Assembly: GCA_947476325.1 (NCBI GenBank)
Contig: CANJPZ010000003.1
Coordinates: forward strand, 124,001-188,000
Direction: 5' to 3'
Length of the DNA stretch: 64,000 nucleotides
Source: Caulobacteraceae bacterium
GTDB lineage: Bacteria > Pseudomonadota > Alphaproteobacteria > Caulobacterales > Caulobacteraceae
A program made the position numbers and the translations under genes. Position 1 is the stretch's first letter. The number at the start of each line of letters is the position of its first letter. Below are positions 1-64,000 of the stretch, piece by piece. The notes beneath the pieces are model-generated. The model ran no database searches. It saw only the letters and a program-made list of their open reading frames with translations, and had not been told where the DNA came from.

Positions 1-696
1 AAGGAGCCGCACAAGCCGCGCTTTGCCGCCGGCTCCATCGGACCGCTCAACAAGATGCTGTCGATGAGCTCGGACGTGAACGATCCGGGCGCGCGGCTGG
101 TTACCTTCGATCAGGTCTATGAAGCCTACAAGGAACAGGTCCGCGCCCTGCACGAAGGCGGTGTTGATCTGTTCCTGATCGAGACCATAACCGACACCCT
201 GAACTGCAAAGCCGCCATCAAGGCTGTCATGGACCTGCAGGACGAGGGCTATGAGCCCCTACCGATCTGGATTTCCGGCACCATCACCGACCGTTCCGGC
301 CGCACCCTGTCCGGCCAGACGGCCGAGGCCTTCTGGAACTCGGTCAAGCACGCCAAGCCCTTCGCCATCGGGTTCAACTGCGCGCTCGGCGCGGATCTGA
401 TGCGACCGCACATCGCCGAACTTTCACGCATCGCCGACACGCTTGTCGCCGCCTACCCGAACGCCGGCCTGCCCAACGCCATGGGCCAGTACGACGAGGA
501 GCCTCATGAGACGGCCCATGCGCTCAGTTCCTGGGCGGCGGGCGGCATCGTCAATATCGTCGGCGGCTGCTGCGGCACCACGCCGGATCACATTGCCTGC
601 GTGGCCAGGGATGTGACCGGTGTCGCGCCGCGCCAGGTCCCCGAGCGCCCCAAGGCCATGCGCCTGGCAGGTCTCGAACCGTTCGAGCTGGCGTGA
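1..696 (+). CDS. metH: Methionine synthase, homocysteine-binding half (partial at 5' edge)
   Basis: The open frame runs through base 1, so the N-terminus lies outside the window. The visible part is the homocysteine S-methyltransferase domain of cobalamin-dependent methionine synthase, which activates homocysteine thiolate on zinc. The three expected zinc cysteines are present: one in an NCALG motif (codon 379-381) and a Cys-Cys pair in GGCCGTT (codons 568-573). The protein stops right after this domain, and the pterin, B12 and reactivation domains are in a separate gene starting at 1615. The enzyme is therefore split into two polypeptides, as is known for Caulobacter. The stop codon overlaps the start of the next gene, which implies translational coupling. 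The family call is secure. Confidence 0.95.
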
Positions 697-1064
697 TGGC
701 GGCCACCGACCTTACCGCTGTTGAAGTCGAGCAACTGCGCGATCTGCGAGCCCGCCTGAACCGCATCGAACCCGGCCCCTTGGGCGAGCGATCGGTTGGC
801 CCGCTGACCAAGGGCTTCTTTGATGTCTGTGCGCGGGTCGGGCTTGGGCGGCATCTTGACGGCATGGCGTTCGATGCGGCTGCCAAGGCCGGTCTGCCCG
901 ATGCGGCGAAGGATGCCGATCTGGAGGCCCTGCGCCGCATGGTCAGCAATCTGTACGTCGTGCGCGAGACCGCAGGCGGCGCCTGGCGCGGGTGGCTCAA
1001 CACCGGAATCCTGCAGGCCATTCTGACGCGGCGCCTGGTTCTGGCTGGCAAGGAGATGCTCTGA
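696..1064 (+). CDS. Small conserved-looking protein between metH halves, function unknown
   Basis: A protein of about 122 residues that I do not recognise. It is rich in Ala, Leu and Arg, appears soluble and probably helical, with no signal peptide or membrane segment. The ATG at 696 overlaps the upstream metH stop (TGATG); a GTG at 693 is an alternative start. Its own stop TGA overlaps the next start ATG at 1064, so it sits inside a tightly coupled operon. The coupling at both ends is the main reason to accept it as real. A role linked to methionine or cobalamin metabolism is only an inference from position. Confidence 0.7.
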   Translation: MAATDLTAVEVEQLRDLRARLNRIEPGPLGERSVGPLTKGFFDVCARVGLGRHLDGMAFDAAAKAGLPDAAKDADLEALRRMVSNLYVVRETAGGAWRGWLNTGILQAILTRRLVLAGKEML

Positions 1065-1612
1065 TGGGCAAGGTCTACGATCGCCTCAATGACAAGCTGC
1101 GCGCCTTCATCGCCGCCCAGAAGATGTTCTTCGTCGCCACGGCGCCGGGCGAGGGCGGCAATGTGAACGTCTCGCCCAAGGGCTATGACAGCGTCGTGCT
1201 GATCGACGACCAGACGCTCGCCTATCTGGATTTCGGCGGGTCGGGCATCGAGACCCTGGCCCATGTGCGCGACAACGGCCGCATTACCCTGATGTGGTGC
1301 GCCTTTGAGGGCCCGGCCAATATCGTCCGGCTTTACGGTCAGGGCGAGGCGGTGACCTTTGATGATCCCGGCTTTGCCGAACTGATGGCCCTGTTCCCAA
1401 CTTTCGAGCGCGCCCGCGCCGTCATCAAGGTCAGGATCACCCGTGTGTCCGACAGCTGTGGCTGGGGCGTGCCGTTCTTTGAATTCAAGGGCGAACGCGA
1501 CCAGCTCAAACGCTGGGTCGACAATCGTTCCGAAGAAGAATGGCGCGAGAAGCGCTATGCCACCAACGCCAAATCAATTGACGGCCTGCCTGGCCTTGTC
1601 CGTCCGGAGTAG
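1064..1612 (+). CDS. Pyridoxamine 5'-phosphate oxidase-family (FMN-binding split barrel) protein
   Basis: A protein of 182 residues. It begins with a short helix and then a split-barrel pattern ([22 protein letters not shown]) typical of the PNPOx-like flavin reductase superfamily. The NVSPKG motif is characteristic of the subfamily in which FMN or F420 sits at a dimer interface. The ATG at 1064 is preceded by AAGGAG at 1050-1055 and overlaps the upstream stop. The exact substrate is unknown. The product lies between the two methionine synthase halves and is translated with them, so a redox role near cobalamin reactivation is imaginable but unproven. Confidence 0.85.
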
Positions 1613-1614
1613 CC

Positions 1615-4253
<2,639 letters not shown>

Positions 4254-4257
<4 letters not shown>

Positions 4258-4910
4258 GGCGTTGGCCGGACCGTCGGCGCAGCCTGGGGAATGATTGGGG
4301 TGGGCGTGGCCGGTGCGGGCGCGACCGCCACGGTATTGGTCCTCAGCAGCGGGGCCAGCAACAGCGAGCGGCTTTCCAGCTCGTGGGCGACCCGCTCGCA
4401 ACGTTCGGGCAATTCCCAGTTCATCCAGGAATAGGCCTGGTTGCGGGCGTCGACCGTGCCCAGGTCTTTCCACATGGCGACGCCGGTCTGCACGGCGGCC
4501 TGGCCCGTCGGGGCGATATTGGAAGTGCTGGCTGACTCTGCGGCGCGCATGGCGCGCTCGAACAACTGGATGGCGGCCCGGCCGGCGACCTGCTGGTCGG
4601 AATATTCCTTGGCGTCTTCCTGGACGGTGTTCCAGCGGATGGAAATGGCGTCCAGCTCCGGTTTGACCCGGGTATAGAGCTGCATGTGGGTGGCCAGCGC
4701 GCCTTCGCACCAGCCGATGAACTGATAGTCGTCCCGCGGCGCGCCGCGCGGCAGGTCATCTTTCGGCGCTTCGGGCACGGCGTTGGTAACCGGCGGCAGA
4801 GCCGGCGTTGCGGACGGCGCAGAAGGGGCCGACCCAGGCGTCTGGGCGGCCGCCGCTCCGGCGGCCAGCAACAGTCCAAACGCAATGGCCCCGAGGGTTT
4901 TTATCGACAT
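4254..4910 (-). CDS. Small secreted protein with Pro/Ala-rich linkers, function unknown
   Basis: A protein of 218 residues. The N-terminus is a clear signal peptide (about 1-24, hydrophobic core ending AAAAQ). A Pro/Ala/Ser-rich linker follows, then a helical core of about 140 residues with two or three cysteines ([15 protein letters not shown]) and a second Pro/Ala-rich tail. The start was placed at 4910 because GAGGAAG lies just upstream; the frame is open further but the extension looks unlike coding sequence. Its start lies 7 bases after the stop of the oxoprolinase gene, so the two probably share a transcript. Its stop overlaps the stop of metH on the other strand. No family was recognised. 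Confidence 0.75.
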
Positions 4911-4917
4911 GACTTCC

Positions 4918-8403
<3,486 letters not shown>

Positions 8404-8526
8404 GGGCCCGTCATAACGCGACGAGCCTCATTGTCGAACGGCGGGAGCCGGGATCGCTCACCGCCGATTTTCGCGTTCTCCAAATCCCGGTCCCGTGTAA
8501 TCATTGTTCAGCTTGGGAGGCACATC

Positions 8527-9869
8527 ATGACCAAAACCTTGGGTGCACACGCTGTCGTCGTCGGCGCGGGTATGGGCGGACTGTCCGCAGCGGCCGCGCT
8601 TTCCCCATTTTTTGATCGGTTAACGGTCCTCGACAAGGACACCCTTCCGTCCGGTGATGAGGTTCGCCTGGGGGTGGGTCAGGGCCCGCACACCCACCAG
8701 CCTCAAGGCGGGAGAGGAGACACTTGAGCGCCTGTTGCCGGGCTTGCGCGACGCGCTCTATGCCGCCGGCGCCGCCGAAATCCGTGTTGGGCGCGATGTC
8801 GACTTCTTTGATCCGGGTGGTCCGGTGCCTGAATGTGATCCCGGCTTTTCGGTCACCGCCCTGTCGCGGCCGCGCTATGAGCGGGTGCCGCGAGACAAGG
8901 TCCGGGCCCTGGCCAATGTTACCCTGCGAGACGAGACTCCCGTGGCGGGGTGTCTGGTCGACGAGGGCTCCTGCGTCGGCGTGGAGCTGAGCGACGGTGA
9001 ACAGGTCTTGGCCGGTCTGGTCGTTGATTCATCGGGGATGAATGGGCCGCTTTGTGAAAAGCTGGCCGCCGATGGCGAGGCCGACTTCGACAGTTAAATG
9101 GTCAAGATCAATGTCGCCTATTCGACGGTGCGTTTTCAAAAGCCCGAGGGATGGAAGGGTGATCGCCGCGGCGTATTCGTTCTGCCGCCGCCTCCGGGAA
9201 ACCAGTTCGCACTGCTGCTGCCGATCGAAGATGACCAGTGGACCATTTCGCTGGGCGTGCAGGGCGACATGGCCTTGCCTCGAAATCACGAGGAATTCAC
9301 GGCCCTTTGCCAGGGCCCTTCCGGCTCCGGGCGTTTACGAACGGGTGAAGGACGCTGTTCCGCTGACGCCGTTCCGTTCATTCCGAAAGACGCATGCGGT
9401 GCGCCGCAGATTCGGCGCTGCCCGGCGCTGGCCTGACCGGCTTGTTCCTGTGGGCGACACCATGACCAGTTTCAATCCAACCTTTGGGCAGGGCATGACG
9501 GTGGCGGCGGTCCAGGCCGGAGCCCTGGCGAAAATCCTGGCCGAACGGGTCGCGTCCGGCGGCGGACTGAACGGACTGGGCGCCGCCTATTTTCCGCCTG
9601 CCGAAGCCATTGCGGCAGCCGCCTGGAATCTCGCAATCGGATCGGACTACAGCTACGCCGAGACCGAAGGCGAGCGCCCGGCCGATTTCGCCCAGCAACA
9701 GTTTGCCGGCCGCGTGATGCGCCAACTGGCCGGTACCGACCCGGACTTCCTCGTCCTGCGCATGCGGATGGGCCACATGCTGGAATCCGGCGCGGCCCTG
9801 CGTGAGGGCCCCCTGGCCGAACGCTTCGCGGCGGCCATGAAGGCGGCGTCCCAGCCCAATCCCGCCTAG
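8527..9869 (+). pseudogene. FAD-dependent oxidoreductase/monooxygenase, broken by two frameshifts and a stop
   Basis: Three successive reading frames together spell one flavoprotein of about 445 residues. The first frame gives an N-terminal dinucleotide motif (VVVGAGMGGLSAAAAL) and a GQGPHTH stretch. After a +1 shift near 8695-8702 the second frame continues (SLKAGEETLERLLPGL, then PRYERVPRD). An in-frame TAA at 9095-9097 interrupts this frame, but homology-like text continues past it (VKINVAYSTVRF). A second +1 shift near 9295-9310 leads into the third frame, with the second FAD motif (VPVGDTMTSFNPTFGQGM). Three separate lesions make sequencing error unlikely. An intact copy would belong to the group of FAD-dependent hydroxylases carrying a GxPQGRHxH-type motif. 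Start ATG at 8527 follows GGGAGG. Confidence 0.85.
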
Positions 9870-9948
9870 GGCTTGAGGTGCAGATTTCACAGCCGCGTTC
9901 CAATTTCCGCGCCAGCCCGTTACATCGCTCACGAACGGGAGAACTGAC

Positions 9949-11136
9949 ATGGTTGGCGTACTTGAAGGCGTGCGGGTGCTGGATCTTGGGCGTTACATCG
10001 CTGGACCTCTGTGTGGGGCGATGCTGGGTGATCTGGGGGCCGAGGTTATCCGCATCGAGCGAGTCGGCGGCGGCGAGGACCGGGCGCAGTATCCGCTAGG
10101 TGGCGAGGCCGACGCCGGCGCGGCTTTCCTGGCCTTCAACCGAAACAAGAAGAGCCTGACGCTCGATCCCGGCAGTCCGAAGGGCCGTGAGGTGATGAAG
10201 CGCCTGGTGGCCACCGCCGACATCGTGCTGGTCAACATGCCCCTGCCGGCCATCACCAGGATCGGCCTGGACTACGACAGCCTGAAAGCCATCAAGGGGG
10301 ACATCATCCTGTTGCACACCTCCGCCTTCGGCAATGATGGCCCCTATGCCGAGCGCGTTGGCTTCGACGGCATCGGCCAGGTGATGAGCGGAACGGTGGC
10401 GCTGTCGGGCGATCCGGGCCATCCGATGAAGAGCGTCGTCTGCTGGGTCGATGTCTCGACCGCCATGTTCAACGCCTATGGGGCGCTGGCTGCCCTGATG
10501 CACCGCCGGGCCACCGGCCAGGGTCAGAAGGTTGAAACCAATCTGCTGCGTTCGGCCCTGAACCTGTCCAATGTCCAGGTCGTCGAGCAGGCGGTCATCG
10601 ACCGCGACCGCCAGCCGACCGGCAATCGCATGCAGGCGGGCGGTCCTGGCGATCTTCACCAGACACAGGACGGCTGGGTCATGATCCAGGTGGCCGGCGA
10701 CGGGCTCTTCCGCCGCTGGGCCAAACTGATGGGCGAGGAAGGCCTGTGGACGTCCGATCCGCGCTTCGCCAGCGAGATGCTGCGCGGCGACAATAACGCC
10801 ATTCTGTCGGAGCGGACCTCTGCCTTCACAAAGAACCTGACGACCGAAGAGGCCCTGGCCGCGTTCGCCGCCGCCAAGGTGCCGGCAGGGCCGCTGTTGA
10901 ACCCCCAGCAGGTGCTCGACGATCCGCACGTCCAGGCAGTCGGCATGTATCGCCAGGTTGACTATCCGGGTCTGCCAAGGCCTGCGCCTCTGGTTGAGCC
11001 GGGCGCCCGGTTCAGCGGGTTTGACCTGGCCCGGATGCGTCCGCCAACCAGCGGCGAACACACTGACGAAATTCTCGGCGGACTGGGTTATACCCGTGGC
11101 GAGATAGACACCCTCAGGTCAGAAGGGGTCATCTGA
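9949..11136 (+). CDS. Class III (CaiB/BaiF) CoA-transferase, copy 1
   Basis: A protein of 395 residues, the usual length for family III CoA-transferases such as formyl-CoA transferase and racemases of the CaiB type. The N-terminal GVRVLDLGRYIAGP and LGAEVIRIE motifs bind CoA. The predicted catalytic aspartate, which forms a mixed anhydride in this family, is D168 in WVDVSTAMFNAYGAL. The start ATG at 9949 follows a GGGAGAA ribosome-binding site. It is followed 13 bases later by a close paralogue aligned along its whole length, so this is a tandem duplication. The CoA acceptor and donor cannot be told from sequence; family members serve carnitine, oxalate, succinate or methylacyl-CoA metabolism. 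Confidence 0.93.
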   Translation: MVGVLEGVRVLDLGRYIAGPLCGAMLGDLGAEVIRIERVGGGEDRAQYPLGGEADAGAAFLAFNRNKKSLTLDPGSPKGREVMKRLVATADIVLVNMPLPAITRIGLDYDSLKAIKGDIILLHTSAFGNDGPYAERVGFDGIGQVMSGTVALSGDPGHPMKSVVCWVDVSTAMFNAYGALAALMHRRATGQGQKVETNLLRSALNLSNVQVVEQAVIDRDRQPTGNRMQAGGPGDLHQTQDGWVMIQVAGDGLFRRWAKLMGEEGLWTSDPRFASEMLRGDNNAILSERTSAFTKNLTTEEALAAFAAAKVPAGPLLNPQQVLDDPHVQAVGMYRQVDYPGLPRPAPLVEPGARFSGFDLARMRPPTSGEHTDEILGGLGYTRGEIDTLRSEGVI

Positions 11137-11149
11137 GGGGGTATTGTCT

Positions 11150-12334
11150 ATGGCAGGGGTTCTTGACGGCGTCCGGGTGCTCGACCTTGGTCGGTATATC
11201 GCCGGACCAATGTGTTCTTCTTTGCTGGGAGACCTGGGCGCCGAGGTGATCCGGATCGAGCGGGTCGGCGGCGGCGAGGACCGGTTGACAGCGCCGCTGG
11301 GTGAGGACTGCGATAGCGGCGCGGGCTACCAGGCTTTCAACCGCAACAAGAAGGGTCTGACTCTCGACCCTGGCAGCCCAAAGGGCCGCGAGGTGATGAA
11401 GCGTCTGATCGCCACGGCCAACATCGTGGTGGTCAACATGCCCTTGCCAGCAATCAGGAAGATCGGCCTCGACTACGACAGCCTTGTCGCCATCAAACCG
11501 GACATCATTCTGGTGCACACCTCTGCTTTCGGTGTCGACGGACCTTATGCCGAGCGGGTCGGTTTCGACGGCGTTGGCCAGGCCATGAACGGCGCGGTCT
11601 ACATGTCGGGCGATCCCGGCGCACCGCGCCGCACCAGCGCGCCTTACGTTGATGTAACCACCGCCATGTTCAACGCCTATGGCGCTCTGGCCGCCGTAAT
11701 GCACAAGCGCGCCACCGGGCAGGGTCAGAAGGTCGAGACCAATCTTTTGCGCTCGGCCCTCAACCTGACCAATGGTGGGGTGATCGAGCAGGCCCTGACC
11801 CAGATCAATCGCGTGCCTACGGGCAACAGGGCCCAGGGGGCTGGACCCGGCGATATTCACCGCACCAAAGACGGCTCAATCCTCATCCAGGTGGTTAGCG
11901 ACGCTCTGTTCCGGCGGTGGGCGAAACTGGTCGGCGCCGAGGACTGGATCGACGATCCGCGCTTTGCGACCGACGAACTGCGCGGCCAGAGCAACCATTT
12001 GCTCAGCGCCAAATCCGCACTCTGGGCCGCCAATCTGACAACCACAGAAGCGCTGGACGCCCTTGGCGCGGCGATGATTCCGGCCGGCCCGGTATTGACC
12101 CCCCAACAGGTGCTGGAGGACCCCCACATCATCGCCGCCGGTTACTATCAGCCCCGCGATTATCCGGGCTTGCCCGGTCCTGCGCCGGTCATCGAGCCGG
12201 GCGCCCGGTTCAGCACCATTCGCCTGTCCCGTACTCGTCCGCCCACGATCGGCGAGCACACCGATGAAATTCTGGGCGATCTGGGTTATACCGGAGATGA
12301 GATCGACGGGTTGCGCGCCGACGGCGTGATCTGA
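11150..12334 (+). CDS. Class III (CaiB/BaiF) CoA-transferase, copy 2
   Basis: A protein of 394 residues, colinear with and very similar to the upstream gene from MAGVLDGVRVLDLGRYIAGP onward. That match fixes the start at ATG 11150 rather than the TTG six bases earlier; GAGGGGG lies just upstream. The predicted catalytic aspartate is again residue 168 (YVDVTTAMFNAYGAL). The two copies differ most around residues 45-60, 160-167 and 205-225, which suggests diverged substrate choice or formation of a heterodimer. Family III enzymes are interlocked dimers, so a heteromer is plausible. It is very probably co-transcribed with copy 1. Confidence 0.93.
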   Translation: MAGVLDGVRVLDLGRYIAGPMCSSLLGDLGAEVIRIERVGGGEDRLTAPLGEDCDSGAGYQAFNRNKKGLTLDPGSPKGREVMKRLIATANIVVVNMPLPAIRKIGLDYDSLVAIKPDIILVHTSAFGVDGPYAERVGFDGVGQAMNGAVYMSGDPGAPRRTSAPYVDVTTAMFNAYGALAAVMHKRATGQGQKVETNLLRSALNLTNGGVIEQALTQINRVPTGNRAQGAGPGDIHRTKDGSILIQVVSDALFRRWAKLVGAEDWIDDPRFATDELRGQSNHLLSAKSALWAANLTTTEALDALGAAMIPAGPVLTPQQVLEDPHIIAAGYYQPRDYPGLPGPAPVIEPGARFSTIRLSRTRPPTIGEHTDEILGDLGYTGDEIDGLRADGVI

Positions 12335-12391
12335 ACCGCCCGCCCAAGCGTTGTCATCATATCGCCCCGAAGCTGGGCCATGCGGTAGCTC

Positions 12392-13087
12392 ATGGGACTG
12401 TGGAAGAACATTGCGGCCCTGGCCGCTCGCGCCGTCGATGACGCCGAATGCCCTGACTGCCCTCCCGGGCCGCCGGGGGAGGATCCGGCGTTCTCGACCG
12501 CTGTAACTGCCCTGGGAGCCAAGCTGGCCAAGGCGGACGGCAGGCCGGATTCTCTGGAATATGCGGCCTTTTCAAAGGTGTTTACCGCCGAGGGCTCTTC
12601 GGCAGGCAATATTCAGCGGCTCTATGACCTGGCCAGTCAGACCACTCTTGGCTACGAAAGTTATGCCCGCAGACTGGCCAAGCGCTATCGCAGGTGCCCC
12701 GAAGTACTGGAAGACGTCCTCGACGGCCTTTTCCACATCGCGGGCGCCGACGGCGCGGTCACGGGCGACGAGCTGGACTATCTGGAACATGTCGCCCTTC
12801 ACCTGGAAGTGCCCGTCCTGACCTTCCGGCGGTTAAAGGCAACGCACCTGGGCTTGGGGGCCGAAGACCCCTACGGCGTCCTTTCCGTGCCGCACGACGC
12901 CTCCGACGAAGAGGTTCGTTCAGCCTGGCGAAAGTTAATCGCCGAAAGCCACCCCGACCGCGCCGCCGCAAGGGGCCTGCCGGCAGACTTTGCGCATGTC
13001 GCCCAGATCAAGGCCGCGGCGATCAATGCGGCCTATGATTCAGTCACGCGCGAGCGTCGAAGCTTTGCTGAGGCCGGCGCGGTCTGA
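12392..13087 (+). CDS. TerB-like / J-domain co-chaperone (DjlA-type)
   Basis: A protein of 231 residues. The first 155 residues form a helical TerB-like domain (two acidic helical hairpins, KADGRPDSLEY and GADGAVTGDELDYLEH). A C-terminal J-domain follows from about residue 160, with the HPD tripeptide at H187-P188-D189 that stimulates DnaK ATPase. The arrangement matches DjlA, but the N-terminal transmembrane segment of E. coli DjlA is not evident. It lies 57 bases after the CoA-transferase stop and overlaps nothing. Partner chaperone genes are not in the window. Confidence 0.88.
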   Translation: MGLWKNIAALAARAVDDAECPDCPPGPPGEDPAFSTAVTALGAKLAKADGRPDSLEYAAFSKVFTAEGSSAGNIQRLYDLASQTTLGYESYARRLAKRYRRCPEVLEDVLDGLFHIAGADGAVTGDELDYLEHVALHLEVPVLTFRRLKATHLGLGAEDPYGVLSVPHDASDEEVRSAWRKLIAESHPDRAAARGLPADFAHVAQIKAAAINAAYDSVTRERRSFAEAGAV

Positions 13088-13199
13088 CGTCGCAGCCTTG
13101 GGCCAAAAAAGTGTGCGGGTGTTGACGAACCGGAAGGGTGAGCAGAGATTATATCTCGCGACCGCACAATGGCAGGTGCGAGTCCGCCAGGAAGAAACG

Positions 13200-13487
13200 A
13201 TGAGCACGCTCAAAGGGCCGTCCATCCACCGCAATGAATTCGCGGCGATCGTCGGGTTTATTGCGACCGCAATCGCAGGTGTCATCGGTCTGGTTGTCGC
13301 CCTCTCCATCGCGGCTGCCGTGGTGGTGATCGGTTTCTTCGGCGCCATTCTGCTCGCCTTCGCCAGCCTTGCGATGCGCGCACGACGACCTTCCCGCGCC
13401 AGGACCTCCGCAGACCCGGAGATTATTGAAGCCAAGCGCGTCGGCGGCCATTCGTGGGTCGCTTACGGCTGGGACAACCAGCAGTAA
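13200..13487 (+). CDS. Small membrane protein, function unknown
   Basis: A protein of 95 residues starting MSTLKGPSIHRNEF. One long, or two closely packed, hydrophobic segments span about residues 16-60 (Ile/Val/Ala/Gly rich) and a basic patch follows (MRARRPSRAR). The frame is open upstream to 12990, but that part overlaps the J-domain gene. GGAAGAA lies just before the ATG at 13200, so this start is preferred. No family was recognised. It is probably a small inner-membrane protein with a cytoplasmic basic tail. Confidence 0.6.
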   Translation: MSTLKGPSIHRNEFAAIVGFIATAIAGVIGLVVALSIAAAVVVIGFFGAILLAFASLAMRARRPSRARTSADPEIIEAKRVGGHSWVAYGWDNQQ

Positions 13488-13548
13488 TTCAACGAATCAG
13501 CCAATCTGCGTCCTGAGCGCCGATCCGGCGCCTCAAGGGACTGTTTCT

Positions 13549-14439
13549 GTGTCACTCCGCGATTTTGCCATCATGGCCGGCGTCTGCCTACTTTGGGCGC
13601 TGAACACGATCTTTTCTAAGATCGCGGTGAGCACCTATGACATTCCACCGCTGTTTCTGGGCGCGGCGCGCTTCGGCATCGTCGCCCTGGCTGTTTGTCC
13701 GTGGCTGTTTCCCGCGCCGCGGCCCATGTGGCGGATGATTATCGTCGGTCTGACCATGGGCGGCGGAACTTTTGTCTTTGCCTTCATCGGTCTGAAGACC
13801 GCAAGCCCTTCCGGCGTGGCCATCGTCTCGCAACTGGGCGTGCCGGCTGCGACCATCCTTTCGGTGCTCATCCTCGGCGAGAGGATTCACTGGCGTAGGG
13901 GTCTTGGCGTCGTCCTTTCGCTCGGCGGAGTCCTGCTGGTGATGTGGAGCCCCAAGGACCTGATGGTTTCCACCGGACTAGTCCTGGCGGCGACGGGCGC
14001 CATCATCGGCTCGCTTGGAGCTGTCACGATGAAACAGATGACTGGTGTGAGGCCCTTGACCTTTCAGGCCTGGGTCGGCCTGATCTCGTTCGTGCCCCTG
14101 ATGGTCTTCAGTCTTTTTCTCGAGCCCCAGGCGCCTGCGCTGGCCCTGAAGGCCGGTTGGCCCTTTCTTGGGATCATCCTGTTCTCGGCGCTGGTGGTCT
14201 CGGTGCTGGGGCACACCACCTACTACGTGCTGATCGGCCGCTACGAAGCCAATCTGATCGCGCCCCTGACGCTGATGATGCCGCTGGCGACCATCGGTCT
14301 GGGCGTGCTGATCACGCACGATCCGTTTACGGCTCGCATGGCCCTGGGCACGGGGATCGCTTTGGCGGGCGTGCTTATCATCGCGCTTCGGCGGGATCAC
14401 GTCGCGCCCCTTGTTGAACTGTGGAGACCGCGCGGATGA
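13549..14439 (+). CDS. EamA/DMT-family membrane transporter
   Basis: A protein of 296 residues with about ten hydrophobic helices in two repeated halves, typical of the drug/metabolite transporter superfamily. The start is taken as GTG 13549 (VSLRDFAIMAGVCLLWALN), preceded by AAGGGA; the open frame further upstream overlaps the small membrane-protein gene and lacks coding character. The motif LWALNTIFSKIAV in helix 1 and the second-half GTIALxGxxLI-like pattern are standard for EamA. The cargo is unknown. Its stop overlaps the start of the next gene (ATGA), so the two are coupled. Confidence 0.9.
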   Translation: MSLRDFAIMAGVCLLWALNTIFSKIAVSTYDIPPLFLGAARFGIVALAVCPWLFPAPRPMWRMIIVGLTMGGGTFVFAFIGLKTASPSGVAIVSQLGVPAATILSVLILGERIHWRRGLGVVLSLGGVLLVMWSPKDLMVSTGLVLAATGAIIGSLGAVTMKQMTGVRPLTFQAWVGLISFVPLMVFSLFLEPQAPALALKAGWPFLGIILFSALVVSVLGHTTYYVLIGRYEANLIAPLTLMMPLATIGLGVLITHDPFTARMALGTGIALAGVLIIALRRDHVAPLVELWRPRG

Positions 14440-15170
14440 TCGAGACCATCGCCGCGCCATCGCCCAATTTCGATCCGCGCAAGAGTCCTCCGGACATGAT
14501 CGTCCTGCACTACACCGGCATGCAGACCGGGGCGGAAGCGCTGGCCCGGCTGAGAGACCCTGAAGCTAGGGTCTCGGCCCACTACCTGGTGGAGGAAGAC
14601 GGCCGCATCTTCACACTGGTGTCCGAAGAGCGACGCGCCTGGCACGCCGGAGCCGGTTTTTGGAAGGGCGAGCGGGATATCAACGCCGTCTCGATCGGGG
14701 TCGAGGTCGTAAATCCTGGACGCGAGTGGGGTTATCGCGCGTTTCCGGATCGTCAGATTGAGGCGGTAATTGCTCTGCTCAGCGATATTCGTGGGCGGTG
14801 GGACGTGGCGAATGGCCGCATCCTTGGCCATTCGGACACGGCGCCAGCCCGCAAGGAAGATCCCGGCGAACTGTTCCCGTGGAAACGCCTTGCTGATGCG
14901 GGGCACGGCCTGTGGGCCGAACCAACGGTGGCGCCTGGCCAGGCGCTGACGATTGGCGACGAAGGGCCCGGAGTCTTTGTTCTGCAGGCGGGACTGGCGC
15001 GTCTGGGATACGAAAACCCACCATCTGGTCAGTATGATGAGGCCACGGCGACGAACATCCGCGCGTTTCAAAGGCACTGGCGGCCTGGTGCTGTCGATGG
15101 GATCGCCGATGGTGAAACCCGTGCCCGTCTTATGGCGGTATTGCGGGCCGGCGTCGCGAGTGGGGGTTAA
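14436..15170 (+). CDS. N-acetylmuramoyl-L-alanine amidase with C-terminal peptidoglycan-binding domain
   Basis: A protein of 244 residues. Residues 1-165 form an Amidase_2 (AmpD/AmiD) domain that cleaves the amide between MurNAc and L-Ala. Likely zinc ligands are H25 (VLHYTG) and H132 (LGHSDTAPARKEDPG), with a further HAG histidine at about 70. Residues 175-240 resemble a PG_binding_1 repeat (GPGVFVLQAGLARLGY...ATATNIRAFQRHW). No signal peptide is seen, which favours a cytoplasmic muropeptide-recycling role as in AmpD, although the wall-binding domain argues for a surface role. The start at 14436 overlaps the transporter stop. Confidence 0.92.
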   Translation: MIETIAAPSPNFDPRKSPPDMIVLHYTGMQTGAEALARLRDPEARVSAHYLVEEDGRIFTLVSEERRAWHAGAGFWKGERDINAVSIGVEVVNPGREWGYRAFPDRQIEAVIALLSDIRGRWDVANGRILGHSDTAPARKEDPGELFPWKRLADAGHGLWAEPTVAPGQALTIGDEGPGVFVLQAGLARLGYENPPSGQYDEATATNIRAFQRHWRPGAVDGIADGETRARLMAVLRAGVASGG

Positions 15171-15243
15171 AACTTCAAAATGGGCCGTGGCGGAGTGTCG
15201 CAACCATAAAGCGCTAAGTCAAATTTAACAACCTGGAGCTCAA

Positions 15244-17199
15244 ATGCGCTCGCTGGAAAGGCGCATTGGAATGAGCACGATCACCCAGGCCCGAAAGAAC
15301 TCCCGCAGTCTCAGGCTTGCGATGGAGACGGCTGACTGGTTTTTCGCCAACTCTCTGGACGTCTTCCTTATTGTACGGGACGGCGTGATCGAGCAGGCCA
15401 GCCCGTCACTTTCCAATTTTCTCGGTTGGCACGGCGGTGAAGCGGTCGGCCGTTCATTCGCTGAATTTGCCCACCCCAAGGATCTCGACGCCATCGCCGC
15501 CGCCGTGGCTGAGGTCGCCGCGACCGGCTCTGCAACCTATGAGCACCGCGCGTTGACCAAGTGGGGCGAATGGAGGTGGGTGCGTTGCAGGATCAAGCGG
15601 TCCGGCGACGGGGCCAGTATTGTCATTATGCAGGACATCGCCGAAGAGCGGCGACGCCTGCAGGAGGCTGCCGAATCCAGCAGCACCTACTGTTTGCTCA
15701 GTACGGCCAGCGGGGTGAGCCTGTGGCGCTATCATCCCCAGGCGGACGAATGCGAGCTGGATCCTGACTTTTCGCTGCCCTTTCTCGAAACGCCCACCGA
15801 GCGTCGCATTTCGATCGACGTCGCGCACAAGGGAATTCACGCTGAAGTCTCGCCCATCGTCGAGGTCGCCTGGCGACGAACGGTGCTGACCGGCAAACTG
15901 ACGATCATCGAATACCGGGAGCAGGCCGATGATGGCGGCTGGCGCCGCTTGCGCAGCGCCTGGATGGGCGTGCGTCAGCACCAGGCCGGGGGCTGGGAGG
16001 TTGTCGGCGTCTGCCAGAATCTGACTGAGCTGATGGCCGAACGCGATCGGGCCGTCCGTGGCGAAGAGGCTGCCCGCGCAGCCGCTGAAGCCAAGTCGCA
16101 GTTTCTGGCCAACGTCAGCCACGAGCTTCGCACGCCAATGAACGGTGTGCTGGGCGGCCTTTATCTGCTGCGGAACGCTGAAAGCCCTTCAGAACGCCAA
16201 CGTCTTGTCGACGAAGCGATCAAGGCCGGAGGGGATCTGTCGCGGTTGCTTGGCGACATTGTGGATTTCGCGGATACGGAAGCCGGACGGGTGCGAATTG
16301 AGCCGGTACCGGTCGATATTAAAGACCTGATTGAAGGGCTCGGTGGGGCCATTCGTGAGCAGGCTGCCGACAAGGGGCTGTCGTTCAGAATAACCAACTC
16401 CGCCAAGGGCTGGGTGCGAATTGATCCGGCGCGGGTGCGACAGATCTTGTGTTGCCTGCTGTCCAACGCCATCAAGTTTACGGAAACGGGCGGCGTCGAT
16501 CTGCGTGTGCGGAGCCTGGGGGCCGGCGATGACGCCCGGCTTGAGTTTGAGATCGAGGATACTGGCGTCGGTATCGCCTGGGAGAAGCAAGACGCGCTGT
16601 TTGAGCAGTTCCATCAGGCGGACGGATCAGCGACGAGGCGTTACGGCGGAGTTGGTCTGGGCCTGGCTCGCGCCCGCGCTCTGGCAGAGTTGATGGACGG
16701 CGCCATTCAGTTCACAAGCGCCGCCAGCGGCGGATCAACGTTCTGCGTCACGCTTGCGGCGCCTGATTGTCCCGTGGAGAACGAATTGAACGCGCCAGTC
16801 CTGTCAGGACTTCGAGTCCTGCTGGTTGAGGACAACCCGACCAACCGTCTGGTTGGCGCCAAGATTCTGGAATCCCTCGGCGCTGAGGTGTTTTGCGCCG
16901 AAGACGGCCAGCTTGGCGTCGAAGCGGCCTATATGAGCCTCTTCGACCTGATCTTCGTGGATATTCAGATGCCGGTCATGGACGGCATGGAAGCTTCAAG
17001 GCGCATTCGCACACAGGGCGGGCCCAACAGCATAACGCCAATCGTTGCCCTGACCGCCAACGCCCTGGATCACCAGATCAGGGCCTATCGGGAGTGCGGT
17101 ATGAACGGTTGTATTCCCAAGCCGGTATCGCCGGGCGCCGTGATCGCAGAGATTGCTCGCCTCTCAGGGGGCGAGGTGAGCGCGGCCAACGCTGCCTGA
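15244..17199 (+). CDS. Hybrid sensor histidine kinase (PAS-PAS-HisKA-HATPase-REC)
   Basis: A soluble protein of 651 residues. In order: a PAS domain (about 35-130, HxxxE-type WRWVRCRIKR end), a second PAS-like region (about 140-260), a short coiled linker, HisKA with phosphoacceptor H293 (NVSHELRTPMNG), an ATPase domain (NAIKFTE, DTGVGI, GVGLGL boxes) and a C-terminal receiver with phosphoacceptor D573 (FVDIQMPVMDG) and the conserved KP. No membrane helices are seen, so the signal is probably cytoplasmic. The start at 15244 follows GGAG at 15235-15238; ATG 15271 is an alternative. No cognate regulator is adjacent. It precedes rnpB. Confidence 0.95.
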   Translation: MRSLERRIGMSTITQARKNSRSLRLAMETADWFFANSLDVFLIVRDGVIEQASPSLSNFLGWHGGEAVGRSFAEFAHPKDLDAIAAAVAEVAATGSATYEHRALTKWGEWRWVRCRIKRSGDGASIVIMQDIAEERRRLQEAAESSSTYCLLSTASGVSLWRYHPQADECELDPDFSLPFLETPTERRISIDVAHKGIHAEVSPIVEVAWRRTVLTGKLTIIEYREQADDGGWRRLRSAWMGVRQHQAGGWEVVGVCQNLTELMAERDRAVRGEEAARAAAEAKSQFLANVSHELRTPMNGVLGGLYLLRNAESPSERQRLVDEAIKAGGDLSRLLGDIVDFADTEAGRVRIEPVPVDIKDLIEGLGGAIREQAADKGLSFRITNSAKGWVRIDPARVRQILCCLLSNAIKFTETGGVDLRVRSLGAGDDARLEFEIEDTGVGIAWEKQDALFEQFHQADGSATRRYGGVGLGLARARALAELMDGAIQFTSAASGGSTFCVTLAAPDCPVENELNAPVLSGLRVLLVEDNPTNRLVGAKILESLGAEVFCAEDGQLGVEAAYMSLFDLIFVDIQMPVMDGMEASRRIRTQGGPNSITPIVALTANALDHQIRAYRECGMNGCIPKPVSPGAVIAEIARLSGGEVSAANAA

Positions 17200-17240
17200 G
17201 GTCGCGGCTTGACCGTCGCGGCCCTAACGCCCATGTTCGG

Positions 17241-17634
17241 GGCGACCAGACGGCCGGGCGGTCGCGGCGCCTTCGGGCGTCGAGGAAAGTCCGGGCTCCA
17301 TGGTGAAAAGGTGGCGGGTAACACCCGCCGGGGGCGACCCCAGGGATAGCGCCACAGAAAGTAAACCGCCTGACGCTTCGGCCGACGGTAAGGGTGAAAG
17401 GGTGGGGTAAGAGCCCACCGCGGACGCAGCAATGTGGACGGCATGGCAAGCCCCACCTGGAGCAAGACCGAATAGGGACGATGTGCCCTGGAGCAATCCA
17501 GGGCGGGGCTCACCGCTCTTGTCGTCCGGGTAGGTCGCGAGAACCGTTCAGCAATGAACGGTCCAGAGGAATGATCGTCGCGCGCCCGTCAAACGGCGTG
17601 GCACAGAACCCGGCTTACAGGCCGTCTGGTCTTC
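17241..17634 (+). ncRNA. rnpB: RNase P RNA
   Basis: The RNA component of RNase P, which trims tRNA 5' ends. The closing P1 helix is a perfect 12-bp match between 17244-17255 and 17620-17631. The universally conserved core is present at both ends: GAGGAAAGTCCGGGCTCC near 17280 and ACAGAACCCGGCTTAC near 17603-17618. The internal ACAGAAA and GGTAAGGGTGAAA segments are also characteristic. The length of about 390 nt fits a class A alphaproteobacterial RNA. Exact ends are inferred from P1. Its position upstream of mraZ is common in alphaproteobacteria. Confidence 0.97.
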
Positions 17635-17775
17635 AACTATACACAGAATGGCGATACCGGTTGCGGATAAACAGCAATGTTCTATGTATGTTCCGTTATT
17701 GGTTACTGGCTGCCGTTAACCATGTATCAATAACACCGCCTTGATTTGCTTGAAAAAATAATCTGGTGGCATTGT

Positions 17776-17800
17776 ATCCCAGTTAATCCCATGCTATCCC
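17776..17800 (-). promoter_or_regulatory. Probable MraZ operator: three 10-bp-period repeats
   Basis: ATCCC occurs at 17776-17780, 17786-17790 and 17796-17800, spaced exactly 10 bp. On the minus strand these read GGGAT repeats, two of them as TGGGAT. Known MraZ sites are direct repeats of TGGGN with 5-nt spacers, i.e. one per helical turn. The block lies 65-89 bases upstream of the mraZ start, so autoregulation of the dcw promoter is expected. Binding is inferred. Confidence 0.7.
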
Positions 17801-17864
17801 GTTAACTGCGGGCGGGCTGCGATTCATCTTGGAGCGCGGCCTGGAGGGCCCCGGGGGCTTTGCG

Positions 17865-18332
17865 GTGTTTCTGTCGACCTTCGACAAACAGCTGGACGCC
17901 AAACGGCGCATCGTTGTGCCGGTCGAGTTTCGCGCCCTGGCGTTCGGCCCGTTTGAAGGCGTCATTTGCTTTCCGTCGATCGAGGCCGATTGCCTCGAGG
18001 CGGGCGGGCAAGCGCTGTTCGATCGCTACGATCAGATGATCGAAGATCTCGACTTCGGTGACCCGGTGCGCAGCGCCCTGGAAGTCTCGTTCTACGGCGG
18101 TATCCACCGTCTTGGCTTCGATACGGCTGGGCGGATCACATTGCCTGAGGCGCTTTGCGACAGTTTCGGCCTCACCGACTGGGTTACGGTCGTCGGCTTG
18201 AAGGACCGCTTCCAGATCTGGACGCGGGACGCTTTCCAGGCCCACAGGGCCGACCAGCGCGACGCCGCCCGGCAAGGCCTGGCTGACCTGCGGCTGGCTC
18301 AGCGGGCAGCCCGGCTGGGAGGCGCTGGATGA
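17865..18332 (+). CDS. mraZ: Transcriptional regulator MraZ
   Basis: A protein of 155 residues, with two SpoVT/AbrB-like half-domains ([20 protein letters not shown] and [18 protein letters not shown]), each carrying the DxxGR/DxKRR-type signature. MraZ is a ring-forming DNA-binding protein that represses its own dcw promoter. The GTG start at 17865 was chosen because family members begin MFLSTF; a TTG at 17829 is in frame but would add 12 atypical residues. It is the first gene of the dcw cluster and overlaps rsmH by four bases (ATGA). A candidate operator lies at 17776-17800, and a GANTC (CcrM-type) site, GATTC, at 17821-17825. Confidence 0.95.
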
Positions 18333-19258
18333 CTGAGGCGGCCCACAAGCCTGTTCTGCTGGCCGAAGTCATGGCCGCGCTGTCGCCTCGCAAAGATGAA
18401 CTGATGGTCGATGGCACTTTCGGGGCGGGCGGCTATACGCGCGCCATCCTGGCGACCGGCGCACGGATCATCGCCTTTGACCGCGACCCCAGCGCCGCGC
18501 GGTTCGCCGATGAACTGCCGCGGGATCGATTCAACCTGATCGGTGACCGTTTCTCCAATATGGAGCAGCATGTCACCTCCGCCGATGGCGTGACCCTCGA
18601 TATCGGCGTTTCATCCATGCAGATTGACGAGGCCGAGCGCGGTTTTTCGTTCATGCGAGATGGTCCCCTTGATATGCGCATGGGCGATAGCGGTTCAACG
18701 GCGGCCGATCTGGTCAATGAGATGGAGCCGGCGGAGTTGTCGCGCATCTTCTGGATCTACGGCGAGGAAAAGGCGTCGCGCCGCATTGCATCCTTCCTGG
18801 TGCGTCGCCGCGCCGAGGCGCCTTTTGAGCGCACCCTCGATCTGGCCGAAACCGTCGAGCGCGCGGTCGGTGGCCGCAAGGGCGCCAAGGTTCATCCCGC
18901 CACCCGTGTCTTTCAGGCTCTGCGCATTGCGGTCAACGAGGAGCTGGCCGAGCTCGAGGCCGGTCTGGCGGCGTCGGAGCGAATATTGAATGAGGGCGGC
19001 CGTCTGGCCGTGGTCACCTTCCATTCGCTGGAAGATCGCATCGTCAAGGCGTTCTTCACCGAGCGGGCGGGGCGCACGCCCGGTGGGTCGCGGCACATGC
19101 CCCAGGTCATCGCCGCACGCGCGCCCAGCTTCCGTCTACTGTTCAACGGTCACCGCGGCCCTGGCGACGACGAGGTCGCGGCCAATCCCCGCGCTCGCTC
19201 GGCGAAATTGCGCGCCGGTGTTCGCACTGCGGCTCCGGCCTGGGAGGCGGGGGCATGA
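18329..19258 (+). CDS. rsmH: 16S rRNA (cytosine-1402-N4) methyltransferase
   Basis: A protein of 309 residues (also called MraW). It methylates N4 of C1402 in the ribosomal P site using SAM. Motif I is [15 protein letters not shown] near residue 30, with an acidic residue in IAFDRDP after strand 2, the [10 protein letters not shown] motif near 95, and the conserved NxxxxxLE-like INEExxLE as [12 protein letters not shown] near 195. [13 protein letters not shown] near 230 is the family signature. Start and stop each overlap the neighbours by four bases (ATGA), so it is fully coupled to mraZ and ftsL. Confidence 0.97.
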
Positions 19259-19620
19259 GTGTCATGGAGCGGCGCTATAGGGGATTCCGTATCGTCAATT
19301 TTGCGGGCGTGACCCTGTTGCTGGCCCTGACCCTGGGGGTCTATCTTGCCAAGACCCGAGCCTCAGCGGACTCGGCCGCTATTTCACGAGCCGATCGCCT
19401 GATCGTTGCCGAGCGCCGCCAGATCCGCGCGCTTCAAGCCCAGGTCGCGGGTCTTGAAACGCCTGAACGCATCGAGAAAATGTCCAGTGAGTATCTCGGG
19501 ATGGTTCCGATCGACGCGACCCACGAGATGGCGGCCGAGCGACTAGGCGAACTGGCGTCGGCCCATGCCGTTCCGCCGCAGGTCATGCTGTCCACGCCAT
19601 TAGCGCAGGCTCCGCGATGA
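19255..19620 (+). CDS. ftsL: Cell division protein FtsL
   Basis: A protein of 121 residues with the FtsL layout: a short basic cytoplasmic N-terminus (MERRYRGFR), one transmembrane segment (about 14-33) and a periplasmic coiled coil (about 45-75, [17 protein letters not shown]), followed by a [14 protein letters not shown] motif that fits the FtsL C-terminal region. FtsL forms a complex with FtsB and FtsQ and activates FtsWI. Sequence conservation in this family is weak; position between rsmH and ftsI with four-base overlaps makes the call firm. Confidence 0.9.
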
Positions 19621-21350
19621 CCGTCTCGGGCCTCACGCCCCCCCGACCTCTGGCCTGGCGCTGGCTTACCAGCGCCATCTGGTGGATCGAACACGAGTTC
19701 GAACGCTCCAAGGCAGAAAACCGTCCGGCTGACAGCGTGCGATTCCGGATGGTCTTCATCCTGGCCGTCTTTGTCGCCGGGTTCTCGGCCCTGGCCCTCG
19801 GCGCCGGACGAGCGGCCCTGGTGTCAAAACCTTCGGCCTGGCGGGCCAGCCTGCCTGCCGGTAGTCGGGCAGACCTGGTCGACCGGCATGGCGATCTGCT
19901 GGCCATCGATCTGCCGGTCTACAATCTCTACCTCGACCCCGCTCTCATCTGGGACAAGGCCGAGACCCGACGGGTGCTGGGCCCGTTGCTGCCGGCTGCC
20001 GCCGGGCCGCGCATGGACGAGACTCTTGCGGGGACCAAGCGGGTCAAAATATTTGGGCCGTTCCCGCAGGCCGTTCGCGATCGCATCGACAGTCTGGGTC
20101 TGCCCGGCATCAACTTCGAAGCCGAGGCGGGGCGCAGCTATCCGCTGGGGTCCGAAGCCAGCCACCTTGTCGGATATGTCCGCAACGACGGCATGGGCAT
20201 GCTGGGCGCCGAGGGGGCTCTGGACCAACAGATCCGAACCCAGGCAGGACAGGGACCGGTTGTTCTGGCCCTGGACCTGAAGGTCCAGGCAGCCCTTGAA
20301 GGCGAGCTTCAGGCCACGGTGCTCCGCCACTCGGCCAAGGCGGCTGTGGGTCTGGTGACCAACATCCGGACCGGCGAAATCCTGGCGATGGCCAGCTTGC
20401 CCGACACGACTCCCGACCGGCTGGCATCAGACATGAACGCCAACGTCAACAAGGCCGCCAGCGCTCGCTACGAGATGGGCTCAACATTCAAGATCTTCTC
20501 GCTGGCCATGGGGCTCGACAGCGGCAAGGTGACCCTCGACACCAAATATGACGTCGGCAATCCCCTCGTGCTTTCCGGCCAGACCATCCACGACAGTCAC
20601 TCGGAGAGCGGGTTCTACAATCTGCACGAGGTGTTCATCCATTCGTCCAACATCGGCGCTGCACGTATGGCGTTGCAGGTCGGGGGCGACATCATGGGGC
20701 CCTATTACGAGAAGTTCGGACTGACCAGGGCCGCGCCCATCGAGCTGCGCGAATCCGCCCGGCCATTGGCGCCCAAGGTCTGGAGCACGAACGTCGTCGC
20801 CAACACCGCCTTCGGCCACGGCATCGCCGTCAGCCCTCTGGCCGTCGCGGCCGGCGTCGGCGCGATCATGAACGGTGGTCAGTATGTGCCGCTGACCATT
20901 CTGAAGCGCGATGGCCCGCCCGCCACCGTTCGGCAGGTCGTCAGTCAGGATACCAGCCGCAAGATGCTCGACCTGATGCGCGCAAATGCCGTCGAGGGCA
21001 CGGGCAAGAGCGCCGAGGCCGCCGCGCCTGGCTTTAGTGTCGGCGGCAAGACCGGCACGGCCGAAAAGCCAATGAACGGCACCTATGCACGCGAAACCCT
21101 GGTTTCCTCCTTTGCCGCTATATTCCCGACCGACACCCCGTTCGGAACCGACAAATACTTCGTTCTGATCCTGGTGGACGAGCCTCACACATCTGCCGAG
21201 GCGCCGGGACGGCCCACCGGCGGCATCGTTGCGGCTCCGACTGCGGGCCGGGTCATCAATCGCATCGCGCCCTTCCTTGGCGTATCGCGACGCTCGGCGA
21301 CGCCGCAGGTCGTGGCTACTGGCGATGCGCAGGACGGCAACGAGCGATGA
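19617..21350 (+). CDS. ftsI: Division-specific transpeptidase FtsI (PBP3)
   Basis: A protein of 577 residues. One N-terminal transmembrane segment (about 42-63) is followed by a pedestal domain and a class B transpeptidase domain with S289-T-F-K292 (acylated serine), S343-S344-N345 and K478-T479-G480. It crosslinks septal peptidoglycan together with FtsW. The length matches alphaproteobacterial FtsI. Start ATG overlaps ftsL stop by four bases, and its own stop overlaps murE start by four. Confidence 0.97.
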   Translation: MTVSGLTPPRPLAWRWLTSAIWWIEHEFERSKAENRPADSVRFRMVFILAVFVAGFSALALGAGRAALVSKPSAWRASLPAGSRADLVDRHGDLLAIDLPVYNLYLDPALIWDKAETRRVLGPLLPAAAGPRMDETLAGTKRVKIFGPFPQAVRDRIDSLGLPGINFEAEAGRSYPLGSEASHLVGYVRNDGMGMLGAEGALDQQIRTQAGQGPVVLALDLKVQAALEGELQATVLRHSAKAAVGLVTNIRTGEILAMASLPDTTPDRLASDMNANVNKAASARYEMGSTFKIFSLAMGLDSGKVTLDTKYDVGNPLVLSGQTIHDSHSESGFYNLHEVFIHSSNIGAARMALQVGGDIMGPYYEKFGLTRAAPIELRESARPLAPKVWSTNVVANTAFGHGIAVSPLAVAAGVGAIMNGGQYVPLTILKRDGPPATVRQVVSQDTSRKMLDLMRANAVEGTGKSAEAAAPGFSVGGKTGTAEKPMNGTYARETLVSSFAAIFPTDTPFGTDKYFVLILVDEPHTSAEAPGRPTGGIVAAPTAGRVINRIAPFLGVSRRSATPQVVATGDAQDGNER

Positions 21351-22783
21351 GCGCGCGCCTGTCAGAACTGGTGCGCCGCCGTGCTTCGGCTCAGGATCCG
21401 ATGATCACCGGTGTCACTGCCGACAGCCGCGCGGTTCGGCCAGGATTTCTGTTCGCCGCCCTGCCAGGCAGCAAGGTCGATGGCCGAACCTTTATCTCAG
21501 GATCGATCGGGGCAGGGGCGGCGGCAATCATCGCGCCGGCCGACGTGGATGGTCTGCCTGTGCCGACCATCCATGCCCTGGATGTGCGCCGGGCCTACGC
21601 CCTTGCCGCCGCCAACTTCTGGAAGGATCAGCCGCCCGTCATCGTTGCGGTCACGGGTACCAACGGCAAGACCTCGGTCGCCGGCTTTTGCCGTCAGATA
21701 TTCCTCCGGCTCGGCCATAAGGCCGCCAGCATGGGCACCCTCGGCGTCGTCGCCGGCGATGAACAGCTGTCGCCGCCCGGCCTGACCACGCCGGACGCCG
21801 CCGACGTGGCCCGATGGCTGTCGATTCTGGCCGAGAAGGGCGTCACCCATCTGGCTCTTGAGGCCTCGTCCCACGGCATCGACCAGCGGCGCCTCGACGG
21901 CGTGCGTCTCACCGCCGCCGGGTTCACCAATTTCACCCAGGACCATCTCGATTATCACCAGTCGATGGAGGCCTACCGGGCCGCCAAGCTGCGCCTGTTC
22001 GAGACCTTGCTGCCGCGCGGCGCGATGGCGGTGCTCAACGCCGACTCCGACGATGTGGCCGCCTTCGCGGGTGCCGCCCGTCTGCATGGGCAGGGCCTGT
22101 ACACTGTCGGCGCGGCGGGGCAGGGCCTGAAGCTGACGTCCCGAACAGCGACGCCACACGGACAGATCCTGACAGTTGAAGCCGGTGGCAAGACCTACAA
22201 CGTCGATCTGCCGCTCGCGGGCGAGTTTCAGGCCTCGAACGCCCTGGTCGCCGCGGGCCTTTGCATCGCGGCCGGAGAGCCGGCTGACAAGGTTCTGGCG
22301 GCGCTGGAGCATCTTGAAGGCGCGGCTGGCCGATTGCAGCGTGTCGGGACCGGCGCGCACGGCGGCGAGGCCTATGTAGACTACGCTCATACGCCCGACG
22401 GCCTGGCGACGGTTCTCAAGGCGTTGCGGCCGCATGCGCGCGGCAAGCTGATCGTCGTGTTCGGCGCCGGCGGCGACCGCGATGCCGGCAAGCGGCCGCA
22501 GATGGGCGAGATCGCCGCGAAACTCGCCGATCTCGCCATCGTTACTGACGACAATCCCCGCTCGGAAGCGCCCGCCGCGATCCGCGCCGCTATTCTGGCC
22601 GCCGCGCCGGGCGCACTTGAGATTGGCGATCGCAAGACCGCCATCGAACATGCAGCGAGCTTGCTGGGCGATGGCGACGTCCTGCTCGTGGCCGGCAAGG
22701 GCCACGAGCAGGGGCAAATCGTCGGCGGCGAAATCCGACCGTTCGACGATGTGGCTGTGACCGCCGAGGCCCTGCGTGGCTAA
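21347..22783 (+). CDS. murE: UDP-MurNAc-L-Ala-D-Glu:meso-diaminopimelate ligase
   Basis: A protein of 478 residues that adds the third stem-peptide residue in the cytoplasm. The ATP loop is TGTNGKTS (T103 to K108). The amino-acid specificity motif is D402-N403-P404-R405, which marks meso-DAP addition as opposed to lysine, as expected for a Gram-negative wall. The C-terminal VAGKGHEQGQ is also typical. The start overlaps ftsI by four bases and the end overlaps murF by eight. Confidence 0.98.
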   Translation: MSARLSELVRRRASAQDPMITGVTADSRAVRPGFLFAALPGSKVDGRTFISGSIGAGAAAIIAPADVDGLPVPTIHALDVRRAYALAAANFWKDQPPVIVAVTGTNGKTSVAGFCRQIFLRLGHKAASMGTLGVVAGDEQLSPPGLTTPDAADVARWLSILAEKGVTHLALEASSHGIDQRRLDGVRLTAAGFTNFTQDHLDYHQSMEAYRAAKLRLFETLLPRGAMAVLNADSDDVAAFAGAARLHGQGLYTVGAAGQGLKLTSRTATPHGQILTVEAGGKTYNVDLPLAGEFQASNALVAAGLCIAAGEPADKVLAALEHLEGAAGRLQRVGTGAHGGEAYVDYAHTPDGLATVLKALRPHARGKLIVVFGAGGDRDAGKRPQMGEIAAKLADLAIVTDDNPRSEAPAAIRAAILAAAPGALEIGDRKTAIEHAASLLGDGDVLLVAGKGHEQGQIVGGEIRPFDDVAVTAEALRG

Positions 22784-24146
22784 TCCACTCTGGACCTCGG
22801 ACGAAATCCAGGAAGTCACCGCGGGGCGCCTTGAGGGAAAGCCGTTCAAGGCCACGGGGGTGTCCATCGATACCCGAAGTCTGGAGCGGGGCGATCTGTT
22901 TGTCGCCCTCGCGGGCGCGCGTGACGGTCATGAGTTCGTTGCCTCGGCCCTTGAGTTGGGCGCGGCCGGCGCTCTGGTGGCCCGGCCTGGTCCCGGTCCA
23001 TCCATCATCGTTGACGATGCTCTGGCTGCCCTGGCGCAGCTCGGTGTGGCGGCCCGCGATCGCTCAGCGGCCTTGCGCTGCGCGGTCACAGGTTCGGTCG
23101 GCAAGACCAGCGTCACCCAGGCCATCGCCGCCGGGCTGAAGTTGGCGGGACGGTATCATTCTTCAATAAAATCATACAATAATCACATCGGCGTTCCCCT
23201 GACCCTGGTCCGGATGCCCGCCGATACCCAGCGCGCGGTGTTCGAAGTGGGCATGAACCACGCTGGTGAGATCACGCCCCTGTCCCACATGATTGCGCCC
23301 GATGTTGTAGTCATCACTACGGTCGGTCCCGTTCACACCGAGAACTTCCCCGACGGCGAAGCCGGCGTCGCTCGCGCCAAGACCGAGATATTCGCAGGCC
23401 TGAAAAAAGGCGGTCTGGCCATCCTGCCTGCCGATAATCGCTGGTTCGGTCAGCTGAAGGCCGCTGCAGACAAGGCCGGCGCGCGGGTTCTGACATTCGG
23501 CGCCCGCGATGGCGCCGATGCGCGCCTTCTTACCTTCAACCCGCGCGGCGTTGTGGCTATGATTCACGGCCGTCGCGTGAAGTTCACCCTGCGTCAGACC
23601 GCCGACCACTGGGGACTGAGCAGTCTGGCGGTGTTGCTGGCGCTCGAAGTGCTCAAGGTTCCCAGGATCCGCGCGATCAGGGCAATGTCCGAGTTCGAGC
23701 CGCTGGAAGGCAGGGGCGCAGAACGCCAGATCGATGGCTTCACCCTGATCGACGAGAGCTATAACGCCAACCCGCTATCCATGGCCTCGGCTATCCGCAC
23801 CCTTGGCGCGCGGCCAGTTTCCGGTCGGCGGATCGTTGTTCTGACGGACATGCTCGAACTGGGCGAAGATGGCCCGGCGTTTCATGGCGCCCTGGCCGGC
23901 GAGATCGACGCGGCGGCCGTCGACCTGGTGTTCTGCGCCGGGCCCCTGATGAAATGGCTGTGGGACGTTCTTCCCTCGACTCAGCAGGGGGGGTACGCGG
24001 GGACGGCGGCGGAACTTGCGCCGCTGGTCGCCAAGGCCGTCCGTCCGGGCGACGTGGTCATGGTGAAGGGCTCGAACGGCTCTCGTGCGCACCTTGTCGC
24101 CCGGGCGTTGTCACAGGTCCAGTCTGACAACGGGGGGAGAGCCTGA
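22776..24146 (+). CDS. murF: UDP-MurNAc-tripeptide:D-Ala-D-Ala ligase
   Basis: A protein of 456 residues. It attaches the D-Ala-D-Ala dipeptide made by Ddl. The ATP loop is TGSVGKTS (T105 to K110); [11 protein letters not shown] and the DESYNANP motif around residue 330 are diagnostic of MurF. It starts at GTG 22776 inside the end of murE (8-base overlap) and ends with a one-base overlap with mraY (TGATG). A short AT-rich codon patch at about 23155-23195 encodes the conserved [13 protein letters not shown] stretch right after the ATP loop. Confidence 0.97.
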
Positions 24147-25258
24147 TGCTCTATTGGCTGTTTCACCAGCTCAATCACGGCGACTATGTGTCTATCCTTA
24201 ACCTGTTGAATTATATCACGTTCAGAACTGGTGCGGCCCTGTTTACCGCCCAGTTGGTGGTCATGCTTATGGGCAGCCGCTTCATCCGCTGGATGCAGGC
24301 CAAGCAGGGCAAGGGTCAGCCGATCCGCGCCGAAGGCATCCAGCGCCACGTCATCGAGAAGGCCGGCACGCCGACCATGGGCGGGTTCATGATTCTGGCT
24401 GGTCTGCTGACAGGCACGCTGCTGTGGGCGGATCTTGGCAACCTTTACGTCTGGGTCGTGATCCTGGTCACGGCAGGTTACGGATTCCTGGGTTTTCTCG
24501 ACGACTACGCCAAGGTCACCAAGCAGACGACGGCTGGGGTCTCCGGCCGCGTCAAGCTGATCATCCAGACCCTGATCGCGGTGATCGCCTGTTTCCTGAT
24601 CATCCAGTTCGGGCCCAGGATGGACGGACAGGAAGACCTGCGGATGTCCGTGGCCTTCCCGTTGTTCAAGTCGCTGCTGCTGGATCTGGGCTGGTTCTAC
24701 CTGGCCTTCGGCGCCTTTGTGATCGTCGGCGCGTCCAATGCGGTCAACATGACGGACGGGCTGGACGGTCTGGCCATCGTACCGGTGATGATCGCCGCCG
24801 CAGCCTTTGGTGTGATCGCCTATCTGGTCGGCAACTTCGTCTATTCGGAATACCTCAAGCTGCACTTCGTGCCGGGCGTCGGCGAGATTTCGGTCTTCTG
24901 CGGCGCCGTCATCGGCTCAGGCCTGGGCTTTCTTTGGTACAACGCACCGCCTGCAAAAATCTTCATGGGTGATACTGGTTCGCTGGCGCTTGGCGGCGCT
25001 CTCGGCGCTGTCGCTGTCGCCGCCAAGCATGAGATCGTGCTGGCCATCATTGGCGGCCTGTTCGTCCTCGAAGCCCTCTCGGTGATGATCCAGGTGTTCT
25101 ATTTCAAGGCCACCAAGGGCAAGCGCATCTTCCTGATGGCGCCCATCCACCACCATTTCGAAAAGCTCGGCTGGCCGGAATCTACAGTCGTAGTGCGGTT
25201 CTGGATCGTCTCCGTGGTGCTGGCCCTCATCGGCCTTGCCACCCTCAAATTGCGATAA
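24146..25258 (+). CDS. mraY: Phospho-MurNAc-pentapeptide translocase (lipid I synthase)
   Basis: A polytopic membrane protein of 370 residues. It transfers phospho-MurNAc-pentapeptide to undecaprenyl phosphate, giving lipid I. Family motifs seen: KAGTPTMGG near residue 70, the Asp pair DDYAKV near 120, NMTDGLDGL near 200, the [10 protein letters not shown] loop near 275, and the histidine-rich PIHHHFE near 330. About ten hydrophobic helices are present. The start overlaps the murF stop. murD follows after 14 bases. Confidence 0.98.
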
Positions 25259-25272
25259 AGGGAGCTGAACCT

Positions 25273-26691
25273 GTGATCCCGGCGCGCGGCTTTGAGGGCA
25301 AGACGGTGGCGGTATTTGGCCTGGCCCGTACGGGTCTGGCGGCCGCACGCGCCCTGATTGCCGGTGGCGCCCATGTGGCCCTGTGGGACGACACCGAAAA
25401 GGGCAGGGCGGCGGCAACCGCCGAGGGACTGCCGCTTGTCGATCTTTCGGCCGTCGACTGGAGTCATTTCGCAGCTTTGATGCTCTCGCCGGGCGTGCCC
25501 CTGACTCACCCCGAGCCGCACTGGACGGTGAAAAAGGCGCGGGCAGCCGGCGTCGAGATCATCGGCGACATGGAACTTCTGGCGCGCTCGATCGCAGAGG
25601 CGCCGCCGCACAAACGGCCAAAGATCGCGCTGATCACGGGCACCAACGGCAAGTCGACGACGACGGCGCTGCTCGGGCACATCCTGGTCGCAGCCGGCCG
25701 TGACGCACGCGTTGGCGGAAACATCGGGGTGGGTGTTCTGGGCCTGGACGACATGCATGGCGGGGCGGTCTATGTGATCGAAGTCTCGTCCTATCAGCTG
25801 GACCTGACCACGACGCTGCGGCCCGACGTAGCCATTCTGCTCAACATCTCGCCCGATCATCTGGATCGGCACGGTGGCATGGAGGGCTATATCGCCGCCA
25901 AGAAGCGGGTGTTCCGCAATCAGGGCGCCGGCGATACCGCCATCATCGGGGTTGACGACGCCTGGTGCCAGCAGATCTGCACCGAGATCACCGCCGCCAA
26001 CCGTCGCACAATCTGGCCGATCAGTTCGGGTCGGGCGATGGGCCGGGGCGTCTATGCGCTGGAGGGCGTGCTCTATGACGCCACCACAACCCGCGTCACC
26101 GAAGTCGCCGACTTGCTGCACGCCACCGGCCTGCCGGGTCGTCACAACTGGCAGAACGCAGCTGCGGCCTATGCTGCGGCCCGGGCCTTGGGCGTTTCGG
26201 TCGAGGACGCCGCCGCCGGCCTGATCACCTTCCCGGGCCTGGCCCATCGAATGGAGACGGTCGGCCAGATCGGCAAGGTCAAGTTCGTCAACGATTCTAA
26301 GGCCACCAACGCCGACGCCGCACGCCAGGCGATGAGCGCCTACAACAACTTTTTCTGGATCGCCGGGGGTCGTCCCAAGGCCGGAGGCATCGACAGCCTG
26401 ACCGACCTGTTTCCCCGTGTGGCCAAGGCCTATCTTGTGGGTGAGGCGGCAAACGACTTTGCAGAGACGCTGGCGCCGGCCACGCCGGTCGCCATCGCCG
26501 GGACCATCGCCGCCGCCACAGCATCTGCCTTCGAAGACGCGCGGCGGACGGACGAGGATGCCGTAGTGCTGCTCTCGCCGGCCTGCGCCTCTTTTGACCA
26601 GTTCCCTGACTTTGAGGTGCGGGGCGACGCCTTTCGCCAGGCGGTCGATGATCTGGCCCGCGCCAACTCCGGTGCGGAGGCGAGCGCATGA
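25273..26691 (+). CDS. murD: UDP-MurNAc-L-Ala:D-glutamate ligase
   Basis: A protein of 472 residues that adds D-Glu, the second stem residue. It has an N-terminal UDP-binding Rossmann-like domain (VAVFGLARTGLAAA), the ATP loop TGTNGKST with K127, the SPDHLDRH motif near 195-205, and a C-terminal domain with NDSKATNADAA. The start is GTG 25273, 8 bases after GGGAG at 25260-25264. It is the only dcw junction in this stretch without overlap to its upstream neighbour; the end overlaps ftsW by four bases. Confidence 0.97.
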   Translation: MIPARGFEGKTVAVFGLARTGLAAARALIAGGAHVALWDDTEKGRAAATAEGLPLVDLSAVDWSHFAALMLSPGVPLTHPEPHWTVKKARAAGVEIIGDMELLARSIAEAPPHKRPKIALITGTNGKSTTTALLGHILVAAGRDARVGGNIGVGVLGLDDMHGGAVYVIEVSSYQLDLTTTLRPDVAILLNISPDHLDRHGGMEGYIAAKKRVFRNQGAGDTAIIGVDDAWCQQICTEITAANRRTIWPISSGRAMGRGVYALEGVLYDATTTRVTEVADLLHATGLPGRHNWQNAAAAYAAARALGVSVEDAAAGLITFPGLAHRMETVGQIGKVKFVNDSKATNADAARQAMSAYNNFFWIAGGRPKAGGIDSLTDLFPRVAKAYLVGEAANDFAETLAPATPVAIAGTIAAATASAFEDARRTDEDAVVLLSPACASFDQFPDFEVRGDAFRQAVDDLARANSGAEASA

Positions 26692-27863
26692 CGGAAGCAG
26701 CCCAGCGCTATCCTTTCGCCCGCACGGACCGCTCACCCCTGGGCCAGTGGTGGTGGACCATCGACCGCTGGCTGCTGGGCGCGACGGTGATCCTAGTGGT
26801 GCTGGGCATCCTCCTGTCGTTCGGCAACAGTCCTGCCGCCGCCGGTCGAATGAACATCCATGACCCGTTCCATTTCGCGGTGCGCCAGACGATCTTTGGC
26901 CTCGGGTCTGCCGGCCTGATGGTGCTGGTGTCCATGATGACGCCAAGGCTGGTCCGGAGGACGTCGTTCTTCTTCTACCTCGGCTCTATCGCGATTATGA
27001 TCGCCCTGATCTTCGTCGGTCACGAAGCCAAGGGCGCAACACGCTGGCTTGAGTTCGGCGGCTTTACCCTTCAGCCCTCGGAATTCATGAAACCCGCCCT
27101 CATCGTGCTGGTCGCCTGGATGTTCGCCGAGGGTCAGAAAGGCGAAGGGGTGCCGGGCGTCTCTATCGCCTTCACCCTCTATCTGGTCGCTGTGGCCCTG
27201 CTGTTGAAGCAGCCGGACGTGGGTCAGACGGTGCTGATTACCATGGCCTTCGGCGCCTGTTTCTTCATGGCGGGCGTGCCGATTCGCTGGATTCTGGGAC
27301 TGGGAGCCGTGGCGGTGGCCGGCCTGATCAGTCTTTATTTCACCCTCGACCATGTCGCTGCACGGGTCGACAAGTTCCTCGATCCCGATCGCGCCGACAC
27401 CACCCAGATCGATCACGCCCAGGCGGCCATCTCGGCCGGCGGCTTGTTCGGCAGGGGCCTCGGTGAAGGCGTGCTCAAGCGACAGGTGCCCGACGTTCAC
27501 ACCGACTTTGCCTATTCCGGCGCGGCCGAGGAACTGGGCCTGGTGTTCTCGCTGTTCCTCATCGCCCTGTTCGCCTTCGTGGTCATTCGAGGCATGATGC
27601 GGGCCATCAAGATGACCGATCCGTTCGAACAGGTGGCCGCAGCGGGCCTTTTCGTGCTGGTCGGCCAGCAGGCCTTCATCAACATCGCGGTCAATCTCAA
27701 CATGATCCCCACCAAGGGCATGACGTTGCCCTTCATCAGCTACGGCGGTTCGTCCATGATGGCCATGGGCCTGACGCTTGGCCTGGCCCTGGCGCTGACC
27801 CGCAAACGGCCCGGCGCCTATGCGCCCCATGAAGCGGTCGCACCGTCAGGGACCTTCTCGTGA
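26688..27863 (+). CDS. ftsW: Septal peptidoglycan polymerase FtsW
   Basis: A protein of 391 residues with about ten transmembrane helices, SEDS family. FtsW polymerises glycan strands at the septum with FtsI. The GATRWLEFGGFTLQPSEFMKPALIV segment (about residues 118-142) is the SEDS signature, and the C-terminal PTKGMTLPFISYGGSSM motif is diagnostic. Four-base overlaps join it to murD and murG. Confidence 0.97.
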   Translation: MTEAAQRYPFARTDRSPLGQWWWTIDRWLLGATVILVVLGILLSFGNSPAAAGRMNIHDPFHFAVRQTIFGLGSAGLMVLVSMMTPRLVRRTSFFFYLGSIAIMIALIFVGHEAKGATRWLEFGGFTLQPSEFMKPALIVLVAWMFAEGQKGEGVPGVSIAFTLYLVAVALLLKQPDVGQTVLITMAFGACFFMAGVPIRWILGLGAVAVAGLISLYFTLDHVAARVDKFLDPDRADTTQIDHAQAAISAGGLFGRGLGEGVLKRQVPDVHTDFAYSGAAEELGLVFSLFLIALFAFVVIRGMMRAIKMTDPFEQVAAAGLFVLVGQQAFINIAVNLNMIPTKGMTLPFISYGGSSMMAMGLTLGLALALTRKRPGAYAPHEAVAPSGTFS

Positions 27864-28951
27864 GCAAACTGTGCGTCGTGGCGGCCGGCGGCACCGGCGG
27901 ACACCTGTTTCCGGCCCAGGCCCTGGCTGAAGAGCTCATCCGCCGCGGCTGGCGCATCGCACTCGCGACCGATGAGCGGGGCGCGCGCTACGCCGCCGAT
28001 TTCCCGGCCGAGCGTCGCATTCCGCTGTCGGCCAGGACCTACACACGCGGCAACCCCTTCAGCATGATCGGCGCAGGCCTGACCGCCTTGCGCGGGGCCG
28101 CCCAGGCCCGCAAGGCCTACGCCGCCATCCGGCCAAACGTCGTCGTTGGCTTCGGCGGCTATCCGTCGGCGCCGGGCCTTCTGGCGGCTTTCGCAAAGAA
28201 AATTCCCACGGTTGTTCACGAACAGAACGCCGTCCTCGGCGGCGCCAACCGTCGCCTCGCGCTGCGCGCCACGGCGGTCGCCTGCGCCTTTCCGGCTCTG
28301 GGCAAGGCCAGCCCCGAACTGGCCGCCCGCGCTATCGTAGTCGGCAATCCGGTGCGGCCCGAGATCCGGGCCCTGTTCGACGTCCCCTACGAAGCGCCCA
28401 CCAATTCAGGCCCGGTCAATCTGCTGATCACCGGCGGCAGCCAGGGCGCGCGCCTGCTGTCCGAACTGATGCCCGCCGCCATCGCCCTGCTGCCCGAGGA
28501 TCTGCGCTGCCGTCTGCACGTCCAGCAACAGACCCGCGCCGAGTCCATCGAGATGGCCCGCAGCATCTATGCCGATGCCCTGGTCGAGGCGGAAACCGCG
28601 CCCTTCTTCCGCGACATGGCCGGGCGCCTAAAGAAGGCGCATCTGGTGGTCGGGCGCGCCGGTTCAGGTACGGTCAACGAGTTCGCCATCGCCGGAAAGC
28701 CCGCCATTCTCGTGCCGCTCGGCATCGCCGTTGACGACGACCAGGGCCAGAACGCCAAGGTCATGGCCGATGCGGGTGGAGCTGAAGTGGCCCGCGAAGC
28801 GTCGCTGACGGTGGATAGTATGGCCGGCGCCCTGAACGCCCTGCTCAGCAACCCTGACCGCCTGGTCCGCATGTCGGCGGCTGCCCGCTCTATCGCCAAA
28901 CCGGATGCGGCCCAGCGACTGGCTGATCTCGTGGAGAAGACGGCGCGCTAG
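27860..28951 (+). CDS. murG: UDP-GlcNAc:undecaprenyl-PP-MurNAc-pentapeptide GlcNAc transferase
   Basis: A GT-B glycosyltransferase of 363 residues that makes lipid II at the inner face of the membrane. It has the N-terminal loop AAGGTGGHLFPA, the second glycine loop (GFGGYPSAPGLLAA near 95) and the donor-site loop LLITGGSQGARLLSELMPAA near 195. The C-terminal HLVVGRAGSGTVNEFAIAGKP contains donor-contact residues. The start is GTG overlapping the ftsW stop (GTGA). It is followed by a 41-base gap before murC, one of the few spacers in the cluster. Confidence 0.97.
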   Translation: MSKLCVVAAGGTGGHLFPAQALAEELIRRGWRIALATDERGARYAADFPAERRIPLSARTYTRGNPFSMIGAGLTALRGAAQARKAYAAIRPNVVVGFGGYPSAPGLLAAFAKKIPTVVHEQNAVLGGANRRLALRATAVACAFPALGKASPELAARAIVVGNPVRPEIRALFDVPYEAPTNSGPVNLLITGGSQGARLLSELMPAAIALLPEDLRCRLHVQQQTRAESIEMARSIYADALVEAETAPFFRDMAGRLKKAHLVVGRAGSGTVNEFAIAGKPAILVPLGIAVDDDQGQNAKVMADAGGAEVAREASLTVDSMAGALNALLSNPDRLVRMSAAARSIAKPDAAQRLADLVEKTAR

Positions 28952-28992
28952 TGCGCCTTCCGGGACTCAACCAAATCAGCTAACCCGGCATC

Positions 28993-30408
28993 ATGGCTAT
29001 TCGACCCACGCCCTTCGACATCGGACCCGTGCACTTCATCGGCATCGGCGGCATCGGCATGAGCGGTATCGCCGAGATCATGATCCGCATCGGCTATACG
29101 GTGCAGGGCTCAGACGCCAAGGCCAGCGCCAATACGGAGCGGCTGGCCAGCCTGGGGGCAAAGATCTTCGTCGGCCATGACGGCACCAACATCGCCGGCG
29201 CCTCGGCCATCGTCTATTCCACCGCGGTCAAGGCCGATAACCCCGAAATGGTCGCCGGCCGGGAAGCACGCCTGCCGCTGGTGCGCCGGGCCGAGATGCT
29301 GGCCGAACTGATGCGGCTGAAGTTTTCGATCGCCGTCGGCGGCACCCATGGAAAGACCACAACTACATCCATGGTCGCGGCCATTCTGGACGCGGGCGGC
29401 CTTGATCCGACCGTGGTCAACGGCGGGATCATCAATGCCTATGGCACCAACGCCAAGGTCGGCGAGGGCGACTGGATTGTTGTAGAGGCCGACGAGAGCG
29501 ACGGGTCATTCCTCAAGCTGAAATCCACGGTCGCCATCGTCACCAACATCGACGCCGAACACCTGGATCACTGGGGCAGTTTCGATGCGGTCAAAAAGGG
29601 CTTCCGCGACTTTGTGGAAAACATCCCCTTCTATGGTTTTGCCGCCGTCTGCCTCGATCACCCAGAGGTCCAGGCCTTGGCCGCATCGGTGCAGAACCGC
29701 CGGCTGGTCACCTATGGCGTCAATCCACAGGCAGAGGTGCGGTCGACGGACATTGTCATGGACCCGGACGGCTCGACATTTGACGTGGTCATCACGCCGC
29801 GCACCGGCGATGCCATCACCATGAGCCGCCTGCACCTGCCCATGCCTGGCAGTCACAATGTCGCCAACGCCCTGGCCGCCATCGCCGTGGCGCGCGAGCT
29901 GGGCGTGACCGAGCCGGATATCCGCAAGGGTCTGGCCGGGTTCGGCGGGGTCAAGCGGCGATTCACCACCACGGGCGTGGCGAACGGCGTTCGCGTCGTC
30001 GACGACTATGGCCACCATCCGGTCGAGATCGCCGCCGTGCTGCGCGCCGCCCGTCAGGTGGCCGGCGGCGGCCGCGTGGTCGCCGTGGTCCAGCCCCACC
30101 GCTACACCCGCCTGCGTGACCTGTTCCCCGAGTTCTGCGCTTGCTTCAACGACGCCGACACGGTGGTTGTGGCCGACGTCTATGCGGCCGGCGAGGCGCC
30201 CATCCCCGGCATCAGCCGCGATGATCTGGTCAGCGGCCTGCGCGCCTACGGCCACCGCCGCGCTCTGCCGCTCGGTGGACCTGCCGATCTGCCTGCCCTG
30301 ATCGCCGAGGAGACCAGGCCGGGCGATCTGGTGGTCTGCCTGGGGGCAGGGGACATCACGTCCTGGGCCTACGCCCTGCCGGGGCAGCTTGAAGCCCTGG
30401 GCCGGTGA
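28993..30408 (+). CDS. murC: UDP-MurNAc:L-alanine ligase
   Basis: A protein of 471 residues, catalysing the first amino-acid addition of the stem peptide. It has the N-terminal [16 protein letters not shown] motif, the ATP loop [12 protein letters not shown] with K121, [10 protein letters not shown] near 168, [10 protein letters not shown], and the [12 protein letters not shown] motif near 340. The start ATG 28993 follows the only sizeable spacer since mraZ, without a strong ribosome-binding site close by. murB begins four bases after its stop. Confidence 0.97.
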
Positions 30409-30412
30409 GGCG

Positions 30413-31309
30413 GTGAGCTGGCGCGACCATCTTCCCAAGGTTCGCGGCCGCCTGATGTTCGATGAGCCCCTGGCGCCCTTCACCTGGCTGCGGGTGGGCG
30501 GACCGGCCGAGGTGATCTTCATGCCGGCCGATGAAGCCGATCTGGCCGATTTCCTCAAGGGGCTCGACCCGGCCGTTTCCGTCCTGCCCCTGGGTGTCGG
30601 ATCCAACACCCTGGTGCGCGACGGCGGACTGGACGGCGTGATCATCCGCCTGGGTAAACCGTTCGCGGCCATTGAACCCCTGGATGGCGCCCGGATCAGC
30701 GCCGGCGCGGCCTGTCTCGACGCCCAGGTCGCCCGTGCGGCGGCCAAGGCCGGGATCGCGGGTCTTGAGTTCTACGCCGGCATTCCCGGGACCATCGGCG
30801 GCGCTGTGACCATGAACGCCGGTTGCTACGGCGCTGAGACCAGGGATATCCTGATCGAAGCCCATGGCTACGATCGCTCGGGCAATCCCGTCACCTTTAC
30901 CGACCCTGCCGCTTTCACCTATCGCCACGGCTGGGGCGCCGAAGATGGCGTGATCGTTACCCGCGTCCTTTTCCAGGGAAAGCCGGATGACCCCGCAGCC
31001 GTCGAGGCCCGTATGGCTGAGATTACCGCCCGCCGCGAGCAGACCCAGCCGATCCGCGAAAAGACCGGCGGATCGACCTTCAAGAACCCTCCAGGCCATT
31101 CGTCATGGAAACTGATCGATGAGGCCGGATGGCGCGGCAAGTTGTTCGGCGGCGCCAAGTTCTCGGATCTGCACGCCAACTTCCTGATCAATACCGGCGA
31201 CGCCACCGCCGCCGATCTGGAAGGCCTGGGCGAAGCCGTCCGCTCTGACGTAAAGGCCAGAACAGGCGTAGATCTGCGATGGGAAATCAAACGGGTGGGA
31301 AAACCATGA
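30413..31309 (+). CDS. murB: UDP-N-acetylenolpyruvoylglucosamine reductase
   Basis: An FAD enzyme of 298 residues that reduces the enolpyruvyl group to give UDP-MurNAc. It has an FAD-binding N-terminal part ([14 protein letters not shown] and [13 protein letters not shown]), the [19 protein letters not shown] motif, and GGSTFKNP with the proton-donor serine S221. It is a type II-like compact form. The start GTG 30413 ([13 protein letters not shown]) is chosen because the longer frame overlaps murC and looks non-coding. The stop overlaps the next start by four bases (ATGA), tying an unexpected peptidase into the operon. Confidence 0.96.
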
Positions 31310-32667
31310 AGGCCGTGCTTGCCGCCATCCTCGCCCTGGCCTTGACTGGGCCTGTGCTCGCCCAGCCCTCCAGCAACGCCGCCGCCATCCGGAACAAGGC
31401 CCTGACGGACCCCACCGCGTGGGATTTTCTGGCCAGCCTGACCACCGAGGTCGGCAATCGTCAGGCGGGAACGCCCCGGGCGGAAAGGGCCCGCGACTGG
31501 GCTGTGGCCAGGTTGACGGAGCTGGGTTTTTCCAACGTCCACGTCGAGTCCTTTCCCATCCAGGCCTGGCGCAGGGGCCCCGAAAATGCCCAGGTCGTCG
31601 GCCTTAACGGCAAGACCTTGAAAATTCTCGGTCTCGGCCGCTCGGTCGCAACACCGGCCGGCGGCATCGAGGCGCCGCTCGCCGTTTTCCCGACCTACGC
31701 CGCCCTTCTGGCCGCGCCGGCGGGTTCGTTGACCGGCAAGATCGTGCTGGTCAACCAGGTGATGACCACCGAGGCCGCCTCCGGTTACGGGGCCCTTCGT
31801 CCCGCGCGGACCAATGGCGCATCGGAGGCGGCGAAACGAGGGGGCGTCGCCTATCTGATCCGCTCACTTTCCACGGCGCACACGGATCTGCCGCACACGG
31901 GCGCCATGACCTACGCGGACGGCGTTCCGAAAGTCCCGGCCGCCGCCATCTCCACACCCGACGCTGACATGCTGGCTCTGATGGCGTCGCGCGGGCGGCA
32001 GGTGAGCCTCAAACTCAATATGAGCTCGAGCATGGGCCCGGCGACGGGGTGGACTGTGGTCGGTGAAATCCCCGGTTCAACCCGGCCCAACGAGGTGATC
32101 CTGGTCGGCGGGCACTTGGACAGTTGGGACGTCGGACAGGGTGCGGTTGATGACGGCGCGGGCATGGCCGTCACCGTCTCGGCGGCGAGGCTGGCGGCCA
32201 GCGGCGGGCGCCTGCAGCGCACCCTGCGCGTCGCGCTGTTCGGCGCCGAAGAGATGAACTATAGCGGCCAGGCCTATCTGGACGCCCACCGGGGTGACCT
32301 CGCCACCATCGTCCTTGCCAGTGAAAGCGATGAGGGCGCAGGCGGTCTGACCTCGGTTCGTCTGCCCGCGCGCGGTATTGGCGCGCCGGTTTTCGCGCCT
32401 CTGGCGGAGTTGCTGGCGCCCCTGAAGGTCACAGTCGCCGCCCAGGCGGCGACCGGCAGCGGCGATGACGTTGCTCCGATCATTGGCGCGGGCGTGCCGG
32501 CCTTTGCCTTCCAGGTCGACGCCGGCCACTATTTCGATTGGCACCATTCCGATGATGACACCCTCGACAAGGTCGATCCCGCCCGCCTGAACCAGATGGT
32601 CGCCGCCTTCGCCGTGCTGCTCAACCTCGCCGCCAACAGCGATCAGGACTTCCGGCCCGCAAAATGA
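31306..32667 (+). CDS. Secreted M28-family metallopeptidase embedded in the dcw cluster
   Basis: A protein of 453 residues. Residues 1-20 form a signal peptide ([19 protein letters not shown]). A protease-associated-like insert occupies about 110-220. The M28 catalytic domain carries the di-zinc motif [19 protein letters not shown], then [10 protein letters not shown] with the catalytic Glu pair, ESDEGAGG and a C-terminal [11 protein letters not shown] histidine. It resembles carboxypeptidase Q/PGCP-like exopeptidases. It overlaps murB by four bases upstream and ddl by four bases downstream, so it is translationally locked into the cell-wall operon, which is not the usual gene order. A role on stem peptides or D-amino-acid dipeptides is a hypothesis; general peptide scavenging is the alternative. 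Confidence 0.93.
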
Positions 32668-33605
32668 CCGACTTCAAAGACCTCCACGTCGCCGTTCTGA
32701 TGGGCGGCATTTCGTCCGAGCGAGAGATCTCGCTGATTTCGGGCGCAGCCAGTGCAGATGCCCTGGAAGGCCAGTGCGCCAGAGTTTCCCGCGTCGACGC
32801 CGGTCGCGATATCGCCTCGGTCCTGACCGCGCTTAAGCCCGACGTCTGCTTCAACGCCCTTCACGGGGAATGGGGCGAGGACGGCTGTGTACAGGGCGTG
32901 CTGGAAACCCTTGGCATTCCCTATACCCACTCTGGCGTGCTGGCCTCGGCCATCGCCATGGACAAGGCCAAGGCCAAGGCCGTGCTGGCGGCCAGCGGCG
33001 TGGCGGTGCCCGGCGGCGGCCTGTTCAATCGCTTCGAGGCGGCCCGCGGCCACGTCATGCCTCCGCCCTATGTGGTCAAGCCCAACGCCGAAGGTTCTTC
33101 GGTCGGCGTGTTCATCGTCTTTGAGGGCGCCAACGCCCCCCCCCAGGACTTGATCGCTCCCAGCTGGACATACGGCGAAGAGGTGATGATCGAGCCCTAT
33201 ATTCGCGGCTTCGAGCTGGCGGTGGCGGTCATGGACGGCAAGGCCCTGGCGGTGACCGAGATCGTCGCCAGCACCGGATTTTACGATTACGAGGCCAAGT
33301 ACAGCGACGGCGGCTCGGAGCACATTCTGCCGGCCCGCATCCCGGAATCGGTTGCAGCTCGCGCTATGGTAATGTCCGAGCGGGCCCATGCAGCCCTGGG
33401 CTGTCGGGGCGTGACGAGAAGTGACCTTCGTTATGACGGCATTAACGACAATTTGGTTCTGTTGGAGGTCAATACACAGCCCGGAATGACACCCGTCTCG
33501 CTGGCCCCTGAACAGGCCGCTTTTACGGGTGTCACCTTCAAGGTGCTGGTTCGGTGGATGGTTGAGGACGCTTATGGTCGCGGTGGTGCGGGGAAGGGGA
33601 TTTAG
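32664..33605 (+). CDS. ddl: D-alanine--D-alanine ligase
   Basis: An ATP-grasp enzyme of 313 residues that makes the D-Ala-D-Ala dipeptide used by MurF. It has N-terminal [17 protein letters not shown], the catalytic Glu within that loop, [11 protein letters not shown] near 65-75, [11 protein letters not shown] near 137, EEVMIEPYI and the C-terminal [12 protein letters not shown] metal-binding motif. A run of nine C occurs at 33136-33144 in the coding sequence but the frame is intact. The gene overlaps the M28 peptidase by four bases and contains the ftsQ start 32 bases before its end. Confidence 0.97.
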
Positions 33606-34476
33606 AGGCGGCAAATCGCGCGCCCACGCCCCGTCACGACCCGCAAAGCCCGCGCCAAAGCCTCGCGCTGCCGGAACCGGGACCTCCAAGCTCAAGGTCT
33701 CCACCCATTCGGGCGTGCCGCCCAGGATCGCCCTGATCGCCGCCCTGGGGGCTGTGGTGACGTGTGGGGCGATCATCCTGTTTACTGGTGGTCGCCTCCA
33801 GGCCGTAGGCGCGGCGTCCAGCGACGCCTTCTATTCTGCCCTCGGCTCAATCGGCTTTCGCATGACCTCGCTGCAGATTGCAGGCGCATCGCCCTTCGCC
33901 AGCCGGGACATCGCCTCAGCGACCGGTTTGGGCAAGAACGCACCGATCCTGGGTCTTGATCTCAATGCCATCCGCACGCGGGTCCAGCAGGTCGGCTGGG
34001 TCGAAAGCGCCAGCGTCGTGCGCATGCTGCCCGGCACGATCATCGTCCGGGTCGTCGAGCGCACGCCGGTCGCCGTCTGGCAGGTCAACGGCCGCATGCA
34101 GGTAATCGATGGCAAGGGACGGGTCATTACCGAAGCTGATCCCGGCCGCTTTCCGCAGTTGCCTCTGGTGGTCGGCGCCGGCGCCAACACCAGCGGCGAT
34201 GCTGTCTACGATCTGATCAAGGCCCGTCCGCGCCTGGCCCAGAGCCTTGAGGCCCTGGTGCGCGTTGACGGCCGCCGCTGGGACCTGCGTCTCAAGGAAG
34301 GGGCTATTATCCAGCTTCCGGCCACCAATGTGGCCGAAGCCATGATCCGCCTCGACCGCCTGGATCAGGGCCAGCGCCTGCTGGACCTGGGCCTGGAGCG
34401 CATAGACTTGCGTGCGCCCGACATGGTCGTGGTCCGCCGCCGCGATGCGGCCTCTCCCGTTCCGGCGGCGGTCTAG
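33574..34476 (+). CDS. ftsQ: Cell division protein FtsQ
   Basis: A protein of 300 residues: a basic Pro/Ala/Arg-rich cytoplasmic tail (about 1-48), one transmembrane segment (about 50-70), a POTRA domain (about 88-160, [14 protein letters not shown] to ERTPVAVWQ) and a beta domain to the end. FtsQ is the scaffold for FtsB and FtsL. The ATG at 33574 was chosen because GAGG precedes it by six bases and the protein then begins MVAVVRG, as in Caulobacter FtsQ. It overlaps ddl by 32 bases. ftsA follows after three bases. Confidence 0.95.
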
Positions 34477-34479
34477 CCC

Positions 34480-35826
34480 ATGTCCCTGACCCTGGACCTG
34501 CCCGGACGGAAAAAGCGCGAGGACGGAGGCCGCAGCAGCCTGAAGGCCGCGCTTGCCCGTCAGCCGGTTGTCGCCGCTGTAGACCTGGGCGCCTCCAAGG
34601 TCGCCTGTTTCATCATGAAGCCCAGCGGCGTTGACGCCGAGGCCCACACCCTGACTGCGGCCGGCGTCGGTTATGTCGCCTCGCGCGGCGTGCGCGGAGG
34701 CGCCATCGTCAGTGTCGAGGAAGCCGCCGGCGCCATCGCGCTTGCGGTCGAGCGGGCTGAAAACGTCGCCGGCGTTCGCGTCGAAGGCGTCACCATCGCC
34801 ACCTCCGGCGGCCGACTGGCCAGCACCCGGCTGAAAGCCCAGATCTCGCTCGGCGCCCGGCCGATCTCCGACCAGGACCTGATGCGGGCCAATTCGGCGG
34901 CCCTGGCACAGATGCGGCTTGCGGACCGGCGCGCCATCCACCTTTTGCCCATTTCCTGGTCCGTTGACGGTCAGGGCCGGGTGCGTGATCCGCGCGGCAT
35001 GTTTGGACGCACCCTGGGTCTGGAGCTGCTGGTGGTCACCATCAGCGAGAGCGCCTTCCAGACCATGAACCACTGCGTCGAGCGCGCGCACCTGAATTTT
35101 GAGGGCGTTGTCGCGGCGCCCTATGCCTCGGCTCTGGCCTCGCTCGAGGACGACGAGCGCGAGTTGGGCTGCATCTGCATCGACATGGGCGGCGGATCGA
35201 CCTCGGTCGCGGTGTTCCAGCAGGGCGCCCTGATCCACATCGACAGCTTGCCAGTAGGCGGCAGCCACGTCACCGCCGACATTGCCCGCGGTCTGCCGAC
35301 CTCGACCGCCGGCGCCGAGCGCATTAAGACCCTGCACGGCTCGGCCATCGCCTCGGCCAACGAGGATCGTGAAACCATCGAGGCCCCGCCGCGCGGCGAT
35401 GACCCGGGCGCCGGCCCCGTTGTGGTGCCACGCTCGCTGCTCAAGGGCGTGATTGCGCCCCGCGTCGAGGAAACCCTCGAACTGCTGCGTGACCGCCTGA
35501 AGCTGTCAGGCGTGCCCATCGATCCGGACGCGGGCATTGTGCTGATCGGCGGCGCCAGCCAGCTGGCCGGCATTCGTGAAGTCGCCGTGCGGGTCTTTGA
35601 TCGCCCGGTGCGCCTGGGTCGCCCGCGCCGCGTGCCGCACCTGGCGGACGCAGCGTCCGGTCCGGCCTTCTGCGCCGCCGCCGGCGTTCTGCAGCGCGCT
35701 GCATTCGGCCCGCGCGAAGTCGCCTCGACCCGCGCCCTAGCCGGACTCAAGCCCCTGGCCGGGCCGGGCGATCCGCAAGCCCCCCTGTTCGTGCGCGTCG
35801 GGAACTGGCTGCGCGAGAACCTTTAG
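34480..35826 (+). CDS. ftsA: Cell division protein FtsA
   Basis: An actin-like protein of 448 residues that tethers FtsZ to the membrane. Phosphate-binding segments VVAAVDLGASKVACFI (about 27-42) and CIDMGGGSTSVAVF (about 230) are clear, as is the adenosine-binding VLIGGASQLAGI near 350. The N-terminal 25 residues are a charged extension. The C-terminus ends FVRVGNWLRENL, an amphipathic membrane-targeting helix. Unlike the common order, ftsZ is not next; the following gene is an ArsC-like reductase. Confidence 0.97.
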   Translation: MSLTLDLPGRKKREDGGRSSLKAALARQPVVAAVDLGASKVACFIMKPSGVDAEAHTLTAAGVGYVASRGVRGGAIVSVEEAAGAIALAVERAENVAGVRVEGVTIATSGGRLASTRLKAQISLGARPISDQDLMRANSAALAQMRLADRRAIHLLPISWSVDGQGRVRDPRGMFGRTLGLELLVVTISESAFQTMNHCVERAHLNFEGVVAAPYASALASLEDDERELGCICIDMGGGSTSVAVFQQGALIHIDSLPVGGSHVTADIARGLPTSTAGAERIKTLHGSAIASANEDRETIEAPPRGDDPGAGPVVVPRSLLKGVIAPRVEETLELLRDRLKLSGVPIDPDAGIVLIGGASQLAGIREVAVRVFDRPVRLGRPRRVPHLADAASGPAFCAAAGVLQRAAFGPREVASTRALAGLKPLAGPGDPQAPLFVRVGNWLRENL

Positions 35827-35886
35827 GTGACGGCGCCGTAATCTGGCGTCATACGATCGCCCGAAAACGAGGGCATCAGCGCGGCC

Positions 35887-36291
35887 ATGAGCGACGTCAC
35901 CATCTATCACAACCCATCCTGTGGCACGTCCCGCAACACCCTGGCGATGATCCGTGAGGCGGGCGTCGAGCCGACCGTTGTTGAATACGCCAAGGCCGGC
36001 TGGAATGCGGCTCAGCTCAAGGACCTGTTCGCCCGCATGAAGGTCTCGCCCCGTGAGGTCTTGCGTGAACGCGGCACCGACGCCGAAGAACGCGGCCTTA
36101 CCGCGCCCGGCGCCACGGATGCAGCCATCCTCGCGGCCATGGTGGAAAACCCCATGCTGGTAAACCGGCCGATCGTGGTCACGCCCAGGGGTGCGGCGCT
36201 GTGCCGCCCCGTTGAAAAGGTTGTGATGCTGCTGCCGGACCAGGCGCGGCAGACCTTGAAGGATAAAGGGATCGCGGCGCCTGCTTCCTAG
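35887..36291 (+). CDS. arsC: Arsenate reductase (glutaredoxin-dependent ArsC type)
   Basis: A protein of 134 residues. HNPSCGTSRNTL places the nucleophilic cysteine at C12, exactly as in E. coli ArsC, and the anion-binding arginines are recognisable (ALRERG-like VLRERG near 60, LVNRPIVVTPRGAALCRP near 95-110). Such enzymes reduce arsenate to arsenite with glutathione/glutaredoxin. No arsR, arsB or acr3 gene is adjacent, so an arsenic role is inferred from the protein alone. It sits 60 bases after ftsA in the position where ftsZ is often found. Confidence 0.9.
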   Translation: MSDVTIYHNPSCGTSRNTLAMIREAGVEPTVVEYAKAGWNAAQLKDLFARMKVSPREVLRERGTDAEERGLTAPGATDAAILAAMVENPMLVNRPIVVTPRGAALCRPVEKVVMLLPDQARQTLKDKGIAAPAS

Positions 36292-36327
36292 GCGCCCATG
36301 GCTCAGGTCAACGGAAATTGATCAAAA

Positions 36328-36343
36328 TTAACTTGCACTTAAC
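36328..36343 (+). promoter_or_regulatory. Perfect CtrA box upstream of the M23 peptidase
   Basis: TTAA at 36328-36331, seven bases, then TTAAC at 36339-36343, an exact match to the CtrA consensus TTAA-N7-TTAAC of Caulobacter and relatives. It lies 114-129 bases upstream of the M23 peptidase ATG at 36457 in an intergenic gap of 165 bases. Binding by CtrA is inferred; whether it activates or represses depends on the unknown transcription start. Confidence 0.75.
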
Positions 36344-36456
36344 TTTAGTGGCCGGTCATGGTCCGCGAAACGGTCAACCTTTGTCCGCGACTCAGGACAG
36401 GTGGGCTGTAGCGCCGGCCCTGGCGTCGGCCAAAACGCGGGCGCCCGAAGGACCTG

Positions 36457-37878
36457 ATGCACGAGTTTGATCCCAGAAGGCCGGCGTTTCGTATTGCCCC
36501 CCGGGTCTTGATGGGCCTTGCGGGTTGCTGCGTCTTGGCGCTCGGCGTGCGTCTGCAGTCGGCCGAGGCGCACCTGCCCGGCGCCGGCGCGCGCGCCGCC
36601 GACATGGCGCGGATAACCTCGCTGCAAACCCGCGCCTTCGCCGAATCCGAAACCCAGCCTGGCATGGCTCACGCGGCCAGCGTTGATGTCGAGATTATGC
36701 CCGGGGAAACCACCCTCGCCGCCGTCAGCCGCCTGGCGGTCGACCCCGAAGACGCCGAACAGGCCGTGGCCCTGCTGGGCCAGTCTTTCGACACCGACAA
36801 AATCCGCGCCGGCATGCGCTTCCAGGCGGCTGTCGCCGATCCGCTCGAGCCCGGCGGCTTCCCGCGCCTGGTGGGTCTGTCCATGCGCACCGGCCCGGCG
36901 ACCCAGGTTGTCATCTCGCGCAGCTATGATGGCACCCTTCGCCTTCGCCAGCTGACCGAACAGATCAGCGAAGAAACCACCGTCGTCCAGGGCGACATCG
37001 AAGGCTCGTTGTACGAAACCGCCGGCGGCATGGGCGCGACCTCGTCCATCATCAGTCAGGCCGCCCGTCTGTTCGCCCACAAGGTCGACTTCGCCCGTGA
37101 CATCCAGGAAGGCGATACCTTCAAGCTGGTCTTCACCCGCCGCGTCACCGAAAGCGGCCGCACGGTCGAGGGCCTGAACCTGCTCTATGCCGAGATCGAT
37201 TCCCAGAGCGCCGGCGGCAAGCCCATGCGCTTCTACCGCTACCAAGCGGCGGGTGGTCAGGCCGACTATTACGACGAGACGGGCAAGAGCACGCGCGGCT
37301 TCCTGCTGCAGACGCCAGTCGGTTTCGCGCGTGTGACCTCTGGCTTCGGCAGCCGCATGCACCCGGTGCTGGGCTATACCAAGCAGCACACCGGCATCGA
37401 CTTCGCCGGCTCGGTGGGTACGCCCATCTACGCCTCGGGAGACGGCACCATCGCCGAGGCCCGCTACAACGGCGGCTACGGCAACTGGATCCGCGTCAGC
37501 CACGGTAATGGCTGGGATACCGGCTATGCCCACATGTCGCGCTTTGCGGCCGGCATGCGCCCGGGCGTCCATGTCTCGCAAGGACAGCTGATTGGCTATG
37601 TCGGCGCCACCGGCCAGGTGACCGGTCCGCACCTGCACTACGAAGTCATGCACAACGGCGCCAAGCTCAACCCGCGAAGCACCCAGGTGCCGGCCGGCGG
37701 CACTGAACTGGCCGGTCCGCAACTCAACGCCTTCCTGGCGCAAGAGCAGTCGATGAACAGCCTGCTCGCCCAGGCGGACGAGCCTGGCCAGACACGTCTG
37801 GCCAGCGCCGCGGCGACACCGTCACGCACGACGGTCGTCGTTATGAACCCGATCCAGAAGGCCTCGCTGAGGAACTAG
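36457..37878 (+). CDS. M23-family peptidoglycan endopeptidase, membrane-anchored
   Basis: A protein of 473 residues. A basic N-terminus and one hydrophobic segment (about 18-38) suggest a signal anchor. A central region (about 80-290) of OapA/LysM-like degenerate fold precedes an M23 domain (about 295-400). Zinc ligands are H311 and D315 (QHTGIDFAG) and H394 in HLHYE (H392-L-H394). The catalytic residues are all present, so the protein should be an active LytM-type endopeptidase rather than a degenerate activator. The upstream CtrA box points to cell-cycle control. The stop is two bases from that of the convergent esterase. Confidence 0.93.
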   Translation: MHEFDPRRPAFRIAPRVLMGLAGCCVLALGVRLQSAEAHLPGAGARAADMARITSLQTRAFAESETQPGMAHAASVDVEIMPGETTLAAVSRLAVDPEDAEQAVALLGQSFDTDKIRAGMRFQAAVADPLEPGGFPRLVGLSMRTGPATQVVISRSYDGTLRLRQLTEQISEETTVVQGDIEGSLYETAGGMGATSSIISQAARLFAHKVDFARDIQEGDTFKLVFTRRVTESGRTVEGLNLLYAEIDSQSAGGKPMRFYRYQAAGGQADYYDETGKSTRGFLLQTPVGFARVTSGFGSRMHPVLGYTKQHTGIDFAGSVGTPIYASGDGTIAEARYNGGYGNWIRVSHGNGWDTGYAHMSRFAAGMRPGVHVSQGQLIGYVGATGQVTGPHLHYEVMHNGAKLNPRSTQVPAGGTELAGPQLNAFLAQEQSMNSLLAQADEPGQTRLASAAATPSRTTVVVMNPIQKASLRN

Positions 37879-37880
37879 CC

Positions 37881-39557
37881 TCAGCCGCCGCGCCCTGCAG
37901 CCCCACCTGCACCGCCACGACCCGCGCCCGCTGCCGGCGCCGCTGCGCCGCCACGGCCTGCGCCGCCCGGCTGGGTGTTCGAGGCCGCCACCTGGGTGCG
38001 GTTGGCGGGAACCGTCATCCAGTCCAGACGGGCGTTGTAGAGCCCGTTATGAACGGCAGGTCCGTTGTTGCCGAACTCCATGACCGGCTCATTGGTCAGG
38101 TCATACTTCGGCCAGTCGGGGCCACCCGCCTGTCCCGGCGTGCCGTACTTGGCGAAGGCCGTCCAGTAAGCGATGGCCGCCTGGCTGGTGGCCAGGTCCT
38201 GAGGATCCATGTTCGCGGCGTTGCGCGCGAAGACATAGGTGATCTCGCCGCCATGGTTGACGCCCAGCGCAGTCGCCCGGGTCGTGGGCGGCAGGTACGA
38301 GAAGAAATAGCGATACACCGTCTGGCCGTTGCGAACGTGAGCGCGGGACAGGGCACGGTCCGGCTCGTTGATGTTCTGGTCCGAGACCATGGCCGCGATG
38401 ATCCGCTCGGCGTTGCGCGCGCCGGTGGGGTCATAGGCCGCCAGGGCTGCGTCACGCTGGTTGGTAATGCGGGCCAGCCGATCGGCGGCCGGCGCGCTAC
38501 CGTTGGCGAACAGGCTGTATTCATTGCTGTTTCCGCCGACCAGATAGGGCACCTTCATCTCGTGACCTTTTTCAAAGGCCTCGTCGGAGTTTTCCTTGAC
38601 CAGGACGCCGTCATTGATGACGCCGGCGCTGCCGCCCTGCAGGTCAGCCCAGGGCACGGCGCGCATGGCCGCCAGGGTCTGGGCGGAATCGCCGATGATG
38701 TTCTTGCCGTCGAAGAAGGTCTTGCCCTGACTTTCCGCTCCGGCCAGTGGGCGCGCGGCGATGCGGCCAAAGCCGGACTCGTCGATGACCTTGTGAAACA
38801 GGCCATGGCTCGGGGCCACGGTCATCAGGTAATTGATCGAAATGGCTCCGGCGGATTCGCCGAACGCCGTCACATTGGACTTGTCGCCGCCAAAGGCGCC
38901 GATGTTGGCCTGCACCCAGCGCAGGGCGGCGATCTGATCCTGCAGGCCGAAGTTGCCGGTCGCCTCGCCCCTGGGCGCGTTCTTGGTGATGGCCGGGTGC
39001 GCGAACCAGCCCGACTTGCCCAGGCGATAGTTGATCGAGACATAGACCACGCCCCGGCGCGCAAACGGCGTACCGTCGTAGATCGAGCCTGATCCGCCTG
39101 TGAATGAGCCGCCGTGAATCCAGACCATGACCGGCAGTTTGGCGCCGGGCCTGGCGTCAGCGGGTTTGTAGACGTTCAGGAATAGGCAATCCTCGGCCGC
39201 CGTGCAGGTCGCGCTATAGGTTGAGCCATCACGCACGCCGCTCCAGCTCTTTACGGGCTGGGGGCTGCGCCAGCGCAGGTCGCCGGTCGGCGCCGCGGCA
39301 AAGGGGATGCCGCGATAGACCGCGATGTCCTTTGCGGGCGTGAAGAAGGCACCCTCAACCTGGCCGCCGCTGACGCGCACGATGGGGGCCTTGCCGGTAG
39401 GCGGAGCCGGGGGCGGGGCGGGGGCTCGCGCCGGGGCCGGCGCTGCGGCGCCCCGGCCGGGCGCGGCTTGCTGGGACCATCCCGGCGCGCTCAAGGCCAT
39501 GGCGCCAAGGGTCAGGCCAGCCGCCGCGGCGGCGTTGAACAGGCTTTTGCGGTTCAT
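37881..39557 (-). CDS. Secreted type-B carboxylesterase, copy 1
   Basis: A protein of 558 residues. Signal peptide about 1-28, then a Pro/Ala-rich linker (about 30-55). The alpha/beta-hydrolase core has the oxyanion loop WIHGGSFTGGSG and the nucleophile elbow GESAGA with S235; CTAAEDCLFLNVYKP is the type-B signature. The C-terminal 45 residues are an unusual tail of Gly, Ala, Pro and Arg with repeated GRGG units. The start at 39557 follows GGAGGA. It is a tandem duplicate of the next gene. The substrate is unknown; the family cleaves carboxylic esters, sometimes xenobiotic ones. Confidence 0.93.
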   Translation of the reverse strand: MNRKSLFNAAAAAGLTLGAMALSAPGWSQQAAPGRGAAAPAPARAPAPPPAPPTGKAPIVRVSGGQVEGAFFTPAKDIAVYRGIPFAAAPTGDLRWRSPQPVKSWSGVRDGSTYSATCTAAEDCLFLNVYKPADARPGAKLPVMVWIHGGSFTGGSGSIYDGTPFARRGVVYVSINYRLGKSGWFAHPAITKNAPRGEATGNFGLQDQIAALRWVQANIGAFGGDKSNVTAFGESAGAISINYLMTVAPSHGLFHKVIDESGFGRIAARPLAGAESQGKTFFDGKNIIGDSAQTLAAMRAVPWADLQGGSAGVINDGVLVKENSDEAFEKGHEMKVPYLVGGNSNEYSLFANGSAPAADRLARITNQRDAALAAYDPTGARNAERIIAAMVSDQNINEPDRALSRAHVRNGQTVYRYFFSYLPPTTRATALGVNHGGEITYVFARNAANMDPQDLATSQAAIAYWTAFAKYGTPGQAGGPDWPKYDLTNEPVMEFGNNGPAVHNGLYNARLDWMTVPANRTQVAASNTQPGGAGRGGAAAPAAGAGRGGAGGAAGRGG

Positions 39558-39650
39558 CTCTAAGTCCTCCCACGCGCCGGACTTGCGCCAGCGTCGGGCG
39601 TGAACTTCATCCGGTCATGTCCGGTTGTAAAGCCGCAAGGCGGCAGTTTC

Positions 39651-39676
39651 TGTCCGGCCGGAGATCCGGCCGGACA
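39651..39676 (-). terminator. Strong GC hairpin between the two esterase genes
   Basis: TGTCCGGCCGG at 39651-39661 and its exact complement CCGGCCGGACA at 39666-39676 leave a four-base loop. It follows the stop of the upstream esterase (39692, minus strand) by 15 bases. There is no U-run, so it may be a weak terminator or an RNA-stabilising stem between two co-directional genes. A smaller GCCGC/GCGGC hairpin lies at 39632-39644. Confidence 0.55.
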
Positions 39677-39691
39677 GTCGCTGTGTGGGTA

Positions 39692-41335
39692 TCAGCCGCC
39701 GCGACCCGCGCCACGGGCCGGCGCCGCGCCGGCCGCACCACCGCCGCGACCGGCTGCAGGCGCGGCTCCAGCGGGAGGTGCGGGAGGGCCGCCGGGCGTG
39801 CCGGGATCACTGGTCGCCGCGATAAGGGTGCGGTTGGCCAGGGCCCAGTCATAACGCGCGTCGAACAGGTGGTTGCGCACCGCCAGGCCGTTGATGCCGA
39901 ACTCCATCACCGGCTCGCTGGCCAGATCATACTTCGGCCAGTTCACCCCGCCGGCCGCGCCCGGATTGCCGTACTTGGCAAAGGCGCTCCAATAGGCGAC
40001 GGCGGCTTGCGAGGTGGCCAGATCCTGCGGATCGGTAACCGAGCGGCCGAACACGTAGGCGATCTCGCCGCCGTGAGCGAGACCGAGCGAAGTCGCGCGC
40101 TGGGCGGGCGGCAGATACGAGAAGTAGTAGCGGAACGTCGGTTGACCGGTCTTGATGTGGTCGCGGGCCAGAAGGCGATCGCCGGCGCCGATGAAATAGT
40201 CGGTCACCACGCGGTTGACGATGCGGTTGGCTTCCCGGGTGTTGTCGGGGTCATAGGAGGCCGGCAGGCCGGTTAACTTGGCCAGGCGACCGGCCGGGTC
40301 GCGGGTTGGGAACAGGCTGGCTTCGTTGCTGTTGCCGCCGAGCATGTAAGGGATTTTCAGTTCAAGACCCTGGTCGAAGGATGCATCGGATCCGCGCTTG
40401 ACCAGTCCGCCGTCAAGGATCGGACCGGCGCTGCCGATCGGCATGCCCGGCTGCAGGTCAGCCCACGGAATGGCCCGCAGCGCCGCCAGGGTGGCGGGCG
40501 AGTCGCCTGTGATGTTCTTGCTGCTGGCAAAGGTGGAGCCCAGCTTTTCGGAGTCCGCCAGCGGCGTGCCCGGATTGATGCCAAAGCCCGACTCGGCGAT
40601 CGCCTTCTGGAACAGGCCGCGCTGGGCGACCGTCATCAGATAGTTGACCGAGATGGCTCCAGCCGACTCGCCAAAGATGGTGACGTTGTTCTTGTCGCCG
40701 CCCAGGGCGGTGATGTTGGCTTGCACCCAGCGCAGAGCCGCCAGCTGATCCTGCAGACCATAGTTGCCCACGGTCTCGCCAGCCGGCTTGTTCTTGGTGA
40801 TCGCCGGGTGGGTAAACCAGCCCGAACGGCCCAGGCGATAGTTGAACGAAACATAGACGATGCCGTTCTTGACGAATGGCGTGCCGTCATAGAGCGAGCC
40901 CGCGCCGCTGGTGAACGAGCCGCCGTAGATCCAGACCATGACCGGCAGCTTGTCGCCGGCCTTGGCGCCGGCGGGCTTCCAGACGTTGAGATAGAGGCAG
41001 TCTTCGGCGCCATTGCCCTGGCAGGTCGCGCCAAAGGTTCCGGCATCGCGCACGCCGGTCCAGGACTTGACCGGCTGCGGCGCGCGCCAGCGGAAATCAC
41101 CGACCGGCGGGGCGGCGAACGGGATGCCGCGATAGACTGCGATGTCGTTGAACATAATCCCCTGCACCTGACCGCCGGTCACGCGCACGACCGGCGCCTT
41201 GCCGGTGGGCTGCGGTGCGGCGACGGCGGCGCGGCCGGGCGCAGCCTGCTGGCTCCAGCCAGTGCCGCTCTGGGCGAAGAGGCCCACGGCGATGGCGGCC
41301 ACGGCGGCGGCCGTGAAAATATCTTTCCTGATCAT
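39692..41335 (-). CDS. Secreted type-B carboxylesterase, copy 2
   Basis: A protein of 547 residues, colinear with the downstream esterase. It has a signal peptide (about 1-30), short Ala/Pro linker, CQGNGAEDCLYLNVWKP type-B signature, oxyanion loop WIYGGSFTSGAG and nucleophile S224 in GESAGA. It also ends in a Gly/Ala/Arg-rich tail with GRGG units. The start at 41335 follows GGGAG. It is transcribed first of the pair, with 134 bases and a strong hairpin before copy 1. Copies differ enough to have separate specificities. Confidence 0.93.
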   Translation of the reverse strand: MIRKDIFTAAAVAAIAVGLFAQSGTGWSQQAAPGRAAVAAPQPTGKAPVVRVTGGQVQGIMFNDIAVYRGIPFAAPPVGDFRWRAPQPVKSWTGVRDAGTFGATCQGNGAEDCLYLNVWKPAGAKAGDKLPVMVWIYGGSFTSGAGSLYDGTPFVKNGIVYVSFNYRLGRSGWFTHPAITKNKPAGETVGNYGLQDQLAALRWVQANITALGGDKNNVTIFGESAGAISVNYLMTVAQRGLFQKAIAESGFGINPGTPLADSEKLGSTFASSKNITGDSPATLAALRAIPWADLQPGMPIGSAGPILDGGLVKRGSDASFDQGLELKIPYMLGGNSNEASLFPTRDPAGRLAKLTGLPASYDPDNTREANRIVNRVVTDYFIGAGDRLLARDHIKTGQPTFRYYFSYLPPAQRATSLGLAHGGEIAYVFGRSVTDPQDLATSQAAVAYWSAFAKYGNPGAAGGVNWPKYDLASEPVMEFGINGLAVRNHLFDARYDWALANRTLIAATSDPGTPGGPPAPPAGAAPAAGRGGGAAGAAPARGAGRGG

Positions 41336-41487
41336 GTCTCAGCTCCCTCAGGCCAGTCTTGCGCTGGCGTAAGGGGCGACATTCAACCTTGAGCGCGTCG
41401 CTGTAAAGCAAGGAATGACAAGGGAAACGGTGGGGGGCTTCTGTTGCCAGGCGCCCCCCGGGCCCCGCCTTAGGATCTGAACCCAAA

Positions 41488-41780
41488 GGACTTAAGTCAC
41501 GAAATTAGTCGAGTCGCTTACGCGGCCAGACGAACTTCTTCAGCGAAGTTATCGTTCGCATTTAGAAAATGGCCCGATGCGGCGGAACCATACCGAGAGA
41601 AAGCTATCGCCTTTACACGTCTGTCGATGCTGATCGGCCCCATAACATCCGGGCGATACCCCGGAAGGAATTGGTGGAGCCGCCGGGAATCGCACCCGGG
41701 TCCAGTCCGCTTATTACGCGTGCGTTTATCTCCATAGTCCGGGCAAGCCCGAACAGGATCAATATAGGGACGATGGATTA
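41488..41780 (-). ncRNA. ssrA: Two-piece (circularly permuted) tmRNA
   Basis: Read on the minus strand, the acceptor piece comes first and ends with a T-arm and CGGCTCCACCA (3' A at 41672). About 30 bases of intervening sequence follow (41642-41671), then the coding piece begins GGGGCCG at 41641, which pairs with CGGCTCC to form the 7-bp acceptor stem. The tag frame is at 41521-41559 with stop TAA at 41518-41520 and encodes ANDNFAEEVRLAA. This is the permuted alphaproteobacterial arrangement; the Caulobacter tag starts with the same residues but ends differently. Outer ends are approximate. It lies just downstream of ilvN on the same strand. With SmpB the RNA rescues stalled ribosomes and tags the nascent protein for proteolysis. 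Confidence 0.95.
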
Positions 41781-41817
41781 AGAGCGCTACCACCCGCGGC
41801 ATGTGGTGAGGGAAGAC

Positions 41818-42360
41818 TCAGTCGCTGCCTCGCGCGATCGACAGCACGCCCGTGCGCGACAGTTCGACAAGCCCCAGGGGCCGCACCAGTCGGATGAACT
41901 TGTCGATCTTGCTCGACGGGCCCGTCAGTTCGAACACGAAACTGTCCAGCTGGGTGTCGATGATTCTGGCGCGGAAGATCTCCGCCACGCGCAGGGCCTC
42001 GTTGCGATCCTCGCCGGATCCCCTGACCTTGATCAGGGCCAGCTCACGCTCGACGCCCAGAGGATCGTTGGTGACGTCGTGCACCTCGCGCACGCAGACG
42101 GTCTTTTCCAGCTGCGCCCGGATCTGTTCCAGGATTTCCGGCGTGCCCGAGGTCACCACGGTGATCCGGCTGGTGTGGGCCCGCGCATCCGTCTCGGCGA
42201 CGGTCAGGCTTTCGATATTGTAGCCGCGCCCGGCGAACAGGCCGACGACGCGATGCAGAACCCCCGGCTCGTTGTCGACGATGACCGCGAAGGTCGCCCG
42301 CGATTCCTTGGAATCCACATGGCTCATCTCGTAGGCCGAGGCGGAGGGGGCGTTGGTCAT
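41818..42360 (-). CDS. ilvN: Acetolactate synthase regulatory (small) subunit
   Basis: A protein of 180 residues with an N-terminal ACT domain (ATFAVIVDNEPGVLHRVVGLFAGRGYNIESLTV) that binds valine for feedback inhibition, and a C-terminal domain (ALRVAEIFRARIIDT onward). The length is typical of the longer IlvN/IlvH form. It is separated from the large subunit by a small NTF2-like gene, with gaps of only two bases or less. An internal ATG (MSHVDSKE) is an alternative start. The 3' end is 38 bases from the tmRNA. Confidence 0.97.
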   Translation of the reverse strand: MTNAPSASAYEMSHVDSKESRATFAVIVDNEPGVLHRVVGLFAGRGYNIESLTVAETDARAHTSRITVVTSGTPEILEQIRAQLEKTVCVREVHDVTNDPLGVERELALIKVRGSGEDRNEALRVAEIFRARIIDTQLDSFVFELTGPSSKIDKFIRLVRPLGLVELSRTGVLSIARGSD

Positions 42361-42362
42361 GG

Positions 42363-42719
42363 TCAGGCTACCTCGTCGTCGTAGAACACACGCGCTTCGG
42401 CCACGCGGCCATCGGCGTCAAGGGTCATGGTCTCGACGGCGGTCCTGCCGTCTTCGCCTTTGTATATCAGCGCCAGTCCCGTTCCGTCCCAGCACGCATG
42501 GGGCGTGCTGAAATGCAGATCGGGGCGAAAGGCCAGGCCCGCCGCGAAATAGGCTCGCAGCGCGCCCTTGCCGTCCAGCCGGTCGGTCTTGCCGCCGGTA
42601 TAGCGGGCGACCTTGGGCGAGCGGAACACCACCTTCTCGGCATAGTGCGCCACGATGGCGTCCAGGTCGTGGGCGTTCCAGTCGTCCAGCCAGGCCTTCG
42701 AAAAGGCGGCCGCATCCAT
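42363..42719 (-). CDS. NTF2/SnoaL-like protein inserted between ilvB and ilvN
   Basis: A protein of 118 residues with the cone-shaped NTF2-like pattern: an N-terminal helix (AFSKAWLDDWNAHDLDAIVAHYAEKVVF), a middle helix with LRAYFAAGL and C-terminal strands (ALIYKGEDGRTAVETMTLDADGRVAEARVFYDD). The fold serves polyketide cyclases, isomerases and binding proteins, so function cannot be assigned. The start overlaps the ilvB stop by one base and the stop is two bases before ilvN, so it is made with acetolactate synthase. A regulatory or substrate-handling role in branched-chain synthesis is a hypothesis. Confidence 0.88.
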   Translation of the reverse strand: MDAAAFSKAWLDDWNAHDLDAIVAHYAEKVVFRSPKVARYTGGKTDRLDGKGALRAYFAAGLAFRPDLHFSTPHACWDGTGLALIYKGEDGRTAVETMTLDADGRVAEARVFYDDEVA

Positions 42720-44521
42720 CAGACCAGCTTCCGTCCCGCCGCATCGATAACCTGGCCGATGTCGCGGCCGTCGTCAGCCAGCAGCATCTCGTTGTGGGCC
42801 TTGCCGGACGGGATCATCGGGAAACAGTTCTCGGCCTTCTCGACCTTGCAGTCGAAGATCACCGGCCGGTCGCAGTTGATCATCTCGAGGATCTTTGCAT
42901 CCAGCTCGTCCGGGGTTTCGGCCCGGATGCCGACACACCCGAACGCTTCGGCCATCTTCACGAAGTCGGGCAGGCTGTCCGAATAGCTGTGCGAATAGCG
43001 CTCGCCATGCAGCAGCTGCTGCCACTGGCGGACCATGCCCATCCACTCGTTGTTGAGGATGAAGATCTTGATCGGCAGGTTGAACTGCACCGCTGTCGAC
43101 ATCTCCTGCATGGTCATCTGGATCGAGGCTTCGCCGGCGATGTCGATGACCAGGCTCTTCGGATGGGCCATCTGCACGCCGACCGCGGCCGGCAGGCCAT
43201 AGCCCATGGTGCCCAGGCCCCCGGACGTCATCCAGTGGTTCGGCTTGTCGAAGTGGAAGTGCTGGGCCGCCCACATCTGGTGCTGGCCGACCTCGGTGGT
43301 GATGTAGACATCGCGGTCCTTGGTCAGCTCATACAGGCGCTGGATGGCGTGCTGCGGCTTGATGACGGTGTCGGAATTCCGGTAGCCGAAGCCCTTCCTG
43401 GCCCGCCATTCATAGATCTTCTTCCACCAGCCGCGCAGGTCGGCCGCTTCGTAGCGGGCCGCTTTCCAGGCGCTGATCATGTCTGCGAGTACAGAACCAC
43501 AATCACCAACGATTCCAACATCAACGCGGACATTCTTGTTGATTGAAGAGGGGTCGATATCGATGTGGATTTTCTTCGAGTTGGGAGCAAACGCGTCGAG
43601 GCGGCCGGTCACCCGGTCGTCAAAGCGCGCGCCGATGCAGACCATGACATCGCAGTCGTGCATGGCGTGGTTGCTCTCATAGGCCCCGTGCATCCCGACC
43701 ATGCCCAGCCAGTTCGGGTTGGAGGCCGGAAACGCGCCCAGACCCATCAGGGTCGACGTGACCGGAACGCCGGTCATCTTGGCCAGTTCGCGCAACAGCT
43801 CGGCGGCCTTGGGGCCGGAATTGATGACGCCGCCGCCGGTGTAGAACAGCGGCTGGCGGGCCTCGGCGATCATGCGCACGGCCTCGGCGATCTTGCCCGC
43901 ATCCCCCTTGGTCCGCGGCGCATAGCCGTGGCTGTGGGTAACCTCGGTGGGGCCAAAGTATTCCGCCGTGGCGAACTGGATGTCCTTGGGCACGTCGATC
44001 AGCACCGGACCGGGTCGGCCCGAGGTGGCGATGTGGAACGCCTCATGGATGATGCGCGGCAGGTCGGCGGCGTTCTTCACCAGGTAGTTGTGCTTGGTGC
44101 AGGAACGGGTGATGCCGATGGTGTCGGCTTCCTGGAAGGCGTCCGAGCCGATCAGGTGAGTGGGGACCTGACCGGTGAAGACCACCATCGGAATGGAGTC
44201 CATCAGGGCGTCGACGATGCCGGTGATGGCGTTGGTCGCGCCTGGACCCGAAGTAACCAGAACCACGCCGGGACGCCCCGTCGAGCGGGCATAGCCCTCG
44301 GCGGCGTGGGTCGCCCCCTGCTCATGACGGACCAGAACGTGCCGCAACCGGTCGCCGTGCCTGTCGGTGTCCTGGTAGAGCGCATCATAGATCGGCAGCA
44401 CCGCGCCGCCCGGATAGCCGAAGATCACCTCGACCTTCTGATCAATCAGGGCCTGAATGATGATCTCCGCGCCGGTCATGGTGCGGGTTTCTGTGAGTGC
44501 GTCTTGCGTCTGGGTGCTCAT
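42719..44521 (-). CDS. ilvB: Acetolactate synthase catalytic (large) subunit
   Basis: A ThDP enzyme of 600 residues, the committed step of valine, leucine and isoleucine synthesis. It has EVIFGYPGGAVLPIYDAL and RHEQGATHAAEGYARSTG with the catalytic glutamate, FAD-domain GLGAFPASNPNWLGM, and the ThDP-Mg motif GEASIQMTMQEM...NNEWMG. The start at 44521 is the family-typical region (TETRTMTGAEIIIQALI). An AT-rich codon patch at about 43485-43565 encodes the end of the central domain. Expression is probably controlled by the leader and terminator upstream (44559-44669). Confidence 0.97.
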   Translation of the reverse strand: MSTQTQDALTETRTMTGAEIIIQALIDQKVEVIFGYPGGAVLPIYDALYQDTDRHGDRLRHVLVRHEQGATHAAEGYARSTGRPGVVLVTSGPGATNAITGIVDALMDSIPMVVFTGQVPTHLIGSDAFQEADTIGITRSCTKHNYLVKNAADLPRIIHEAFHIATSGRPGPVLIDVPKDIQFATAEYFGPTEVTHSHGYAPRTKGDAGKIAEAVRMIAEARQPLFYTGGGVINSGPKAAELLRELAKMTGVPVTSTLMGLGAFPASNPNWLGMVGMHGAYESNHAMHDCDVMVCIGARFDDRVTGRLDAFAPNSKKIHIDIDPSSINKNVRVDVGIVGDCGSVLADMISAWKAARYEAADLRGWWKKIYEWRARKGFGYRNSDTVIKPQHAIQRLYELTKDRDVYITTEVGQHQMWAAQHFHFDKPNHWMTSGGLGTMGYGLPAAVGVQMAHPKSLVIDIAGEASIQMTMQEMSTAVQFNLPIKIFILNNEWMGMVRQWQQLLHGERYSHSYSDSLPDFVKMAEAFGCVGIRAETPDELDAKILEMINCDRPVIFDCKVEKAENCFPMIPSGKAHNEMLLADDGRDIGQVIDAAGRKLV

Positions 44522-44558
44522 GGCGGGGACTTTTCGTCTGGTGTTGGATTTCGGGCAA

Positions 44559-44583
44559 GAAAAAAGGCCCCGAAAGGGACCTT
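44559..44583 (-). terminator. ilvB attenuator terminator
   Basis: On the minus strand an 8-bp stem AAGGTCCC / GGGGCCTT with a four-base loop is followed by a run of T (44560-44565 on the complement). It lies between the leader peptide and the ilvB start. A competing upstream hairpin, TCTGATC-AAAC-GATCAGA at 44602-44619, directly follows the leader, fitting a transcription-attenuation switch. Confidence 0.85.
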
Positions 44584-44615
44584 GGCATGCGACCGTTCGC
44601 GTTCTGATCGTTTGA

Positions 44616-44669
44616 TCAGACCGTTCGCGGCCGCCAGATTACTACGAGGTTCGTATTCATGATGCGCAT
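44616..44669 (-). CDS. ilvB leader peptide
   Basis: A 17-codon frame reading MRIMNTNLVVIWRPRTV, with consecutive Leu-Val-Val-Ile codons, the three branched-chain amino acids made by the pathway. Its stop codon overlaps the first attenuator hairpin and a terminator follows about 35 bases later. Stalling at the Leu/Val/Ile codons when charged tRNAs are scarce would prevent terminator formation. Attenuation of ilvBN has been reported for Caulobacter; the details here are read from this sequence. A TTGACG at 44694-44699 could be the -35 box. The second ATG at 44660 is an alternative start, and no strong ribosome-binding site is visible. Confidence 0.8.
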   Translation of the reverse strand: MRIMNTNLVVIWRPRTV

Positions 44670-44706
44670 CAAAATGCAGAAGGATTAAGAGCGCGTCAAG
44701 CGGCGC

Positions 44707-44901
44707 TCAGAACCTGCGTTGCCTTAGCCGAAAAAAAGCATCCACCGCGCCGGCCGCAAAGGCCCCTGTGCGCCAGGCGCTGGCGGGGTCCGGAGCCTGG
44801 CCCTGAACCACCAGATCCGAGCGGCCGACCACCGACCAGGTCCAGCCTTCGCTGGAAGGGGCGACGACGACGGCTTCGCTGTGGCCGGACTGTTGTGACA
44901 T
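44707..44901 (-). CDS. Small protein upstream of ilvB, function unknown
   Basis: A protein of 64 residues starting MSQQSGHSEAVVV. It contains a GWTWSVVG strand-like stretch and a C-terminal AWRTGAFAAGAVDAFFRLRQRRF segment with alternating small and aromatic residues. I recall similar short proteins in relatives but cannot name a family. The open frame extends upstream to 45093, but the extension runs into the repeat at 45007-45102 and looks non-coding. Its stop lies 38 bases upstream of the ilv leader. Confidence 0.55.
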   Translation of the reverse strand: MSQQSGHSEAVVVAPSSEGWTWSVVGRSDLVVQGQAPDPASAWRTGAFAAGAVDAFFRLRQRRF

Positions 44902-45006
44902 GGGTGTGGCGGCTCCCGAGTTTGAACCTCGATACCTGACACACGCCTGCACAGGCCTGATGGGGCCGATGTGAGGATTTGGTGCAGAGGCCAATAAGAC
45001 CGCCCA

Positions 45007-45102
45007 TCCCGGCGAATGCCGGGACCCCGATTCAGTCACGATGTGCGGGAAGTTTGCTCGAAGGTCAGCGACCTTTGATCTGGGCCCCGGCATTCGCCGG
45101 GG
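45007..45102. repeat. REP-like paired palindromes
   Basis: Two near-identical hairpins face each other: TCCCGGC-GAAT-GCCGGGA at 45007-45024 and CCCCGGC-ATTC-GCCGGGG at 45085-45102, the second being the inverted counterpart of the first. A third small hairpin, AAGGTC-AGC-GACCTT, lies between them at 45061-45075. This is the layout of REP/BIME-type intergenic elements mobilised by RAYT transposases; no RAYT gene is in the window. It lies between the histidine kinase stop and the small protein. Confidence 0.65.
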
Positions 45103-45121
45103 TGAGCGGAACGATTTGGTT

Positions 45122-46693
45122 TCAAGCCACCGGCAGCTTGACCTCGAACCGCGCCCCGCTGGCCGCCTTCACTGCCGTGATCTCGCCCTTGCTGGCCGCC
45201 AGCAGTGACCGGGCGATCGGCAAGCCCAGCCCCGAGCCGCCATCGGTCCGGCGGCTCGTGAAAAACGGCTCGAACACCCGCGCCAGATCCGCCTTCGGTA
45301 TGCCCGGCCCGTTGTCGGTCACCGTCAGGGCGACGATGTGGCCCGTGGGCCGCGCCTTGATCGTCACCGTCGAGGCGCCCGCCTGACGGGCGTTCTCGAT
45401 CAGGGTGGTCAGCACCGTCTCGATGGCCGCGGGCGCCGCGGCGACCTCTGGCAAGGCAGGGGGCAGGTCCAGGACGATGACGAAGTCCGGCCCGCTCATG
45501 GCATCAGCCAGCCGGCGAACCGTGCCCTCCAGGTCGGCGGCGACCCCGGCCTCGGGCGTGGCCATATCTGCCTTGGCCAGGTCCATAAGGCGGCCGACCA
45601 GTTGCGACAACCTGCGCGTATCGGCCGAAATGTTGGACAAAAACCGCCGCCGGTCGGCCTCGCTCATGGTGTCGTGGTGGTCTTCCAGCAGTTCGATAGC
45701 CCCGGCGATGCCGGCCAGAGGCGTCTTGAACTCGTGACTGACGGCGGCGGCGAAGTCCTTCAGATAGCGCGAGCGCAGGGCAATGGTCCCGGCCATGGCC
45801 CGAAAGTCCTCATAGAGCGCGCGGATCTCGACCGCCGCCGTCGGCGGAGTCTCGGGAATATCGCCCTGGCCTGCCGCCACCTCGCGCGAGGCCAGGCTCA
45901 GGGCCTCGATAGGCCGGGTCACGCCGCGCGAGATCAGGCCCGACAGAAAGATCAGCACCCCGAAGATGATAATGACGCCCAGCGCGATCTTGCCCCGGTC
46001 CTGATAGATGCCCTTGAACAGGGCGCGCGGTGAGCGCGATAGCAGAAGGCCGCCCACCACCTGGCCGTCGACGACGATGGGCCGCGCATGATGGATTCGC
46101 AGACCCGAGGCCTGGCTGAGGATTTCCAGCAGATACTGCCGCCGGTACGAGCCGTTGCGGCGAAGCACGGTGCGCGGTTTGCCGGCCAGCATGGTGCCAA
46201 CCTCGGGCAGGCCTGAATAGTCGGCGCCTGCCTCGGACCCTCGCACCACACGCCCGTTGCGGTCGATCAGCGCCACCGAGGCCAGGGTCGTGCGCACCGT
46301 CTGGTCGATGATCGGCCCGACGCGGTCAACCACCTGCAGCGCGGCCGGATCGATGTGGGCGGCATTGATGGTCGTGGGCTGCGGCCGCTCTGGCAGCACC
46401 GGATCGGAACTGAGGTCGATCCCGACGAATTCGCCCTGAAACCCTGGAATTGTCTGGACCGGGGGGCTGGCCGGTTGCGTTGGCCACAGCGCCTCTGCGG
46501 TCGCCGCCAGGGCTGCGCTCTGGGTGATCAGTTCGGCCTCGGTCTGGCGCACCAGGGTGTTTTCATAGACCCGCAGGAACACCGCACCGATCCCCGGCAT
46601 GGCGGCGGCGAAGATCAGGACGGTGAGCAGGATGGTGCGCAGCCGCAGCGCCGGCCAGTGGCGCTTGGCCAGGTCCTTCAGGCGCCCGATCAT
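45122..46693 (-). CDS. Membrane sensor histidine kinase
   Basis: A protein of 523 residues. Two transmembrane segments (about 18-40 and 235-258) bracket a periplasmic sensor domain, followed by a HAMP-like linker (RPIEALSLASREVAAG), a HisKA domain with H320 (AVSHEFKTPLAG) and an ATPase domain (DNGPGIP, FEPFFTSRRTDGGSGLGLPIA). The start at 46693 overlaps the stop of the response regulator by four bases (ATGA), so they form a two-component operon with the regulator first. The signal is unknown; the layout resembles CreC-like kinases. Confidence 0.93.
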   Translation of the reverse strand: MIGRLKDLAKRHWPALRLRTILLTVLIFAAAMPGIGAVFLRVYENTLVRQTEAELITQSAALAATAEALWPTQPASPPVQTIPGFQGEFVGIDLSSDPVLPERPQPTTINAAHIDPAALQVVDRVGPIIDQTVRTTLASVALIDRNGRVVRGSEAGADYSGLPEVGTMLAGKPRTVLRRNGSYRRQYLLEILSQASGLRIHHARPIVVDGQVVGGLLLSRSPRALFKGIYQDRGKIALGVIIIFGVLIFLSGLISRGVTRPIEALSLASREVAAGQGDIPETPPTAAVEIRALYEDFRAMAGTIALRSRYLKDFAAAVSHEFKTPLAGIAGAIELLEDHHDTMSEADRRRFLSNISADTRRLSQLVGRLMDLAKADMATPEAGVAADLEGTVRRLADAMSGPDFVIVLDLPPALPEVAAAPAAIETVLTTLIENARQAGASTVTIKARPTGHIVALTVTDNGPGIPKADLARVFEPFFTSRRTDGGSGLGLPIARSLLAASKGEITAVKAASGARFEVKLPVA

Positions 46694-47394
46694 GCCTCCG
46701 CGCCGGCGCATGGGCCCAGGCGGTAACCGACGCCTGCCCGGGTCTCGATCAGGTCGTGGCCGCCCACGCTTGCGAACTTGGCGCGCAGGTTGCGGATATG
46801 GCTGTCGACGGTGCGGTCGGTGATGGCGAACCCCGGACCGTGCAGCTGGTCAATGATGGCGTCGCGGGTGAAGACGCGCGAGGGCGCCGCCGCCAGGGTC
46901 CTGAGGATGCCGAACTCGGTGACGGTCAACGAAACCTCCGATCCGTCCCAGCGCGCGCTCCAGGCGTCCAGGTCCAGGATCAGCCGGCCGTGGGTCTTGC
47001 GATCGCCGGCCACGGCCGCGACGGGCGCGGCGGCGGTGCGGCGCAGGATGGCGGCGGCGCGCGCGGTGACCTCACGCGGGCTGAACGGCTTGACCACATA
47101 GTCGTCGGCGCCCAGCTCGATCCCCAGAACCCGGTCGATCTCATCGTCGCGCGACGACAGGAACAGGATCGGCAGCTGCCCGGCCGCCCGGATCCGGCGG
47201 CAAACCCCCAGCCCGTCCATGCGCGGCATGTTGATGTCCAGGATGACCAGATCGGGTGCCGCCGCTGCTATGGCCGCCAGCGCCGCCTCGCCATCGCCCG
47301 CCTCGCGCGTCTCGAACCCGCCCTTGGCCAGGGCAAACGCCAGCAGCTGGCGGATGTGCGGGTCATCATCGACGATTAGAACGCTGTGGGTCAT
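46690..47394 (-). CDS. OmpR-family response regulator
   Basis: A protein of 234 residues with an N-terminal receiver (SVLIVDDDPHIRQLL, phosphoacceptor D53 in ILDINMPRMDG, conserved Lys in VVKPFSPREV) and a C-terminal winged helix DNA-binding domain (LTVTEFGILRTLAAAPSRVFTRDAIID and VDSHIRNLRAKF). It is translationally coupled to the downstream kinase. An ATG three codons earlier (47403) is equally possible as the start; neither has a strong ribosome-binding site. Confidence 0.93.
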   Translation of the reverse strand: MTHSVLIVDDDPHIRQLLAFALAKGGFETREAGDGEAALAAIAAAAPDLVILDINMPRMDGLGVCRRIRAAGQLPILFLSSRDDEIDRVLGIELGADDYVVKPFSPREVTARAAAILRRTAAAPVAAVAGDRKTHGRLILDLDAWSARWDGSEVSLTVTEFGILRTLAAAPSRVFTRDAIIDQLHGPGFAITDRTVDSHIRNLRAKFASVGGHDLIETRAGVGYRLGPCAGAEA

Positions 47395-47482
47395 GACGGC
47401 CATGTTCGCAGTCGCAGGGTTAAGGTCAACCGCATCCGTGTAGGCGATCGCGGGCTGATCCCGTGCAGATTCGGTGCAGACG

Positions 47483-48337
47483 CTAGCCCGCCACGCGTTC
47501 CCAGTCCGGGGTCTGGTTGCGGAACCAGGTCAGCTGGCGCTTGGCGTAGTTGCGGGTTTCCTGCTGGGCCGCGATCCGCGCCTCGTCCAGGTTGATCTCG
47601 CCGCGCAGGTGGGCCGACAGTTCGCGAAATCCGACGGCCTTCAGGGCGGGCAGGGCGGGGTCAAGATTTCGATCCATCAGCGCGCGCACCTCGTCCAGCG
47701 CCCCGGCCTCGATCATGGCCGCCATGCGCGCATCGCACCGCGCGTAGAGCGGGGCCCGGTCGACATCGACCACCAGGGCGCGCCAGCTTCCGGTCTCTAG
47801 AACCGGTCGCGTCTTCGCCTGCCAGTCGGAGAGTGAGGTCCCTGTCTCCACCGCTACCGCATGAGCGCGCAACAGGCGCTGGCGATCGCCGGGGCTGATC
47901 CGAGCCTCGGCAGCCGGGTCGAGCGCCCTCAGAGCGTCCCGCAAGCCCGCTTCGTCCAGCGCCTCGCTCGACGCACGCGTCACCGGCGGTATATCCGCCA
48001 GGCCGTGCGTAAGCGCGCGAAAATAAAGCCCTGTGCCGCCCACCACCAGCGCAGGCTTTCCGCGCGCGGCGATATCGGCCAGCGCCTGCGTCGCCGCCGC
48101 CTGCCAGCGCCCCACCGACCAGCTCTCGGCGGCGTCAGCCACGCCCACCAGATGGTGCGGAACCCGCGCCCGTTCCTCCGCCGTCGCCGCCGCGGTCAGG
48201 ATCGGCAGCTCGGCGTAGATCTGCATGGAGTCCGCGCCGACAATCTCGGCACCGGTTTCCTCAGCCAGCCGCATCGCCAGGGCGGATTTCCCGCTGGCGG
48301 TGGGTCCGGTGATCAGGGTGATAGAAGGCTGGGTCAT
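47483..48337 (-). CDS. miaA: tRNA dimethylallyltransferase
   Basis: A protein of 284 residues. It prenylates A37 of tRNAs reading UNN codons. It has the P-loop [13 protein letters not shown] near the N-terminus, [13 protein letters not shown] with the catalytic Asp, [28 protein letters not shown], and the C-terminal [18 protein letters not shown] motif typical of MiaA. The length is normal. Its start overlaps the stop of the polymerase gene by four bases (ATGA), an unexpected operon partner. Confidence 0.97.
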
Positions 48338-49236
48338 TTCAGCCGCCCGAGCGCGTCCGCCAGTGCGCCCGCACTGGCGTCATAGCCAGCCCAGGCGCCG
48401 CTCGCCGCGATCAGCGCCGGCGCCGTGCGCACCGTAAAGGCCGCCGGATCGAGCGCCGGCGTAACCTGGCTCCAGTTCAGAGGCATGGCCACAGGCGCGC
48501 CGGGCCGGGCGCGCGGCGACAGGGGCGCGATGGCGGTGCTCAGCCGGTCGTTGCACAGATAGTCGAGAAAGATCCGTCCCTTGCACAACGTCTTGGCGGC
48601 GGTGGCGACATAGCGCTCCGGCCAGTCGGCGGCCATCTGGTCGCATACCTTGCGCGACAGGGCCTTGGCTGCCTCCCAGCCCAGGTTCCCGGCTTTCAGC
48701 GGGACCACCACGTGCAGGCCCTGGCCGCCAGTGGTGCGGCAAAAGCCGATCAGGCCAATCACCGCCAGCCGTTCGCGCACCTCCAGCGCCGCCTCGACAA
48801 CCGCGCCAAACCCCAGGGCCTCGTCGGGGTCGAAATCGAACACCAGCCGCCCGGGGATGTCCGGCCCGTCCGGCGCGCAGCCGGTGGGATGAAGCTCGAT
48901 CCCGCCGATCTGCGCCAGCGCGACCAGCGCCTGCGGCGTGTTGAACACCAGATAGGGCTCATGGTCCGCATCCATCCGCACCGTGTCGAACAGCGGCGAG
49001 GCGGCATGGCCGGGGTGTCGTTGAAAGAAGGCCGGCCCGCCCACGCCGTCCGGTGCGCGAAGGATCGAACAGGGCCGCCCGGCGATATGGGGCAAAATCC
49101 AGCCGCCGGCAGCCTCGAAATAGCGGGCAAGGTCGAGCTTGGTCACAGGCGCGCCGTCGCCGGCGCCCCGCCACACCGGCTTGTCGGGGTTCGAGATCGC
49201 CACCCCCATCACCTCTACGGGCGCGGTATCCGCCAT
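48334..49236 (-). CDS. Stand-alone LigD-type polymerase/primase domain protein
   Basis: A protein of 300 residues matching the archaeo-eukaryotic primase-like polymerase domain of bacterial LigD, used in end joining. Visible motifs: ISNPDKPVW at the N-terminus, FFQRHPGH near 95, the metal-binding Asp pair in [28 protein letters not shown] with the catalytic His, and [34 protein letters not shown]. No ligase or nuclease domain is fused and no ku gene is nearby. The start at 49236 (MADTAPV) leaves 66 bases to the divergent serB; the open frame beyond it overlaps serB. It is coupled to miaA. Confidence 0.92.
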
Positions 49237-49302
49237 CGGATCGTCCAGTCTCCTTCGCCAAGCGCATTGATCGGGGCGGGCCGCCGCGCTAACCCCCGCG
49301 CC

Positions 49303-50142
49303 ATGAGCGTTCTTACCCTTGTCTCGCCCGAACCCGAAGCCGTCCGCGAAGCCATCGCACGTATCGGCGGCGCGCCCGACTGGCTGGGTGAGGCCGCGGC
49401 CGATGTGCAAAGCGATCTGACGCCGCTCCAGGTCAGCGAGGCGCTGGCCGGACTGCCCGTCGATCACGCCCTGCAGGCCGCCGAGGGCCGCCGCAAGCGC
49501 CTGTTCATCGCCGACATGGATTCGACCATCATCTCCTGCGAATGCCTGGACGAGCTGGCCGATTTCGCCGGCCTGAAGACCCAGATCGCCGCCATCACCG
49601 AGCGGGCCATGCGCGGCGAGCTCGAATTCGAATCCGCCTTGCGTGAACGCGTGGCCATGCTCCAGGGCCTGCCGCTGGACGCCCTGCTGCAGACCTATAT
49701 CGAGCGCGTGCGGCTCAATCCCGGGGCTGAGCGTCTAGTCCGCACCATGGCTGCCCACGGAACCCGCTGCGTCCTGGTCTCGGGCGGCTTCAAGTTCTTC
49801 ACATCCAGAGTCGCCGCCATCGCCGGCTTCCACGCCGACCGGGCCAATACCCTGCTCGACGACGGGGCGACCTTGACCGGCAGGGTCGGCGAGCCGATCC
49901 TCGGCAAGGCGGCCAAGCTGGCGGCGCTGGAAGAAGAGGCTGCCGGCCTGAACATTCCGCTATCGGCGGCGCTGGCCATCGGCGACGGGGCCAACGACCT
50001 GGCCATGATCAAGGCCGCCGGCCTGGGCGTCGCCTATCGCGCCAAGCCCGTCGTGGCGGCCGAGGCCGATGCGGGCGTCAACTATTGCGACCTGACCGCC
50101 GTGCTCTACTTCCAGGGCTATCGCCAGACCGAGTTCGTCTGA
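49303..50142 (+). CDS. serB: Phosphoserine phosphatase
   Basis: A HAD enzyme of 279 residues, the last step of serine synthesis. The nucleophile motif is IADMDSTIIS near residue 70, motif II is VLVSGGFKFF, and motif III/IV is GKAAKL...AIGDGANDLAMI. The N-terminal 60 residues are a shortened regulatory region (no complete ACT domain seen). The start ATG 49303 was chosen because the longer frame overlaps the divergent gene. The stop overlaps the next start (TGATG). Confidence 0.96.
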   Translation: MSVLTLVSPEPEAVREAIARIGGAPDWLGEAAADVQSDLTPLQVSEALAGLPVDHALQAAEGRRKRLFIADMDSTIISCECLDELADFAGLKTQIAAITERAMRGELEFESALRERVAMLQGLPLDALLQTYIERVRLNPGAERLVRTMAAHGTRCVLVSGGFKFFTSRVAAIAGFHADRANTLLDDGATLTGRVGEPILGKAAKLAALEEEAAGLNIPLSAALAIGDGANDLAMIKAAGLGVAYRAKPVVAAEADAGVNYCDLTAVLYFQGYRQTEFV

Positions 50143-50792
50143 TGTGGCCACACCGTGTCGAAGCGGTGATCTTCGACATGGACGGCCTGCTGGTCGACAC
50201 CGAGCGGGTGCTGTTCGAGGTGATGGTCGAGATCGGACCCAGGTTCGGCGTCGAAGTTGATCTGGCCTTGTTTCAGAGCCTGATCGGTCTGCCCATCCAG
50301 ACCTCGACCGCCGTCATGGTCGAGCGCTACGGCGCTGATTTTCCCATGCGTGATTTCCTTTCTGCCGTCGGTGAGCGGGGCAGGGCGGCCAATGAAGCCG
50401 GTGTCGTGCTCAAGGACGGCGTGCTCGAAATCCTCGACCACCTCGACGCTCTGGGCCTGCCGTGCGCTGTCTGCACCTCGTCGGCCCATGGCACGGTTCA
50501 GCGCAACCTCGGCGGCCACAACCTGCTCGGCCGATTCAACACCATCGTCGCGCGCGGCGACTATGAGCGCGGCAAGCCCCATCCCGACCCGTTCCTGCTG
50601 GCCGCTGACCGCCTGGGTGTTGCGCCCATCGCCTGTCTGGCGCTGGAGGATTCCCACAACGGCGTCCGCGCCGCCCACGCCGCCGGGATGATGACGGTGA
50701 TGGTGCCCGACATGCTCGAGGTCACCGACGAGATGCGCACCCTGACGCACAGGATCGCCCAGACCCTGCACGAGGTGCGGGACGCGCTGTGA
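50142..50792 (+). CDS. HAD-superfamily phosphatase/phosphoglucomutase-like protein
   Basis: A protein of 216 residues. It has motif I VIFDMDGLLVDTE, a four-helix cap (about 18-85), motif II VCTSSAHG, and motif III/IV GKPHPDPFLLAAD...ALEDSHNGVRAAHAAGM. This is the beta-phosphoglucomutase/phosphatase subgroup. The substrate is unknown. Its start overlaps the serB stop by one base, so the two are coupled; a phosphate-ester side reaction near serine metabolism is possible but unsupported. Confidence 0.92.
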   Translation: MWPHRVEAVIFDMDGLLVDTERVLFEVMVEIGPRFGVEVDLALFQSLIGLPIQTSTAVMVERYGADFPMRDFLSAVGERGRAANEAGVVLKDGVLEILDHLDALGLPCAVCTSSAHGTVQRNLGGHNLLGRFNTIVARGDYERGKPHPDPFLLAADRLGVAPIACLALEDSHNGVRAAHAAGMMTVMVPDMLEVTDEMRTLTHRIAQTLHEVRDAL

Positions 50793-50828
50793 ACCGGCCA
50801 TCCCCATAAGGCGGGGAGGGATGACGAA

Positions 50829-51698
50829 CTACCGTCCCGGTCCCTGCTCGAAATAGCGGAAGAAGTCGCTATCGGGCGACAGCACCAGGGTCGTATCGCC
50901 CTGGGCCAGCGAATTCTCATAGGCCTTGAGCGTGCGATAGAAGGCCGCGAAACCCGGGTCCTGGCCGAACGACTGGGCCATGATGCGGGCCTTTTCCGCA
51001 TCACCCTGGCCGCGCGTGGTGGCCGCTTCCTTGTTGGCGGTGGCCAGGATCGTCTGGGCCGCCTGGTCGCCTTCGGCCCGGTACTGACGCGCTTCCTGCT
51101 GGCGCTGGGTGTTCATGCGGTTGAACACCCGCAGCTTGTTGGCTTCCGGCAGGTCGGCGCGCTTGATCCGCAGGTCGACGATTTCGATGCCATAGCTCGA
51201 AGCCTTGACCCGGCGATCGACGTCATCGCGCACGATGCGCATGATCGCCGCGCGGTTTGACGATATGATCTGCTCGGTGGTGGCCGAGCCCAGCGCCTGG
51301 CGCAGCGATGAGGTGACCAGACGGTCAAGCCGGCTCTGGGCGTTGGTGTCGGTCTGGAAGGCGCGATAATACTGCAGCGGATCCTGGATCCGGTAGCGCA
51401 GGAAGGCGTCGACGACGAGACGTTCCTGGTTCGAGGCCAGCACCTCCTCGGCCGTGGGCTCCAGCACGATGCTGCGCTTGTCGAACTTGACCACGCTTTC
51501 CAGGAACGGAATCTTGGCCTGCAGGCCCGGATGGTTGGTGCCCGCCTTGTTGACCACCCGCTTGGGGTTGCCGATCTGCAGCACCAGGGCCTGTTGCGTC
51601 TGGTCGACGATATAGAGCGTCTGTGACAGGGTGATCAGCACTGCGGCCGACATCACGCCGATGGCGATCAACGTCGATTGTTTCATCCGAACGCTCAT
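50829..51698 (-). CDS. hflC: Protease modulator HflC
   Basis: A protein of 289 residues with one N-terminal transmembrane segment (about 8-28) and an SPFH/band-7 domain (TLYIVDQTQQALVLQIGNPKRV onward), ending in a helical region (RQQEARQYRAEGDQAAQTILATANKEA). With HflK it forms a large membrane cage around FtsH and restrains its proteolysis. The start overlaps the hflK stop by four bases. It converges on the HAD gene. Confidence 0.96.
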   Translation of the reverse strand: MSVRMKQSTLIAIGVMSAAVLITLSQTLYIVDQTQQALVLQIGNPKRVVNKAGTNHPGLQAKIPFLESVVKFDKRSIVLEPTAEEVLASNQERLVVDAFLRYRIQDPLQYYRAFQTDTNAQSRLDRLVTSSLRQALGSATTEQIISSNRAAIMRIVRDDVDRRVKASSYGIEIVDLRIKRADLPEANKLRVFNRMNTQRQQEARQYRAEGDQAAQTILATANKEAATTRGQGDAEKARIMAQSFGQDPGFAAFYRTLKAYENSLAQGDTTLVLSPDSDFFRYFEQGPGR

Positions 51699-52882
51699 GG
51701 CTGACCCCTCCGGCCTTGCGGCGGCTGGGCCTGGACGTTCGTATTCGGCTGGGCGAGCGGGCCCCTGGGTCTGAACGCGTCAGGCGGCAGGATAATCGGC
51801 GCGCTGGCGCCCTTGCTGTCGACGATGATCTTCTGCGACTTCTGCAGAACCTTCTCCATGGTCTCGATATAGAGCCGCTGGCGGGTCACCGCGGGGGCGG
51901 CCTTGTACTGGGTGTAGACCTGATTGAAGGCCGCGGCCTCGCCTTCGGCGCCCTGGATAGCCAAGGCCTTGTCACCGACCGCGGCTTGCGTCACCTGGCT
52001 GGCCTGGCCGCGGGCGTTGTTGGCGGCGGCCTCGGCGTCCTGTTGCGCCGACTGAACGTCGCGGAAAGCTTCCATCACCGGCGGCGGCGGATTGGCCCCG
52101 CTGATCTGGACTTCGACGATCGACACGCCGGCTTGATAGCTGTCGAGCACCCGCTGCATCAGGTCGGCGACCTGGGTCTGGATTTCGCCGCGGGCGGTGG
52201 TGATGATCGGCTGCAGGGCGTTGCGCCCGATCACCTCGCGCATCGCGCTCTCGGCCACGGCCTTGACCGACCCGTCGGGGTCTTTCAGCTTGAACAGATA
52301 GTCCTGCGGGCGGGTAATGCGCCACTGCACGGTGTATTGCAGGTCGACGATGTTCTCATCGCCCGTCAGCATCAGGCTCTCGTCTTCAGAGCCGCCGATC
52401 GGCGTCTGCCGGATCTCGGTGACCTTGACCTTGGTCGTGTTCTGAATCGGCCAGGGCAGGCGATAGTGCAGGCCCGGCCCGTTCCACCCCGTATAGGCGC
52501 CAAAGGTCTGGACGACGGCCTGTTCGTTGGCCGAGACCACATAGACCCCCGAGACCGCCCAGAGCAGCACGACGGCCGCGCCGATCAGGCCAAAGGCGCC
52601 GGGCTTCATCGTCCCGCCGCCTGCGCCGCCGCCGCCGCCCATGCCGCCGAACAGATTGCCGAACTGCTGGCCGACCTTGCGCGACAGATCGTTGAAGTCA
52701 GGGGGCGGCATGCCGCCGCCGGACGGCCGGCGCACAGGCCGGCGCGGCTCGGACGGACCGCCGGAAGACCCTCCCGAAGGCCCGCCGGAATCGCCGGGCG
52801 ACGGATCGCCCCACGGACTGGGTTTGGGACCCTTTTTGGGGGGCGGCTTGTCGCCGTTATTGGAGCTGTCGTTCCAGGGCAT
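51695..52882 (-). CDS. hflK: Protease modulator HflK
   Basis: A protein of 395 residues. The N-terminal 90 residues are a low-complexity Pro/Gly/Ser-rich cytoplasmic tail, then one transmembrane segment (about 95-118) and an SPFH domain (GVYVVSANEQAVVQTFGAYTGWNGPGLHYRLP). A long coiled-coil region with ARGQASQVTQAAVGDKALAIQGAEGEA follows. It pairs with HflC. The start at 52882 (MPWNDSSNNGDKPP) is family-typical; the open frame continues upstream into the divergent mrp region and is rejected. There are 96 bases to mrp. Confidence 0.96.
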   Translation of the reverse strand: MPWNDSSNNGDKPPPKKGPKPSPWGDPSPGDSGGPSGGSSGGPSEPRRPVRRPSGGGMPPPDFNDLSRKVGQQFGNLFGGMGGGGGAGGGTMKPGAFGLIGAAVVLLWAVSGVYVVSANEQAVVQTFGAYTGWNGPGLHYRLPWPIQNTTKVKVTEIRQTPIGGSEDESLMLTGDENIVDLQYTVQWRITRPQDYLFKLKDPDGSVKAVAESAMREVIGRNALQPIITTARGEIQTQVADLMQRVLDSYQAGVSIVEVQISGANPPPPVMEAFRDVQSAQQDAEAAANNARGQASQVTQAAVGDKALAIQGAEGEAAAFNQVYTQYKAAPAVTRQRLYIETMEKVLQKSQKIIVDSKGASAPIILPPDAFRPRGPLAQPNTNVQAQPPQGRRGQP

Positions 52883-52978
52883 AGGGGCTCGCGTTCGGCG
52901 CGGGCGAGAATCTTTGGTGTTTCCCGCGAGTGGTTCCGATATGAGGCGCAGGACCCCATTGTGCAAGACAAACCCGAG

Positions 52979-54061
<1,083 letters not shown>

Positions 54062-54364
54062 AAATGCCTTGCCAGCGAAGCGGGGGAGGGCGGCCGCCAG
54101 GCGGCGCAGGTGGGTCGAAGCGGCGGTTCTCAATAAACGCGTGGACTTTTTCCATGAGCTGCGGGATGCGGCAATGTTTGATGAGCACACCGGATTTCAG
54201 CTCGTCGCGCACAACGATCGGCGGCGCCATTGTCACGCCTTCGCGCTCACGGCCGAGCCGGCGCAACATCGCCATATTATCGACTTCGGCCAGGATGATT
54301 GGCCGGATGCCCGGCTCTCTCGAACAGAAAAGCGCGAAGGTCACTTCTGGCAATGTCGTCTTGA
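54062..54364 (-). pseudogene. Remnant of a LysR-type regulator (C-terminal effector domain)
   Basis: In one minus-strand frame the translation resembles the end of a LysR-family effector domain, closest in feel to NhaR: CSREPGIRPIILAEVDN, then MAMLRRLGREREGVTMAPPI, VVRDELKSGVLIKHCRIP and a short tail. The helix-turn-helix and first half are missing; the frame upstream is the BLUF gene in another frame, and the frame continues downstream into antisense mrp without a proper stop. I read it as a truncated gene left beside the BLUF gene. No complete LysR gene is visible in the window. Confidence 0.6.
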
Positions 54365-54793
54365 TTAGTCGGCGCGTGCGGTAATCGAAGCGGTTTCCAC
54401 CATCTCGCCCAAAAGCGCCATGGTCGAGCGGCCAGAACATTCGAACGGATTGAGTTCCATACGCGTGAAGTATTTGAGGAGCAGGGCGGGGTTGAGTTTG
54501 TCTATGCTCACCTGGCCCATTGTCCAGGAGCCAAACCGGCGTTCACTGATTTCCTCATAGCTTAGCAGGCGCACCTGTCGATGCCGCTCGTCGCTGGCAA
54601 TCGCATTGTAAAGGTCGCAGACCTCGTCGCGGCCGCCCTCCAGAACCTGGATAAAGAGATTATCGGTCACGCAGAGCAGACCTGTCACGCCAAGGCGCGG
54701 GTTGTTTTTCCGGCATTGGGCCAGGATTTCATCAAGGCCCTGGCGATCTATCGGCGCGGCCGGACGGCTGGCGTAAAGGCAACGGACAAGCAT
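54365..54793 (-). CDS. Short BLUF-domain blue-light sensor
   Basis: A protein of 142 residues made of a BLUF domain plus a helical C-terminal extension. The FAD-site residues are Y7 (CLYAS), N31 (KNNPRLGVTGLL), Q49 (FIQVLEG), W90 and M92 (SWTMG). They correspond to Y21, N45, Q63, W104 and M106 of AppA with a constant offset of 14, so the photocycle site is intact. No output domain is fused, so it must act through a partner. The start follows the folE stop by seven bases, with GAGG inside the folE end, so it is translationally coupled to GTP cyclohydrolase. Confidence 0.93.
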   Translation of the reverse strand: MLVRCLYASRPAAPIDRQGLDEILAQCRKNNPRLGVTGLLCVTDNLFIQVLEGGRDEVCDLYNAIASDERHRQVRLLSYEEISERRFGSWTMGQVSIDKLNPALLLKYFTRMELNPFECSGRSTMALLGEMVETASITARAD

Positions 54794-54800
54794 GACGACC

Positions 54801-55514
54801 TCAGGGCTTCAGGTTCAGGAGGGACAGGAATTCGCGGCGAAGGGCCGGGTCTTTCAGGAATGACCCGCGCATTACGCTGTTAATCATCTTGGTCTCATTG
54901 TCCTTCACCCCGCGCCAATGCATGCAGAAGTGGTCGGCCTCCATCACCACGGCCAAGCCGTCCGGCCTCACCTTGTCCATCAAGAGCGTCGCCATCTGCG
55001 CGATGGCCTCTTCCTGTATTTGGGGGCGGGCCATCACCCATTCGGCGAGCCGCGAGTATTTGGAGAGGCCGATGAGGTTGGAGTGTTCGTTGGGCATGAT
55101 GCCGATCCAAAGTCGTCCCATGATCGGACAAAAGTGGTGACTGCAGGCGCTGCGCACGGTGATCGGCCCGACGATCATGAGTTCGTTGAGGGATTCCACA
55201 TTGGGGAATTCCGTGACGGGGGGCTGGGCGACATAGCGCCCCCGGAAAACCTCGGTGAGGTACATTTTGGCGACGCGGCGTGCGGTTTCCTGGGTATTGT
55301 GATCGCCCTCGGTATCGATGACCAGACTTTCCAGCACACCCCTGAACTTGCCTTCTACCTCGTCGAGCAGGGCTTCCAGCTCACCGGGCTCCAGGAAGGC
55401 GGAGATGTTGTCGTTGGCGTGAAAACGCCGGTTAGCCTTCAGAAGGCGGCGGCGCACACGTTCCGATGTGGGCCCAACGGACAGGACATCGCCGGAAACC
55501 TCGGACTCGCTCAT
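54801..55514 (-). CDS. folE: GTP cyclohydrolase I
   Basis: A protein of 237 residues catalysing the first step of folate and pterin synthesis. The zinc and GTP site is seen in SACSHHFCPIMGRLWIGIMP, and DHFCMHWRGVKDNETKMINSVMRG closes the domain. The N-terminal 45 residues are an extension before the core helix. The start at 55514 is preferred because AGGAG precedes it by seven bases; GTG 55532 is in frame. It is upstream of, and coupled to, the BLUF gene. FolE paralogues outside the folate operon occur in photolyase/lipocalin light-stress clusters of other proteobacteria, which fits the neighbours here. Confidence 0.95.
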   Translation of the reverse strand: MSESEVSGDVLSVGPTSERVRRRLLKANRRFHANDNISAFLEPGELEALLDEVEGKFRGVLESLVIDTEGDHNTQETARRVAKMYLTEVFRGRYVAQPPVTEFPNVESLNELMIVGPITVRSACSHHFCPIMGRLWIGIMPNEHSNLIGLSKYSRLAEWVMARPQIQEEAIAQMATLLMDKVRPDGLAVVMEADHFCMHWRGVKDNETKMINSVMRGSFLKDPALRREFLSLLNLKP

Positions 55515-55678
55515 TTCTTGGCTCCTGGCCACTCAGGGCCGGCTGCAGAAAGTTGGGGCGGCTAAGCACCCGCGTCGGCCGCTGGCTCACCGCCTTCGAG
55601 CAATTTCAGCGATTCAGGTCTGACGACCCTTGGCGTCTGTCGCTCAAAGGCGGCGGCCGTTCGTCACGCCAAGCGTCG

Positions 55679-56176
55679 TTACTTGGGCATAATGACCGTA
55701 TCGATGACGTGGATCACGCCATTGGTCGCCTGGATGTCGGCGGCCGTCACGCGGGCGTTGTCAACCATGACCCCGCCCATGGTCGCGTCGATCTTTACCG
55801 ACTGACCCTGAACCGTCGCTGCATTGGTGACCTTGCCTGCCAGGCTGCTGCTCATCACCTTGCCGGGGACGACATGGTAGGTCAGCACCGCCACCAGCTT
55901 GGCCTTGTTTTCCGGCTTGAGCAGGTCGGCGACTGTGCCCGGGGGCAGCTTGTTGAACGCCGCATCGGTAGGAGCGAAAACAGTGAAGGGGCCGGGACCC
56001 TTGAGGGTTTGCACCAGACCGGCCGCGTTCAGGGCGGCGGCGAGGGTGGTGAACTGGCCGGCATTGACTGCGGTATCGACAATATCGCGCGACGGGGCCG
56101 GGGTCTGGGACCAGGCCGTGGAGGCGACCACCATCGTGGAAACCAGCGCCATTCCGATGAAAGTCTTGCGAATCAT
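55679..56176 (-). CDS. Secreted fasciclin-domain protein
   Basis: A protein of 165 residues with a signal peptide (about 1-23, cleavage near AWSQT) and one FAS1 domain. The FAS1 H1 motif [15 protein letters not shown] and the YHVVPGKV segment before the H2-like [14 protein letters not shown] are clear. FAS1 proteins act in adhesion or as extracellular stress proteins. The start at 56176 follows AGGA. An ECF-like promoter lies at 56225-56254 and a dyad in the predicted leader (56201-56217). folE follows after about 164 bases in the same direction. Confidence 0.94.
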
Positions 56177-56200
56177 TATTCAAATCCTATGATTATTAGA

Positions 56201-56217
56201 CGACGCGTCATGCGTCG
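56201..56217. promoter_or_regulatory. Dyad in the fasciclin 5' leader
   Basis: CGACGC at 56201-56206 and GCGTCG at 56212-56217 flank a five-base centre, with a partly matching ATTATT/AATAAT pair outside. It lies between the predicted -10 box and the fasciclin start, so it could be a repressor operator or a leader hairpin. Function is inferred. Confidence 0.45.
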
Positions 56218-56224
56218 AATAATA

Positions 56225-56254
56225 CAATTACGCAAAGCGACCTGATTTGGATCA
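56225..56254 (-). promoter_or_regulatory. ECF-type promoter of the fasciclin gene
   Basis: Minus strand TGATCC (56254-56249), 18 bases, then TAATTG (56230-56225). The bases around it, ATCCAA and GCGTAATTGTAT, are repeated at the same 18-bp spacing upstream of the lipocalin gene. The -35 sequence TGATCC resembles the RpoE/ChrR-type (singlet-oxygen) sigma factor consensus known from Rhodobacter. The predicted transcription start is about 42 bases before the fasciclin ATG. Confidence 0.6.
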
Positions 56255-56333
56255 GCAGAGACGACAATAAATCTCCTTATTAATAATAAATGGACTAAAT
56301 AAATATTTTGAAATATCCCATTCGTTCATTATT

Positions 56334-56372
56334 GTGTAATAAAATCCCCCCTTTGGAGGCATTTTATTACAC
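56334..56372 (-). terminator. Long hairpin between lipocalin and fasciclin genes
   Basis: GTGTAATAAAAT at 56334-56345 pairs perfectly with ATTTTATTACAC at 56361-56372; inside are C-rich and G-rich arms (56346-56351, 56355-56360) with two mismatches and a three-base loop. It begins about 36 bases after the lipocalin stop, so termination of that transcript is the simplest reading, although the U-run is inside the stem. A 12-bp inverted pair, AATAATACAATT at 56218-56229 and AATTGTATTATT at 56381-56392, brackets this AT-rich gap. Confidence 0.55.
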
Positions 56373-56407
56373 AGGGTATAAATTGTATTATTGCGCTTGT
56401 GGGCCGA

Positions 56408-56950
56408 TCAGCGAAATGGCGCGTCAGGAAACTCAAGAAGGCTGGTGTCGTAACCGAATGCGCTCGCCCGTCTGGTCAGCTCGGTAATCAGGATCTGCGG
56501 CGGGGACGGGTCGCGGGTGTAGATCCAGAGTTTTTCGAACGAGGGATTGGTCGAGATAAACCATGTGTAGCCCTCGTCATGATCAAGAACCCGATATTCC
56601 CACCTGACGACGCCGAAATAGCGCACCCGAAGCTGTGTGTTCGTTCCAGGATCGAGGATATAGCCCGCCCCGGTGATTGCTCTTTCTTTTCCCTGCGGCC
56701 CGCCCTGCCGGCAGGTATCGCGAACCCTGACCTGCCGCGCGTCGAGACGCCTGTATTCTGTAGCTCCCGCCACACAGCCGTTCGTGAGCCACATTCGTGG
56801 CCGACCGATCTCATACCAGACACCCTGATAGAACCGGGCCTCGTCGAGCGGCATCCGGGTTGGCGCCGTTCCGGATGCAAGTGGCGAGCTGGCACAGCCG
56901 CCCTGCACCAGAAGCCCGGTCATCATGGCGGCGATATATAGAGACTTCAT
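56408..56950 (-). CDS. Blc-type bacterial lipocalin
   Basis: A protein of 180 residues with an N-terminal hydrophobic segment ending QGGCAS, a near-match to a lipobox, so outer-membrane lipoprotein anchoring is likely (Cys about residue 20). The lipocalin signature GVWYEIGR, a VRDTC-type central motif and LWIYTRDP near the C-terminus match the Blc family, which binds lipids or hydrophobic ligands under stress. The start at 56950 (MKSLYIA) is preferred to 56965. It shares a promoter-like element with the fasciclin gene (56980-57009). Confidence 0.92.
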   Translation of the reverse strand: MKSLYIAAMMTGLLVQGGCASSPLASGTAPTRMPLDEARFYQGVWYEIGRPRMWLTNGCVAGATEYRRLDARQVRVRDTCRQGGPQGKERAITGAGYILDPGTNTQLRVRYFGVVRWEYRVLDHDEGYTWFISTNPSFEKLWIYTRDPSPPQILITELTRRASAFGYDTSLLEFPDAPFR

Positions 56951-56979
56951 GCCCGGCCTTTGCATTGCTTGACTGGATA

Positions 56980-57009
56980 CAATTACGCTGCAGCGGCCCG
57001 GTTGGATTA
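56980..57009 (-). promoter_or_regulatory. ECF-type promoter of the lipocalin gene
   Basis: Minus strand TAATCC (57009-57004), 18 bases, then TAATTG (56985-56980). It shares ATCCAA in the -35 region and the 12-base GCGTAATTGTAT in the -10 region with the fasciclin promoter, at identical spacing. The predicted transcription start is about 23 bases before the lipocalin ATG. Confidence 0.6.
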
Positions 57010-57597
57010 ACCCGGGCGTTGCGAATTTGTCCGGGGTTGCTGGAGGAAGGCGTCAGGCGTCGAAGGGGTATTCCGAAGCCGCCCTTCACGCCGGCTTGGC
57101 CGCACCATAGGATCGTTCGCTGACGGCTACCTGCGAATGTCCGGAAACCAGCGCAGCCTGAATGGCAGCTCCTGGCGCAAAGCGGCTGTAACGAGACACC
57201 AAGCAGGGTGGCCGCTTCCCACCCAACTGAGCCCTTGAGAGAGTCTGCTTCGCCGCTCGCTGGCCGCTTTGATACCAATACCTCTATGAGGGGCTGCAAA
57301 GGACTTCGTGTCCCTTGTGTCTCTGAGCCTGCGTGTTTTGCTTTCCCTTCAACGCCCGCCCGTATGACCAAACCCGCCTTGCGCGGCTGCTGAATTTCCT
57401 CCCACGCTCGCCCCCGCGATGCGCCAGAGCCCCCAAAAAACGCCTGATGTTTCCACCTGTCGATGGGCCTGGGCGAAACTGACGCGCACCGACCGCCGGC
57501 TGACGAAACCTGTCGAAAAAGTCAGCCCCGCGCACCAGCTCTTACGCCCCGCGCACCCTGTCATTCCCGTAATTGCCAGCAAAAACAACGCGCAGGT
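57010..57597. other. Intergenic stretch without a recognisable gene
   Basis: About 590 bases between the lipocalin promoter and the terminator of the SDR gene. Open frames exist on both strands but none has a credible start, family resemblance or stable coding character. Part of it (about 57295-57350) has simple CACAA/AGGGACAC-like wording on the minus strand. I see no RNA gene here. Confidence 0.5.
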
Positions 57598-57632
57598 AAA
57601 AACGCGCGCCCGCCTATCCTGGAGGGCGCGCG
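57598..57632 (-). terminator. Rho-independent terminator of the SDR gene
   Basis: CGCGCGCCC at 57603-57611 pairs perfectly with GGGCGCGCG at 57624-57632. On the minus strand the hairpin is followed by five T (57598-57602), as expected after the SDR gene whose stop is at 57676. Confidence 0.85.
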
Positions 57633-57675
57633 TCAAAACGCAAAAAAGCTGTTATTGCTGACTCCCGGTCCGGCC

Positions 57676-58581
57676 TTAGCCGCCGGTGGCCTTGCGGATG
57701 AACTTGCCAGTCTGCTCGCCGGCCGAGGTCAGGTGCTTCATGCCCGTCGTATCGGAAATACGGCCCCAGTTGTCGCGGACTTCCTCGGCCGACAGGCCGC
57801 CTTCGCCCAGATAGACGCCTTCGGTCTCGTACATGGCGGCGACGGCAAACACGCCCGCGCCGGCCGACAGGATGACGCCGTTGGGCGCCTCTTCGCTGAC
57901 CAGGTACATGACGCCGGGCGAGACATACTCGGGCTTCAGTTTTTCCAGCACCTCGGCCGGCATCAGGTCTTCGGTCATCCGGGTGGCCGCACAGGGAGCC
58001 AGGCCGTTGATGATGATGTTGTTCTTGGCACCTTCCAGACGGATGGTGTTGGCAAAGCCGATGACGCCCAGCTTGGCCGAGGAATAGTTGGTCTGGCCGA
58101 AGTTGCCATAGAGGCCCGACGAAGAGCTGGTCACCAGGATGCGGCCATAGTTCTGGGCCTTCATGATTTCCCAGCAGGCCTTCACCGGCATGACGGTGCC
58201 CATCAGGTGCACGTCGATGACGAATTCGAAGTCGCCCATTTCCATCTTGCCGAACGACTTGTCGCGCAGCACGCCGGCGTTGCAGATCAGGATGTCGATG
58301 CGGCCCCAGGCGTCCATGGCGTGCTTGACCATCAGGGCCACGCCCGCCTCGTCGGCGACCGAAGAGCCATTGGCGATCGCCTCGCCGCCCAGCGCCTTGA
58401 TCTCGGCCACAACGGCCTCGGCCGCGGCTGACGAGCCGCCCGAGCCGTCGCGTGCGCCGCCCAGGTCATTGACCACGACCTTGGCGCCCCGGCGGGCCAG
58501 TTCCAGCGCATGCTGGCGGCCAAGACCGCCGCCGGCCCCTGTGACGATCGCAACCTGTCCGTCGAAGCGGATGCTGGCCAT
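57676..58581 (-). CDS. Short-chain dehydrogenase, 3-hydroxyacyl-CoA dehydrogenase-like
   Basis: A protein of 301 residues. It has the NAD-binding motif VTGAGGGLGRQHALELARRG, NDLGG after strand 2, CNAGVLRD, and the catalytic Ser-Tyr-Lys set in SSSSGLYGNFGQTNYSSAK. The NDLGGARDG wording and the length match the dehydrogenase unit of peroxisomal-type multifunctional enzymes (HSD17B4-like), here without hydratase or SCP2 domains. It probably serves beta-oxidation or a related CoA pathway. The start at 58581 follows GAGGA; it diverges from the S46 peptidase with 110 bases between. Confidence 0.93.
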   Translation of the reverse strand: MASIRFDGQVAIVTGAGGGLGRQHALELARRGAKVVVNDLGGARDGSGGSSAAAEAVVAEIKALGGEAIANGSSVADEAGVALMVKHAMDAWGRIDILICNAGVLRDKSFGKMEMGDFEFVIDVHLMGTVMPVKACWEIMKAQNYGRILVTSSSSGLYGNFGQTNYSSAKLGVIGFANTIRLEGAKNNIIINGLAPCAATRMTEDLMPAEVLEKLKPEYVSPGVMYLVSEEAPNGVILSAGAGVFAVAAMYETEGVYLGEGGLSAEEVRDNWGRISDTTGMKHLTSAGEQTGKFIRKATGG

Positions 58582-58691
58582 GGTATGAAGTCCTCTTTGG
58601 AATTGAATTGTGGGGCGCGTTCTGCGTCCGCCGGGGCGGGGCGTCAAGCCGGACCGCTTGTCGCTGTCCAATCCCGCGATAGAGTGACCGC

Positions 58692-60758
58692 ATGAGATAC
58701 TCAAGGTTGCTGCCCGCGCTGATCGCCCTCATCGCTGTCCAGGCCCAGGCCGCCGAAGGCCTGTGGACCTTTGACCATGCGCCCCTGGCCCGGATCCGGG
58801 CGGAAACCGGGGCGGCCATCGACCAGGCCTGGCTCGACCACCTGCGCAATTCGGCGGTGCGGCTGTCCAGCGGCTGTTCGGCCTCGCTGGTCTCGGCCGA
58901 CGGCCTTGTCGCCACCAATCACCACTGCGTCGCCGGCTGCGAGGAGGACCTGTCGTCTGCGGCGCACAATTACAGCCGGGACGGGTTCCTGACCGCCCGC
59001 CGCGAAGACGAGCTCACCTGTCCGGGCATGGACGCCGAGAGCCTGATATCGATCAGCGACATCACGTCCGAGGTCACGGCCGCGACGCAAGGCAAGACCG
59101 GCCAGGCCTATACGGACGCGCGCAACCTGGCCCTGACCCGCGCCGAACAGGCCGCCTGCGGAAGCGACCAGCGTTTTCGCTGCGAGGCCCTGGCCTTTTT
59201 CGGCGGCCGGCAGTTCAAGCTTCACCGCTATCGCCGCTATACGGACGTGCGGCTGGTCTTCGCCCCCGAAGACGCCACGGCCAATTTCGGCGGCGATCCG
59301 GACAACTTCAACTTTCCGCGCTTCGACCTCGATGTCAGCTTCCTTCGCCTCTACGACGCCAGCGGTCCGGTCGCCACGCCGGAGCACCTGACCTGGTCCA
59401 GGGTCGCGCCTCGCCCCGGCGAGCCGGTGTTCACCGCCGGCAATCCCGGCTCCAGCGACCGGGCCATGACCGTCTCCCAGCTGATCGATCAGCGGGATCT
59501 GGCCCTGCGTATCGGCCAGCTGCAACGCTCGGAGTTCCGCGGCCGTCTGATCCAGATGGGTCTGGCCGGCGGCGAGACCCGGCGGGTCGCCGACGGCCGC
59601 CTGTTCGGCGTCGAGAACAGCTTCAAAGGCGATTATGGCCGCGACCTGGCCCTGACCGACCGCGCCTTCATGGCCGTCAAACAGGCGCAGGAGACCGAGC
59701 TGCGCAACCGCGTAAAGGCCGATCCGGTCCTGGCCGCCCGCATCGGCGATCCTTGGGGCGAGATCGACGCCGCCCAGCGGGTCTATGAAGCCCGGTACAT
59801 CGCCTACCGCGAACTGGAATCCCAGGCCGGCGGCGGCTCTGACCTCTACGGCTGGGCGCGCAACCTGGTGCGCGGCGCCCGCGAGAGGGCCAAGCCCGAA
59901 GCCGACCGGTTGCCCGCCTTCGCCCCCAGCCGTCTGCCAGCCCTGCAACGCCGCGTGCTCGACAACTATCCGGTCGATGCGAGCCTTGAGAAGGTGGAAC
60001 TGGAGTTCTGGTTCCTCAAGCTGCGCGAATACCTGACCGCCGACGATCCGGCCGTGCGGACCATCCTGGGCGACGAGAGCCCCCAGGCGCTGGCCGCCCG
60101 GCTGGTCGATGGCAGCAGGCTGACCGACCCTGACCTGCGCAAGCGCTTGTGGGAGGGCGGCGCGCCCGCCATCGAGGCCTCAACCGATCCGATGATCGTT
60201 TTCCTGCGCCGCATCGACGCGCTGGGCGTGGCTCAGCAAAAGGCCTGGAGCGCCGAAGTCACCGGTCCCATTGAACGGGCCCAGGCGCGCATCTCGGACG
60301 CCCGCTTCGCCATCTACGGCGACAGCGTCTATCCCGACGCCAACTTCACCCTGAGGCTGTCCTACGGCAAGGTCGAAGGCTGGACGCGTGATGGCCGAAG
60401 CGTTGCCCCGACCACCGATTTTGCCGGCCTGCTGCGCCGGGTGACGGGATCGGAGCCCTACGCGCTCGCGCCCCGCTGGACGGCGGCTCGGGCCCGCCTG
60501 ACGCCCAGTACGGTGCTCAATTTCTCCAGCAGCAACGACATCCTCGGCGGCAACTCCGGCTCGCCCATCGTCAACGCTCGGGGCGACATCATCGGCCTGA
60601 TCTTCGACGGCAACATCTACAGCCTGGGCGGATCCTACGGCTACGATCCGGCGCTCAACCGCGCCACCAGCGTCGCCACCGTGGCCATCACCGAGGCCCT
60701 CGACAAGGTCTATGGCCAGACCGCCCTGGTGGCTGAACTGACACGGGAGGGACGCTAG
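58692..60758 (+). CDS. S46-family dipeptidyl peptidase (DPP7/DPP11 type), secreted
   Basis: A protein of 688 residues with a signal peptide (about 1-20, ending QAQAA). The trypsin-like triad is recognisable: H78 in TNHHC, an Asp in [11 protein letters not shown] (about 217) and S622 in GGNSGSP. A large helical insertion (about 280-560) is normal for the family and restricts it to dipeptide release. The S1 determinant position is G640 in FDGN, which in characterised enzymes marks DPP7-like broad/hydrophobic preference; DPP11 has Arg there. It works in the periplasm to feed on proteins. Its stop overlaps the stop of the convergent synthetase. Confidence 0.95.
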
Positions 60759-62410
60759 GCGGTCGTCTCCACGACCAGATTGAGTTCGGCGATCATGGCC
60801 TCGCGGATCTGGTATTTCTGGATCTTGCCGGTCACCGTCATCGGGAAGGCGTCCACAAAGCGGATGTAGCGCGGGACCTTGTAGTGGGCGATCTGGCCCC
60901 GGCACCAGGCGATGATCTCCTCGGGCGTGGCTTCCTCGCCGCCGGCCAGCTTGATCCAGGCGCAGATTTCCTCGCCGTATTTCGGGTCGGGCAGGCCGAC
61001 CACCTGGACGTCCTCGATCTTGGGGTGGCCGAACAAAAACTCTTCGATTTCAAGTGGATAGATGTTCTCTCCGCCCCGGATGACCATGTCCTTGATGCGG
61101 CCGACGATGTTGCCATAGCCCTCGGCGTCGATGGTCGCCAGGTCGCCGGTATGCATCCAGCCATCGGCGTCCACGGCCTCGGCGGTGCGTTCGGGGTCGT
61201 CCCAGTAGCCGAGCATCACCGAATAGCCCCGCGTGCAAAGCTCGCCCGCCTGACCCCTCGGCACGGTCTGGCCGGTGGCGGGATCGATGACCTTGACCTC
61301 CAGGTGCGGCTGCACCCGCCCGATGGTCGAGACCCGCCGCTCGAGGGGATCGTCCGTCGAGGTCTGTAACGACACCGGACTGGTCTCGGTCATCCCGTAG
61401 GCGATGCCGACTTCGGTCATGTGCATGGCGGTGGTGACCTTCTTCATCACCTCCACCGGGCAGGGCGATCCGGCCATCAGCCCGGTGCGCAGCGACGAAA
61501 GGTCAAAGCTGGCGAAGTCGGGATGGCTCAGCTCGGCGATGAACATGGTCGGCACCCCATGCAAGGCGGTGCAGCGCTCGGCCTCAATGGTCTTCAGAAC
61601 GGAAAGGGGATCAAACCCATCGGACGGATAGATCATCACCCCGCCATGGACCAGGCAGGCCAGGTTGCTCATCACCATGCCAAAGCAGTGGTACAGCGGC
61701 ACCGGCACGCACAGCCGGTCGCCTTCCTTCAGGCCCATCGCCAGGCCGCAGAAGTAGGCGTTGTTGAGGATGTTGCGGTGGGACAGCGTCGCGCCCTTGG
61801 GCAGGCCAGTGGTGCCGCTGGTGAACTGGATGTTGATGGCCTCAAGGCGATCAAGCCGGGGCCCGATGTCCGTCAGGGCGGCGCGGGCATCGTCGGTGGC
61901 CAGGGCCGGCACATCCTCAAAGTCCAGCCAGCCGGCGCGCGGCTCGCCGCCGATCTGGATCAGATGGGCCAGCAGCGGAAAGTTCGCCCGCTCCAGGCTC
62001 TCGACCATGGCGACATAGTCGCTGGTCTTGAAGCGGGCCGCGCAGACCAGCGCCTTAACCCCGACTTTTGCCAGGGTGTAGTCCAGCTCATGGGTGCGGT
62101 AGGCGGGGTTGATGTTGAACTGGATGAGGCCGGCGCGGGCCGTGGCGAACTGGGCGATGGTCCACTCGGCGCAATTGGGCGCCCACACGCCCACCCGGTC
62201 TCCCGGCTCAAGACCCAGGGCCAGAAGACCGGCCGCAAACGCGTCGGACCGGGCCAGCAACTCAGTCCAGGTCAGGCGGATGTTCTGGTGGACCGAAACC
62301 AGCGCCTCGGCATTGGGCCAGCGGGCGGCAGCCATCTCCAGCGCCTGGCCGATGGTGTGCTCAAGCAGGGGCGGGTGATCGGCCCCAACGACGTGGCTCA
62401 GGGTGTCCAT
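60755..62410 (-). CDS. Fatty acyl-CoA synthetase (AMP-binding)
   Basis: An ANL-superfamily ligase of 551 residues. The adenylation motifs are [20 protein letters not shown], then YGMTETSP near 350, [33 protein letters not shown] and the C-terminal catalytic Lys in [13 protein letters not shown]. No membrane segment. The closest look is to medium/long-chain acyl-CoA synthetases. Together with the SDR gene nearby it suggests fatty-acid degradation, though they are not in one operon. Confidence 0.95.
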
Positions 62411-62625
62411 GCCCCGATTGGCTGCACGAATTTCGCGCCGTTGTCGATATCGCCGTTCTGGTATATTAATTGGAGATCGAATACCGACCGGCTCGGGCCG
62501 CTCTCCTATGCTAGCTCACCCATCGGGATCGAGCGTCCGGCCAGGGAAACTTCCGAACCTTCGAGATTTGATCCGCCGGGCGGCGTTCGTCCGGCGCGTC
62601 ACTTTAGGACTAAAAGGTTCGAACT

Positions 62626-62835
62626 ATGGCTACTGGAACCGTCAAGTGGTTCAACGCGACCAAGGGTTTTGGCTTCATTCAACCAGAAGCCGGAGGCCCT
62701 GACGTCTTCGTTCACATCTCCGCCGTCGAGCGGGCTGGCCTTCGCGGGCTGAACGAAGGCCAAAAGATCTCGTATGAACTCGAGGCTGACAAGCGCAGCG
62801 GCAAAATGGCCGCCGGGCAACTTCAAACGCTCTAG
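62626..62835 (+). CDS. cspA: Cold-shock protein
   Basis: A protein of 69 residues forming a single cold-shock domain: TVKWFNATKGFGFIQPE (RNP1 KGFGFI) and DVFVHISAV (RNP2 VFVHIS). It binds single-stranded nucleic acids and acts as an RNA chaperone. The 215-base gap upstream would allow the long structured leader common for this family, but no specific element was identified. A strong terminator follows. Confidence 0.96.
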   Translation: MATGTVKWFNATKGFGFIQPEAGGPDVFVHISAVERAGLRGLNEGQKISYELEADKRSGKMAAGQLQTL

Positions 62836-62861
62836 GCGCAAGAGGAAACGAAATAGGGAAG

Positions 62862-62892
62862 GGCGCGGAACTCAAAGGTTCCGCGCCTTTTT
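62862..62892 (+). terminator. Rho-independent terminator of the cold-shock gene
   Basis: GGCGCGGAAC at 62862-62871 pairs exactly with GTTCCGCGCC at 62878-62887, followed by TTTTT (62888-62892). It also lies directly past the stop of the convergent transporter gene (62895). Confidence 0.92.
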
Positions 62893-62894
62893 CG

Positions 62895-64000
62895 TTATAG
62901 GCGCTTCGGACTCGCCCCCGGCAACGGCGGCGGGCGGCAGAACGGCACCATGACAAGCGCGGCGATGAAGATGATCGACATGATGCGGAACACCTCGTTG
63001 AAGCCGTCCGTCAGGGCGTAGCGGCCGACCAGGCGGGCAAGTTCACCCTGGGCCATCGACAGGGCGTTGGCTGCGTCAGGCGTCGTCTGGGCGAACTGAA
63101 CGCTGAGACCTTCAACCATCGAGCGGGCCCCATCGGGCGAGCGGCCCATCGCTTCGCCGACACGCGCCGCTTCGGTGCGGGCAGCGTCTGTCAGCCAGGT
63201 ATTGACCACGGCGATGCCGACCGCTCCGCCAAGGTTCCGCATCAGGTTGAACAGGCCCGAAGCGTAGCGCAACTCGCTTTGCTCAAAGCCGCCCAGCGCC
63301 ATTCCGACCGTCGGTACGATGCACATCATCATGGCAATGCCGCGCAGAACTTGCGGGCCGAGGAACGCGGCGAACCCCCACTCGGGGGTCAGGTGCGAGG
63401 TCATGTAGAGGCTGGCGGCGAACAACGTCAGGCCGAAGGTGATGACGATCCGGGGATCGACCCGCTGCGAGGCGCGGGCCGTGATGACCGTGGACAGGAT
63501 CTGGGCGATGCCGGTGACGAATACCGTCTGGCCGATCTGAAGGCTGTTGAAGCCGCGCACCTGACCTAGGAAGACCGGGATCAGATAGGTGGAGGAATAG
63601 AGGCCGAAGCCAATGACCACATTGAAGATGCAGGCAAAAGCAAAGGTCGGTTTTCGGAACGGCGACAACCTCAGGATCGGGGCGCCGGACCGGAACGAGC
63701 GTTCCAGGAAGAGGACGAGCGCCACGATCGACAGCCAGCCGGCAATGGCGATCCTCGGCTCGTCGAACCAGCCGGCCCGGGGGGCTTCCTCCAGCACGTA
63801 TTCAAGGCCTCCCAGGAAGACCGCCATCGAGGCCAGATGCGCGTAGTCGATCTTCTTGAGCATCGCGAGGTTGGGCCGGTCGACCCGGATGAACAGGATG
63901 GCCAGCAGGCAGGCCATGGCACCCGGGATCACATTGACGAAGAAGATCATCCGCCAGGTGAAGGCGTCGGTCAGCCAGCCGCCCAGGGTGGGGCCCAGGG
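62895..64000 (-). CDS. MFS drug exporter, DHA2 (EmrB/QacA) family, partial
   Basis: The frame is open through the right edge, so the N-terminal helices are missing; about 368 residues are visible. LGPTLGGWLTDAFTWRMIFFVNV at the edge is motif C of the 14-helix DHA2 exporters, and IFFVNVIPGAM continues it. About ten further hydrophobic helices are present. Such proteins export drugs or organic toxins, often with an EmrA membrane-fusion partner that would lie outside the window. The C-terminus ends PPLPGASPKRL, and its stop abuts the cold-shock terminator. Confidence 0.93.
   Translation of the reverse strand, partial: LGPTLGGWLTDAFTWRMIFFVNVIPGAMACLLAILFIRVDRPNLAMLKKIDYAHLASMAVFLGGLEYVLEEAPRAGWFDEPRIAIAGWLSIVALVLFLERSFRSGAPILRLSPFRKPTFAFACIFNVVIGFGLYSSTYLIPVFLGQVRGFNSLQIGQTVFVTGIAQILSTVITARASQRVDPRIVITFGLTLFAASLYMTSHLTPEWGFAAFLGPQVLRGIAMMMCIVPTVGMALGGFEQSELRYASGLFNLMRNLGGAVGIAVVNTWLTDAARTEAARVGEAMGRSPDGARSMVEGLSVQFAQTTPDAANALSMAQGELARLVGRYALTDGFNEVFRIMSIIFIAALVMVPFCRPPPLPGASPKRL

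Follow-up and report, generated by a model that had tools for sequence, protein, structure and literature searches.

A fasciclin and a lipocalin, both of them secreted, are encoded by neighbouring genes, each of which is preceded by a similar pair of short elements on the minus strand of the window (the whole stretch of 64 kb analysed here), which raises the question of what factor, if any, reads both. An earlier note on this DNA had proposed a sigma-factor recognition pair of the form TNATCC-N18-TAATTGTAT, had likened TGATCC to the -35 box of RpoE/ChrR promoters, and had thereby placed two otherwise unconnected genes in one regulon. Our sequence comparisons indicate that both sites are very probably promoters read by an ECF11 sigma factor, the ortholog of the Rhodobacter RpoE, with which bacteria counter oxygen damage caused by light.

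The paired elements and their surroundings

The two sites share one architecture with equal spacing and different spacers, as had been described: on the minus strand, the fasciclin site reads TGATCC, then AAATCAGGTCGCTTTG, then CGTA, then ATTGTAT, and the lipocalin site reads TAATCC, then AACCGGGCCGCTGCAG, then CGTA, then ATTGTAT, with spacers identical in length and different in their letters (Table 1). The proposal of a sigma-factor recognition pair holds, the pair being enriched at exactly one spacing genome-wide, but the elements had been misnamed: the TNATCC-N18 reading is TGATCC-N16-CGTA shifted by two bases, and the recognition pair is the published RpoE/ChrR (ECF11) promoter. The RpoE2-ChrR promoters of Shewanella and the PSPTO_1043 promoters of Pseudomonas syringae read TGATCC-N16-CGTA (PMC4336711; PMC5507510). 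Compared with this ECF11 promoter, the -35 element is exact before the fasciclin gene and has one mismatch before the lipocalin gene, and CGTA stands at the 16-base spacing in both; the lipocalin site, with its TAATCC, is the weaker of the two.

Table 1. Predicted promoter elements, genes and hairpins at the fasciclin-lipocalin locus (window positions)
Feature	Position	Strand	Remarks
Predicted fasciclin promoter, -35 element TGATCC	56249..56254	(-)	exact RpoE/ChrR -35 match (PMC4336711; PMC5507510)
Predicted fasciclin promoter, -10 core CGTA	56229..56232	(-)	exact match, 16 bases from -35
Predicted lipocalin promoter, -35 element TAATCC	57004..57009	(-)	one base off TGATCC
Predicted lipocalin promoter, -10 core CGTA	56984..56987	(-)	16 bases from -35
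Single-domain fasciclin (FAS1) protein with signal peptide, 165 aa	55679..56176	(-)	PF02469 E=7e-42
Blc-like lipocalin lipoprotein, 180 aa	56408..56950	(-)	PF08212 E=2e-34
Hairpin at predicted 5' end of fasciclin mRNA	56194..56224	(-)	fold -12.6 kcal/mol, z -2.3
Terminator-like hairpin between lipocalin gene (3' side) and fasciclin promoter	56333..56373	(-)	19-nt arms; -25.7 kcal/mol, z -4.0

The fasciclin transcript would start near 56219-56221, so placed by analogy with homologous promoters, and the outer pairs of the hairpin at its 5' end may not all be transcribed. For the lipocalin gene a start at 56950 is favoured over 56965 by inspection, with AAAGG before the ATG and the lipobox LVQGGC after it. 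The terminator-like hairpin of the lipocalin gene and the region of the fasciclin promoter both fall within an AT-rich stretch, 56100-56400 (GC 0.40 versus about 0.60 around it). A match to 9 of the 12 bases of the sigma-70 consensus lies before the fasciclin gene (56312-56283, minus strand), and a basal promoter there could coexist with an RpoE promoter. That the housekeeping sigma factor instead drives both genes is extremely improbable: this match is weak, falls within AT-rich sequence, in which matches of this kind are expected, and has no counterpart upstream of the lipocalin gene among the matches listed.

The seven bases past CGTA, ATTGTAT, are identical at both window promoters and absent from the regulon's other sites described below; the seven regulon sites have in common only T.ATC, CGTA and the spacing. 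ATTGTAT beyond CGTA is no regulon feature, and TAATTGTAT was dismissed as a -10 element, as the other regulon sites are without it. A duplication of the whole promoter was likewise dismissed because the 16-base spacers are unrelated. The stretches that bear ATTGTAT are 56222-56233 and 56977-56988, and AATTGTATTATT recurs in inverted orientation about 150 bases away, at 56381-56392. One might read the shared GCGTAATTGTAT as the binding site of an activator or repressor, or as a copied piece of promoter, with the sigma-like pair being secondary; the restriction of ATTGTAT to these two genes and the inverted copy of AATTGTATTATT would suit such a reading. We regard it as very improbable, however, since genes without ATTGTAT retain both the -35/-10 pair and its spacing, and the extended pattern TNATCC-N18-TAATTG has no genome match beyond the two window sites.

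The sigma/anti-sigma pair and its predicted regulon

The guess of RpoE/ChrR made from TGATCC was borne out by direct observation of a sigma/anti-sigma pair in this genome: contig C11 carries an rpoE-chrR operon in which chrR directly follows the sigma gene, and the same motif lies upstream of rpoE. The best solved relative of the sigma factor is the R. sphaeroides RpoE (2q1z, E=2e-41; next best 3e-16), and its assignment to ECF11 is made from this best match together with the linkage to chrR, rather than from ECF group models. The ChrR protein matches TIGR02451 above the curated cut-off, its matches to solved structures are exclusively R. sphaeroides ChrR entries, the best being 2z2s, to which it aligns; the zinc ligands of the ZAS domain (H6, H31, C35 and C38) are present by position, and the C-terminal cupin domain scores above the cut-off of PF12973. 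Further along the operon are DUF1295, cyclopropane synthase and DUF2177 genes, and a pair of FAD oxidoreductase and DUF1365 genes is divergent from rpoE. Both promoters of this divergent region have an exact TGATCC-N16-CGTA, as in most members of the family, that of rpoE (C11:56275-56300) being the one expected of autoregulation. In most family members an in-frame ATG of rpoE lies 8-9 bases past CGTA (L019 818; relatives' loci L084-L103), and the N-terminal extension that follows this early ATG is poorly conserved; the rpoE transcript looks leaderless.

Genome-wide pattern searches, as the earlier note had proposed, found TNATCC-N18-TAATTG exactly twice in the 2.65-Mb genome, at the two window sites, and the reversed control of this pattern had 0 matches in the same genome. 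When spacings of 10-22 bases were allowed between TGATCC and CGTA, the genome held 13 pairs at N16 against 36 over the 12 other spacings (3.0 each), a directly observed, four-fold enrichment (P about 2e-5). The looser TNATCC-N16-CGTA has 16 genome matches, about half of them inside long open frames: some motif copies occur by chance, and to these we assign the perfect matches that lie within hemE and antisense to rplS, genes named by inspection.

The window sites were also scored with a matrix derived from 38 sites at 29 chrR loci of other genomes (rpoE-chrR loci only); its training demanded CGTA, which makes it circular for that part, and allowed one mismatch in the -35 element. All training sites were found at N16, though N15 and N17 were scanned too. 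Across all positions of the window the fasciclin site ranked joint first and the lipocalin site third; none of 12 Markov-shuffled windows reached the fasciclin score, and in four of the 12 one position reached the lipocalin score. This bears on a reading in which the fasciclin promoter alone is real and TAATCC before the lipocalin gene is a chance near-match, all the more as position 2 of the -35 element is G in 35 training sites, C in 3 and A in 0. We nevertheless consider it unlikely. The lipocalin site is placed as a promoter should be, with 33 bases between CGTA and the ATG, and has the exact N16; the base directly after TAATCC is A, where training sites have A or G only; and the genome's second lipocalin gene (C1) has a perfect TGATCC-N16-CGTA, 67 bases from its start. 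Departures of this kind can function elsewhere, the katG promoter of P. syringae (TaATCt-N16-CGTA) being induced by a related sigma factor, and in Stenotrophomonas maltophilia a lipocalin gene is among the RpoE targets.

Taking both window sites as promoters of RpoE, we predict a regulon of seven promoters in this genome. Its likely further targets are the second lipocalin and two exported peroxiredoxins, one (C10) having a site upstream and a SOUL heme protein gene after it, and the other (C5) a site with TGATCT. A further motif match lies about 235 bases before a gene for an exported methyltransferase-like protein (C4:83739). Beside the C5 peroxiredoxin promoter there is a 33-residue piece that is 73% identical to the fasciclin (G000 C5:73065-73163; L214 about 2065-2163), perhaps a gene remnant.

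Occurrence of the promoter across relatives

Among 80 related genomes, the counts of TGATCCR at N16 versus N15 were 202:101 in the 41 with full ChrR, 58:52 in the 18 with weak ChrR matches and 56:61 in the 21 without ChrR, counts that are not independent since the genomes are related to each other. The N16 excess among these relatives is limited to genomes with full ChrR, in line with the RpoE/ChrR guess, and TGATCCR-N15-CGTA offers a compact definition of the promoter. This co-occurrence is directly seen at the homologous loci as well: N16 sites, allowing for no more than one mismatch in the -35 element, were found at 16 of 42 fasciclin or lipocalin homologue loci in genomes with full or weak ChrR, own genome included, versus 0 of 18 in genomes without ChrR (Fisher P 0.0013, or 0.0027 minus the window's own two genes, relatedness being ignored). 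Upstream of 80 fasciclins from named genomes of many phyla there were 11 sites at N16 and 0-2 at each other spacing, the former mostly from Rhodobacteraceae and also from Hyphomicrobiales, Kordiimonas and Sneathiella.

One relative (G055) combines these parts in a single cluster of fasciclin, DUF3833, DUF1365, FAD oxidoreductase, rpoE-chrR, cyclopropane synthase and lipocalin genes. Four promoters of this cluster have sites, two of them belonging to the fasciclin and lipocalin genes, which lie on either side of rpoE-chrR. The placement of the two genes in one regulon is supported, but to call them otherwise unconnected was too strong. The closest fasciclin homologue (G008, 70%) counts against the association, as it comes from a genome without ChrR and is without a site. 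The two genomes of the same genus have only distant fasciclin and lipocalin homologues.

Known RpoE-ChrR systems and a putative mechanism

Both gene families are RpoE-ChrR targets in other bacteria: the fasciclin RSP_1409 in R. sphaeroides (PMC7074977); a fasciclin under RpoE-ChrR that controls flocculation in Azospirillum, according to a citation in PMC10949492; and a lipocalin raised 165-fold upon chrR deletion in Stenotrophomonas (PMC11832516). The system of R. sphaeroides (ECF11) resembles the present one in its sigma/anti-sigma pair, autoregulation, an operon for an FAD-binding protein under the same sigma factor and a fasciclin target, RSP_1409; it differs in that here the lipocalin gene is a near neighbour of the fasciclin gene, and the apparent targets include two lipocalins and two exported peroxiredoxins. 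The RpoE2-ChrR of Shewanella oneidensis and PSPTO_1043 of P. syringae have promoters of the same form, with activity mapped or tested there, whereas fasciclin and lipocalin go unmentioned in the papers on their targets, among which are glutathione peroxidase, photolyase and catalase. In S. maltophilia RpoEc-ChrR strongly controls a lipocalin gene together with cyclopropane synthase genes, but that lipocalin lies in a gene block near rpoE, while neither lipocalin gene here lies near rpoE-chrR and each is preceded by a site of its own. The finding thus extends a known stress regulon in an ordinary way, and is well supported. It would connect a defined stress signal with two secreted proteins that are as yet uncharacterised, and it points to lipocalins and exported peroxiredoxins as components that recur in the RpoE-ChrR response across this bacterial family.

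With the signal, the release of ChrR and the roles of the proteins modelled on homologues, the response would proceed as follows. In unstressed cells RpoE would be kept inactive by ChrR, an anti-sigma factor that binds zinc and has a cupin domain at its C-terminus; singlet oxygen or organic hydroperoxides would lead to the loss of ChrR, and free RpoE would steer RNA polymerase to TGATCC-N16-CGTA. It would thereby turn on its own operon (rpoE-chrR-DUF1295-cyclopropane synthases), the divergent FAD-oxidoreductase/DUF1365 operon, and the genes for the fasciclin, two lipocalins and two exported peroxiredoxins. In R. sphaeroides the FAD-binding operon helps the proteolysis of ChrR by which RpoE is released (PMC3818230). 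By analogy, damaged envelope lipids are the probable ligands of the lipocalin, and a part in surface adhesion or aggregation is probable for the fasciclin. AstaP, a microalgal fasciclin carotenoprotein, is induced by photo-oxidative stress; a bacterial parallel to it under a singlet-oxygen sigma factor, in which fasciclin and lipocalin work as one module of the envelope, binding carotenoids or oxidised lipids and curbing the harm that singlet oxygen does outside the cytoplasm, is conceivable and decidedly unlikely.

After the fasciclin gene, a GTP cyclohydrolase I gene (folE) and a gene for a BLUF blue-light sensor follow on the same strand (54365-55532). As a co-member of the regulon folE was rejected, there being no site before it by inspection despite its strand and position; its membership is further weakened by same-genus homologues that are only 33-37% identical. 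A gene of related name, folE2, is listed among the photo-oxidative stress genes of R. sphaeroides, and a functional link between the GTP cyclohydrolase I gene adjoining the fasciclin gene and the photo-oxidative stress response is possible.
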